A stretch of DNA of 64,000 nucleotides from Gigantopelta aegis. Lineage: Eukaryota > Mollusca > Gastropoda > Neomphalida > Peltospiridae. The notes beneath the pieces are model-generated. The model was not told the DNA's origin. It made no database searches and saw only the letters and a list, made by a program, of their open reading frames with translations. Position numbers and translations under genes: made by a program. The DNA lies in NCBI RefSeq assembly GCF_016097555.1, contig NC_054704.1, positions 44,037,258 to 44,101,257 on the forward strand, read 5' to 3'. Shown here piece after piece: positions 1-64,000 of this stretch (within the stretch, counting starts at the first letter, position 1; each line of letters begins with the position of its first letter).

Positions 1-87
1 AACCATCACCATGGTAACCAGTGGGACATGTACAGAAGTCGTTAACACATTCAGCTTTCTCGGCACAGTCAAAGGTTCCACATTTCA
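1..87 (-). CDS. Partial exon encoding an EGF-like domain; gene continues off the left edge
   Basis: Read on the minus strand, a consensus acceptor (AG at 89-88) is followed by an open frame whose cysteine spacing fits an EGF-like module: KCGTFDC, then AEC, then DFCTCPTGYHGDG. The aromatic-glycine pair before the expected last cysteine is the usual EGF signature. The exon enters with two bases of a split codon (TG). It is not part of the receptor at 16-49 kb, which has its own stop codon. It must belong to a different minus-strand gene, probably secreted or membrane-anchored, whose remaining exons lie beyond base 1 or are too weak for me to find upstream. Splice site and cysteine pattern are seen; the gene product is unknown. 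Confidence 0.6.
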
Positions 88-1259
88 CTGAAAATTAAAT
101 ATTTAGTTGAGATTTGTTAGAAAGCAAACAACAGAACATACGATATCAGGTAAAAACAACAACAACAACAACAAAAACAACAACAACTCTCCCAAAAACA
201 ACAACAACAACACACACAAAAAAACCCCCAAAACCCTAAACCCAAACCTTTACAGTCACAATAATTACATGTATTCGGTCAATTATATACTACCAATAAT
301 ATGTTTGATTAAGAATTATGGCTGGGCTAAAGCTCCCCCAGACCCCCCCCCCCCCCCCGCTCCGCCTTACCTGTATATAGGATCTCACATTCAATAACTG
401 GCCCCTCCAGTTGTCGACATTTTCTAACACCTATGCTCATATGCCGTTGTTTAACGGCTTGATATGAATTATAATAAAGTTCTGTTCAGTCCTAGAACGG
501 CAGGGTATCCGGGATAGCTGCGATTGTAAGCCCTATCTTTAGTTATTATTTCAAATTAAAAATTTAATCGCCAAAACGCATTTGTTGACCGTTTCATTCA
601 TGTGTCTGTTTGATGAAGTACGACAAACTAAATGAATGCTTACCCGCCGCGACAGCATTTCGACTCGAAAACAGGATACAGACAACTGAAAAACAAATGT
701 CAAACTGCTTATTATTTACTGAAGCTACGTTTAAGTTCAAGTTCTTTATTTGCCTTGATATGAGCTCTACAACTCATCACTACAAGACTGTACCCTCCTC
801 TACTACGCGTGTTTTTCATCAATACCTTTAGTTTTGGAAATAACAAACATATTCTATTTTTATGCGCAATTTGGAAAAACATTGGTCAAGATATAAATTA
901 AACATCAATATTAGGCCTATATAGTGAATAATATCGCCCGTACATCTATATAAAACACTTGTTAATAAAATAAAATTAACATTTAATAATTTGCTTGCAA
1001 TATTATAGTTTACAACAAGGCATTAGTTTACCTAGTACATTAATTAATTAATTATATGAACCTTTTTAAAAAATATAATAGTCCTTCTGCAAGGTGAGAA
1101 ACGACAAATATCGTGCACATACCTATTTAATTTAATAATGGCTATATGTAATGAAGTCTGTTTTGTTTAACGACACCACTAGAACATATTAATTTATATG
1201 TAATGAATGAATGATGAAAGAATATTTAACTACACCCCAGCACAAAAAATACACCAGAT
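88..1259. other. Non-coding stretch with low-complexity DNA and a SINE remnant
   Basis: It holds an (AAC)n-like tract at about 155-215, a cytosine run at about 338-357, and AT-rich DNA. A short minus-strand SINE type B 3' remnant lies near 1153-1200. I see no gene. Confidence 0.6.
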
Positions 1260-1525
1260 TGATTTTTTTTTTTATTCAAATAAGTTCAAGATGGAATCAA
1301 AACGATTACATCACTCCTCGACTACCAAAGCTATTTTTCCTTGTTGATCGAAGATATGACATTGTACCAAGATGTGGTGAACAGTCAGTATACACGGATA
1401 GTCCTCACACAGTAATAGAGGATCGTTCTTTAGAATAAATAAATGTGTCAGGTATGTGTGGCCGATACGTCCTGCACCACCTATAAGAGGACTGCCACTC
1501 TCACAGAACTGAATTGACAACCGAA
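1260..1525 (-). mobile_element. LINE fragment, C-terminal tail of the polyprotein
   Basis: The minus-strand frame carries IGHTYLTHLFILK followed by a cysteine pair and LTVHHILVQC. This fits the conserved cysteine/histidine tail after the RNase H domain in Jockey- and I-like non-LTR retrotransposons (typically IGHT-LTH ... PLTVEHIL-C). Only about 60 residues are recognisable, so this is a short 5'-truncated remnant. A T-rich run at its low-coordinate end (about 1263-1274) could be the reverse complement of its poly(A) tail. Confidence 0.6.
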
Positions 1526-2718
1526 ATAATGAATGAATAAGTTTGTAATGACACCCATGAACACAAAATACATCGGCTATTGCGTGTTAAACAAAGGTAA
1601 ATAATTAATGGATGAATACACATTGTCACATGAAACTAAGTCATTATCAAAAAGATTTCTGGTTCAAATAAACATAATTAGAAGCGCTTATGAAGGATTT
1701 CTTATGAGCGCAGGGACGCATTTTGTTTGTGTGTGTATTTTTGTTTTATCTTCAATAGCAAAAATCCCCCCCCAAAAAAAACCCCCACAGAAACCAAAAA
1801 TATCCCCACCCCCCAACAACAAAATACCCTCTAAAAAATCCCCAACAAAAAACAAACACAAACAACAAAACAACCACAACAAAAAACAAACAAACAAACA
1901 AAACAAAAACAAAACACAGCACAACCCTCAAAACCAGCAGCAATAACAAAAAAAAAACCCCCAAAACCCCCACCCCCAGAACATCAAGAACACCTCCCAA
2001 AATGGGTTGCAAGGGGTTTTTAAAAACAATTTTCTCGAGCGATAGAGGTGCGCCCGAGCCTGTATTAATATAATGTTAAAATTAAATAATTTATTAAGAC
2101 ATGATTTTACTTACCTCCAATACTGTAAAATAAATACATTTTCGGTTAACTTCTCTACACAGTGAAAGTACCATACAGATCTGTAGGTTACAAGTACAGT
2201 TTTCCCTAACAGCTGACACCATATGACGTTACGTATGAAGGCCACTTGTCAAGACAAACACCACGACATCGACACTTTAATCATTACTGCCATGACGGTG
2301 TCACACATTCTTACAGGTACATTGAGAGCATACATTCAATTTGCAGCTTTTATATACAGGGACCGCGGAACGATGGGGGCGCTTGGTTCATACTTTCCAA
2401 CTTTTCCCTGTCAATGTGTTCAGAAGACTGAACATGCCGTATCAGGTGCGGATGCAGGAATTGTGGCAGGAGGGTCTAGATTGCGGCGAGCGAATTTGAT
2501 AGAGGGCCGAATCACGCCCTCGTGAACATATAAATTGAAAAAATTAGAGAAAATTTGTTTCAACACGGGGTGAGGGTGGGCCTGAGCTTGCCATCGAATT
2601 CACGTTAGCAGGTTTGGGATCATCCCCAGAGCCATCACACACTGATGGTGCCCCCAACCCTCCATTTCAGATACACTCCTCGGGCCCTGACATAATCATA
2701 TGTAACACATTATATATA
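1526..2718. other. Unassigned non-coding stretch
   Basis: 1770-1990 is an A/C-rich simple tract. 2340-2700 is of ordinary composition, but I recognise nothing in it. The small open frames look random. Confidence 0.5.
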
Positions 2719-3537
2719 CTAAAAGGCAAAAGTTATTGTGACACACAAAAGACAAAGATAATTGATGATACGTTTTATCTGCCGTGTATGAAACGTTATA
2801 ACATGGAAAAGAGAAATGTCCGAAGGTATGGAAACGAGCAATAGTCCATGAAAAGGGCGCACCTGTCATACGCAAATGAGCCACATCACTAGAGAGGGTC
2901 CAGAGCGAAGTTCACACAAGTGTGTCCACCTTGAGCATTGATACAGGCCTGGCACCGTCATCTCATTAAGGCCACTAAACGCTGGGGGAAAGGGATGGTA
3001 CGGGCTGTGAGGGTTGCTGGCTGGAACCTGTTTCGCAGATGCGTAGTTCAGATCCATGTGTCTTGGCGAGAGGTCATCACGGGTGATCGGCCGCTACGGG
3101 GACGGTCCCTGACCTGGTTCTTTTGTTGATATCGTTGCCATAAGTGCCATATGGTGTTTCTGTGGGCGTTGAATTGACGTGCAACGTCACGCTGCGAGGT
3201 CCCAGGTTCAAGCATCCCTATGACTCCCCATCTGTCACCTGAGGCGTGACATGACGAAATTGCATCAAACAGTTCTGACTTCTGGACTTCTGAAGGCTGC
3301 ACAGAGTGGCTATAATTTGCGACTGAATGTCTGGCCTTTTATGGTGAACATTGGACAGCATTTCTCCCGAATATTCCATGTTTCTTGCACAAAGCATGCA
3401 ATCGCTGCAACAACTGCTTGGTTTTTATTATTTTATTTAGCTGTTTTATGCACAATTTCTCTGGTTTACATCCATAAATCCTTTCACAAATTTATTACTC
3501 CAAACAATCCATGTCACAATAACTTTTTGCTTTTGAG
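2719..3537 (-). mobile_element. Internally deleted Tc1-like DNA transposon with TIRs and TA target site
   Basis: The two ends are inverted copies of a sequence whose core reads AGTTATTGTGACA (left near 2731, right near 3513-3525 on the other strand). Each end abuts TA (2717-2718 and 3538-3539), the target duplication of the Tc1/mariner superfamily. Between them, the minus strand encodes the transposase DNA-binding region and then jumps straight to the family's extreme C-terminal motif. The catalytic DDE core is missing, so the copy is non-autonomous. Confidence 0.8.
3048..3302 (-). pseudogene. Tc1-like transposase, N-terminal paired-type helix-turn-helix region
   Basis: The frame reads EPGTSQRDVARQFNAHRNTI, then LWQRYQQ, then VRDRPRSGR. 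This is the standard Tc1 bipartite DNA-binding domain: a PRD-like HTH, a basic linker ending in the GRPR-like hook, then a second HTH. A stop interrupts the frame near 3049. In line with it, HLRNRFQPATLTAR is seen, and shortly after comes the C-terminal motif RCQACINAQGGHT. About 200 residues including the DDE triad are absent. The product would bind transposon ends at most. Confidence 0.8.
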
Positions 3538-4142
3538 TATAGATTATTATCTCGCCTTCATGTAAAATTCTTTAATCTCATTGGTTGTTTGCCGTTGGAC
3601 AAATCCCTTATCCCCCTGTGGGCGGAGCCAAATTCTCTTATACCCCGTCTGTAATTTCCCAACAGTTTCCAGCCGCCCCAGTTAATGCTAAAGCAATAAT
3701 TAGATTATAAATAACATTGATAATCAATCAAGTATACATCATTAATTTAATTTTTACTATAAAATACACTATTTCAATACTTTTAAAAGCTGCAATGTTG
3801 AACTCGGCCACCTAATTACGGTCGTGGTGTTATTGTATTAATGCGCGATTAGCAACAGTTGTTTTTTATTTTTAATATTTTAAATTTTTGTACTACATAC
3901 ATTTCTGATAAAAAAAAGTTGATGTTTTTTTTTAAAATTATTAATATCTGTTTCAGACAATTTCATATTACAAACATTTGAAGTTAAAAACTCGTTTATC
4001 GATGGAACTATTTTTCGTCACTGGCAAGTGATTTCGTTCGCGTCCGCGTGGTACGGCTCCGTTAATAAATTGTTAACAATTATTGTCTGGCGTTAATTTG
4101 ATTATTTGGCTATATGGTTTAACATGTCGGCAAGATAAATTC
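3538..4142. other. Unassigned AT-rich non-coding stretch
   Basis: I see nothing recognisable apart from AT-rich sequence. Confidence 0.5.
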
Positions 4143-4282
4143 GTTGTAGAAGCATCTCTCGGGGTATATGGCTTTTTATGTACCCTCTGTGTGCTCTTTT
4201 ACCCCCTCGCCTTCGGCTCGGGGTAAAAGAACACACAGAGGGTACATAAAAAGCCATATACCCCTCGTGATGCTTCTACAAC
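4143..4282. repeat. Snap-back hairpin, two 63-bp near-perfect inverted arms
   Basis: Arms 4143-4205 and 4220-4282 are reverse complements apart from a few mismatches. A 14-base loop between them contains GCCTTCGGC, itself a small palindrome. No coding sequence lies inside. The form fits a fold-back MITE. Confidence 0.85.
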
Positions 4283-4569
4283 TTATATTGTCTGAGCGAG
4301 ACCGAGGGGTATAAAACAATTCCCAAACGAGTTTCATAAATTTCGTATGGCACTCCTGCGAATATCATAATTTATTTATTATGATCCACACACTGTGATT
4401 TATAACAAACGTTAAATATGATTGTAATCTCTTGACATTCGAAACATTCAGCTATGCCAATTACAGTGACGTTGAATGATGTCAATTTCAGAAACCGCGA
4501 CTGTCGCAAGCTTGCATCTACTATAGCAACTCGTGACATAGTCGCGACGTCAGAAGTGTGCCATAACAG

Positions 4570-5063
4570 TTAAACTTTATTTTTTTAACGACACAACTAG
4601 ACCACATGTATTTATTAATCATCGGCTATTGGATGTCAAACATTTGATAATTTCGACATATAAGTCTTAGAGAGGAAACCCGCTACATTTTTCCATTAGT
4701 AGCAAGGGATCTTTTATAATTATATACACCATCCCACAGACACACAAACGGACGTGTGTTTAAATAGGCCTACATGAGTGGTCATTAGATCAAATCTGTA
4801 TTCTCCACTCTCGCCCGAGGTGCAATGAGTTAGCACGATCGCCATCAGTTATGGAATCAGTTTTTCCCGTCCCAACCAGTGAGCCTACACAAAAACGCGT
4901 CGACATATAAAAGATCCCTTGATATGTTGCTGCATTATCGGCCAGAGTAGTCTATGTGCTGACAGCTGGTTTTCTCTCGTTCTCACTGTCGACCAAATGT
5001 CAAAATAGCCAGGTGTTAGACACCAAATACCCAAATGCCAAGGTGTCACTAACTAAATATTGG
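4570..5063. mobile_element. Two degraded SINE copies, head to tail inverted
   Basis: 4571-4740 is a minus-strand type B SINE 3' half, with the family landmarks ATCGGCTATTGGATGTCA and GAGAGGAAACCCGC. 4819-5045 is a diverged plus-strand copy that keeps the core AAAAGATCCCTTG. Confidence 0.65.
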
Positions 5064-5526
5064 TTTCCTTTTATTCTTTCATCAATAATAATTCAAATGG
5101 CGTAAAATTCGTATAAAATTAAAGTTAAAAGTATGTTTTGTTTAACGACACCACTAGAGCACATTGATTTATTAAACAACGGCTATTGGATGTCAAACAG
5201 TAATTTTGACATATAGTCTTAGAGAGGAAACCCGCTACATTTGTCCATTAGTAGCAAGGGATCTTTTATATACACCATCCCACAGACAGGTTAGTACATA
5301 CCACGGTCTTTGATATACCAGTCGTGGTGCACTGGCTGGAACGAGAAATAGCCCAGTAGGCCCACAGACGAGGATCGATCTTAGTCTTATAAAATGATGC
5401 CTGCGTACTTCAGACGCAGTGAGGACGGGATGTTGTCCAGTGGTAAAGCGCTCACCTGATGCGCGTTTGGTCTAGGATCAATCCCTGTCGATAGGCCCAT
5501 TGGGGTATTTCTCGTTCTAGCCAGTA
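5064..5526. repeat. Duplicated block containing two inverted type B SINEs (partner at 20207-20668)
   Basis: 5134-5400 is a minus-strand SINE and 5410 onward a plus-strand SINE, joined by a short spacer. The whole block, including non-SINE flank such as GGTTTCCTTTTATTC, recurs nearly identical and inverted 15 kb away. Confidence 0.8.
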
Positions 5527-5745
5527 CTCCACAACTGGTGTGACAAAGGCCGTGATATGTACTATCTTGTCTGTGGAATGCTGCATATAAAAGATCCCTT
5601 GCTGCTAATCGAAAAGACTAGCCTGCTGCGCGGCGTCTCCGAGTTTTCTGTTTCATTGGGGTATCTGTGTCATTCTTAACCATATATCCGGTGCCCTACT
5701 GAGTACGTCGTTAAATAAAACATTCCTTCCTTCCATTACCAGACG
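5410..5745 (+). mobile_element. tRNA-derived SINE, type B
   Basis: The 5' end has a tRNA-like head (GTCCAGTGGTAAAGCGCTC for the A box, then a GGATCAATCCC-like B box). The family body AAAAGATCCCTTGCTGCTAA follows, with a 3' end GTCGTTAAATAAAACATTCC. Confidence 0.8.
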
Positions 5746-5809
5746 CAGAGAAAAAAACATTCACTAGACTGATTCATACGCTTCACGTTATTCCCGAATG
5801 AACGTTAAA

Positions 5810-6117
5810 GTTTGTTTTGTTTAACACCACCACTAGATCACATTGATTTGTTAATTATCGGCTATTGGATGTCAAACATTTGGTAATTTTAACAAGTAGT
5901 CTTAGAGAGGAAACCCGCTACACTTTTCAACTAGTAGCAAGGGATCTTTAATATGCACCATCCCACAGGCAAGATGGTACATACCACAGCATTTGATATA
6001 TCAGCCGTGATGCACTGACTGAAACGAGAAATAGCCAAATGGGCCCACCGACGGGGATAAATCGAAAACCGACCGCGTACCAAGTGAACGCTTTACCACA
6101 GGGCTACGTACCGCTCC
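5810..6117 (-). mobile_element. tRNA-derived SINE, type B
   Basis: This is a full-length minus-strand copy running from the 3' landmark GTTTAACACCACCACTAG to the tRNA-like head near 6117. It ends just before the left TIR of the large transposon. Confidence 0.8.
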
Positions 6118-6128
6118 TTTCCAGCATT

Positions 6129-6440
6129 AGGCCAGGAGCATTAGCCAAAATATAACAAGCACCAGGAAAAAATTAGTAGAAAGCTGAATTTTTCAGGAGA
6201 GCCAAAATCACAAAGTTCTGCAAATTCTATCCTGTGGCATTTAAAAAAAATTCAAGATGGCCGCCATCACATCAAAGAAAAATGGAAAAACTCCAAAAGC
6301 ATCATAACTGCTCAACCACCAGCTCAGAACAATAATTTTAATGTGTAAATTCATATTTGATGTTTGCTGAATCCAATAAAGCTATATACATTTGTCTTTG
6401 AGCTGAGTTAATTAGCATAAATCCAAAATTGCCGCCAACG
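6129..6440 (+). repeat. Left terminal inverted repeat of the 5-kb transposon
   Basis: It matches the reverse complement of 10866-11191 over nearly its whole length, starting at AGGCCAGGAGCATTAGC. Small insertions and substitutions suggest the element is not recent. Confidence 0.8.
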
Positions 6441-8804
6441 AGACCAATATTTGGCTTCGAAATCAAAATATTTGCATAACTTTACAACTATATACTACAG
6501 AAATATTATATTTGCATCTATATACTATAAAAGAGATTCCAATAAGCAATTAAAACCAACTTTTTGACTATTCATACTTAGCTTACATTAGCTTTAGTCT
6601 GGGAAGTCTAATCAATAACATCAGTGTCTGCATCAATAGCATGAGAATTTGTACAGTTGTGTCCACCACAAACAGTGCACAAGATGGTGCACTCCAACCC
6701 GGCCTTGTAACAGCCACACCGTTTTCCACGCCCTTGTAGGCACAGGATATCATTTTCAGCACTTTCTCTGGAGCAACCGACCTGTCATTTTGCATTGGAA
6801 CAAACAGTCCCTCCCTGTACTGCCATCCCCATTCAGTTGGCGACAACTCTTTCGCCTGCTATGATATTTTACAGCTACTGAAGTTGGAGGAAGTGATTCC
6901 AACTTAAAACCAGATGAATATAAAGATGCTTTATGGACAGATCGAAAATACTTGACATAACGATGTTTGTTCAGTGACTTCGATCTAACTGCTCTATATA
7001 GCTTTAGCAGAAATAACTCTCCAACACTTGCTATATCACTGTGAGTGCTGTTAGACTGAGAAAGACACTCAAACAGTCCCAGTTGTCGCCATCAACCTGT
7101 GCAAGAGCCTTCTTCTTCCCTTGATTGTAGAGTGCAGACACTGTAACACCCTATTGCTGCATGTACAAACATCAGGTCTGAGATTGTTAAAGCTGCTTGA
7201 TTTTCACCTATAGAGTGTAATTGCAATGGGTTATGCCCAGAAAGGATATAGAGATTTATGTTTGAGGTGGCCTGTGCAACCATCATCACCAGCAAATCAG
7301 TGTCAGTCGCCACAACAAAATGGGTGAACTGTGTGTTTAGGCAGTATCCATGACAGTTGATGCAAGCAACCAGTCAGCATCTGCGATGCTATGCTTCACA
7401 GTCAGATCTACTCCCTCAATTTTGTCAATCAACGTTTTGATATAGCGATCTTTATTTTTGCCATTCCCCCCCCCAAAAAAAACCCCTAACAACAACAAAA
7501 CAAAAACACTTTTAAGATGTGGTTTTCATTTCCAAATCAAAAACTATATCAGCTGATGTGTTTTGCTGTGTTCGTCGCTGTTGTTCAGGAGATTTTGTTG
7601 AGGTTGCACTGCCATATCCAGCAAACACTAATACAGAGTCTAGCCCATAGTGTTGAAGCACATATGCTACATAGTGGTCACAGACTTGGTAATATGTGGC
7701 ATCAGTAGGCGAAGGCAGGCTTTGGAGGAGGTGACCTCCATCAAGGATGAAGCGTGCGTCATCAGGAAGTTGAAGGTGGACACTTACTTTTGACTTTAGG
7801 ATGTTACCAAGAACACTTTTCGTGTTTTTTTCTCAATCCCTTTATCAAATAAGGAGGGTGGCTGTTTGGCAAACTCGTGAAGGATATAAGCTTCCATCTC
7901 AGAAATATCCTTAATCACACATGTAACCCTCATGAATAACAATGTGCTGTTCACCTCCAACTGAACACCACGGATAGTGATACGTTTCTGTTTTTTTACC
8001 ATTGATGCTGGTCACTCTGCCGTTTCTCTTCAACATCATGTTGGCATACGTTTGCCCAGTAACAGCCAAAGAAGCTTTTATGCTAAGAGCAACAGATTGA
8101 TCCGCATTGACACGCTTCCCAGCAATGACAACACTTGCTAGACAGATCAGCGAGTTATTGTGCTCTCCATAAGAGAATGGAAAATGCATTTCCAGCCAAT
8201 GGAGGAAGGTTTTATAGTCTTTTCTATCTCGGGCTGTGCTACTGGCATGTAGGCATGCTTGTCAGAGGTGTTACTATGCACACCCGTAAAGGTTTCCAAG
8301 GTATCGCAGATCGGAATACAGCGGGGCACAGCATGCACCCATTTGCTCAGTTTGTTGTTTGTAATTCCTCGACCATGTGTCATACCTCCAGAAGTTTACA
8401 GCAATTGCATCAAATCTTGTTCTATTGTTTGGTCACTGAAGTTTCCACTCCAGAATGTATCTGTTCTTCGAATGGTAAAATAACCTCTCTTCTTGAAAGC
8501 ATAATATTGCTCAGCAGACATGATATCCATCAGCCCTTTCATCTGATCAAGGTAGAGACGGGCAGATATTGCATATGCGATGTGACCAGCAGCATGGAAC
8601 AAGGGAATCATTTCGCTGACTACAGGAAGATATAAATCCAAATCCCCAGTGCGCTCTGCTCAGATGAAACGCCTAATGAGGGACACTTGTTTCAAATATT
8701 CAACCCAAAGTTTACCCGTTCTACTTTGAATGGCGGCATCTTCCATCAGATAATCCACAATATGTGTGAACTTTTGGACATATTCATCATTTCCCACAAA
8801 GACT

Positions 8805-9189
8805 GGCCTCGGTGGCGTCGTGGCAGGCCATCGGTCTACAGGCTGGTAGGTACTGGGTTCGGATCCCAGTCGAGGCATGGGATTTTTAATCCAGATACCG
8901 ACTCCAAACCCTGAGTGAGTGCTCTAGGCTCAATGGGTAGGTGTAAACCACTTGCACCGACCAGTGATCCATAACTGGTTCAACAAAGGCCATGGTTTGT
9001 GCTATCCTGCCTGTGGGAAGCGCAAATAAAAGATCCCTTGCTGCCTGTCGTAAAAGAGTAGCCTATGTGGCGACAGCGGGTTTCCTCTAAAAAAATCTGT
9101 GTGGTCCTTAACCATATGTCTGACGCCATATAACCGTAAATAAAATGTGTTGAGTGCGTCGTTAAATAAAACACTTCTTTCTTTCATTG
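8805..9189 (+). mobile_element. tRNA-derived SINE, type A, inserted in the transposon gene
   Basis: It starts CTGGCCTCGGTGGCGTCG (A box) with B box GGTTCGGATCCCAG and ends GTCGTTAAATAAAACACTTC plus a CTTT tail. CCACAAAG occurs on both sides as a likely target duplication. It splits the pseudogene frame. Confidence 0.85.
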
Positions 9190-9474
9190 TCCACAAAGTC
9201 AGTGGGACATTGACCATCCAGCATAACTGGTTCAACAAAGGCCATGGTTTGTGCTATCCTGCCTGTGGGAAGCGCAAATAAAAGATCCCTTGCTGCCTGT
9301 CGTAAATAAGTAGCCTATGTGGCGACAGCGGGTTTCCTCTAGAAAAATCTGTGTGGTCCTTAACCATATGTCTGACGCCATACAACCGTAGATAAAATGT
9401 GTTGAGTGCGTCGTTAAATAAAACACTTCTTTCTTTCATTGTCCACGAAGTCAGTGGGACATTGACCATCCAGC
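8971..9474 (+). repeat. Tandem duplication, 252-bp period, covering SINE 3' half plus host flank
   Basis: Unit 1 (8971-9222) and unit 2 (9223-9474) both run from ATAACTGGTTCAACAAAGGC through the SINE end to GGGACATTGACCATCCAGC, with only a few differences. The duplication therefore came after the SINE insertion. Confidence 0.85.
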
Positions 9475-10865
9475 AGACGTTTATGTATAGCCTGGAGACA
9501 TCCAGGTGTCTGTAGTAATTTGGACACAATGGCTACTGATGACAAGATAAACGCAAAGTGCACGAGCATACGCATGGCCTGTCATCATATGAATGACAGT
9601 ATGTGGAGCATAAACGGTCACCCACAAATCTTCTAAACCACTACCACCCATTACATATTAGTATCCAGTTGACCCCATATACGACATGAGTAAGTGAAAT
9701 CCCCCAAGTCGAACAACAATCTTATTGAGCTCTGGGAAAGACGATATTACAATTCCAATTGCCTTGATGTACAAGGGTTGGTCAAATGTGACAGGACAAA
9801 CACCAAGTGAATGATTTTTGGACAACGTTTGTGCAAAACACAAAGCAGAATAGATAGTTTCAGGTTGAGATGGGTCCTGATTAACGAATGACAAGATCTG
9901 AATATTACTTTTCTCATGATTATCTCCGGTCACAGCATATTGCATGAAGCCACTCCATAATGGACATTGTGAAACAGGGATGCCAAGTGAGAAACTTGCT
10001 AACCAGATACTATTCAAGCATTTGGATACTTTCAGGAGAGGTGGGTTTCGTTTGGGAGGTTAAAGGGTCCCAATCATGATGGACTTCAATCCTGGGGCAA
10101 TGGACATTTTGTTGACCTCTTTCGACAATAGTCATGACTTTCTGAGTTGACCTAGGAATGGCAGGCTGGTCTACTTTCATACCTGTAAGGGTAACACATG
10201 CAATACCACCAAGAGCGTGCAAAGTGCCATGACCTGTAAGGGTTCTAAAATTGATGTCAGCATTGTCAAATAGAAAAGTTACTCAATATCATACAACTGC
10301 TCATCTGTAAGAAATGCATCATACTGACGCTGAACCTCTCTGTAATCATCTGTAAATGATAACATACTCAATATATGAACCAGTTCTTGAGATACCTACA
10401 AGTTGGGTTCTATCTTCTTCATTTATAGTATTAGAAAACAAAGTGTAAATGTCATTTAGCTAATGCTATGCATATTTCCGTATTTGTCCTTATATGGGTT
10501 GGCGGCCATTTTGTTTATTGAAAATCAAATGGAAAAATACTAGCCAATCCTTCAGAAGATACTCCTACAATGCTAAAAGTATAAATTATTGTTGCCTAAC
10601 AAATAAATGATAGTGAAATTAGTAACATATTTAGTTCCCTGGTCAAATAATGTTATAATACAAGTAAACGAAAATTGATACGCAAGGTCAAAATTCACTT
10701 ACAGTGTCATAATTCACAAACATGCTGAACAAAAACAGACATTTTGTGTTTTGCCCTATCTCCATTTATCAATATTGTGTTTGTAAAACCCCTCTTCAGT
10801 TTAATCTATTGTGAATTATGTATTAGTACAGCTCTAAAGTAAAGAAATGCCTGTTTTTTTGGGCC

Positions 10866-11191
10866 GATTATTAGCTTTGTTGGTAGCCATCTTGGATTAT
10901 TTCAGATGGAATTGAAACATATTTGCACCCACTGGATTCAGCACACTCCAAACATGGATTTACACATTAAAATCATTGTTCTGAAACCTGTGGTTAAGCA
11001 GTTATGATGCTTATGACGTTTTCCCATTTATTGCCGATGGTAATGGCGGCCATATTAAATTTTTAAAAATGCGACAGGGTAGAATTTGCAGAACTTTGTG
11101 ATGTTGGTACAGGTATGACTTTCTGGAGCTTTACTGAAAAATTCAGCTTTCTACTAATTTTTTCCAGGTTATATGCTAATGCTCCTGACCT
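10866..11191 (-). repeat. Right terminal inverted repeat of the 5-kb transposon
   Basis: It is the inverted partner of 6129-6440. Its outer end reads GCTAATGCTCCTGACCT on the plus strand. Confidence 0.8.
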
Positions 11192-11226
11192 ACATGACTA
11201 CATCGGTAAATAAATGTAATTAAGGA

Positions 11227-11373
11227 TTGTCTGTTGTTTCTTTTACGTTCATCGGGGTATGAACAAAAAAAATCATCCGCAAACTGTGTGAATCGGCGAA
11301 GCCGTTCTCACATAAGTTTGCGGATGATTTTTTTGGTTCATATCCAGATGAACGTAAAAGAAATAACAGACAA
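11227..11373. repeat. Snap-back hairpin with about 66-bp arms
   Basis: Arms 11227-11292 and 11305-11373 are near-perfect inverted copies, sharing blocks such as TTTCTTTTACGTTCATC and AAATCATCCGCAAACT. The loop contains CGGCGAAGCCG, a small GC-rich palindrome like the one in the 4.2-kb hairpin. Confidence 0.85.
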
Positions 11374-11492
11374 TACTTATATTAAATTTGAATGATACAT
11401 GCTAATAATAACACTAAAACATCATACTTTATTTTGAATTATTTTTTATCCATAAACAATAACGCTCATTAAGACAACTTGCCCATATAAAA

Positions 11493-11651
11493 TGACGTCA
11501 TCACATATGCCGTTCCCTGTCGGATGACGTTACGTTGTAATGAATGTAACAGAAATTTAATTATTCATCGCTGAACGCAAGTTTTATGTGGACACGAGGT
11601 TAAAGGTCACATCATTATGAATGACGTCATAAACGATTACAAATGACGTTT
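11493..11651. promoter_or_regulatory. Cluster of four CRE/ATF-like sites
   Basis: Full TGACGTCA palindromes lie at 11493-11500 and 11622-11629. TGACGTT half-matches lie at 11525 and 11644. Four such octamer-like sites in 160 bases are far more than chance. A splice-donor-like AAAAAAG|GTAAGC follows at 11860. No coding exon can be tied to it, so a promoter role is inference. Confidence 0.35.
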
Positions 11652-11699
11652 ACTTAGCAACCCCATTCGTGTTTCTTTATCCGTGCGGCAGATCAGGCA

Positions 11700-12736
11700 T
11701 GTTCATTTCAGGACGGCGCCTGGTAACGGTAGATGAAAGTTGTATGATAGAAGACGATGGTACCAGACAAATTGTTCGCGGAAGCTCGGCCTAAAGATGA
11801 ACAATATGGAGTATGTGATTCATAGGAAATACAAACTTAGGGATGTAGTTTGAAAAAAGGTAAGCACGAACTAATACATGTACTTTTTTCTTTTTTTTAA
11901 AAATTAAATACAATGAAATCTAATGATTAAATGATAGTAGGAAGCCCAACCTTATCGGTAAGGCTTATTTTCACTCCGTCATCCGTGGTGGACGTGAAAT
12001 ACTACTCCCCACCTTTCTTTTCTGTTTTTTTCTGGAACAGTTTAAAGCAATTTAATTGTTTGGCAATGTTTCAATAATTTTGGCTCCTTTTTTTTTTTTT
12101 TTGGATAACCTTTACGTCTCGAATGAATGTAAAAGTTGTAGCGAGACTAACGGATCGAGATTAACGGCGAGAATTACAGTAGCGGGCAAATAACCTTTGA
12201 ATCATGCCCCCTAAATACCTCGCGCCTTTGGCGCTTGTTCAATTGCCCCTCCACCCCCCATGATGTGCACCATGCTACGGGCCTGTAGGATTATTGACAC
12301 CATGTAATTTAAAAAAAAAAGAAAAAAAAGACAACAATCAAGACTCTCTCCTACATAATAGCATGACATGTGTACGAGTCATTAAAAAAGTCATGAAAAG
12401 TCCTAAATGTTGAATATTTAAACCTACGCACGTATGTTTGTGTTTTTGAATGAAGGGGCGTGCCACTGACTATTCCCCTTCCCTCCCTAATATTGATAGC
12501 ACATTGGTTATACTATGGAGTGAAATGCTGATATGTAGTGCATAGTGGGTTCGTATACAAACAAGTGCCCAATTAGACAGTCAGCCCAGATAGTTGTTAG
12601 CTATTTTTATTTAAATGATCAAACATTCATTACGTGATCCGACTATTATAGTCTCCAAATTATAACCCACTTATACTTTCTCCTACATACAACGAAGATT
12701 TATGACTAAACTCTGGTAGGTGCACACGTGCATTAA
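11700..12736. other. Unassigned non-coding stretch
   Basis: Mostly AT-rich. 12180-12290 carries a repeat-like segment (TACCTCGCGCCTTTGGCGC ... ACGGGCCTGTAG) resembling part of the short repeat near 36.4 kb. I see no gene. Confidence 0.5.
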
Positions 12737-13511
12737 AGCTGCACACCCTAGTTCCATCCAGCGAAAATAAATTATAATTTGGTTAATCTACAAACCTGTA
12801 ACACACTTAGATCACGTTTTTATCAAATGGAGTGAAAAAGCAGGTTTTATATCGATAAATACCATGGGAATCCCCATGTCCCAATTGCTTGAAATAATTT
12901 TGAAAGTTAGTATTCTGATGTCACCGGTAGATGTCGCTCGAAGCACAACAATGCCTACGTCACGACAAATTTCACAGACTTGGGGTGCGTTCGTTTCACC
13001 TCTCCTGGACATGTTCCAACTGTTCTGTCCTGGTTGTATCCCCTCCAGATATCGTAAGACTTAGCAAAATTATTGGTTTTAAGGGTTTGTAACGTTTTGT
13101 ATTGAGACACTTACTTGTTTGAACTTTATTGTTACTGAAAATGTTCACAAACTGTGAAGAAAAAGCTCACAAATGAACAACAACAAAACAAACCGAACCA
13201 AAATGATAACGGTCACGTGGTATACCAACGTCTGTGACATTGAAATGGAAATATCCCATCTAAAAATAGATTAGACCTTGTCTGCTCAACGATTTTTTCT
13301 CAGAGACCCGTGCCATTTTATGAAATACGAAAAATACATTTTGTGGTATTACAAAAACCAGGATTACCAGGATTACCAAAAAACACTTCAGGTGAATGGA
13401 AATGTATATTCTAAATAATAAACGGTAAGTAAAGTGCAATTTTATTTGTGAAAAAATGGGTTTAACAACGCCGTAATGGTTAACAACTAGCCGTAACTAG
13501 GGTGTGTCCCT
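12737..13511. mobile_element. MITE-like element with TTAA target site and ACCCTAG termini
   Basis: The left end (TTAA at 12733-12736, then AGCTGCACACCCTAG) and right end (CTAGGGTGTGTCCCT, then TTAA at 13512-13515) are inverted. The TTAA duplication is the piggyBac-type signature. The 3' half is shared with copies at 33.2-33.7 kb and 63.0-63.7 kb. No transposase is seen. Confidence 0.7.
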
Positions 13512-13515
13512 TTAA

Positions 13516-14905
<1,390 letters not shown>

Positions 14906-14963
<58 letters not shown>
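14906..14963. repeat. (TA)n microsatellite, right part
   Basis: Continuation of the TA tract after the SINE. Confidence 0.9.
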
Positions 14964-14966
<3 letters not shown>

Positions 14967-14989
14967 TTTGTACGTATGGAAATACTGGG

Positions 14990-15130
14990 AGAAAAAAATC
15001 GTTGGAGCTATTACTAACATTAGGACGACCAGAATCACAGTGTATATTAAATATATTCGATATGTAATTTTAATCATTAAGAAAACTCTAGATATTAGAT
15101 GGAAACATCTTTCAACGGAAACACATTTAG
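14990..15130. mobile_element. Fragment of the AGGGACATTCC MITE family
   Basis: It shares ACATTAGGACGACCAGAATC ... GGAAACATCTTTCAA with the internal part of the full element at 31276-31655. Confidence 0.55.
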
Positions 15131-15454
15131 AACAATCTCTGAGAATCATTCTAATTATCGAGGTCGCACTGGACTAGACATATTTCAACTTAGAATAGTA
15201 TTACTGGCAGGTAAAACAACACGACATCACTTCTGGTGGGATTTATTGCTCATAATTCTATATTCATATTCTTTTTTGTTTGTTTGACAATAACACATTC
15301 TTTAAATCTTACTCGTGTATTATACAAATATGCAGTACTTGCGTAAAAGTATTTTTAAATGATGTTTACATTTGTAGCTTATGGCGATGATATGGATTTA
15401 TTTCTGTTTGTACTTAATCTTGAACATTTATACTGATATATGTACACAAATTAC

Positions 15455-15468
15455 ATGCAAAGGCGGAT

Positions 15469-15504
<36 letters not shown>

Positions 15505-15660
15505 TGCCCCCTAAATTTTGCGATAGTTATAATTTTATTATATATTATTATTTTTTTTTTTTTTTACGATCCCCCTCCAAAGCTCCCCATAGTTCCCTTG
15601 GCATTCCGCCTCAAGTCACTGACCCCCCAAATGGATTTTCTGGATCCGCCACTGACATGT
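15455..15660. mobile_element. Short MITE-like unit with GGCGGATC termini and poly(G) expansion
   Basis: It begins AAGGCGGATC and ends GGATCCGCCACTGA, a short terminal inverted repeat. A guanine run of about 30 bases (15472-15502) and a T run (15550-15566) lie inside. A diverged relative is at 34845-34978. Confidence 0.55.
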
Positions 15661-16194
15661 ATTCTTGAAAGATGATCCTCCCAGATAAAGCAGGTAGGCC
15701 TATAGTAAATAACAGGTTTTAAAAAAAACATTTTTGTCTCCAGCTACAGTTATTCTATACATGAAGAAGTAAAATGACTAGCAGTGTATGCATATATCAA
15801 TAACAATAATATCATATATGTAGGTTGTTATAAAACAACAAATATCAATAAAACAAAGTCTGTGAAAAACAAACTAATAACTAATATAAAAGCGTTTTAG
15901 GATCACCAGGAAATGCATCTATAGATGACACAGTTTGGAATACCAAGCGGGGTTTTAATTGTTAGGTTTCTAAAATATGGGACCATCGTTGGAACGGTTT
16001 TTCGTCCATCCGTGAAAGGAATATTTCCAAATGTACTTTAGCACTGCCAAGAATAGAAAGAGAAAAAAGCTGTCGTCCACAGCTTTGGGTGCTACCATCG
16101 CATTCACAGACACATTGCCATACAAACAAGCTACTTTCTTATATTCTCGTTCCGTCCGCCCGTTTGTTTATCCGTTTATGTCTTTCTGTTTTCC

Positions 16195-16320
16195 TATCTC
16201 TCTCTCTCACACTCTCTCTCTCTCTCTCTCGCTCTCATCACACGCACACTTGTAAGATTTCAGACGTTCGCAAACACCCACGCCTCTCACACACACACAC
16301 ACGCCCACACACACACACAC

Positions 16321-16366
<46 letters not shown>

Positions 16367-16375
16367 CCACACCCA
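16195..16375. repeat. CT and CA microsatellites in the receptor 3' untranslated region
   Basis: (CT)n lies at 16197-16230 and (CA)n at 16288-16375. The CA tract ends 13 bases from the receptor stop codon, so on the mRNA it would be a GU repeat. Confidence 0.9.
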
Positions 16376-16388
16376 CACAATATAACAG

Positions 16389-16790
16389 TTACAACTGTTC
16401 TCCGTAATCGGATAAAGATGTAGACTTCTTTCGGTGTTTCGTCTCAAAGCCCCAGCTGTTGACGAACACGACGTCAGGATGGAAGGCACTGTTCTGTCTC
16501 GTGACGTCAGGGAACGCCTCTTCGTTTTCCAGCGAGTATCTCCGCCAAACGTTGTCCCTGTCGTCTGCGTCAAAATCCTCGAATCCTGACGAATGATGTC
16601 GGCCAACAGGTCGGTGGCCGTTGCTGTAGCAGTCGCTTGTTGAAGACGTCTGGTTGATGAGCCGCAGGTGGCCGTTGTTGGAGGAATTGCTATAGGCTGA
16701 TGACTGTTTCTCCAGATGTAGGTGCCCATTGCTAGAGGAACTGCTGTGGCGGCTGTCGTTCACAGAGATGTCCGTAAACTGGGTGTCCAC
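16389..16790 (-). CDS. Receptor exon 26: cytoplasmic tail and stop
   Basis: Starts after AG at 16792-16791, phase 0. The tail is Ser/Asn-rich, with three spaced copies of SNGH or NNGH (SNGHLHL, NNGHLRL, SNGHRPVG), then acidic FEDFDADDRD. It ends SDYGEQL; the last four residues GEQL fit a class III PDZ-ligand pattern, which is inference. Confidence 0.85.
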   Translation of the reverse strand: MDTQFTDISVNDSRHSSSSSNGHLHLEKQSSAYSNSSNNGHLRLINQTSSTSDCYSNGHRPVGRHHSSGFEDFDADDRDNVWRRYSLENEEAFPDVTRQNSAFHPDVVFVNSWGFETKHRKKSTSLSDYGEQL

Positions 16791-19700
16791 CTGGAAAACA
16801 TACAAAACGTGTAAGTACTTATGTACGTACATATATACATATGCACATCCATACAATATACATGTATAGATATTCATACATCCATACATACATACACATT
16901 CATACATACATACATACACACATACATTGACGGATCGACCGCGTAGCTTGTAGGCCCCATGCATATAGTCGAGTTAAAGAGCATCCTTTTTATGGATGCC
17001 TCAATAGCTCAAAAGGTATCGTGGCAAGTCTGCAAGTTGCGGGCGATTCGGTACCATAGGTTCGAGTCCCAGCGGCATGGAGCAATTTATTAGGCCAGAA
17101 AGGATTTAATTATCCCCTGTGCCAGTGCGTTAATATCTACGTATGTAACAGTCAACCTCGACATACATACAACATATAGATATTCATACATCAATACATA
17201 CTAGCCAGTGCCAGATCTGCCCACTGTTTCATGCACGTAAGCGGGATCGACCGCGTAGCTTGTAGGCCCCATGCATATTGTTGAGTTAAAGAGCATTTTA
17301 TGGATGCCTCAATAGCTCAAAGTTGCGGGCGATTCGGTGCCATAGGTTCGAGTCCCAGCAACGGCATGGGGCAATTTATGAGGCCAGAAAGGATTTAATT
17401 ATCCCCTGTGCCAGTGCGTTAATATCCATGTATGTAACAGTCAACCTCGACATACATACAATATATAGATATTCATACATCAATTCATACATTACATACA
17501 TATATACACTCAGTGGAACACACACACACACACACACACACATGCATATTAAAATATATTCATGTATATACAAAAATATATGTGTATAGTATATTATATA
17601 TAATTCCAATCTCTAAAAATCCCTTTATTATAAACCCTTGGATTGGTCAAATTCGTATCACGTGATGATAAAAACTATGAATTATGTCAACAAAGGAATC
17701 CCCGAGGAATTTCCTTGAGATTCTATTTTTAGACATCAAACAGTAATCGTCTGCCGTCAAACTTGTAAACATCTAAAAATCTTCACATATAAATTATACC
17801 ATACAAAATAGGTCGCTTCAGACATTTTTATTAAAGGTTAAAAGTTATTGAAATTACTTACGTTACATGTTTATAGTGAATTCAAAATCCCACAGCTAAA
17901 AATCTATTTTGTCGATCCAAAAAAAGTGTATAATTCCAATGGAATTTGGTCTTTTACAAAAGCGATTTCAAAAACAAAATTCAGTCAGTTCATGCCAACC
18001 ATTAGCAGTAACGCGCATTCAACGGCATTGTAGTATGACGTACACGGTACACAACACATAGCCACTGCGATCCAATCTTTAAACGACTCGGGTTTTGAAA
18101 CTAGGCATATCATGAACGAAGCTTCAATTCGAAGCTACAACAGAGAATGTTCCATTTTCCAAAAACGAAACATCAGCATGGCACTGTCAAATGTCACGAA
18201 TACTTGTGTCGCACCACTTGAAGTCACACATGCCAAAACCATCCTGTGTTGCCACTTCCACAATTACAAGGCCAGTAAACACAGAAACTCGCGACACACC
18301 TGTTTCATCCATTTCCGGAAACATTGAAACCACTTTCTCCATGTCAAATCTATCAACACATGGAATTTTCACGCACTCAAATATTTTATAACTGTAATTT
18401 CAACGTCGTAATTGGTAAATCTGGACAGTAATAAAAAAAATGGCGCCCATCCACAGTTCGTAGTTAAATATTCATACACCAACCGCTTCACATATAAATT
18501 ATACCATACAAAATAGATCGCTTCAGACATTTTTATTACAGGTTAAAAGTTATTAAAATTACTTACGTTATATGTTTCTAGTGAATTCAAAATGTTTCTA
18601 GTTGGTATTGATATTTAATGCAAAAAATTAATATGAATTGTATTAATGATTGTAACATTGTCATTCTCTCATTCGGCTATTGACGGAAAAAGCCGAAACC
18701 ACCATAGGGATTCCGCTAATGTTGAGTATGAATTTCGTGTTAATAAAATAGTAAATAGTTGGAAAATAGAGTTCACTTTTTATTTTAAAGAGGTTTACAT
18801 TAATGACATGGTTATGTGTTTGGAATTATAATTTCACGTTCAATTCTTAAATGCTAGTAGGTTTAACAATTGCCATCATCATGTTCTAAAAGGTTATTTA
18901 CCGAGGGTTTTCCACGCGGTTGTTCATTGAGGCAGACCCCGAGAGAAGAAGATCGCTTGACTTTCGTCATGGACGTATCAATGGAGGACATGGTCTTTTT
19001 CCGTGGGTACCTCCGCTCAAACGCCGAATGCACCTGTAAATTCAAACCATACAAATGTTTAAACGGTATTCGTGTTTCTGTACACTTATTTTCGTACTTA
19101 TATCCAATGAAGGTTCAAACGCGCTGTCCTGGGCAAACATTTCAGCTATCTGGACTGTCTGTCCTGGATAGTGGGTTTGTGGTTAATTGTTAGTTGTTAG
19201 TCAGACAGAAGTCGGTGTTGTGACCTCACACCTACCCATTGAGTGGTTAAACTCGCTTTGGGTGGGAGCCGGTACTATACCACTGGTGCTAATAACAATC
19301 TTGTTAATAGAAATACCGTGCCCATGATTTCATTTAACATTTGTATATTTCTATGGAAATTTGAGATTTGTTTTAGATTTAATACAGTGCAACTTATGTT
19401 ACAGGTTTTATCAAAATATTAAATTGAAAATATGCTTAGGTTCAAAAGATTATGTATAATTTTATTAAGGCATCACTTATAATATATATTTTCAAACAGG
19501 AATTTAAATTATTTTAGCATACAAAAGGCATGCATTTTTGGGACTCATTTTCTAAATTTTTAAACACGCGAACAGGATCAAAATGTGATTGGCAATTTGT
19601 AATATATTAAAAAGTTGATACTTAAGTCCGGTACTTGAATAAATGCATGTATAGCAGTTTTGAAAATTAATTATTAAAGAAATAAAAGCAGCTCTTAACT

Positions 19701-22700
19701 GTCAAACTAAAAGCTAAAGTATATTATACTAATTTAGAAGAAAATACTTACGTCAACATTTAACAGACAATGGAACACGAAAAACATCACGCCCTGAAAA
19801 AGTAAGCAAATTTTGGTTTATTTTTTTTTTAAACTATACCATCAATAACATCGGCAGCATGGAAGAAACAAGAAAGTGACTTAGAATTAAAATCAAATCC
19901 ACGCAATTTTATTACTCTTGTTCACAATACACCGTTAATTTTTCATGGCCCAGTGGAAACGATATCTAGAATGGGAACGAGGAAAAGAAAGACATGTTTT
20001 ATTTAACGACGCACTCAGCACATTTTATTTACGGTTATATGGCGTCAGATATATGGTTATGGATCACACAGATATTGAGAGAGGAAACCCGCTGTCGACA
20101 CTTCATGGGCTACACTTTCCGAGTAGCAGCAAGGGATCTTTTATATGCACCATCCCGCAGACAGGGTAGTACATACCACGGCCTTTTATATACCAGTCGT
20201 GGTGCACTGGCTAGAACGAGAAATACCCCAATGGGCCCATCGACAGGGATTGATCCTAGACCAAACGCGCATCAGGTGAGCGCTTTACCACTGGACAACA
20301 TCCCGTCCTCACTGCGTCTGAAGTACGCAGGCATCATTTTATAAGACTAAGATCGATCCTCGTCTGTGGGCCTACTGGGCTATTTCTCGTTCCAGCCAGT
20401 GCACCACGACTGGTATATCAAAGACCGTGGTATGTACTAACCTGTCTGTGGGATGGTGTATATAAAAGATCCCTTGCTACTAATGGAAAAATGTAGCGGG
20501 TTTCCTCTCTAAGACTATATGTCAAAATTACTGTTTGACATCCAATAGCCGTTGTTTAATAAATCAATGTGCTCTAGTGGTGTCGTTAAACAAAACATAC
20601 TTTTAACTTTAATTTTATACGAATTTTACGCCATTTAAATTATTATTGATGAAAGAATAAAAGGAAACCAGATATTGAGAGAGGAAACCCGCTGTCGACA
20701 CTTCATGGGCTACACTTTCCGAGTAGCAGCAAGGGATCTTTTATATGCACCATCCCGCAGACAGGGTAGTACATACCACGGCCTTTTATATACCAGTCGT
20801 GGTGCACTGGCTAGAACGAGGAATAGCCCAGTGGGCCCACCGACGGGGATCGATCCCACACCGACCGCGCATCGAGCGAACGCTGTACCACTGGGCTACA
20901 TACCGCCTCGGGAACGAGGAAGCACAGTCACTAGTGCGGAAGGATATTTTCCTTTATTTATATACAGTTGACCAAACAAAATGACATTTTCCTTCGGCCC
21001 AGTAATGCACAAATAGTATGAACAAGAATTCGGCAGAATTAAATGTCTTGCTTATCTCAGGTATTGTCTACAAAATATTGTTTTAAACAAATATTCTATC
21101 CCTTGAACACTCACCTGGAAACTGTTACTTATTGTAAAGAGATACGTGAACACGATGGCAAGTTCCCTCTCTGAGCTGATGGTGAAGAACGCAAGAGTCC
21201 ACGTTAGACCCAACAGAGGCAGGAGGATGGCTGTGGCTTTTAAACCCATTCTGAAAAAGAACCACATATTTATAATGTTTCAATACATCGTCACTTTGTT
21301 GACCATGTAAAAGTACGACCACACAGTTAAAGGTAATTGTTAAGTGGCAGTTTGCAATAGATGCAATAGAAATGATACTAATAAATAAATAATTATGTTC
21401 ATTGAAGAAAACATTCATATGGTGGAATAGAAATATCAAAATTCAAAATTAAGGTTAGAGTTCGTTTTTTACAATATGTTGTGATACATTTTCACATTAT
21501 TCTGGCTTAATTATATCGTTTTATTGACTGCTAAAGATATATAATTTTGTGTAAAACAATTCCTAAATTATGACGTTACTTCACAGGCAGTTCTGTGTCA
21601 CCGCCTATCCAAGAAAAAGATTTCAACTGAAATAATATGTAAAGAAATATTTTAACAGTAATCTGTATATCATATATAAAAGTGTGGCTCTGATACTCTA
21701 ACTTTCTTTAAGGCAATGTATACACGTGTGTGCGTGTACGCTTGTGAATGCGTGTTAGACCTTTCAGGAGATTCAAAGTCTAGCTCAAACTTTTGAATGA
21801 ATAATTTTTAAAATACTCATTCAATTTGTTTTTATTAGACTCCTGAAACCACCCAAACTACCAAGAAGAAGACGAAGAAGAAAAAAGAAGTGCTGGAGCA
21901 AATAATAAAATTCGGGCAAAAATTATAGAGATTTGTGGGCAAAAAAAGCTGGCCTGAAACCGTTTTACCATATATTTTCATCATTCTACCAACAATATTA
22001 TTTGCAATCCATGTAAAAATGTATATAGTGATTCGTTTGCAACCCTATTTAGCTGTTTGGCAGTATTGTTAATACGAGTAAATGTTATTCAGATTGTGGC
22101 ATTTTCGTTGAAATCGGGCAAAAAACGACCTGCCCCCACCCCGATCCCTACCAAAATGGGAGGCCGTGCACCTATGAAGATGAAGAAAAAGATGAAAGAT
22201 GATAAAGAAGAAGAAAACGAAAACGAAAAATATTCGATTGATGAATCTAGCGCCTGTCATACGTATATCTTTGTACTACATCCATGAGGGCCAGTAACTT
22301 ACTTCAGACTCGACTTTTCTTGCACGGTTACTTTCGTGGTGGAATGTAACGACCTCATCATGACCCTCAGTACGATTATCAAGACAATTGAGTTGATCTG
22401 AAACATAAAAGTGCATGTTCTATTCAGAGGTCAGAAAACGAAATCTAAGGAATATCTTTTTAATGGCTCCGTAGCACATTTTAAACAAGCGCTATTTGGT
22501 GTTTAATATATAGATATTTCGACACTTGATTCGCAGGTTAACAAAGAAAAACTCACTACGACTACCTGATGGCAACGAAGGATCTCTTATATGCTCTTTT
22601 TAACAGATACGAAAGAACACACCACGGCCATTGCACATACCATAGCCTTCGGTTGAAATGGGTAAATATCCACTGGATCCACTGAGCAAAATCTATTCTA

Positions 22701-25700
22701 CAACCCATTACACGCGCTCTACCGATGAACTTCACCTCGTCCCCACTCCGAAATCAAGTGAGTCTTTTATTTCATTATTTGAAATCAATTGCAGTCCAAT
22801 GTTTTTTAAAACGGTAAATGGTTTAACTGGTTTTATTATCTAGTGTTAAAAGAATGCCAAGCTAACGTAACAGTGTAGGTTTTTACAGGAAATATGAAGT
22901 CGTGTAAGGAAATCGGTGTCTAGATATCAGGCAAAATATGTGAAAGAGCCGGTCCCTCTGAACGCCCACATCAGATTCTCTCTTACGTGTTTTCCCAGCC
23001 TCATTGTGTTTGATGGAAGGCTATTCAATATCTTGTTTCAGACTTTGATGCCAGTTCAAAGCTTCTATATCACTTCCTTTGAGGTGTTCGTCTGTACTAT
23101 TATACAATAGCGGAACTGATTTTAACTTTCTGCTTATCGTTATATAACTGAGTGAACATGACACATCATACTCACAATCACGACAAGTCCAACAGTTGGC
23201 ACAAAGCAGACCAGTAGAGTTTCGTTGTTCAGCCAACATCTGAAACATAAAATAGATCACTTTGAGTTGAAATAGTGTTTGGTTACCGATCTTCTACTAT
23301 CCAATAATCTCGACCGATACATACGTCAAAGTAGTATTAAAAACAATTACTCTTAAATTACTCGTACCTTCAAGATTTATAACCCATCTTATACAAAGGC
23401 GTACCTAAGAGATGCTCCATTAAACAACATTAAGTATGGCTATTCAATAAACACTTTTCACCCACAGAAATTCATCTAAAGGTTTATGACCACATAACTG
23501 ACACAAAACTATTCAGAAAACTAAATGACATACTCACATGTCACCATTACCGTAATGTTCGTAGAAAACGGCAAAGGAAATTCCCACCACGATCAATGGA
23601 ACACCTGTAAGTAAAAAAACGCACAGATGGATCGTCCTTAAGGAATTACTTGCCTTCACTGCTACATTTTCTGCAACATTCATTCAAATGTCTGGTTTAA
23701 TTTTAATAGATTCTATCTCAAGATCCATTCCGTCACGTGCTAAAGTAGCTTGTATGTCTTAGTGACCAAGAGAGCTATACCAGCGGGAGATTAAATTCCC
23801 AAGCTGGATTTGTCAAGTGTAGAGGCTAGACTAATATGGATCACTGCCGAAGACTGATGAGCTGGGCCAAAAACACTTGTAAAGAGGCGCCTAACCATAG
23901 CATAACTCGCATTCGCTCATATGACCGACAGATTGTAGCTTGCAGTTACAATTCACAAAGAACAGAAGGGCGGTACTCACCCCACCCAATTCCCAGGTAT
24001 TTCCTCAGGTGATTCCCTCTCTTGAAGACCCTGACGAGCGCCACATACAGGTGGATCCCCTCCACCAACATCCAGCAGAACATGGCCGTCAAAAAGAAGT
24101 GCATCAACACGGCCACCGTTTTACAGGCCCACTGGAAAATACAGGTACCAGTATTGCAGTTTAATATCACTGGGTGCACAAGATGCCTAGGCGTGCTTAT
24201 AAAACTTTTAAAAGTCTAGATCCAAGGCCTTTTAAAAGAAAGTTTATTCCATGAAAAATAATTTTCATATTTAAATTTGCTTTATATTCATGCGGCTTGA
24301 GTATAATGAGAGTATAATGAGTGATATTGCAACTACAGAATATTTTTACAAATCTTTTATACAATTACAGTGTAGCAGTTAGATATTAATGGAGGATACA
24401 CATTTAGACAGAAGTGAACAGATCGCTATAACAGAACAAAAATGGGGGTCTACGTTTTTTCCTCCTATTTTTATGATAATGAAGAAACATTTTGAAACCC
24501 AACAAAGTTAATTTAATATAAGAATAATCGTTACTATAATTGTAGATTGTTTAGTTTCACCCATACAATTAACATATAATTAGGTATGAAGGCATTGCTA
24601 AAGTCTTAAGTCTAGACTTCAAACATTTATAAGCACGGCCATAGAACCCTTCACAAACGGATGTTAACAACGTGTTACGGATGCATTTACCAAAAGTACA
24701 TTTTTGACATTATATAAATGTTTTAGTACTTACTGTTTATAAAATGGTCAAGAAAAGCTTTAAGTATCATCCTACCTTAAAATACCACTTAACTATTCCA
24801 GTCATCTAAATGTGTATTAAACAACCAACTGTCTTTGCAGACCACTCTTTATTACACAGGTCTAAATGTACACGTATTTGACTATGATAGTAAACATGCA
24901 GCCCGTACTTGAGGAATGCCACCTTTCTTCTCGGCCCTGCCAAACCCGATTAGGAAGACCACCTGGACACAGATAATGGACGCGGCCAGGTTCTCATGGA
25001 TCCTGATTCTGTCGTTCCGCAACCTGCAATAACAACAACGCAGTGATGATTATGATTATTATTACCGGCCTCGGTGGTGTCGTGGTTAAACCATCGAACA
25101 TAAGGCTGGTCGGTACAGGGTTCGGAGCCCGGTACCGGCTCCCACCCAGAGCGAGTTTTAACGACTCAGTGGGTAGGTGTAACGCCACTACACCCTCTTT
25201 TCTCTCACTAACCAGGAACAATTAACAACTAATTCACTGTCTGTAATTAAGTTCACAGCAAAGATTTTCAAGTAAGAGACATTGTGTGATATTTGACACA
25301 GAACATCTTCATAAGAAACAAATTATTACTATGGTAAAAAAATGTAAACAATCAAATCGCATTATATCGACCTCGGTCATTTCAAAAGCTCAGGATGTCT
25401 CGAGGTCGAAAAACTGTCTTATGGCATAATTTTCATCAACGACTACCAATATCGCGAAATTGTCGATTCGATCACCACAACATCGAGATAAAGAAGTTGA
25501 CTACAATTAAAACTAGCTCATTGGCTATCATGACACTTTCATAATCACGATCAAAGGTAACACGTTGTTATGGTATTGGCCTTTGTAAACAAAACCACTA
25601 AACATCAAATACTGCAATAAAACGAAATTACAAAATTCTAACTAACTTTGAACATTACAAATAGGGCTATCCTTTTCTTTACTGTAATAACTGTCTTAAC

Positions 25701-27907
25701 TTTGAATATTACAAATAGTTAGGGCTATCTTTTTCTTTACTGTAATACTGTCGCAGGTAAACAGCAAGGCACGAATCCCAAATTGAACTGATACCTGAAG
25801 TATTCAAACACGGCGATAGACAGAACACAGGCCAGGATGGAAAGGCATCCACCGACGTAAGAGATTGCTGACAGAGCAGTTTCATTTGTTTCATCTAAAG
25901 CTTTCTGTAAAGTAATTACAACAAGAACAAATTTAAAAAAACAACAAAACAACAAAACAAAACAAACACTCAACCACATTTAACAAATATATTGCTTTCT
26001 GGGGTATTTGTGAGATCGATCATGAGCCAGTATTTGATTAAAGCTATTCGATTGAGATATCTTTCAAAAGCTGTAGACACAAGGAAATAAACAAGAGAAG
26101 AAGATATTAGCAAATATGGTTATGTTTCAAGGTAAACATCTAATTCAGTAAATATTGCGAAATAATCTACATCTATAATATATCAAGAGTTTACTTGTAA
26201 TGCAATGAACACAATTAGTATTACATTTTACTGTATAACATTTAGTGAAATATCTTAAAATATCAGTGAAATAAAAGTGTTATCAGTCACTCAGTGACGA
26301 TAACACATTTTAGAGTGAAAATTTCACTCTAAAATGTGTTATCATCACTGTAGAAAGTGTTATCTTCACTGTAAGAAAGCCGGAACTATTTTGCTGTTGG
26401 CATTTTAAAAATAAGGTAAATTGCTATAAGTTATACAATAATAGAAAGGTTCATGTTTTTTGTCAAATATAATTTATATCTCATCTCGTGAAGTTTGCAA
26501 TCATATCTCACGAGTCGTGCTTGCGCGACGAATGTGATATTACTGCAAACTTCACGAGATGAGATATAAATCATATTTGACCAAAAAACCCATGAAATAT
26601 CCTCAATATACTGAATGTCATAAAGGTATGCTTGCCGTTATTTTTATCACTTTCCACAACAGCTCCAAAGCGAACTTAACTACCATACAATCAATATGGT
26701 GTACACAAACATATCTTGCTAACTGTCGTATATTTGACACTATCAACGCATTAATTTATAAAGATATTTGAAAATTCTGTAAGAACATTTAAACTCTTCA
26801 ATAAACTGTCCTGATGTCTGTTATAATCAAGATTTGGTACCGATGTTCCATACAAGTCCATAAGCAAGGCGAAGTTTGTCAGATGGTTACACCGGCAGAT
26901 GGCGTGAGTAGCGTTTGAGGCGGGATCCACGTAGCAGCCATTGGTGGACCAACGGTCTGAACTTGATCTGAAAATAAACGCCCACGCAATAGTGTTATTT
27001 AACTACTAAATGACAAAAGAAACATCACATGCAATTACACCAACGCTTTTCCTTCATGCTGTAACACAAACCGGTAAACAATGTTGAAACTATGCAAAAG
27101 ATAACATTAAAGCTGTAGTCCCTGGAATATTTTTATTATTTAAGAATTTAGAATAGATGATCCAGTTCTATTTTTTTGTTGTTGTATAAGATAACGAGAA
27201 TGATAGGCAGAGGGTGATAGATGGGAAAGATAAATGAAAGTTTGGAGGTTGAAATCGATTTTTTTTTTTTCAATCTATGTTCCGAGGTAGCACGACTAGA
27301 CCCCCCACTAAACACGTTGCTCATCACAGTACATACCCCATGCACAATTTACTGTTCACACGTGTCTGTCGATTCACGCAGAATCTTAATGGAATAGAGT
27401 TTCACTTCTACTGTACTACTGATTTCATATTTTATATTTAGTGTGTCCAACTGTAAATACATTATTATTGCATTCTTTTGCATATGTATTTATGACCTTG
27501 GACACTCAAAGCTGTGCTTGGTTTGTCTACATAGTGTAACTGAAAACGGAAATGGAGATTATGTTGTATACTGGTGCCATATAAACCACTTACATAGCTG
27601 ACATGTTCAAGAAGACACAGGTTTCTCGCAGCGATTCCTTTAGACTTGCATTCTGCAGTAAAACAAAATCAAAATGTTTTCATCATAAAGCACAATCGCG
27701 TTTGTCATACGAAATAACATTATTTACGAAATATGTTGAAAATGTAATTATTCCCACTCGCTATATAGTCTGATAAATAAATCAAATACACTCAGGTATT
27801 ATAATTATACACAACAATGAATCTTAATATCTCTGTTTTTCCCCTTTTTAATATTATCTCTTTCCTTCTTTCTTTCTCTGTGTCTCCATAGTTTTCTTTC
27901 TTTATCC

Positions 27908-27977
<70 letters not shown>

Positions 27978-29218
27978 TCGATGTATTATGTATATGTAAA
28001 AACATGTACACATTAAGCTCTAACCTTTCACCTAAGTAAAAGTAAATTGTCAAGTCCGAGCTCTTTTTGTTAGAACACGTATGTAATGAGCACGTTTGTA
28101 TTACTTGCAAACTAATTACCTTGTATGCAAACGTGATCACCACTTGTTGTTTGAGATCTTGGAATCTGTTTTCAGACAGTCCTAGTATCTTAGTAGACAA
28201 GACATCAGAGTTCACCACCGTTGAATCGTTAGATTTTGTCCTGAAATATAAAACATAATAAAAACAAAATACTTTTTTTTACCCCACCACCTTTTATATT
28301 TGCCTGTCGCCCCATAGACACAGCTCGAGTCACCTCCAGCCCTCCTCTGGAGGTGACTCGAGCTACACAGACAGTGTGTGTTCTCCCATAATATAAAATC
28401 ATACGCCAATAATGCAAAATCAGGTTTCTAAAAAACATATTTGCCCTAATTATGTTTTGAAATGCTAAGACCCTCACCCCCATCCCACCCCACCACACTC
28501 CGACAATTTACTATGAATGTGTCGTACCTGGACCAATAGTCTGTAAATACATATTAGATGACAAGTAGCTTCTCAATGGTATAGCAGGGGTTTTTTTTGA
28601 CATTGCTATGCACCGTTTTCAAGTTAAGCCTATGCATCAAAATGAAAGTATTACCTTCAATACACAACATAATGAGGTGGTTTTGTGCAATTTTCAGTAT
28701 TCTCCATTCAACAAGATCAACTGACGCCATATAAGCGCATATAAAATGTGTTGAGTGCGTCGTTAAATAAAATATTTCCTCATTCAACATGATCCAAAAA
28801 TGGGTCGATTTTGTTTTAATCGCACTAAGACTTAAAGACTCTCAAATTCGCAATATCTGCATGTGAAAACGAAATAATCTTATTGATGTACCTGTTGTGT
28901 CTATCTTCTCTGATTGACATCAGGGCAGCGACGGTGGGAAACTTCCCATAGAATACACCGACGTCTTCATCTGCAAAATCGCACGTTGGTGTTAACCTGT
29001 GATTTATCATCAGTAATATCTGTTTCAAGGCTGTAATTAATGGCTATTCTGAAAACAGTTGATATTATTTGTTGGTGATGTTGACGGTGGTAATTGTGCT
29101 GCTGAAGATTTTGACTTTGTGTTAATGTCTTTTTCGTTTTCATACAGGTATCTTTCATGTATGGTGAAAATATGGATTTTTATGTAATCACATTTATTTT
29201 GATGTGTGTGTGTGTGTG

Positions 29219-29257
<39 letters not shown>

Positions 29258-32200
29258 ATAATGGAAGGGATTGAGGGTATATTATATAAGTAAATAATTT
29301 ATATATATGTTGTGGGTGTTAACATTTAATATATTTTGTAGGTGATTGCACAATTTACATACAGATGCACGTATTGCTATATAAAAATAATAATACCATC
29401 ATGTATAAAAATGTTCTATGAAACAACACTTTACTGAAAATTATTAAACACAGCATGCCAGTTTTCAGTTTTGAAAAATACCCTATATATGTTTGATTTT
29501 TTGCAAAAGAAATTCAAGGAGAATGAAAGGATGTCATGTTTGTTCAACGACACCCCCATCAGTCATAAACAGAGGCTACTAGATGCCACTATGCTGTCAT
29601 CATACTCATGCATAGTGGATGACGTCACTAACCTAGGTGACCGTCCTGCGCAATGTCCACGACGACGTTAGGTAGCTGTATGGAACTTCGTCCTAGACGA
29701 CCAAAGAAAGGTGGAAGTGCCGAAGCCGAGGTGTTCCGATGTTTACTAAATTTCCTTATTGCAAATTCTGATGCACAAAGCAAAAATTAAAACGTTAGAA
29801 ACACAACAAAACAAGAAGAAACAAACATGTTAGGAAAAACAACAATCAAAATATCAAAAACTAAAACTGAAAACAACAACCCCCCCCCAACAAAACAACA
29901 CAACAACAAACAAAAACAACAACAAACAAACAAAACAAAACAAAAACAAAAACACTGAAAGGAATAGTTGTTAAATAATAAATGTCCAGGCCCGTTGAAA
30001 TCGGAAAATGTGTTTGTGCCACCTACCATAGCGTGTGCCCCACTTGACATATTGTTCCTACGCGCCTGATGTCCTTCCCATATCACATTAATTACTGACT
30101 ACTAGGTGTCCAATATAATATAATATTTAGTGGTATATTGCTTAGAGAATCCAAGACGCAAACGGAGGATGAATCACTGAATGACACCAACGTTCGCATA
30201 TTCGGGCATAAATGAATAAAAAGTGTCTTCAAATATTTACTTAAAACTTTCTCGCATAAAAGAATTGTCAATGAGTGCAATCCGTTCGAAAAACGTAAAC
30301 ACTCTGGCAAATATACATGTACCAGGTAGCATAATTATTGAGACAATAATTCCACCGAATTCTGTCTAGTGTAGATTTAGTTTGTGAAACCAGACTTATG
30401 AGTGGAAGTCCTCCTCAGACTAAACATGAAGGATTTATTGTCTTGGAAGACCTACAGACAAACGAACTCAGTAACAAACTTGTCAATATGTCCTTTTGAT
30501 TATTTCTTGTACAGAGATATACGAATTTTAATACAGTAGCCTGCATTTTGTCCTCCAGACTAAACTAATATGTTATAAAGTTAAGGTTAAACGTCACGGT
30601 ATTGTGACGTCATAAACAAGATCACCGACACAGTAATCGGAGTCTACATTACATTGATGGGTTTACTGGAATACAAATATTTCAAAAGGTAAGCAGTAAT
30701 ACATTACCATTTCGTATAAGAAATATACAGGGACTGAGCAAGATCTTAAGATTGACCTTCAAATTCATATTCCGAGAGGTGGGGACATGACCCACTCTTA
30801 CATCTTTTTCCCCACAACCTTTTATATTTTACTGTCGCCCCATAACACGACATATAGGTAGTGCCATTGCCCCCAACCCCAATGTGAATGACTCTCCAAT
30901 ACAAAATCCTGGCTACGACAATTCCATCAGTACAGCATTTTATCCGACGGGCTTAGTAAACGATTACTGTTATTTCAGTGTATATTTTGACAAGCAGATT
31001 TTAACTACAAAACATGTTACAATAAATATCATTGGAAGCTATGTATTAAATGTTGAAATTTTATAATTGCACGTCATAACAATAAATTTGCATATAAACG
31101 AGTCTCGCGCATGTGTTACTCATTACCACCAATCATACGATTGGCTTGTGATCTTTACTGAAACAATAGACATATTTAATATGTTATTGCCATGACTTGC
31201 GATATATATTTAATTGACTTGTATATGTATACACTGACTCATTTGGTATTCCATGTGTCGTTTTCTATTTATTAAAGGGACATTCCTGAGTTTGCTGCAA
31301 TTTTTAAGCTGTTATCGACTAACAGAGACGTTTTGACGACTAATTACATATCAAATATATTTTTCTGCATAAAATATTAGTGGCTGTATATTAAACGTGT
31401 TTTTGATCGTTCTAGTATTTGTACTAGGTTAAATTTCATTTTATTTCCTAAACAAGATTTTTTCGTACGCACGAAATTATTTGAAGACAAAATCCTGTTT
31501 GGGCTTCTTACAAATATTAAGACGACCAGAAACCCATTGAATATACAGACACTGATATTCTAAACAAGAAAATATATTTAAATTGTAAGTTTAATCATAG
31601 AAATATTTTATTAGTCGGAAACATCTTACAATGCAGCAAACTCAGGAATGTTCCTTTAAATTAATAATATAACAATTGTCATAGAACCACTTGCGAACTT
31701 TGCTATCAGCTCAAATAGTTGTAGATTCATATCTCGCCATATCACAGATCTTTAAAAATGGTTCAGTTGTGGTCTTTCAAGCTGAATTATTAAGCATGTC
31801 AATCGATATACAGTATGCAAAAAATGCTTATATCAATACCGGTTAATATATATTACTGACTCTACAACAATATTATTTTCCAGTTGTAATACGTATCTTA
31901 TAGTACGAGTTGTGGGGGAAAGGTGAGTGTATGGTGGGAAGTTAAGGTATAGCTGGGTGTCTAACCGTGTCCACGTCCGTCGTTTAACGCACACTACACA
32001 TGTTTAATGCATATATATTCAGGTGGACTGAATTACCCATGTTCTTAGATGTAACATCTACACCGAGGCCATCCACCTCATCATCGCCATCTCCAAGTCC
32101 CGCGTCTCGACGACGTCTTGTCCTCTTTTGAAACAGTCTCCACAGATTGTCAGCGAATGTCTCCGTCGACGACAGCAGGGACGACACCTTTTCATCCACA

Positions 32201-32771
32201 AGGCTCTGGTTTATAAATATATTTAGACATTATGGAAGTTACTTTCTATCATCATTTTTTAATATATACAGTAAAACAATCAGAACTACGTGATCTGTTT
32301 CATATCTTGACCACATGGATGGCAAACGTTGGGCCTGATTAATGGATTTGTAGAACTTAGACAGTTCTCTTATTTTGATTTATCATTGTTCATGTTTTGT
32401 AAGATTCAAACGCATTGTTGAGTATATGGGCTGTTTGTTGAAGGGAGGGGTAAATAGTCAGTAATGACAAAAGAAAATGAAATATGTGTACTTAAAACTA
32501 TATTTGTTGTACTATGATAGTAATAAGAATTGTACTTTAGTCGTAGATTTACGTTTACGTGCAAAACTAGGCTTGTGATGTTTTGTGAAATTGGGCCCAG
32601 GCAAGGAAGAAAATGGCCACAGTAAAAAATATACCGTGGATAAAATAGTTTCCATGACATTTTCCACCGTAATTTTGCGGTTAATGTGACGAAAGTTTAA
32701 ATTGTCAGTAGTACAATAGTACAAAAGATATATAATTTAACAAAGAAAAGATGACAGTGAAAACTGAAAAT

Positions 32772-32814
<43 letters not shown>

Positions 32815-35800
32815 CACAGAAAATTGAAAACATCGCAGCAATGTCCACGACATTGCCGATTGCCGTGGTTAACTGCAACATTTTGTGATATATATTGATA
32901 TATATATATATAGTACTTGGTTACAAAAGCACCTACCAGTGAAACCACTGCTGCTATTAGATAAGGGTAATAATAACGATATACGAACCTTATAAGGAGG
33001 AGGGGCGGGAAGTAGCTCTGTAATAAAGCGTTCTACAGATACGCGATCGATATTGGGTCGATCCCCGTCGGTTGCCCATAACTCGTTGCAGCCAGTGTAC
33101 CACAACTGGTGAAACAATGGCCGTGTTATGTACTATTCTGTCTGTAGGATGGTGTATACAAAAGATCCCGTACTGTTAATCGAAAAGAGTGGCCCGTGCA
33201 GTTTCGGCAGTGGGTTAATTTACAAACCTGTAACACTTTTGGATAAACTTACCACTGTGAAACATGACCTAGTAACGTTGAAACGGTGAAATACCCTTTA
33301 AAAATAAACCAGAGCTCGTCTTCGTAACCGTTACTTCTCAGAAATAATTCATTTTGTGTTATTAGAAACACCAGGATCATAGTGAAAAATAGGCCGTAGT
33401 GCTTAAAAACTAGTCTGACACATTAAAAGGACAGACCCTAGTTTTTAAACACTAATGCACATTTTTCACTATTAGAGCCGTTTATGATCACTGAACTCAA
33501 ACATTACTTATATTACCACAAAATGTTTTTTTTTTCTCCATATTTTAAAAAACGCACCTGCGTCTGAAAAATAACATTTATGAAGTCGAGTTTTAGTCTA
33601 TTTTTAACGATATTTCACCGTTTCAACATCACAGACTCTTGTTTCACTCTCTTGTAACATTATACAAATGTGTTACAGGTTTGTAACTTAACCAAACTTA
33701 GTGTCCATTTTCACGGGTTGAAACTAGGGTTTGTGCCTTTAATGGTATCTGCTGTTATGTTAGTTATATTAATTTCTGACGACGTTTCTCCTCTAGATAG
33801 CAGTTGCATGCTATAAAATCTACGTACTGCTCTGGCATTCTTCCAGACTACTGCGGTTGAGGGGTCAACAAGGTTGTCGATGGCTTCACCATAACCCTGA
33901 AACAAACAGACACCAAGAAGTAAGACTAAACATGAATTATATGTGTAGAGAAAACACCTCTCCCTGTTAACATTACAACCAAGTATGTAATAGAAAATTA
34001 TGAATTAAGATAAATACATTGTTTGGTCTCTGTTAAGCAAGTTTTGAAACATATTATTCAATTCAGAACCATTTAAAGTCCGAACCAAATTATTAATAAC
34101 TACAATAAATTACTCTCCTACATATAATTACTGTTACATTTCCCCCAAATTTTGTCCAGACACATTTTGTGAAAAAATCATTACAGTGACACAGATTCCA
34201 CATACGAGACTGTAACGATGTCGCCAGTATCGACTTTGCTGAGATAACATAGGGCAAAGTACATGCAGTTTTCTACCGTCTGCCATTTAAAAATTTTTTT
34301 AATGGAATACTCTTCAAGAGGGGTGAAAGCCTCCAAAGTATGTGACATAATTAATATAAAATCAATTATCTCTAGTGGTATCTTAAAACAAACAAAAAAT
34401 ACTAATACAAAAATTTAGTATGACGTCATCACGTTTGCTTTTATAACATGTTAAGACGTTGTTACATTAAATCATATCCTTGCACCCCTCTTGGAGAATA
34501 TTCCTTAAAAAGTCAAAATGGAAACCAGCACAAAATTACATGCTTTTTGCCCTATGCGATCTCAGCGAAGTCGATATAAGTAACATGGTTATCATCTAGT
34601 ATGTGGAATCTGTGTCATTGTAATGATTTTTTCAAGATTTCTGTCTGGACAAAATGTGGGTAAAATCTAACGAAAAATAAAGGTAAGAGAGCAATTTATT
34701 GTAGTTGTTAACAATTTAGTTCGGACAGTAGTGTTTTGATATTCCAGTCACGATCGCTTAAAAGATGGCAGTTGTTGCCAGTACTGAAGCATTGCAGTAA
34801 AGATATCTGCTGACAAGATGTCACTATATTTTACTGTCAGAGACGGATTCTAAATATATTCAAGTGCCTCTTTTTCTTTTTTCTTTTAAAAAGTTACTTG
34901 GGTTACCCTTTTCACTGTGTATGTACCCTTTTATACTTAGTACCCCCCCAAAAATATTTCTTGGATTCGCCCCTGACTATTAAATCAATACAGACGATTT
35001 GTCCATTTGGTTCCCTTCCATCTGTGGTTCAATGATGCTTCTCCGCTCCATAACACCAGAAAGACCATTTTAATGGTTACAGCCTGCACTTAAGGGCATC
35101 TACCATCCTAAGACCTAATAGAAGAGGCATGCTCCCGCAAGTAGCTGTTGACATTCTGTTAACAGTACCGTACTGTTTTAATTACTTAACATGTTCACCG
35201 AATTTGCTTTTGTCTTATGCAATCAAATATAACGACCTGGACCATTTTTGCCATCTTGTTATCGACATCAGTGGTTTTCAGTACAGCATCGGCGATGGTT
35301 TCAATGATTCCAGTTGCGAAAGACAAGTCACCGGGATACAGTCGCGCCCCCTTGCGGTCCTGGACCACTGACGTAGCATTTGCTAGTCTCCTGGCCAGGT
35401 CGAGCACGAGTGCTGAGGATACAGATTCGTTGATTCTCAGAAGGTTTGCCTGCAGTGAAAAATCAGTATATAGTACAGTTCAATGATTACACACGGTAAT
35501 GGCAGCTGAAATATTCACCGCAATGTAGAGAGTAAGCCTGACACAGGTCTTTGAAAATGGAACAATTTAATAACAAATGCTAATTTTGATTGGATATCTT
35601 CGATGAAGCTATAGGAAGTTAAACCTAGTAGAGGTTCGTTTTTGAAAATCTCAGGAGAGTCACAAATCACTGCTTGAAATATTAACACGGCTAGTAATGC
35701 AATAACGCATAAGATAATATTGTTATGCAACGTGTTCGTGGCACATAAAGTATGTAGGCCCTACTTACCCTTTTTTATTTTTTGTTTTTGTTTTTGAATT

Positions 35801-38800
35801 GTTTTCATATAAAAAGGAGAACGTAGTACGTTGTAAGTGAAGCTCACGTCTATGTAAGTAACGATCAAGTGGTCTCAAATAAAAAGAACCCTAAGTTATT
35901 TGTTAAAAGTATGTAACATTTTGATGATTTGTTTTCAACCCAGATGCCATTGCCGTGTGATCCAAGCCTAATACTGTGCTATGTGTCTGATTGTGCTCCA
36001 TCATTAGTTCAGGTTTGTACCAAGAATATGTTGGGTGTTTTTAAAGGGACTGGTCTGAGTTTGCTGCCACTGTAAGTTGATTTTCGCCCCATTTTACGAC
36101 GCTACCTTATCGCTAAAATCGCATAGCCCTTCCCAGCATCCATGAACATTGTGTGGTTAGTTTGTTGTTTTTTAAAAAAATAATTTCAGTTTGATTTGGA
36201 AATAACTTTTTTGTGTGTAAATTTAGAAAGCAATCAGCTCAGAATTAAACAACTTGTGGTGGGCCTACATATATAGGCCTACCATAGAAGAAAATGACGT
36301 TCCCTAATGGGAAGAACTATAAGTGCTTAGGCAAAAATAACAACCGTAACATTTTTGTACGACTGACAGCCCAGGCTCGTAGCCAATGGGGTGGGTGGGG
36401 TGTCGGGGGTCGGTCGACCCCCTCTTCCGGTGGTTATGCAACTCGGGCACTTCGCGCCTTACCATAAGCCTAAACGACCCCCCTCAAAAGTCTGGCTACA
36501 GGCCTGCAGCCCATTTACCAAATGATATGTTTACCATCGCCGTACGTTAAAATCAATATTCAGGCTTACAATAAGTCTGTATCGTAATATTGCAATCGTA
36601 CATTAACGCTAAAGAATTCACAGATATTTCTAAAACAAAATATTAAATTTTAACAAAATGATTAAAATTGGAAGTTTAAAACAACGCTAAAGAAAACACT
36701 AATTGGCGAATTTCATTAGGCCCTATATTTCATTCTTTGGTAATATTGTTGCTGAATGAAGTGATTAAAGTTTGACGGTGTTTATCCACCTCATTAGTCA
36801 AGTTCTTCTTATTAAAAATTACTCTTTCTAAATCGTTTCGAGGACATTATGAAAAAGTCGTCTGCTGAACAAACCGACGAAGGGCAATAACTCTGGTTAG
36901 CTTAATATTCAACGAATCATGCTTCCATGCTATTACTTCGTGGTCTTCAGAACGGCATTGTTGGCTATAAATGGAAATACAGTTGTTACTGAGTAATTAT
37001 ATAAAACTGAGGTTTGTTTTCAGTAAGGATTTTAACACTAATATACTGATTGCAGTAACGTGAGGTTTATGTCCATAATCACATTAAAATTGCTTCATCG
37101 AACGCAGGCGCGTCTTCAGGAAATTATATAAACAAAAGGGGGGAGGGGGGGTGGCGAGCAAAATATTTTAGGGAGATTCGAGTAATGCTCCTCTGGAAAA
37201 TATATTTAAGAAAAGAAGAAAATTCGCTTTGAGCAGGGAAGATTCGTCCCCCTAACCCCGCCCCAGAACATGCGCCTGGAACGGTTCTACATTTTAAACT
37301 CAATCCTAAAATCGATCCTAAGTCACGAACGTTGATTGTAGCTATAATACTTCACATTAAATACATTTTCTTGTTTATAATATTAAAAGTACGAAAGCAT
37401 CAATTTCATATTTGTTTTCTGGTTGTCCCAATGTTTGTAGTTGGATAGCTCAAAATTTAACTCCATGTTACTAAAATATTATGATGCGATAGTTGTGAGG
37501 GCATTTACGCGTACACGTAACTGAACGCACGCATACATATATATGAATACACTCAAAAATAATATATATATATATTTATTTTTGCAACGATACAGTCATT
37601 CGTGGATTACCAACCACGGGGATGTAGCTCAGTGGTAGAGCGTTCGCTTTGCATGTGAAAGGCCCCGGGTTCGATACCCGGCATCTCCATCTGGCTTTGT
37701 TTTTTGTGCTTCATTTTATCTATTAATTATTGCAACACACAAATGTTTATTTTTCTATAATATACATATCTTTTTATTGCCACTTTTTTCCATAATATTG
37801 CAAAATTATGTCATTGAAAACTGTTACATTATGGTGACAAACAAATCGTACTATTTTCTGTTATAACGTTACCTTTGTATAAATCCTAGGCAAACAGCTT
37901 CAGGAAACAATAATAACACAACACATTTTTCACCGTAACAGCACCTCTGGCTTAAGGGAGAAAATTCCACGAATAAAAAAAGAGTAAAGTTTGTTTTATT
38001 TAACGACACCACTAGAGCACATTGATTTTTTTTTATCTTATCATCATCGGCTATTGGATGTCGAACATATGGTCATTCTGACACTGTTTTTAGAAGAAAC
38101 CCGCTGTCTCGACATAGGCTATTCTTTTACGACAGACAGCAAGGGATCTTTTAGTTGCGCTTCCCACAGGCAGGATAGCACAAACCGTGGCCTTTGTTGA
38201 ACCAGTTATGGATCACTGGTCGATGCAAGTGGTTTACACCTACCCACTGAGCGGAGCACTCACTCAGGGTTTGGAGTAGGTATCTGGATTAAAAATCTCA
38301 TGCCTCGACTGGGATCCAAACCCAGTACCTACCAGCCTGTAGACCGATGGCCTAACCACGACGCCACCGAGGCCGGTTCCACGAATAAAGTTAAGTTCCC
38401 CAATAGAAATAAAAATGTAAACAAATTCTTTTTTTCTTTTTTCTGTTTTTGAGAATTGGTAGTATTGGTATTGGGCGACAGCTTTCTAATACAGTGCTTC
38501 TTATTATTACTGTAATAGGTTTTTTCTTCAGAAATACAATATGTGCTTTGTAACTGTAGGTATGCATATTAAACAAAAGAATAAAATCACAATTAAAAAT
38601 AAAATGGTAACTGTCAAGCTTAGTGTTGATTGTGAGAGACAAAACCTGCTGCAGTCAGAGAGACTATTCTTACCACTAGTAGCAAAGACTCTTTTGTATA
38701 CACTTTTCAGCAGACAGTACAATATACACAATGACCTTTGGTATACCAGTCGTGTATAGAATGGAAAGTAAAATAATTGGTCCACTGAAAGGTGTCGACC

Positions 38801-39946
38801 CTATGATCCATCGCGCCTCGGTGATGCGCTGTACACATGAGCTACATCTTCCCTCAAATATTACCTCTTTGTTGATTTCCAGGATTTGCGGAGTAACACA
38901 TTTACTGAGGTCAGGTCGCACCCATGATCCCCCAGTCGTTGAGGCAGAGTTGTAAACACACATTCGACTTGCCATACCTGTAAACCAATACAAAATCATA
39001 TTCCTATTAAAAGGGGTTAATCCCAAGTTTGATGCAATGTCTTAACAACTACAGCAAACTCAGTTCAGTCAAAAATACCATGTAATAATAATAAAAAATG
39101 AACACTACAGTCCAACTTGTGTTAAGAAGTCACCTAAGTTTGGTTAACGGAGTATGTATTATAATAGTATTTGAACTCTATAATCGGCCTCGGTGGTGTC
39201 ATGAATAAGCCATCGGACATAAGGCGGTAGGTACAGGGTTCGCAGCCTAGTACCAGCTCCCACCCACAGCAGGTTTTAACGACTCAATGGGTAGGTGTAA
39301 GGCCACTACGCTCTCTTCTCTCTCACTAACCACCAACACCTAACTCACTGTCCTGAACAGATAGCCCAGACAGCTGAGGTGTGTGCCCAGGACAGCGTGC
39401 TTGAACCTTAATTGGATATAAGCACGAAAATAAGTTGAAATGAAATGAACTCGATGTTCATGATTATATCCAATTACGGTTCCAGAGCATTTTATGGCCT
39501 CAGTACATCTAAGCAGCTACTTGGAGTGTCTGTCCAAAATATGAATCAATGGCTAGTTGTTAGTAAGCATTTGATGTCCACGTTAAGCCATGTGAGCTCA
39601 GTCTGGATGAGAGTCGGAACTGGGATGCGAACCCAGCACCTGCCAATGTTAAGGTCGATGGCTAAACCACTATACCATCAATGGTGAATGATGGTGTATT
39701 AGAAGGAGCTAATTAATATAGACCAGGGTGTACTAAAATGCATGTAGATAATTTTGGTGGAAAACGTAAGGTGGTCTCTTTAGAGTTAGGACAATCGGCT
39801 AATTAACTGATATGGCCGCTTACACAGGTCTGACTAATGTTATAATAAGTGACTACATTTCTACACAGAATGTAGTCTCAAATAATTTATACTTACGTGT
39901 GTGTGCGCGCGTGCGTGCGTGCGTGTGTTTGGGGGGGGGGGGGGGA

Positions 39947-39982
<36 letters not shown>

Positions 39983-42033
39983 AAACTGATTGGGAAACGA
40001 TGTTTAGTTCATTCCTCATTCCTGGTTAAACACTTCTATCGAAATACGATATTACACACTTTCCTAGGTAGCTATATAGGGACAGAAACCACCATATTAT
40101 TAAAATGCATGAACATACATAAACGACTACATTATTTACCCATAATTCCTGGTGGACACTGCTGTACATCTTCGTGATTGGCCAGTGTGTCTGACCACGT
40201 GATACCGCTACCAAACACAACATCTGTATCTGATAAACAATGTGCCGAATCTGCAGAAATAAGAGTTTGAACATTAAACATAATATTATGTGTAGATGTA
40301 CAACTCGTACTTGCCTAAACCAGTACGTTAATTGCGAATTTCATGGTTTTAATGATATGCGAAACTTGGATTTGTGTCGATCTGCCTGAACTTGAAAACA
40401 ACAGTCCACGGGACAGACAACCAGATTTGAAATATTGTAGAAAAGTTAAACGTTTTATATTTCTCATGATGCTTAACATCATAGTCTCTATTTTATTTTG
40501 CTGCTCTTTCACAATTCGCAGCTTTGGCCTATATTTTGAAGGTCAAAAGAAGGTAATTGAATCTGAATAATTATAATATTTATTATCCATTAAAGGCTTT
40601 TGTAGGAGATATCGCTGGACTATAACTTGATTGGTAAAATTTTAATCACAAGACAATATTTTGTTACGTCACTGTGTTTGTTTCAGCGCTAAACCTATCA
40701 TTAGTGACATCAAGCCACTGCCGTTCTGCTAGTTAACGAGTCTACCGCTGCCAAATATAGTGATATTCAACCCACATTACTGACATTGTTTACAACTGTC
40801 GCAAATGAAAAGAATGATAATGGATGATAAAAAGAATACCCCGTCGTGTCTTGTGATATCATAATTTATCAGCACTCGTTGATAAATTATGATATCACAA
40901 GACACTCGGGGAGTATCCTCTATTTATGCTGTAAACTACATGTATCACCGTTCGTTTAATCCCTTCAACCAATATAGATCATAATATCACTCTCGTTTAA
41001 AGATTTGTCCATTATGCTAGGTCAACTATCAACTGCCACGACGAAGTTGGTCAACTCGCCATTTCCCCAACTCCCCAATTTACGATGTATGCCCTCAGAC
41101 TAACAACTAATCGGTCGTAGGAGTTGTATACAACAAGTATCGAGTTGTACGAGTGCTAAGATTAACAACTAGACAAAATTACCTTAACTGGCCCTACACA
41201 GGGTTCGTAGCGGTCTTTAAATTCCTTGAAAGTCTTTGAATTTGAAAAAAACTAAAACATTTTTAAGTCTGAAAGTCTTTGAATTGTCTTGAAAAGTCTT
41301 TAAATTCTCACAAATCATAGCCAAAGCAATGATGGTATCTTTTGCAGCTGCATGTAATTGATAGTTTCCAGTTACAAGGTTTAACCTGCCATGATACATG
41401 TAAAAAAGAATTGCCATGGACAGCAATGTAAACGAACTGATTTGGTATTTTTTTTATTGCATTCTGTTGTCTTTGACCGCTGTGTAAAAGTCCTTGAAAG
41501 TCTTTGAAAATGGTAGGTAAAAAATCTTTGAAAGTCTGAATTTGTTTGGTCGTTAAGGCTATGAACCTTGCTAAAGTTTTAATCAGCGTTGAGACAGAAA
41601 ACACTCGGTCTATATACCTTTAAGAATTGTGCACAAGCTTCCTGTGTAATCTGGTGTACACAGGCAGTTAAATCCTGCCCCGTCTGTTGTACAGGTTCCG
41701 CCATGTTGACAAGGTTCCCAGTCACATTTGTTGAAAGGCTGATCGCAGACGTTTCCTTTGAACCCTTTAACACACGAGCAGACGAAGTGCTTGTCGACAT
41801 CAGTACAAGTTCCTCCATTCTCGCATGGCATGGCGCCACAAGTGACTATTTCACACATGTCACCTGTAATTGTAATGAGTAATATGTCGTAGTCGTGGTG
41901 GTAAAGTACCCGATCCAGACGAATAGGGGTGGTGAGTGTGAGGATTATTCTCATTTACCATTATTTCACCTTTTATTCACCGAAACAGGCAACGCAGACT
42001 AGTGGATGACGTTATTCAGGACATATGTATGTA

Positions 42034-42120
<87 letters not shown>

Positions 42121-45100
42121 ACACAGACGGTCAGAGATAATTATTATTATTCTTGTGTTACAAGTATTCAGCGTCTAGTAAATATTTCTATCAAAGTGAA
42201 GATGTTCAAAAACAAATGTCTATTCTTAATGAAAACACCAGAAACTACTAACTTTAAATGCAATGAATAATTTTCAACAGTTTAGCCAGTCTTAACCTCA
42301 AAAAGGATACTTACATTTAGACTCATGTAAAATTATGGACATGATTTAATGCTCCCTACTCACTGACCATCAGTCTAAACAAATATAAAAAATGGACTTC
42401 TGTGAACCTCTTGGAAGAGTCTGCTGCGTTTACCTCCAAATCCTTCAGGACAGATGCATTCGTAGAATCCAACGTTATCCTTACATGTGGCGTTTTCTGG
42501 ACAAGGACTGGACGAACATTCCAGTATCTCGGTCTGACACATACTGCCAGTGTATCCATCCGCGCACATGCATTCAAACGATCCGGGTCTATTCACACAG
42601 GAGGCTCCGTTCTGACAGACGCTGTCATTCAAACACTCATCAATGTCGTCCTGACATAGCATGCCCGTGTATCCCGATATACAAGAACAGTTGAACAAAG
42701 TGCCGTCTGACTCGCAGGCACCATTGTGGTAACACGGCTGAGAGTAACAGGGGTCAAGGTCGATGAGGCGCGCCTCGCAGTTGGTGCCCGTGTATCCATC
42801 CACGCAGATACAGCCGTAACCCCGGCCACTGAGATCCTTCCCATCCACACAGGTTGAGGTACTCTCGTTTCTGCAGAATGTTTTACAAGTGAAGGATACT
42901 AAAATGCAGAAGGACATACAGAATATTAAAATAATGAATTATAGGATAGTATAAAGAAAAATGAAATGATACTCAAAGAACAATGGGTATTACAATAGAA
43001 AAGAAAACAGGGCAATAAAATATGAAATCATAGAATAGTACATGTATTATAAAGAATAAAAAATATATATTCATGATACTGAAACAGAATATAATATAAA
43101 ATAAATAAAAAAAGCAGAATAATAAATAAATAGATTAATAAATAGACAGATTCGCAGATCAATAGATGATGATGTTGATTATATTAGTGGTGGTGGTGGT
43201 GGTGATAATGATGATGATAATGATAATGAACATCTTGCCTTCGTGTGCTATTTCCAATTTTCCTCCCCATGGCTTATCGTCTTCTTCAACTTTGTATATG
43301 AGTTCCAAATCCCTATGTGAAAACGCCAGATAGTTTGTTAGGCAGATGTTGTACTGCATCGATGTGGCCAATTCCCGCACCTAAATAACAGATACAACTA
43401 TAATTAAGGCGTTTGTTTTAACGACAATGCTAAATAGCCATACACTATTGATTGTTTTCCCCCGTCCCAAAATCAGCGCCCCTAGACCGGTATATTAGAG
43501 GCCTTGGTATATGCCGTGCCCGTGGGAAGTGCATATAAAAGATCTCATGCTGCTGATAGAAAAATCCCCTGCCCGCTAACGACACTGGATGCTGGTGATC
43601 TCTTGCACTTGACAGCGCGGGCGGTCCCTCCTCCCGCCCACCCAAACGATGTCCTGTCCTGGATGGAGGAGCCGGCTTGGGCCGACACCTGCGCCCATGA
43701 CAGGCGTGCGCTACAACAGCTTATTCTGAATATGCACGTTAAGCCCTATAACCTGACCTAATAGAAAAATGTGGTAGGTTTCCTCCGAAGACCACGTGCT
43801 AGAATTACCAAATGTTTGACATCCAATAGCCGATGATTAATTAATCAACGTGCTCTGGTGGTGTCATTAAACAAACCAAATTTACCTTTAACTCCCGCTC
43901 TTCTCCCTGTTGTGCTAATAGTATATATAGAAGAGACCTCATGTTGGTAAAACTGTTTTTTCTCTCTCCGAATCTTTGCACACAATACCTCACATTGTTT
44001 CTCTTTCTATTTCTACACTACCTACCATGATATCTTGTCTTTGAAGAGGAAAGCAATGGAATCACCAGTCGGAGGACAATTAGCTAAGTAAAGCACGAGG
44101 GATAAAGCTATGATTTAAGAAAGGTTGTTACTGCTCAGTATTTCTGTCAGAAACTTAATGGGCTGAATTTACAAAGCCTGTTTTTGACATATACGTGTGT
44201 GTGACCGTACAGGCTCTTAATTTCTTTTCGCCTGTGGCGATATTAATTGTTTTAGAGGACCGTGAGCAGTTCCAAATTGCACTTAAGCCCAGATGGACAA
44301 CTTGTTACGTGATACCTTTGCGCGACGGTCATCGAGCTGTACTTCTAATACACACCCAGCCCAGGTGCGGAGCCATGTGGCCAGTAGTTACGTAATATCT
44401 CCGGTAGTGCTGTTTATGGCCAGGGGATTGCTCGCGGAATGGCGTCAGCCAGTCTGACGATCAGAGAAAAATATGCCGGCGTGGTGGTTGTGGAAAATCC
44501 ACATGATACGCGAGGTACCGCCTTGTACCCCCAGGCGATATTCGCTGTCTCTGAGAGTTTTGAATAAATAGCTAGGGTTTTAGAGATATCGAGGAGAACC
44601 AAAAAGGAAGGCTTCCTGGGAACGTTAGTCCGTTTGGACTTTGGTAAATATATTATTTCTGCTCTTTTGTATAACCTTGATGTGATTGATGTGACTTTAA
44701 ATATTTTAATACTGTATTATACCAATATTCTTTAGACAGTGTCTGCGGTCATCTGACGAAGTAAATCGTAGACTTATTGTTCTAACATTATACGAGTATT
44801 TGGTAATATAAAGCTTAGCCAGTCATCCTAGAGGACCTAGGTAAACTGTAGGTTATTGTCTTTATTGTGATAGGTACCAGTATTAATTCTGTATTACAAG
44901 GTTATTGAATGAGTAGTTAGGGTTAATTAAAAATTAACCAGTTAGGTATAGTGTTGTAATTCCTTTATTAATTAAGTTCCCCTGGAAGCGTTTCTCCATT
45001 ATCGCACGTGTGTGTGTTAGCATTTCTCAATTATCACACGTGTGGGTGTTGTGTCACGGTGAAGTGATTAGCATATTGTGTAAACTAGACACCTAGAGTT

Positions 45101-48100
45101 TAACTAATTAAGTGATCAGTTCTGGGTTGATATTATTGTTGTTATTAATTAACTACTGCGGCAGTACATTTGTCAGCGTAGGTTAATACAGATTCCAAAG
45201 TGTATTGTGTTTTGTTGTGTTTTCTAGTGAACTAAACGTGCTATAATAATATATACTTTATATAAGATCGTATCTCTGATCATACCTAGAGACGAGCCAC
45301 AGCGGGTATAACTGCCTGTTACAGAGAGATCTAATAGATATACAGTTAGGAGAGATATTTGGACAATCGTGTTTTATTCAGTTACGGGTATTATAGGATC
45401 CCCGTGACAGTGTGTAACAGTAACTACATGCATTTGCAATGCTTAAAACATCCACGTTTAAGAAAAACAGGCTTCGTAAATTCGCCCCAAAAGTTCTTCT
45501 TACCACGATAGGAGTGTGATTGCAAGGTGAGAGGTCATTGACGTCTTGACCCAAGCGGACGATCATCATTGCTTTGTTGGAGCTGAGGAACCAGTGACAC
45601 TCCAATCCAGCAGGGGGTGGTTTTGGAAAGTTCGGTAACTCTATCTGTCCTGGGTGGGTAATATTCGTATTACACACACCTTAAAACAATATATGAAAAT
45701 ACAGAAATTAAAAAACCAAAAAAAATCAAAACCCAAACAACGATATCTCTATCATTTTTGCCCAAATTTGAGTGCAGGATGGCACTAGCAACTCAACTCT
45801 GAAGGTAATGTATTGTCCCTCATAGCTGAAAATTATAGCTGCCCTACCCCACCTCCTAGTTTTTATCCTCTTCTATCGCCTGTTGTACACTTGTGAAAAT
45901 GTTGATAGTAATTTATTTTAATTTCATTTCCATACACAGTTTATGGTTCAAGCACCTTGTCCTTGGCATACACTAACCAGGGCTCCGTTCTACGAAGCGA
46001 TTTTAGCGCTAAGATCATCTTTATGGCTTAAACACATAAGGTAGCTATGCACTTAAGGCGGGTGATCTTGGGGCTAAGATTGCTTCATGAAACGGGGGCC
46101 CAGAACATGAGTTAGCGATTAGAACCAGCAATGATGTAACCATTATACCATTAAAGACTATAACGTATTCAATATTTATAAGTCTCTTTTGCTTGAATAG
46201 GGATGGGATCTAAGTCAGTGGAGCGCTAGCGTGATATGCTTAGTTCGTGGAATCGAATCCCCTGGGAAGACTCATAGACTGATATATCAAAGGCCGTGGT
46301 ATGTGATGTTCTCTCAGTGGACAAGTACATATAAAATATCCGTAGCTTCTAATGGCAAAATGCATCCAGTTTACTCTGAAGACTATGTCAGAATTATCAA
46401 ATGTTTGATGTCCGTTAGTTAATGATTAATTCATCTATGAACTCTAGCGATGTGCTTAAACAAAACATATTTAAGTTTATCTATTTCTTGAATATGTCTT
46501 ATGACGTACCTGTATAGTTAAGTCTAAATCCAGATCGGTGGGTGCCATCATCAGACACGAAGGCCACTCTCACCCTGTTTGTGATGGAGTCGACGGGGTC
46601 AATAGCAATTCTCTTCCCGCAGCCTTTGAACAGCGAACGATTAGAATCGGTTATCTGTTGATATGGAAATCGATGTCTATTTAATTAAGGTCTGTTGGTG
46701 GAGGAGGTGGGACAGATAAATAATTATCAACATTTTCATCATAGGCGTTTGGGCTCCCGATTTTCTAGGGTAGTCCAAGAAGGCTGGCTTTTGCCCGAAT
46801 TAAACGAAAGTGCCCGAATCTGCATAACAGCATCTATTCCTATTAGCATTACTGCCTAACACCTATATAGCATTGCAAGCGAATTTTTTTTTTACATGGA
46901 TTACATACAACTAATTTTTATGGTAGAATTATGGAAATACATGGCAAAAGGATCTCCGGTTAGCACAGTTTGCCCGAATATCTCTATCATTTTTGCCCGT
47001 ATTTGAGTGCAGTATGGCACTGGCAACTCAACTCTGAAGGTAATGTATTGTCCCTGATAGCTGGAAATCATAGCTGCCCTGCCCCACCTCCCAGTTTTTG
47101 TTCTTTTCTGTCGCCTGTTGTACACTTGTGAAAATGTTGATAGTAATTGACACACACTCTGATGTTTAAAACGCGAAGCCTTCCCGACTACTATTATGGA
47201 TTAGCTGGAAATGACATTTCATATACACATTAGCACACACAGGATAACATACAGCATGGCCCACATCAGCTGTGGAGCACTAAATGAAATGGCAAAACCT
47301 GTACTTGTATATGTACTGAGAGTGATTGATCCTACGACCCATCGGACCTCATTCATGTGCTGACCAGTGGTGTAGCGCTAGCTTGATGCGCGGTCGGTTT
47401 GGGATCGATCCCCGTCGGTGGGCTCACTGGGCTATTTCTCGTTCCAACCAGTGCACCACGACTGGTATATCAAAGGCCGTGATATGTGTTATCCTGTCTG
47501 TTGGATGGTGCATATAAAAGATCCCTTGCTACTAATGAAAAAAAATGTCGCTGGTTTCTAAGACCATGTCAAAATTACCACATGTCTGACATCCACTAGC
47601 CAATGATTAATAAATCAATGTGCTTTAGTGGTGTCGTTAAACAAAAAAAAACTTTAACTTTTCATTCGTGTGCTCTACAACGTATTTCATGAATAATTAG
47701 CATACTTCGTATCTCATGGCAAGTTAATACAATTACACCTTGGAAAGCCAATGCTATATAATTTGTCCAAATGATTTATAAATATATACATCTTATTAAA
47801 TTTTGTAACTATATCAGTTAATACATTTAGCAAAGATGTGAATGAATGTCGTACCGATACACTGTCAAATTCGCATTTTGTGTCACCGTTGGGTCCATTG
47901 TTCTGCTTGTATCCTGGTTCGATGTCAAAAGTTTCAAAGGTCAAACGTATTGTACTTCCGCTCCCCACTTTAATGAGCCATGTACAGTTCTGGTTATTAG
48001 GGTAAGAACTGTTTTCAAATCCTGGGCTCGTAATACTTCCGGTCCAATCTGTTAACACGATTGGCTGATCACCAAGGTCACATTCGGCCACGGAAAACGC

Positions 48101-49431
48101 TGGAAAGAAAGTAAGGAAAACTAATATGTTACTCCATGAAGCAAATGGCTTTATTCAGAATTTTTAGTAAGGAAGGTTTGACAGCTTACTTTATGTAAAA
48201 TAAGATGCTGATTCAATAAATAGCAGTCTTATTAACCTAACGTAAGACAAAATTGCCATGTTGGCCACTTGTTTTTGCCAAACATGACCAAAATCAGTTA
48301 ATCGGTACTGTATCTAAGAAGCTGCTGAATATTTTACAGTACTATTTTGTGGTCAAACATCTGGCCAATATCAGGCACTGGGAGATGCCAGCAATCGGGT
48401 GGGTGAGGATAGAGAAGCAGCTGTATGTTATGTTGCCTTTCATCTTTGCGGGGGATGCATAATTTTAAGAGTTGAGAGGGGTGGGTGAGAGAGGCAGTGG
48501 CCCCGTTCCTCACCCGGCTTCCTACGATTGTGGACTGTAGTTGAACTAAATTGACATTAAAAGGATGTGGAACAAATTTCACAAAACATCATAAACCTAG
48601 TTTTGCACGTAAACGTATATTTTTTTTTGTTCTTACAATGCTCCTTATGCATCTTTCGTAATGATGTGATTTTTCGAGTAAAATAGATGCCAAACACATG
48701 TAGAAACGTACGACAGGTATAATTGCTAGTCTTAAACGTAAATTTACGATATTTTGTGAAATTGGTTCCAGTATCATAGCCACAATATGCGAAAACCCCT
48801 TAAACGTATGCTAGCATCAGACTACCAACTGCAACGACAAAGTTGGCCAACTTTCTGCTCTCACGCCTTCTACGACTGTCCACTTGCTAATCTGAGCGCT
48901 CTTACAACTCGATCATTGTCGTATAACCGAATCTGAGCGCACGGGAGTTGGGAAAGCTACTACGCAACCGTCGAGTTGGCCAACTTTGTCGTGGCAATTG
49001 ACAATCTTACCCTAGCATTAAGGCTAACACAGATCTTCTTCGACGATAAAACACTTACGTGACAGTTAATTTGATTCTCGTCTAACAGCGACCAGCGATG
49101 TAAAACAAACATTTGACATCAGTGACCTTAAGATATGTGCTGGCATTTTCTTATTCCAACTTTTTGATCAAATGTACACGTAGGTGAGTCAATGAGTAAA
49201 AGTCAAAGGTAAAGCACTAAAGAAAAACATTTGTTCGCGGACCAGACACACATGGATACACAGCGTGTTACGAACGAAACATGCACTTGCCAAGCCTACC
49301 AATTCAGCCGAAAGAAGAATACACATACAAAAACCACAAAAAATACTAAAAGGTATTTTAAAACTAAATAATATAGTTTACTGACCTGCAATCGTTCCAA
49401 ACAACAGTAGCCGAAACACTAGTCTGGTCAT
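16389..49431 (-). CDS. Adhesion GPCR: signal peptide, 2 CUB, 6 EGF, HRM, GAIN/GPS, 7TM, long tail (26 coding exons)
   Basis: Cell-surface receptor of the adhesion GPCR (B2) class, about 1279 residues. Approximate layout: signal peptide 1-20, CUB1 22-146, CUB2 147-248, six EGF-like modules 252-485, HRM 490-552, GAIN 560-842 ending in a GPS with the cleavage tripeptide HLT, 7TM 852-1102, cytoplasmic tail 1103-1279. Every exon junction has an AG acceptor and a GT donor, except one GC donor after exon 5. Phases agree throughout and the joined length is a multiple of three. The start was chosen because MTRLVFRLLLFGTIA opens a typical secretory signal that splices in phase to CUB1. In this class the GAIN domain is autocleaved and the exposed tethered peptide activates G proteins. 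CUB and EGF modules suggest binding to matrix or cell-surface partners. Untranslated exons and alternative forms are not seen. Confidence 0.88.
16933..17490 (+). repeat. Tandem duplication (about 312-bp offset) of a tRNA-like SINE, type D
   Basis: Both units contain GATCGACCGCGTAGCTTG, a tRNA-like body ending GGTTCGAGTCCCAGC (B box), then GGCCAGAAAGGATTTAATTA and GTAACAGTCAACCTCGACAT. The copies lie near 16933-17190 and 17245-17490. Confidence 0.75.
17784..18595. repeat. Pair of about 108-bp direct repeats bracketing unassigned DNA
   Basis: 17784-17891 and 18488-18595 share CACATATAAATTATACCATA and on through TTACTTACGTTA with few differences. The 600 bases between include a minus-strand frame (18372-18187) that I do not recognise. 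Confidence 0.7.
18902..19033 (-). CDS. Receptor exon 25: juxtamembrane start of the tail
   Basis: 132 bases, phase 0 at both ends, encoding VHSAFERRYPRKK and more. Basic residues just after TM7 are typical. Being symmetric, it could be skipped in frame. Confidence 0.85.
19075..19290 (-). mobile_element. tRNA-derived SINE, type C
   Basis: Minus copy. The 3' landmark (TTTTCGTACTTATATCCAAT on plus) and the head region (GTGGGAGCCGGTACT) are present. Confidence 0.7.
19752..19793 (-). CDS. Receptor exon 24: 42-base micro-exon finishing TM7
   Basis: Encodes GVMFFVFHCLLNVD, the classic second half of adhesion GPCR TM7 (usually GVFFFLFHCLLN). It has an AG acceptor at 19795-19794, donor GTAAGT after 19752, and phase 0 at both ends. 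Confidence 0.9.
19991..20930. mobile_element. SINE complex: three type B copies with nested duplication
   Basis: Minus copies lie at 19991-20330 and 20671-20930, with a plus copy at 20345-20620. 20070-20223 and 20671-20824 are essentially identical direct repeats. 20207-20668 is the inverted partner of 5064-5526. Confidence 0.8.
21115..21250 (-). CDS. Receptor exon 23: TM6 and first half of TM7
   Basis: Contains ILLPLLGLTWTLAFF (TM6, with the conserved GLTW motif of class B2) and VFTYLFTISNSFQ (TM7 start). The donor is GTGAGT. Confidence 0.92.
22056..22170 (-). repeat. Dispersed repeat, family F copy
   Basis: On the minus strand it shares GGGCTCC-like and GCCCGATTTCAACGAAAATG sequence with copies at 46743 and 52566. 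Confidence 0.55.
22303..22397 (-). CDS. Receptor exon 22: end of TM5 and intracellular loop 3
   Basis: Encodes INSIVLIIVLRVMMRSL and the basic loop STTKVTVQEKSSLK. Starts in phase 0 and ends with two bases of a split codon that exon 23 completes. Confidence 0.9.
22500..22740 (-). mobile_element. Degraded type B SINE
   Basis: Weak but ordered landmarks: GCAACGAAGGATCTCTTATA and CACCACGGCC. Confidence 0.45.
23176..23239 (-). CDS. Receptor exon 21: extracellular loop 2 and TM5 start
   Basis: Encodes CWLNNETLLVCFVPTVGLVV. The CWL motif of loop 2 carries the cysteine that pairs with TM3 in this receptor class. Confidence 0.92.
23538..23604 (-). CDS. Receptor exon 20: TM4
   Basis: Encodes VPLIVVGISFAVFYEHYGNG. 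Phase two at both ends, linking correctly to exons 19 and 21. Confidence 0.92.
23981..24131 (-). CDS. Receptor exon 19: TM3 to TM4 start
   Basis: Encodes WACKTVAVLMHFFLTAMF, then WMLVEGIHLYVALVRVF and LRKYLGIGW. The C-K-x-V-A-x-x-x-H-F-F and MLVEGIHLY motifs are diagnostic of adhesion GPCR TM3. Confidence 0.94.
24909..25023 (-). CDS. Receptor exon 18: intracellular loop 1 and TM2
   Basis: Encodes LRNDRIRIHENLAASI, then VVFLIGFG. The R-x-x-IH-x-NL motif is typical of TM2 entry in class B2 receptors. Confidence 0.92.
25063..25240 (+). mobile_element. tRNA-derived SINE, type C, 3'-truncated
   Basis: Starts CGGCCTCGGTGGTGTCGTGG, with B box GGTTCGGAGCCC and a tail through CTCACTAACCAGGAACAATT. 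It lies 40 bases from exon 18. Confidence 0.75.
25795..25904 (-). CDS. Receptor exon 17: TM1
   Basis: Encodes the stalk KALDETNETALS and hydrophobic ISYVGGCLSILACVLSIAVF. The S-Y-x-G-C-x-x-S motif is usual for TM1 in this class. Confidence 0.92.
26294..26348. repeat. Short palindromic hairpin
   Basis: 27-bp arms (GATAACACATTTTAGAGTG against its complement) meet at GAAAATTTC. Confidence 0.8.
26450..26596. repeat. Snap-back hairpin with about 60-bp arms
   Basis: Arms 26450-26510 and 26537-26596 share TATATCTCATCTCGTGAAGT and flanks. The loop contains GTCGTGCTTGCGCGAC, a GC-rich palindrome as in the other hairpins of the window. Confidence 0.8.
26841..26967 (-). CDS. Receptor exon 16: GPS autoproteolysis motif
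   Basis: Encodes DRWSTNGCYV and CRCNHLTNFALLMDLYG. Cleavage in this family occurs between L and T of HLT. The cysteines and the W of WSTNGC fit the GPS consensus. Confidence 0.94.
27594..27652 (-). CDS. Receptor exon 15: GPS first strand
   Basis: Encodes SLRETCVFLNMSA. The family usually has CVFW here; this protein has L in place of the first tryptophan. Confidence 0.88.
27909..27973. repeat. (CT)n microsatellite in intron
   Basis: About 65 bases of CT repeat between exons 14 and 15. Confidence 0.95.
28120..28240 (-). CDS. Receptor exon 14: GAIN domain
   Basis: Encodes TKSNDSTVVNSDVLSTKILG and LKQQVVITFAYK. The V-I-T-F pattern matches the beta strand preceding the GPS in GAIN domains. Confidence 0.88.
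28322..28364. repeat. Perfect 18-bp inverted repeat
   Basis: AGCTCGAGTCACCTCCAG and its exact complement are separated by 7 bases. Confidence 0.85.
28722..28781 (+). mobile_element. SINE type A, 3' end fragment
   Basis: CTGACGCCATATAAGCGCAT ... GTCGTTAAATAAAA. Confidence 0.7.
28892..28970 (-). CDS. Receptor exon 13: GAIN domain
   Basis: Encodes EDVGVFYGKFPTVAALMS. Two bases of split codon at each end, in phase with exons 12 and 14. Confidence 0.85.
29201..29255. repeat. (GT)n microsatellite in intron
   Basis: GT repeat with two interruptions. Confidence 0.95.
31276..31655. mobile_element. 380-bp MITE with TTAA target site (AGGGACATTCC family)
   Basis: TTAA at 31272-31275 and 31656-31659. 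The inverted ends share AGGRACATTCCTGAGTTTGC in left-end orientation, differing by one base. The TTAA site suggests a piggyBac-type source. No coding capacity. Confidence 0.85.
32037..32205 (-). CDS. Receptor exon 12: GAIN domain helical part and linker
   Basis: Encodes SLVDEKVSSLLSSTETFADN, then KRTRRRRD and an acidic stretch DGDDEVDG. L-L-x-x-T-E-x-F-A matches the GAIN A helix. The RTRRRRD run is a furin-like basic site seen in sequence; cleavage there is inference. Confidence 0.85.
32780..32811. repeat. Poly(A) run in intron
   Basis: Thirty-two adenines with no attached LINE or SINE body visible. Confidence 0.9.
33011..33209 (+). mobile_element. SINE type B, 3'-truncated
   Basis: A box AGTAGCTCTGTAATAAAGCG, then GGTCGATCCCCGTCGG and AAAAGATCCCGTACTGTTAA. 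Confidence 0.65.
33214..33738. mobile_element. Two adjoining copies of the ACCCTAG/TTAA MITE family in inverted orientation
   Basis: 33427-33738 is bounded by TTAA (33423-33426 and 33739-33742), with inverted ends AAGGACAGACCCTAGTTT and AAACTAGGGTTTGTGCCT. 33214-33422 is a partial inverted copy of the same family. Confidence 0.7.
33828..33896 (-). CDS. Receptor exon 11: GAIN domain
   Basis: 69 bases, phase 0 both ends, encoding GYGEAIDNLVDPSTAVVWKN. The A-I-D-N-L-V-x-P ... W-K pattern matches the latrophilin-type GAIN start. The GTACGT donor was preferred because it joins to exon 12 in the family's expected spacing; the frame stays open beyond it. Confidence 0.75.
34078..34726. mobile_element. 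649-bp fold-back element with about 250-bp inverted arms
   Basis: The left end GTCCGAACCAAATTATTAA and right end TTAACAATTTAGTTCGGAC are inverted, and matches continue inward for roughly 250 bases (for example the CATAGGGCAAA and TTTGCCCTATG blocks). The middle has TGACGTCATCACG and no open frame. Confidence 0.75.
35237..35449 (-). CDS. Receptor exon 10: GAIN domain start
   Basis: 213 bases, phase 0 both ends. Encodes ANLLRINESVSSALVLDLAR and LYPGDLSFATGIIETIADAV. L-x-x-G-D-L-x-x-A-x-x-x-I/L is a GAIN hallmark. The donor CAG|GTCGTT is weak; the frame remains open beyond it. Confidence 0.82.
36380..36515. repeat. Short repeat with inverted TAGCCA ends
   Basis: Begins AGGCTCGTAGCCAATGG and ends GTCTGGCTACAGGCCTG. 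Internal tract CACTTCGCGCCTTACC resembles the segment near 12.2 kb. Confidence 0.45.
37618..37689 (+). tRNA. tRNA-Ala (anticodon UGC)
   Basis: 72 bases that fold as a full cloverleaf. The acceptor stem GGGGATG pairs with CATCTCC, including the G3-U70 wobble that marks alanine tRNA. D arm GCTCAGTGGTAGAGC, anticodon stem TTCGC/GTGAA around TTTGCAT with anticodon TGC, and T arm CCGGGTTCGATACCCGG. A T-run terminator follows at about 37698. Internal A and B boxes are intact and no intron is present. It lies in the intron between receptor exons 9 and 10, on the opposite strand. Confidence 0.96.
37978..38376 (-). mobile_element. tRNA-derived SINE, type A, with 13-bp target duplication
   Basis: Full-length minus copy. 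TTCCACGAATAAA occurs at 37965-37977 and 38377-38389 as a perfect target-site duplication. Confidence 0.92.
38612..38853 (-). mobile_element. Degraded type B SINE abutting exon 9
   Basis: Landmarks TAGCAAAGACTCTTTTGTAT, TATACCAGTCGTG and a degraded head are visible. It ends about 12 bases from the exon 9 boundary. Confidence 0.6.
38865..38977 (-). CDS. Receptor exon 9: second half of the HRM domain
   Basis: Encodes MASRMCVYNSASTTGGSWVR followed by DLSKC. G-x-A-x-R-x-C ... G-x-W-x-x-P-D-x-S-x-C is the HRM core. Confidence 0.92.
39179..39445 (+). mobile_element. tRNA-derived SINE, type C
   Basis: Starts CGGCCTCGGTGGTGTCATG and ends ATATAAGCACGAAAATAAGT. TGAACTC flanks both sides (39172-39178 and 39446-39452). 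Confidence 0.85.
39465..39690 (-). mobile_element. SINE type C-like degraded copy
   Basis: Contains GGGATGCGAACCCAGCACCT and GATGGCTAAACCACTATACC, the reversed B and A boxes. Confidence 0.6.
40140..40250 (-). CDS. Receptor exon 8: first half of the HRM domain
   Basis: Encodes SAHCLSDTDVVFGSGITWSD and VQQCPPGIMG. The T-W ... C-P-x-G pattern joins exon 9 in phase. Confidence 0.9.
40836..40916. repeat. Snap-back hairpin with about 37-bp arms
   Basis: Both arms share GTCTTGTGATATCATAATTT. The loop is AGCACTCG. Confidence 0.85.
41202..41572. mobile_element. MITE-like unit rich in CTTTGAAAGTC
   Basis: Ends GGGTTCGTAGCGGTC and GGCTATGAACC are short inverted repeats. The inside repeats AAAGTCTTTGAA several times. 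It abuts exon 7. Confidence 0.5.
41618..41863 (-). CDS. Receptor exon 7: end of EGF4, EGF5 and EGF6
   Basis: Cysteine patterns MPCENGGTC ... CSCVKGFKGNVC and EPCQHGGTC ... CLCTPDYTGSLC. Ends with one base that exon 8 completes. Confidence 0.93.
42041..42117. repeat. (GA)n microsatellite in intron
   Basis: About 77 bases of GA between exons 6 and 7. Confidence 0.95.
42434..42898 (-). CDS. Receptor exon 6: EGF1 to EGF4
   Basis: Four EGF modules: CKTFCRNESTSTC ... GYTGTNC; QPCYHNGAC ... GYTGMLC; DIDECLNDSVCQNGASC ... GYTGSMC, with a calcium-binding DIDEC start; and SPCPENATC ... CPEGFGG. The acceptor at 42900-42899 was chosen over a closer AG because only it keeps the first two cysteines of EGF1 and matches the phase of exon 5. 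Confidence 0.9.
43239..43380 (-). CDS. Receptor exon 5: second half of CUB2; GC splice donor
   Basis: Encodes VRELATSMQYNICLTNYLAF and LELIYKVEEDDKPWGGK. There is no usable GT donor in the right phase. GAAG|GCAAGA at 43239/43238 gives the GC-AG class donor and the exact one-base phase that exon 6 needs. Confidence 0.78.
43405..43885 (+). mobile_element. Type B SINE material with a nested type E SINE
   Basis: Body near 43500-43565 and 3' end at 43771-43885 (AGCCGATGATTAATTAATCA), split by the type E insertion. Confidence 0.7.
43566..43760 (+). mobile_element. SINE type E nested in a type B SINE
   Basis: ATAGAAAAAT at 43556-43565 and 43761-43770 is a 10-bp target duplication. The body has CCTGTCCTGGATGGAGGAGC and ends TATAACCTGACCTA. 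A second copy lies at 53893. Confidence 0.85.
44200..45409. mobile_element. Solo LTR of an LTR retrotransposon (family not assigned)
   Basis: 1210 bases with TGTGAC at one end and GTGACA at the other, the TG...CA ends of an LTR. It is flanked by a perfect 5-bp duplication GTGTG (44195-44199 and 45410-45414). No internal coding part is present, so it is a fossil left by LTR-LTR recombination. The perfect duplication suggests it is fairly young. Confidence 0.7.
45504..45679 (-). CDS. Receptor exon 4: first half of CUB2
   Basis: Encodes VCNTNITHPGQIELPNFPKP, then ECHWFLSS. C ... G-x-I-x-x-P-x-F-P ... C-x-W is the CUB opening pattern. Confidence 0.9.
45742..45908. repeat. Direct repeat copy 1 (partner 46975-47148)
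   Basis: Shares ATCTCTATCATTTTTGCCC ... GTTGTACACTTGTGAAAATG with the partner at about 93% by eye. Confidence 0.8.
45979..46102. mobile_element. 124-bp MITE with long inverted ends
   Basis: Ends GGGCTCCGTTCTACGAAGCG and, inverted, GGGCCCCCGTTTCATGAAGC. Both continue to a TTAGCGCTAAGATCA-like segment. Confidence 0.7.
46198..46470 (+). mobile_element. SINE type B, diverged
   Basis: Landmarks TATATCAAAGGCCGTGGTAT and AATGTTTGATGTCC are visible in order. Confidence 0.6.
46510..46654 (-). CDS. Receptor exon 3: second half of CUB1
   Basis: Encodes ITDSNRSLFKGCGKRIAID, then VRVAFVSDDGTHRSGFRLNY. The F-x-S-D-x-x-x-x-x-x-G-F-x-x-x-Y ending is the CUB signature. Confidence 0.92.
46743..46985 (+). 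repeat. Dispersed repeat, family F copy
   Basis: Begins GGCGTTTGGGCTCCC and continues GCCCGAATTAAACGAAAGTG. Confidence 0.6.
46975..47148. repeat. Direct repeat copy 2 (partner 45742-45908)
   Basis: Directly follows a family F copy. The two may form one longer element, of which copy 1 is only the right part. Confidence 0.8.
47362..47657 (+). mobile_element. tRNA-derived SINE, type B
   Basis: GGTGTAGCGCTAGCTTGATG, B box GGGATCGATCCCCGTCGG and 3' end GTGTCGTTAAACAAA. Confidence 0.85.
47855..48099 (-). CDS. Receptor exon 2: signal peptide end and first half of CUB1
   Basis: Encodes AECDLGDQPIVLTDWTGSI, then SPGFENSSYPNNQNCTWLI and CEFDSVS. S-P-G-F/Y-x-x-x-YP-x-N-x-x-C-x-W is the CUB consensus. 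Confidence 0.94.
48829..49003. mobile_element. MITE with GACAAAGTTGGCCAACT inverted ends
   Basis: The left end AACGACAAAGTTGGCCAACT and its inverted copy at 48972-49003 bound about 175 bases. A related fragment is at 41028-41170. Confidence 0.65.
49386..49431 (-). CDS. Receptor exon 1: start codon and signal peptide
   Basis: Encodes MTRLVFRLLLFGTIA. With exon 2 it forms a hydrophobic core and a likely cleavage after FSVA, just before EC. Confidence 0.9.
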
Positions 49432-49506
49432 GATACCTCGATCATCTACTGAAAAGATAGGATTTTAAAATTATTATTATTAATATTATATTATTAGTCA
49501 ATATTC

Positions 49507-49819
49507 AGCGAGGCGGAGATGTAGCCCAGTGGTAAAGCGCTCGCTTGATGCGCGGTCGGTCTACAATCAATCCCCGTCGGTGGGCCCATTGAGCTATTTC
49601 TCGTTCCAGCCAGTGCACCACGAGTGGTATATCAAAGGCCGTAGTACGTACTATCCTCTCTTTGGAATGGTCCATATAAAAGATCCTTGCTACTAATGAA
49701 AAAAATGTAGCGGGTTTCCTTTGTAAGACTACATGTCAAAATTACCAAATATTTGACATCCAATAGCCGATGATTAATAAATCAATATGCACTAGCGGTG
49801 TCGTTAAACAAAACAAACT
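49507..49819 (+). mobile_element. tRNA-derived SINE, type B, with 9-bp target duplication
   Basis: TCAATATTC flanks at 49498-49506 and 49820-49828. The insertion is 76 bases upstream of the receptor start codon. Confidence 0.88.
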
Positions 49820-50326
49820 TCAATATTCGGAATTTACTCATATGTTACATACTAATCAAGAAGTATCATGACATACATTGTTTGGTTGGAATTTCTCTCA
49901 ACTTGAAAACAGAATGACGATGAACCCACGATCATACGAATCCGGGATTCTTTTTACAAACTGACAAATTGGTGAACTTTTAAACATAATGTATACCCGG
50001 ATGAAAGTGGCTTGTCCAGTGTTGACTTATTTCAGACACAAATAACGACTGTCCACATTATTGGAATTCTTGGTGTTATGTAGGTGGAGACAAGTGCTAT
50101 GCAAACAGAGCATTTGTTTCAGACAGAAAAACAACAATAAACACAATACTAAATATTACTCATAGCTATTTTGTTAAAATATCCAGAGAATCACTCTCAA
50201 TGTTAATAGCTACTAATATAATCACATTTATATTAATAGGCACTTTGTTGGATTACAGTGTCTACCTTGTATCAAACTACAAAAACATAAGTGGCCTATG
50301 ACTTAGCGAAACATATTGTTATTAAA

Positions 50327-50362
50327 TGAGAGAGAGACAGAGAGAGAGACAGAGACAGAGAC

Positions 50363-50425
<63 letters not shown>

Positions 50426-50477
50426 TGGAGATAGACAGAGAGAGAGAGAGAGAGACATACAGACAGACAGACAGATG

Positions 50478-50542
<65 letters not shown>

Positions 50543-50570
50543 ACAGACAGACAGACAGACAGATGGAGAT

Positions 50571-50615
<45 letters not shown>

Positions 50616-50628
50616 GGGAGAGAGAGAC

Positions 50629-50696
<68 letters not shown>
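50327..50696. repeat. 370-bp GA/GACA polypurine tract
   Basis: Alternating GA with GACA and GATG interruptions, nearly all purine on one strand. It lies 0.9 kb upstream of the receptor start. Confidence 0.97.
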
Positions 50697-50697
<1 letters not shown>

Positions 50698-50779
50698 AGA
50701 GAAGAAGGACAGATGGGGGCGGGGGCTAGAAATAAATGGAGAGAAAAAGGTAAAAGCTGGCAGAGATTTATGTAGATTC

Positions 50780-51626
50780 AAGAAATCAATTATTGAGGTA
50801 TTACATTAATATCAACATCAGCGTTTTTGAAACAAAATGAGTACTAATCAATTCATAATATGAAGTTTCAATGATTTAAATTAGGTATATAAATGACTAA
50901 ATGGTTTGAACGCTTTAATAATTCATAACATAACTTTCTAACAATTTACATTAGGTGTATAAATGATTACACGTTTCGTCTCAGAACTAATTTATAATAT
51001 GTCTTTCTAAATTGATATAAATTATCTCTGTAATCGATTAAACTTGTTAGTCTTGTCTCTGAAATACTAGTAGTCATCTAGATTACCATTGGTCATCACC
51101 GATGAATTCATTTCATTAACTCATTCTAATATTCAACAATCCGTTAATGGTATTACAGTAAATAAATTAGAATGAGCTAACCCGTTAACGTCTATAAATC
51201 ACACATATTCATCACACGTGTTTAACTCACATACGATATCCTTTGTTTTATCTTTCTATCTGGTTTTATCACATCCACACAGAGAACAAATATTCCTCAT
51301 CCACGAGTTACAGTGTTCGGGCAAAGCGTCATTCTCCGCGTATAAAAAGGTGTACTGTTTGTTGAACACCGGTCAAGAGCCAGTTCGCTCTTCGTCCAAT
51401 TAAATAATGTTGACGCATGGTGGGGTTTTGAAACAGTCTCCGGGAATCTTCTGTGAAGATGTCTTATGAACAGGAAAGCGAGTGAAAAAGATGGTACAAA
51501 TTACTGTCATTTAAAAATAATGTTCACATGTTACATAAGATTTTGTTTTGAAATTGGTCAGTTAAGCTGTCCGTTCTGTTCTGCCTTATCTGACTATCTG
51601 TCTGTTTCTTCTAGTCACCATGTCTA
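50780..51626. other. Non-coding stretch upstream of the receptor
   Basis: AT-rich, with a small inverted repeat TCATTCTAAT/ATTAGAATGA near 51122-51176. I see no gene. Confidence 0.5.

Positions 51627-51657
<31 letters not shown>
51627..51657. repeat. (CTGT)n microsatellite
   Basis: About eight copies of CTGT. Confidence 0.9.
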
Positions 51658-51717
51658 GCCGATCAGATCAACTACAAAGCTACTGGACAGATCGTTATGG
51701 ATTCAAGATCTTAATTA

Positions 51718-52105
51718 CCGGACTCCGTGGCGTCATGGTTAGGCCATCGGTCTACAGGCTGGTAGGTACTGGGTTCGGATCCCAGTCGAGACATGGGATT
51801 TTTAATCCAGATACCGACTCCAAACCCCCTGAGTGAGTGCTCCGCAAGGCTCAATGGATAGGTGTAAACCACTTGCACCGACCAGTGATCCATAACTGGT
51901 TCAACAAAGGCCATGACTTGTGCTATCCTGCCTGTGGGAAGCGTAAATAAAAGATCCCTTGCTGCTAATCGGAAAGAGTAGCCCATGTAGTGGCGACAGC
52001 GGGTTTCCTCTCAAAATCTGTGTGGTCCTTGACCATATGTCTGACGCCATATAACCGTAAATAAAATGTGTTGAGTGCGTCGTTAAATAAAACATTTTTT
52101 TCTTT
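51718..52105 (+). mobile_element. tRNA-derived SINE, type A, with target duplication
   Basis: Full length. CAAGATCYTAATTA flanks at 51704-51717 and 52106-52119 with one difference. Confidence 0.9.
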
Positions 52106-52357
52106 CAAGATCCTAATTATCACTTGCGGATACCTGGCCACACTCCTGTCGCATCGAGTATGTATATATGTGTGTGTGTATGTATATATGTATATATATA
52201 TATATATAGTTTTTATTTTTGTCAAGCGTTTACTGCAGCGTCTGCATAATATGTTTGTAAACCACCTCAATGCATCACCGTTTGGTGATCTAAGTTGAAT
52301 AAAGTTATGTTCTTTTCTGTTCTGTTCTGTGTTCTGTTCGAGTCAGCCGCGTCTCCA

Positions 52358-52545
52358 GTCGATGGGCCCACATTCCAGCCAGTGCACCACGAGTGGTATA
52401 TCAAAGGCCGTGGTATGTGCTATCCTGTTTGTGGGATGGTGCATATAATAGATCCCTTGCTACTAATGGAAAAAAGCCGCGGGTTTTCTCTCTAAGACTG
52501 TATGACAAAAATACCAAATGTTTGACATCCAATAGTCGATGATAA
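52358..52545 (+). mobile_element. SINE type B, 5'-truncated
   Basis: Begins within GATGGGCCCACATTCCAGCC and continues through ACATCCAATAGTCGATGAT. Confidence 0.75.
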
Positions 52546-52565
52546 ATAGGTAAATGTTATCTAGT

Positions 52566-52745
52566 TGCATTGGCGTATGGGCTCCCATTTTTGTAGCCAA
52601 TTTTTGCCCGAATTCAACGAAAATGCCCGAATATATACATAAACAACATTTATTCGTATTAGCAATACTGCCAACAAGCTAAATCCGGTTGCAAACGAAT
52701 CATTATACATTTTTTTTACATGAATTACAACCAGTATTGTGGTTA
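52566..52745 (+). repeat. Dispersed repeat, family F copy
   Basis: Begins TTGGCGTATGGGCTCCC, with GCCCGAATTCAACGAAAATG. Confidence 0.6.
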
Positions 52746-52776
52746 GAATGAATTTGATGATTTGCTCCAGCACTGT

Positions 52777-52877
52777 GTGTGGGGTGGGGGTGGGGGGGGA
52801 GGTGGGGGTGGGGGTGGCAGGTGGGGGCGGGGTGGGGGGTGGGGTGGGGGCGGGGTGGGGGGTGGGTGGTGGTGGTA
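52777..52877. repeat. G-rich tract
   Basis: About 100 bases of GGTGGGGG-type repeats on the plus strand, with a high density of guanine runs. Confidence 0.95.
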
Positions 52878-52930
52878 GTAGCAGCAGTCTCGTACACTTA
52901 TGTCTCGTGGTATCATTAAACAAAACAAAA

Positions 52931-53892
52931 TGTTAAGTTTCCCTACAATCGCCCTCACTCCCCTTACGTCCAGTCGCCCACGCCTTCAATCGCCCTCGCA
53001 TCCATACGCGCCCACCTTCATTTGCTCGCGTCTGCGAACCTGGCATCCGTCTCAATAACACGTGTTGATTGAAAAAACATCATACCAATATAACACGTAC
53101 AGGTACTGATGACTGAACGGCCGGGGCATAATAATACACTTACTAAACGGCGGTCTGTAGTCTGGGACCTGGGACAAATTACTTCTTACAAATGTGTGAA
53201 TCACCGTGTTCTGAGATAGTTCTCCAAAGAGCCTCAGTTTACTCAAAGTCTTTTAATGACAAGGTTTGCCCAAACAGTACTGATAGCAGGTTGAAGGTCA
53301 GACACAAACGTTCTACGACCTAACTGTACTGGAATATATCCCTACCACTTCGATAAATACGGTTGTATTTTATAAAGTAGTTGGTAAAGATTACACGAAA
53401 ATTAAAAAAATGAAGTAATTTGTTCATAAAAGCTCACAAAAAAGTGTTCCAAAGTTGAAATTATACCAATAACCTATTAACATTAAATAAACATTATATG
53501 ATTTATGTTTAGAAATCAACTTTTAAAAAATATATTTTGTATGGACTGAAAAATTAACATATTTGTTTTAGTTCATCTAAAGCCCAAAACATTTTAAAAT
53601 ATACCGAGTAACAAGGTAAAATCAGATAAAAGTGTACCATTGGTCTGAAGATGACAGCCATACCATCGATAGCGTAAATGTGACCACACATTTGGAGCCG
53701 TAGTGGAATTGTAACATACGACCATTAAAGTCAGATCCAATGCTTGTTTTCAGTAGAGTTTTACCCCAAAATTGTGACCACAGAATGTAGCTGTCATATA
53801 ACACAAGCGGCAAACAATAAATAATGTGGTTAAACATTGTCTAGCTATCCTCGCAATGGTGTTAAAATTTATGTGTTTTTCCACCTCCGCCT
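52931..53892. other. Non-coding stretch
   Basis: I recognise nothing in it. Confidence 0.5.
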
Positions 53893-54088
53893 GTTACCGG
53901 CCTCGGTCAGATTGCTGATGCTCCCTTGCACCTGCCTGTACAGGCGGTCCTCCCTCCAACCCAACCCACCTCTTTCCTGTCCTGGACGGAGGAGCCGGCC
54001 GAAGCCGGCACCTAAGCCCAGTACAGGCGTGCACTACAACAGCTTGTTCTGAATGTGCACGTTAAACACTCTGACCTGACCTGACCAG
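53893..54088 (+). mobile_element. SINE type E
   Basis: Shares CCTGTCCTGGACGGAGGAGC and CTACAACAGCTTGTTCTGAA with the nested copy at 43566 and ends CTGACCTGACC. Confidence 0.75.
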
Positions 54089-54316
54089 TGTTTCCCAAAC
54101 AATAGACGAACAACAGACTTATGTTTATGTAGCTGAAAGGACTAAAGGTATTTTTGTACTAGCAAACAATTGGTTTATAAATTAACATATCATGGTTAAT
54201 TTGTGGAAATTGACCCAAACGTCACACGTTTTTATTACCTCTAGGCAGTGGACACCCTATCACGTCAAGAGAGTATTGTTTATCCAGACAGTTGCTATCT
54301 TTTTTTGTGTAATAGG

Positions 54317-54343
54317 GGTGAGATGTAGCCCAGTGGTAAAACG

Positions 54344-54398
<55 letters not shown>

Positions 54399-54468
54399 CA
54401 CAACACAACACAACACAACACACATGTACAGTTTTAATAATTCACGTTGATGGTCGCAATATTAGCGG

Positions 54469-54510
<42 letters not shown>

Positions 54511-54530
54511 GCGCGCGCGCGGGCACACAA

Positions 54531-54560
<30 letters not shown>
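54317..54560. repeat. SINE B head fused to CA microsatellites
   Basis: GAGATGTAGCCCAGTGGTAA (54319-54346) runs straight into (CA)n; further (CA)n lies at 54475-54560. Confidence 0.75.
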
Positions 54561-54561
<1 letters not shown>

Positions 54562-56234
54562 AACACGTATGTACAGTTTAAATGTGTAATAAATATTCAT
54601 GCACACTGTCCTAGCACGTGTTCCAGAAGCTCGGACGACACCTTACCACCAAGGACGTCCCATTCTTACATTGTCAGTAAGGTCTCGTACATGATGCACT
54701 GTGTGTTTTAAAGGCCCTGGTTTACCCAAGCGTCTGCTAATGACGAGGTTTGTCCAAACTATACTGATAATAGTATACTTCACGGGTTTATCGACGGCGG
54801 TTCATCATCACCCCAACACACACAAGTTATCTTAATGGATTTTTTTTTTTTAATTTAAATTTGTCAAACGCACCTCGCTATTTCGGCACAGCTTGAGACT
54901 ATTACGATCAAGCGGTTTACATTGTTTAGCTTTAAGACTGTTTTAAAACATAATTAATATAAAATATTTCACATTGTTATTATTTAATCAAAATGAAGAA
55001 AACAATCTGCTTATAATGAAGATTTAATTTCCGTTTCTATTTTATCGCTTCAGCATACAAGGTCATTTATTTTAATTTTATTTTTGAATTCTCTGTGCAA
55101 GAGCGTATTAAAGAAATCTTCAAACATATTTTTATACACTATATTAATATTGGACATAGGCCAGTGAACGGGGGGTGGGTGGGGGTGGAGTGAGGATTAG
55201 GTGGTCAAACAGCCCCTGCTTAAAGCGAATTTTCTTTTTTAAATATATATTTTCCTTGGAAGCAGAACTCGACCCCCCCCCCCCCCCATAAAAACATCAC
55301 CCGCCACAGTCTAGACCCCACCAGGCACAAATTCCTAAACACGTCTACGACCCGGCACTTTAATACGACCCCAGAACTTACTAGACTAATAGCCGACTGC
55401 ATAACCCAGAACTTCTAGAATTTTGTAAAAATCCACTAGCCAAGGGATCAGTGATTTAAAAAAGTTACTAGCCATGATTAAAAATTCACTAGCCCTACTT
55501 TAAATAAATACAATTTTACTAACAGTAATAATCAGATATGTCAACTAAAGAGGGACATGGAGCTTAAAATCCCCTAGAATGAGCGTGGGAAGAAGGCGCA
55601 GGATATTCATATTTACAAAATAAGACTTAAAAATGCAGCATTTGACAAGAGGTTTTTTCCACTAGTCGTCGGGCTAATTATAGTAGTTATTTACTAGCCC
55701 AACACTGAATATCTCTAGCCATGGGAGTGGGGCTACCATAATCGAGAAGCCCATAATCTTTAACCACTAAAAACCCCCACCTAGGCCGATCTTCGTCCTT
55801 CTTCGCCTACCACAGTCACCGGTTAAACACGTACATACAGAAACGTGGGGCGTACAGGCATCCAAACAGCTGCAGTTATTAAACAAGTGAATTAGAAAGA
55901 CTCAAACACCCTTTGAAAACACAGGCATTTGACACCATTCCCAGCCTTTGTGAGTTCCCTAAGTAATATGTGGGTAAACATTAAAACAGTCGACGAAGTA
56001 CCGGAAAACACCTTAAGAAAGAATGAAATCACGTTTGACAATACTCTGGCAGAAACTGAAAATATTGTAAAGTATAGAAGGAATGATGGTCAAATACATG
56101 CAAGTGTCTATATCCTTTAACCAGAATCTTTGAAGTGTGTGAGAAAACAAAAAAATACCGTGATATCTTATATAGCGTTTCGTTTGAATTATTGATTAAA
56201 TATTTTATATGCACTTTACCACACAGAATACTTT
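54561..56234. other. Non-coding stretch
   Basis: Contains a cytosine run (about 55273-55288) and AT-rich DNA. I see no gene. Confidence 0.5.
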
Positions 56235-56244
56235 CTGTCCAGGA

Positions 56245-56570
56245 AGGGGCGAGACGTAGCCCAGTGGTAAAGCGCCCGCTTGATGGGATCGGTTTGCGAT
56301 CCCCGTCAGTGGGCCATTGGGCTATTTCTCGCTCCAGCCAGTGCACCACGACTGGTACATCAAAGGCCGTGGTATGTGCTATCCTGTCTATGGGATGGTG
56401 CATATAAAAGATCCCTTGCTGCCAGTCGGAAAGAGTAGCCCGTGAAGTGGCGACAACGGGTTTCCTCCTTCAATAATATCTGTGTGGTCCTTAACCATAT
56501 GTCTGACGCCATATAACCGTAAATAAAATGTGTTGAGTGCGTCGTTAAATAAAACATTTCCTGTCCAGGA
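56245..56570 (+). mobile_element. Chimeric SINE: type B head joined to type A tail
   Basis: The 5' part (GAGACGTAGCCCAGTGGTAA through CCACGACTGGTACATCAAAG) is type B. From the shared AAAAGATCCCTTGCTGC core on, the sequence is type A (GTGGCGACAACGGGTTTCCT ... CCATATGTCTGACGCC). CTGTCCAGGA at 56235-56244 and 56571-56580 shows it inserted as one unit. Confidence 0.88.
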
Positions 56571-56640
56571 GAGGCTACCAAGGCTGCTGGACAATGTCCT
56601 CGGGACAGCGTGCTTGAAACGTAATTGGATATAGGCACGT
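56571..56640 (+). mobile_element. SINE type C, 3' end fragment
   Basis: GGGACAGCGTGCTTGAAAC then ATTGGATATAGGCACG. It was the target of the chimeric SINE. Confidence 0.7.
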
Positions 56641-57475
56641 CTCTTACTTTAAAAGTAAAAATATGTAACAGAACACAGTGCGTCTTGAATAGAACTCTCT
56701 GGCAAAGTTGTATCTACGACAGGCGTGCTTGAACAGTTCTATGATGGAAGTTTTTCCCAAATTACCAACACCCACAGAACACATACCAAATTTTAACCGG
56801 ACGCTGATATAACCCATTTCTGCCAACACCGTCCCCAATGTTGTTGTTTTTAGGTGGGTTTTTTTAAATAATAATTACAAGACCCCACAAAAAACAAAAC
56901 AAAAAAACAACAACACCCCAACAAAAAAAACCCCACACACACCAGAACCCCCCCAAAACAATAACAACAACAAAAACAAACACATTAAGTCCCACAACAG
57001 CAACAACAAAACAAAATAAACAAAAAAACATTAAAAAACCTAAGAACCACACATTAAGTCCCCACTCTAAATTTTACATTGTAATTAGCACTAAGCATCT
57101 CTTCACTTATAGTGTTATAGGAAGTTACCAACGGCTTGAATTACATACGGTTTTGAATGACACAATATTTAACGTCTTATTATGGGTACTGGACATCATG
57201 TTTATGGTATTCCGAAACACTCGGACTAAAAGTAACATTTGTTTGTAGAGAACTTGTGGTGTAAGTATCTCTCCGGCAATATTTGTACAACCTGGTGTCC
57301 CGAGCGAGTAGATCCACATTGTTTAAACACTTAAGCCAAGAACAAGCCCATGCAACGACTCATCTGTGTCTACATCTCATCATTACAACACATTCTGGGA
57401 TTTTAGTTGGTTCGCATTTTGTTAATTAGTAGACCATTCGACTGGTATACAAAAGTTCTTAGAATCGCTTTTTCA
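56641..57475. other. Non-coding stretch with CAA/CCCCA low complexity
   Basis: 56875-57030 is a simple A/C tract. I see no gene. Confidence 0.5.
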
Positions 57476-57662
57476 AAGTTTGTTTTGTTTAACGACACTA
57501 CTAAAACACATTGATTTATTAATAATCGGCTATTAAACATTTGGTAATTTTGACATAGTCTTAGAGAGGAAACCGCTATATTTTTCCATTAGTAGCAAGG
57601 GATCGTTTATATGCACCATCCCACAGAGGGGATAGTACATACCACGGCCGTTGATATATCTC
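57476..57662 (-). mobile_element. SINE type B, partial
   Basis: GTTTAACGACACTACTAAAA ... CACGGCCGTTGATATATC, lacking the tRNA-like head. Confidence 0.75.
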
Positions 57663-57865
57663 GCTTTTTTTCAAGCACCCCTTTTTTTGTTTTGGATACA
57701 ACTACTGGCTTAAGTCTAGATCTAGTGTTGTGTCTACAACAATCGCGCTAGAAGATTTGCGACACTTCACTTGACTTCCCTGCATATATTGTTGTTATTG
57801 CTCCAGAATACTGGCTAGCAATAATGTCTGCAGAGCAGTTTGTTTAAAGTTTTCTTTCCTTTCAA

Positions 57866-58120
57866 TTTCAATTTATTTTCGTGCTTATATCCAATTAAGG
57901 TTCAAGCACGCTGTCCTGAGCACACACCTCAGCTATCTCAGCTGTCTGTCCAGGTCAGTGGGTTAGTTGTTAGCTGGTTAGTGGTTAGTGAGAGAGAAGA
58001 AGGTGTAATGGCCTTACACCTACCAATATCGCTCTGGGTTGGAGCCGATACCGGGCTGCGAACCCTGTACCTACCAGCCTGTAGTCCGATGGCTTAATCA
58101 CTGCGCTACCAAAGCCGGTT
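57866..58120 (-). mobile_element. tRNA-derived SINE, type C
   Basis: TTTTCGTGCTTATATCCAAT to GCTACCAAAGCCGGTTTT, full length. Confidence 0.8.
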
Positions 58121-58194
58121 TTAAAGTTTCCCTCCAATATTTGTGTGTTGATACAAACATAAGGCTAAACACCCAAGTTCTATGCTTGTGAATA

Positions 58195-58380
58195 CCTTTT
58201 TTTGTGTGCTTATATCCATCTGGGCTGTGTCCAGGGCAATAGGTTAGTGGTTAGTAAGAGAGAATTTGGTGTAATGGCCTTACATATACCCATTAAGTCG
58301 TTAAAGTCGCACTATTTGTGAACAAGAACCCAGTACCTACCAGAGTTTGGTTTAACTAATACACCACCAAGGTCGGTTAA
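58195..58380 (-). mobile_element. SINE type C, degraded
   Basis: TGTGCTTATATCC to ACACCACCAAGGTCGGTT, with internal losses. Confidence 0.6.
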
Positions 58381-58518
58381 ACATCATGTTATGTCAACCC
58401 CTAGTGGCCGCAGTTTGTGAAGAAAATTATACCTGACGTACAAGTGCAGCGGGGTGTGGGGATAGTGCCATTTGGACAGGTTTGACTCCTCAAAACAAAA
58501 TGACCAAACCTACCACTA

Positions 58519-58525
58519 ACAACAA

Positions 58526-58569
<44 letters not shown>

Positions 58570-58571
58570 AT
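58519..58571. repeat. (AAC)n microsatellite
   Basis: ACA/AAC triplets with one interruption. Confidence 0.9.
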
Positions 58572-60014
58572 AAAACACCGATATAAATGAATGTATGAGA
58601 TGTAATTGTGTTATTTCGCAGTGAATGTTTTACGATAATATTCTTTTAGTGTTTTACTAACCAGCGAAATACCCGTTCAGCGATCGATTTAGTTACCACA
58701 TAGTAACAATAAGACTACGAAATAAAAAGAATATTTGAAATAGTGATGCATAAGTGATAACTTAAAAAAAAAAGAGTTATTAATAAGTCGTAATTGTTTA
58801 GTTTATTTTCTGTCATAGTATTACAGAGTTTTCAGCAGAGTTCGAAATTCCAATTGAAACAGCAATTTACTGCGTAGTAAGACTGAAATGATGAGATAAA
58901 AGGAATGTTTGAAATAGCTATGTTTATTTAATTGCAGGTGCACGCTGCTGGATGTATGTCTTCTAAATGTCATCTATAATGACGAGTGGGATTCTGGACA
59001 TAACGTAACTCACATCGACGAGTCTCGGCTTTCACAAACTGTTTACACCGCAGTTCCGTCTCTATTGTACAGACATCACCACCCAACAGCCATGTTTACT
59101 TTAAAACGACAGGGGAACAATGGGGTGCACGCTTCCCACACGGCTAGTAGTTTTGGCAGAAAATAAGAAAGGTTTGCAACTAGCTAATTCAAAAAAAAAA
59201 AAAAAAAAAAGAGAAAGAAAACCCCACCAAAACCCTCACACGCAAATACTAGTATTACAACACTAGTCCGAAGGAACGTAGAAAGTGTGGTTCTTTCTAC
59301 GTCCGAATGTTGTTACATACCCTAAAAAAAATCCTTATATATAGCTGGTATTCAAAACTTGTGGCATCATGTTTCAACCGTTTCTCAACCAAAATAGTGC
59401 AACAAACAGTACAAATAGTACACACAAACCAAAAATGTATAACCTACCGAACTCACTAAATCCGATTGAAGTACTTGCATCATTATTAACAAAATAAATC
59501 TTCCAACGACAACATAAAACATTTACCCGCAATTTTAATTTTGCAAAATAGATGGAAGCAACTCGCCCTGCACATTAAGAAACATATTGACTTAATGTGC
59601 GCCTTGCACCATAACGACACCAGCGATTGAATCCAGCATCAATTTCCTATTGTATAAAATGTGTTAATATTTATAGAATGTGTGCCGCCAAATCAGCTCT
59701 CATTGACGACAGTAGTAATATGTCGCTAAAGCTACAACGTGCAACGTCTTAATGAACATACCCTGAATATAAATACAACCCCTCACAATTAAAAGGAGGA
59801 GAAGGGCAAAATGCTAGTTCCAAATACAGTGGAAATATGTATAGTGGTATCGTTAAATTAAACAAACTGTAACAAGTCCTATCACATACCTCACCAATGG
59901 CTGGCGTTTCCTTATTTAATGCGCAGTTTCAAGTTGAGTGCATTTCGAACTTTGACACAGGGAGATGTTATTTGGTATAGTGCTACCTACAAAACTGTGA
60001 TTTTATCGGCATAC
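58572..60014. other. Non-coding stretch
   Basis: A 10-13 bp inverted repeat (ACGTAGAAAG/CTTTCTACGT, 59275-59305) and an A run at 59190-59210. I see no gene. Confidence 0.5.
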
Positions 60015-60245
60015 CATCACCACCATCGTCATCATCATCATCACCACCACCACCACCACCACCACCATCATCACCACCACCACCACCACCACCACCAGCA
60101 TCACCACCAATACCATCATCATCATCACCACCACCACCATCACCACCCACCACCACCACCACAATAATAATCATCATCGTCACCACCGTTACCATCATCA
60201 TCACCACCATCATCATCACCACCTCCATCATCATCATCATCATCA
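60015..60245. repeat. (CAC/CAT)n triplet repeat
   Basis: About 230 bases of CAC and CAT triplets. Open frames through it are repeat artefacts. Confidence 0.95.
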
Positions 60246-60365
60246 CCATTACCATCAACAACAGTGTAATCATCTCTAATAAATAAATAAATAACATTTT
60301 AAAAACTGTTTAAAATAACAAACAGGTTGGAAAAACCCCAAGCAGTTTAAATTCATTATATCAAG

Positions 60366-61700
60366 AGAGTATATCAAGAGAGTATATCAAGGAACTGTAC
60401 GGCCGCATCTTGAATACGGCTCATCAGCCTGGTCAACCACTGCAAAGACCAACCAGCAAGCTTTAGACAAGGTTCAAAACCAAGCTCTGCGAATCATAAC
60501 GGGATCCATGAAGTCTACACCCATTAAAGACATGGAAAAAACTGCAGCAATACAACCCCTTGGTGAGAGGAGAGATGCCAAGATCATGATCCAGGCAGAG
60601 AAATTCAGGTACCTGCCCAATCATCCAATGAAACAAAGAATGGATGGTCTGACAAAGAATCGTCTCAAACGTAGCAGTTTCATCCACCAAAGCAGAAGAC
60701 TTACTAGAGAACACCAAGCTAACCCGTTACCAAAGACACTTCCATTTTGCCCAACAGATCTTCCACAACCATGGAATGATGAACAAGCCAATCTACAGAT
60801 CAGCATGTCTGTCCCACAGTTGGCTTCAGCAGACTCCCAAAACGACCTGGTCAAACGGTCACTGGCAATGGCTATGATCAGTGACCGGTACCCAGAAGAA
60901 TCTTGGATCCATGCATACACTGATGGTTCGTCAACAAATGCTGTGGCCAATGGAGGGGCAGGCATATTTATCAAGCTCCCTTCAAGAAATACCCTAACTG
61001 CAAAAGTACCAACCGGCACCCACAGTTCCAACTACAATGCAGAAACCCATGCACTTATCAGGCTGCTACAATGATCAAGGATGCAAAAGAAGACTGTCAA
61101 CAAGTTGTCTTCCTCACAGATGCTCTCTCAGTCCTACAAGCCTTGCAAGGGGAAAAACTTCCTCACCTGAATGAAGCCATGCAAGAGGTAGCAAAGGAAA
61201 GACGAGTAGCTCTACAGTGGATCCCAGCACATTGTGGGATTCCAGGAAATGAGGAAGCAGACAGGCTAGCCAAGCTAGGAGCTAATCATGTACAGCCCAG
61301 CAACAACATTAGCTTCTCAGAGAAGAAAACCTTGATAAAGGCAGCCAACAGACCCAGGACAGAACAAGATGATTACCACCTTCTCAGTCGCTTGGAACAA
61401 GTAACTCTGTTGAGACTCCGGACAGGCCACAACCGACTGAATGCTCACATGTTCAGAAAGTTTAAACTTGCAGCAACACCAACCTGCAGTTGTGGCCTGG
61501 AAGACCAAACAGCAGAACACATCTTACAGGCGTGTCCAATTCATCAAGACCTGAGACAAGCTGAGTGGCCAATCGAAACTGCCATACACACCAAACTCTA
61601 TAGAAAGAGAGGCGAACTGGAAAAAACAGCTCATTTTATCTTACAGACTGGACTATTGGTCTAAATTGTGAAAGAGAAAAAAAAAAAAAAAAAAAAAAAA
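60366..61700 (+). mobile_element. 5'-truncated LINE with RNase H domain and poly(A) tail
   Basis: The plus strand starts inside the end of the reverse transcriptase region (HLEYGSSAWST ... ALDKVQNQALRIITG). An RNase H domain (YTDGSS, NAETHALI, LTDALSVLQAL, WIPAHCGIPGNEEADRLAK) and a cysteine/histidine tail (CSCGLEDQTAEHIL) follow, then a stop and 22 adenines. A frame change between RLLQ and MIKDAKED near 61060 breaks it. AAATTCATT on both sides may be the target duplication. The layout fits I/Jockey-group LINEs. Confidence 0.88.
61071..61664 (+). pseudogene. LINE RNase H domain, C-terminal half, and Cys/His tail
   Basis: 197 residues. LTDALSVLQALQG holds the third acidic residue and WIPAHCGIPGNEEADRLAK the histidine and final aspartate of RNase H. 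TCSCGLEDQTAEHILQAC is the zinc-binding-like tail. The first half of the domain (TDGSS ... NAET) is in the frame ending at 61074, so the two halves are no longer in one frame. Confidence 0.85.
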
Positions 61701-61769
61701 ATTCATTTCATTTTATATTTCATATTATTCAATAGTAAAACCAAACTTTTACACACAAACAAACAAACG

Positions 61770-62455
61770 AATAAATAAATAAATACTTAATTTACAAACA
61801 AAAAGGTCCCCACCTCCCCAAGCAGTTTCAATTTACTTTATTTCTATTCATTTTATTCAATATAAAAAACGAAACTTTCACGTATGATATACAATATTAT
61901 ATACCGTACTTGTTTTTATCTCAGCCGAGCTTGTCAGAATGCCTCAGTATCTGTAAACCCGAGGTTTATTTATTTTGGGCTTGAACTGCTTTACGCAATT
62001 CAAGATACAGAAAACACCTTTCTGCTTATGGTCAAATCTTTTAATCTGTATTTGTTAAAGGGCGAATAGACGGGTTATTGTCGATACAGCGAAAACACAG
62101 CGGAAGCGATTAACGGTATTTACTTCCCTTGGTTTACCCGCGAACCCAAAATGAGTGAAATTAGTTCCAGCTCGACTTGACGCATCGTCTGATCAGAGGA
62201 AGGGAGGGGTACATGTCGTGATAACAATGATGGGATTAAAACACGCCGTTGTCAAGGTCTCACGCGTTATAGAAACTGACATGGAAACACACCAACTACG
62301 TCTATATGTCCACTGTTTTATCGATAATAAACAAAAATAAGATAAAACCCTAAGCAAATAAATATATGTTAATAGATCACAGTTGAATGAATCGTTTTAA
62401 AAAAAAGTAAATAAATAAATATAGAAAGAAAGAAATATTTAACGTTTATAAGTAA
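61770..62455. other. Non-coding stretch
   Basis: 61806-61880 is a diverged repeat of the sequence flanking the LINE (CCCCAAGCAGTTT ... TATTCAATA). I see no gene. Confidence 0.5.
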
Positions 62456-62459
62456 GTAA

Positions 62460-62491
62460 TATATATATATATATAATATATATATATATAT

Positions 62492-62533
<42 letters not shown>

Positions 62534-62558
62534 TATATATATATATATATATATAATA

Positions 62559-62615
<57 letters not shown>

Positions 62616-62689
62616 AAAGCTAAAATATAAAAACTCGATTGAATGAATTGAAAATAAATAAATAAATAAATAGTTTATAATATTTATTA

Positions 62690-62762
<73 letters not shown>
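62460..62762. repeat. (TA)n microsatellite cluster
   Basis: Two long TA blocks (62460-62608 and 62692-62756) separated by an AAATAAATAA-rich spacer. Confidence 0.95.
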
Positions 62763-62766
<4 letters not shown>

Positions 62767-63049
62767 TAAACCGTTATTTAAATATCGTATTTAATATTAA
62801 ATGTTATCTGTATGACATGTGACATATTATTGTTTGTACAGTACATATGTCAAAATAAAACGTTTTTTTTGTCTGTTTAATGAATCACTTTAATTGTATT
62901 GATAGGCCACACATACAATTTGTACTTATAAAAGTTTCAGTTACTTAATAATATTACTTAGTATTAATATGCAAAAGCCAACGTACCATTTCGTAGTATA
63001 CTATACGGAATGATAACCTGGCTTGCGAAGATGATACGAAATTTGCCTT

Positions 63050-63692
63050 AGTGTTTAAAAACTAGGGTCTGTCTCGTGAAAATAGACACTATTATTTTGG
63101 TTAATATATAAACCAGTAACACATCTGAACCGGCCTCGGTGGCGTTGTGGTTAAGCCATCGGACTACAGACTGGTAGGTACAGGGTTCGCAGCCCAGTAC
63201 CGACTCCAGTCCAGAGCGAGTTCTTAAGGGCTCAATGGGTAGGTGTAAGACCACTACACTCTCTTCTCACTCACTAACCACTAAACAATTAACAACTGCA
63301 CTGTCCTGGACAGACAGCCCAGATAGCTGAGGAGTGTGCCGAGGACAGCGTGTTTGAACCTTAATTAGATATAAGCACGAAAATAAGTTGAAATGAAATG
63401 AACACATCTGAATAAATTTACAATAAAGTAAGTCAAGAGTTTGTAACGTTGAAAACGGGAAATATCCTCTAAAACTAGACTAAAGCTCGATTCCATAACC
63501 GTTACTGCTCAGAGGTACGTGCGTTTAAGAATGATAAAACACGCTTTTCGTGGTATTACACACACCAGGATGACCAGAAACACTTCGGATGTTTGGACAT
63601 GGATTATCTAAACAAATAAAATCTAAGTAATGTCTGGTTTTAAATATAAAAAAAACGATCCCATGAAAAATACTGTTTAAAAACTAGGGTCT
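63050..63692. mobile_element. ACCCTAG/TTAA-family MITE interrupted by a SINE
   Basis: Both ends carry TTTAAAAACTAGGGTCTG. The inside matches the copies at 13.2-13.5 and 33.2-33.7 kb (GTTACTGCTCAGAGG, TACACACACCAGGATGACCA). Confidence 0.65.
63129..63400 (+). mobile_element. tRNA-derived SINE, type C, with 11-bp target duplication
   Basis: AACACATCTGA at 63118-63128 and 63401-63411. The body runs from CCGGCCTCGGTGGCGTTGTG to ATATAAGCACGAAAATAAGT. Confidence 0.93.
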
Positions 63693-64000
63693 GCGACTTT
63701 AAATTTAACTATACTGTCTACACAAAACGACGCCCATGTCATAAAGAGATTTCGTTGTTGTTTTAAGAATATTTTATCAACATAGTATCTTTTTTTGGCT
63801 TTAATAACTTGTTAATTAGGTTACCTACGACGTCTTGTTATCTGTTAAGTTTGAATAATACCACGTTGGGTTGATCTACAACTTATAATTTACGAGAAAC
63901 GCTTAAACACATAAGTGCACTAAAACACAAAACGATGACACTGCAGCCATGACATCAATGCCCCCAACAACTCGCTGCATGTTTTAGCAGAAAGATATCT

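What the first reader, a model, noticed from the sequence alone, without database searches (positions are those of the whole stretch)
6129..11191. Orphan multi-copy protein family found inside a DNA transposon with about 320-bp inverted ends
The minus-strand fragments (HALGGI, TFDQPLYIKA, VVRLGGFH, VYAPHTVIHMMTGHA, TIEQDLMQ, LTHGRGI, DTDLLV, SPTEWGWQ) belong to a protein family I recall as uncharacterised and highly multi-copy in cnidarians, molluscs and arthropods. Here the whole gene lies neatly between long matching TIRs. This suggests the family is the transposase, or core gene, of a little-described DNA transposon group with a PIN-like nuclease segment. The family match is recall; the TIRs are seen directly.
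Basis: partly seen in the sequence, partly recalled or inferred. Interest (0 to 1): 0.78.

Follow-up and report, generated by a model that had tools for sequence, protein, structure and literature searches.

The report
Decayed Academ-type DNA transposon (XPG-nuclease group)
This stretch is a dead copy of a jumping gene, most likely of the little-studied but already named AcademX group, whose single gene joins a transposase-like region to a DNA-repair-type nuclease; it is a new family of a known kind rather than a new kind of element.

Summary
Window 6128-11192 is a 5,065-bp element with inverted ends (~330 nt, 79% identical) and a 3-bp duplication (CAT). Of 18 copies with both ends readable, 16 have an exact 3-bp target duplication, against 10 of 306 mismatched pairings. 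The protein lies between the ends in 19 of 20 fetched copies. Of 6 loci chosen by protein alone, 5 have their own TIR pair; 4 show TAG...CTA ends and 3-bp duplications. Three of the six have open frames of 1,469-1,489 aa. Three uninterrupted insertion sites were found.

A profile of the C-terminal part matches Exonuclease 1 (FEN/XPG family; E = 2.9e-5). Homology to catalogued Academ proteins could not be tested; the DDE (RNase H-like) core is inferred.

Unexpected: this copy belongs to a group of 10 copies whose nuclease has lost one predicted catalytic Asp (Ala in 8, Val in 1, 1 unreadable). Nine of the 10 carry 3-bp duplications, so the lineage apparently kept moving with a probably dead nuclease, perhaps by borrowing activity from relatives.

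The parts
6125..6127 (.). left copy of the 3-bp target-site duplication (CAT)
6128..11192 (-). whole transposon, 5,065 bp
   Evidence: ends defined by comparison of 18 copies
6128..6460 (+). left terminal inverted repeat (TAGGCCAGGAGCAT...)
10860..11192 (-). right terminal inverted repeat (TAGGTCAGGAGCAT... read on the minus strand)
6608..10282 (-). decayed coding region, pieces in three frames, N-terminus towards 10282
10256..10267 (-). DNAD: candidate first catalytic Asp of a DDE core (inferred from conservation)
9778..9789 (-). TFDQ: candidate second catalytic Asp (inferred)
8417..8428 (-). TIEQ: candidate catalytic Glu (inferred)
7734..7748 (-). ILDGG: first acidic motif of the XPG/FEN-like nuclease
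7614..7628 (-). VFAGY: second acidic motif, Asp replaced by Ala in this copy and its group
7370..7384 (-). ADADW: nuclease acidic motif
7296..7310 (-). ATDTD: nuclease acidic motif
6608..6727 (-). C-terminal cysteine-rich tail (GKRCGCYKAGLECTILCTVCGGHNC...) with stop
   Evidence: frame read; coordinates counted by hand from it
8803..9473 (+). tRNA-derived SINE inserted in the coding region (limits approximate), with a 252-bp tandem duplication (8970-9221 and 9222-9473)
11193..11195 (.). right copy of the 3-bp target-site duplication (CAT)

Best explanation
It is a dead copy of a cut-and-paste type DNA transposon, most likely of the AcademX lineage of the Academ superfamily. Shown: matching ends, 3-bp target duplications, many dispersed copies, empty insertion sites for three of them, and one protein that lies between the ends and carries a FEN/XPG-like nuclease followed by a cysteine-rich tail. 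Inferred: the middle part is an RNase H-like DDE transposase (conserved DNxDxN, TFDQPL and IEQ) that binds the ends, cuts the element out and joins it with a 3-bp stagger, while the nuclease trims flaps or strands at the ends. The window copy is neutral debris. Its own lineage had already lost a predicted catalytic Asp of the nuclease and shows no counterpart of the N-terminal zinc-finger-like region of long relatives, so it was probably moved, at least in part, by proteins of better-preserved relatives.
For: TSDs: 16 of 18 copies with exact 3 bp, 10 of 306 in the mismatched control. Protein between TIRs in 19 of 20 fetched copies; the exception, L057, is an 881-bp MITE-like copy. Of 6 protein-selected loci, L059, L060, L063 and L064 have TAG...CTA ends and 3-bp TSDs, L062 a TIR pair with TATA on both sides. 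Empty sites for L057, L060, L063. Nuclease profile A4 to Exonuclease 1 chains, E = 2.9e-5, the best 5 of 7 listed matches; the window's own piece 7512-7832 aligns with that profile (hhalign probability 99.1). TSD of 3-4 bp plus nuclease is the printed description of AcademX (PMC10045372, passage). Curated bivalve Academ elements average 5,565 bp (PMC10294476, passages). Neutral decay: mismatches by codon position 514/473/479 over 21,771 sites in 19 copies, five coding pieces.
Against: No Pfam family reached its cut-off in any piece or frame of this protein that was scanned; the best E-value there was Mab-21_C, 0.0011, in L050, below its cut-off. Pfam XPG_I searched over the genome hit 12 places, none of them a place printed. 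Single-sequence PDB searches found nothing relevant. The DDE region has no credible PDB match (best E = 0.29) and only weak DUF6589 similarity in 2 of 3 members (E = 0.024 and 0.049). No Academ reference protein was available. Of the 6 protein-selected loci, L061 showed one TIR arm only, and L062's flank reads as 4 bp, not 3. 2 of 18 copies have no 3-bp TSD (L051, L054). 9 of 43 close protein hits had no end in the capped lists, and 8 and 10 of the two sets of 40 end hits had no protein hit nearby.
Confidence: 0.85

Rival explanations
1. A DNA transposon superfamily of its own that independently joined a DDE transposase to a FEN/XPG-type nuclease, not related to Academ.
For: No family library hit at cut-off and no reference Academ protein compared. 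TAG...CTA ends could not be checked against published Academ ends.
Against: The two printed hallmarks that could be tested (a nuclease, 3-4-bp TSD) both fit AcademX.
Confidence: 0.1
2. The window's group is autonomous and its nuclease is dispensable, so that loss of one catalytic Asp had no effect on movement.
For: The Ala-bearing group has 10 copies among the 20 coding copies examined, 9 of them with 3-bp TSDs; the exact Ala pattern occurs at 6 genomic places, 5 of them known copies. In the window copy all three candidate DDE residues are kept.
Against: All fetched copies of the window family are broken (no frame of the protein above 279 aa), and mismatches are equal at the three codon positions, as expected for passengers or dead copies. 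Relatives with the Asp coexist. No N-terminal region was found.
Confidence: 0.25
3. The protein is a host gene family that happens to be caught between unrelated inverted repeats.
For: The protein is highly multi-copy in this genome (455 and 1,104 first-look candidates, 150 scored in each).
Against: Several protein subfamilies, 37-65% identical, have their own TIR pairs with the same terminal TAG and 3-bp TSDs.
Confidence: 0.02

Closest known systems
AcademX (Academ superfamily of DNA transposons)
   Same: Encodes a nuclease; 3- or 4-bp target duplications (PMC10045372, passage); ~5-6 kb (mean for bivalve Academ, PMC10294476); TIRs. That the AcademX nuclease is of XPG type is recalled, not seen in a held paper.
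   Different: No sequence comparison with a catalogued Academ protein was possible. The window family shows no N-terminal region of the long relatives and belongs to a group with an altered nuclease active site.
AcademH (Academ superfamily)
   Same: Same superfamily by name.
   Different: AcademH has a helicase and 9- or 10-bp duplications; here the duplications are 3 bp and no helicase was found in two full-length frames.
Exonuclease 1 / FEN1 / XPG nucleases
   Same: The C-terminal domain profile aligns at positions 25-219 with Exonuclease 1 (PDB 3qea and others), including the acidic motifs and the GCD...GIGKKxA stretch.
   Different: It is one domain of a ~1,480-aa transposon protein, and the Pfam XPG_I model did not pick up the elements.

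Membership tests
AcademX | 3- or 4-bp target-site duplication | tested here: met
   16 of 18 copies 3 bp vs 10 of 306 mismatched pairings; of 6 protein-selected loci 4 have 3 bp, 1 has 4 bp, 1 unreadable
AcademX | encodes a nuclease (XPG type by recall) | tested here: met
   profile of the domain vs Exonuclease 1 E = 2.9e-5; weak PIN_4 (E = 0.009) and 5_3_exonuc_N (E = 0.091) hits below cut-off; XPG_I model negative
AcademX | terminal inverted repeats | tested here: met
AcademX | DDE catalytic core homologous to known Academ transposases | not testable with these tools
   no Repbase or Yuan-Wessler sequences; both key papers not held
AcademH | 9- or 10-bp target-site duplication | tested here: not met
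   3 bp
AcademH | helicase in the element | tested here: not met
   no Pfam helicase at E <= 1 in the two full-length frames L059, L060
PIF/Harbinger | 3-bp TWA target (recalled definition) | tested here: not met
   duplications include TGC, GAG, AAC, GCA, CAT, TTT; no Pfam Harbinger domain in L059, L060
CACTA/EnSpm | CACTA-type termini (recalled definition) | tested here: not met
   termini are TAG...CTA

The most novel reading that the evidence does not exclude
A lineage of AcademX-like elements whose own XPG-type nuclease had lost a catalytic Asp (the position matched to the VFDG Asp of Exonuclease 1), and whose protein lacks the N-terminal third of its long relatives, nevertheless spread to at least nine sites with target duplications. 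Either the nuclease is not needed for transposition, or it is supplied in trans by relatives, which would make these coding but dependent elements.
Probability: 0.5. Interest if true: 0.45.

Novelty: new member of a known kind. Interest (0 to 1): 0.35.

Why it matters
I met no held paper that explains how Academ elements move or why they carry a repair-type nuclease (searches, most results seen as listings only). This genome gives a natural experiment (sister groups with and without the nuclease Asp) and several full-length open frames, so the role of the nuclease becomes testable. It also links a large set of proteins with no Pfam family at cut-off to a DNA transposon, which matters for gene annotation. 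If the host is a gastropod, as assembly size and chromosome number suggest, it also qualifies a published statement that Academ is nearly restricted to bivalves among molluscs (PMC10294476, passages).

Tried and rejected
Pfam, PHROGs and single-sequence PDB searches gave no assignment. Two scans of viral contigs, the only outside collection searched for relatives, found none. Pfam XPG_I over the genome did not pick up the elements. Rfam found nothing at gathering thresholds in 4500-12500. The 350-, 231- and 171-aa frames inside the 9.3-kb copy L049 are a nested LINE, not cargo. Junction-spanning matches for L044 (its own element), L046 and L054 (low complexity or AT-rich self matches) were rejected as empty sites. 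Kojima 2020 and Yuan and Wessler 2011 and Muszewska 2017 are not held. Passages only were seen of PMC10045372, PMC10294476, PMC4455052, PMC10799480, PMC12730594, PMC8905726, PMC9004415, PMC8594854, PMC8290104 and PMC7895826.
Full report
Observation. Inverted arms at 6129 and 11191 are real. Global alignment of the 333-nt arms gives 246 of 310 aligned positions identical with 46 gap columns, and a local match of E = 8e-56. Comparison of copies shows that the element begins with T at 6128 and ends with A at 11192, with CAT on both sides. The gene is not whole: pieces fall in all three frames, there is at least one in-frame stop, and a tRNA-derived SINE with a 252-bp tandem copy sits at about 8803-9473.

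Copies. The left end found 40 scored places (115 first-look candidates) and the right end 40 (113) in the window's own genome of 1,149,253,464 bases. Twenty paired copies were fetched. Of these 20 plus the window, 3 (L039, L052, L058) lacked one readable end and were dropped; of the remaining 18, 16 have an exact 3-bp duplication once the terminal T and A are counted as element (L051 and L054 do not). The same test on all 306 mismatched left/right pairings gives 10. Lengths 2, 4, 5 and 6, and the two other offsets tried, give no such excess. The duplicated triplets are varied, so no fixed target is seen.

Protein and ends travel together. The window's protein pieces match inside 19 of the 20 fetched copies; L057, 881 bp, has ends only. 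In the other direction, of 43 genome places matching the protein piece 8396-8659 at 70% identity or more, 28 have both ends within 8 kb, 6 one and 9 none. These are lower bounds, because only 40 of 115 and 113 end candidates were scored; one second piece of a copy already counted was left out, and of the rows below 70% only 12 were used (none near these ends). Conversely 32 of 40 left-end and 30 of 40 right-end hits have one of these protein hits within 8 kb.

More distant relatives. L059, L060 and L063 have single stop-to-stop frames of 1,478, 1,489 and 1,469 aa. L059, L060, L063 and L064 each have their own inverted ends beginning TAG and a 3-bp duplication (TTA, ATA, TAC, ACA). L062 has ends very like the window's (TAGTCCAGGAGCATTAGG) with TATA on both sides; L061 shows one arm only within the 8 kb fetched. 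Uninterrupted sites were found for L060 (inside a tandem array, 98% identity), L063 (79% to a repeat unit in the same locus) and L057 (inside a SINE, 85% to the best SINE copy printed): 3 accepted of 6 junction-spanning results among 22 joined flanks. The other five proteins are 37-40% identical to L059 over what they share; L060 and L063 are 65% identical in the putative DDE region. Frames this long at such divergence imply selection during the elements' active life (inference).

Domains. A profile of four nuclease segments (A4) matches Exonuclease 1 (PDB 3qea and others; human by recall) with E = 2.9e-5 over profile positions 25-219; five of the seven PDB sequences listed are Exonuclease 1, the other two are unrelated at E = 1.5. 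The alignment covers VFDG, the DAD and EDTDLL motifs and GCDTTS...GIGKK. The window's own piece 7512-7832 aligns with this profile. Single-sequence searches were negative or weak, and Pfam XPG_I itself did not pick up the elements (12 places in the genome, none of them printed as an element). At all six places whose open frame exceeds 1,000 aa, one search also lists the nuclease close by on the same strand (starts of the listed matches 1.1-1.4 kb apart). The middle region has invariant ADNVDHN, TFDQPL and IEQ in three members; reading them as a DDE triad is inference. Pfam DUF6589 appears weakly in 2 of 3 members (E = 0.024, 0.049). The protein ends in a cysteine-rich tail, and L059 has CxxC and HxxC motifs in its N-terminal part. 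No tblastn match to residues 1-435 of L059, L060 or L063 (E <= 0.01) was found in the 20 fetched window-family loci or the window; L062 matches residues from about 293 on. A strongly diverged N-terminus would be missed by this test.

Decay and the altered nuclease. In five coding pieces the window-family copies differ from the window by 2.8-9.6%, with mismatches spread evenly over codon positions (514, 473, 479 over 21,771 sites in 19 copies), as for neutral debris. At the VFDGY motif the window copy reads VFAGY. Of the 20 coding copies examined (19 loci and the window), 8 read Ala, 1 Val, 5 Asp, 2 Asn and 4 could not be read; L061 and L062, outside the family, read Asp. On a FastTree tree of the coding DNA of these 20 copies (L061 and L062 fell below the length cut-off, so it is midpoint-rooted), the 8 Ala, the Val and one unreadable copy form one group of 10 with support 0.952. 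Nine of these ten have a 3-bp duplication (L039 could not be scored). Genome-wide, the exact 20-base Ala form occurs at 6 places and the Asp form at 8. That this Asp corresponds to an Exonuclease 1 residue follows from the alignment; that it is catalytic there, and that its mutants are used as nuclease-dead, is recalled.

Comparison with the known. A passage in PMC10045372 states that AcademX makes 3- or 4-bp duplications and AcademH 9- or 10-bp ones, and says that this seems related to the nuclease and helicase they encode. Passages in PMC10294476 give a mean length of 5,565 bp for Academ among curated bivalve elements (100 of them Academ) and describe Academ as almost limited to bivalves among molluscs. 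The original Academ papers tried are not held. The element fits AcademX on the three features that could be tested. I file it as a probable new family of that lineage.

Host. The genome has 1,149,253,464 bases, and chromosome-scale contigs were met up to C15. A passage in PMC7895826 gives 1.15 Gb and 15 pseudo-chromosomes for the vent snail Gigantopelta aegis. The identity is an inference from size and number only.

On recounting I narrowed several statements (4 of 6, not all, protein-selected loci with 3-bp TSDs; nine duplicated sites rather than nine further insertions; only viral contigs searched outside the genome).

Noticed in passing
window 11221-11379: Palindromic repeat right beside the element: 65-nt arms 92% complementary with 29 nt between; looks like a foldback MITE of its own.
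   Followed up: no
window 5128-6113: Several copies in both orientations of a dispersed repeat, apparently a SINE; the MITE-like copy L057 is inserted in a SINE that looks like the same family.
   Followed up: partly
L063 (C8:4871000-4879000) and places listed: Five other places carry the nuclease segment over its whole length at 97-99% protein identity to L063, so this subfamily probably spread more recently than the window's.
   Followed up: no
L049 2178-6030: A LINE (endonuclease, reverse transcriptase and zf-RVT domains) nested inside one copy of the window family.
   Followed up: yes
whole genome G000: 1,104 first-look candidates (150 scored) for the Academ-type nuclease in what is probably a gastropod, against a published statement that Academ is almost limited to bivalves among molluscs (PMC10294476).
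   Followed up: partly
window 37618-37689: ARAGORN reports a tRNA-Ala(TGC); it may be a true gene or a SINE head.
   Followed up: no
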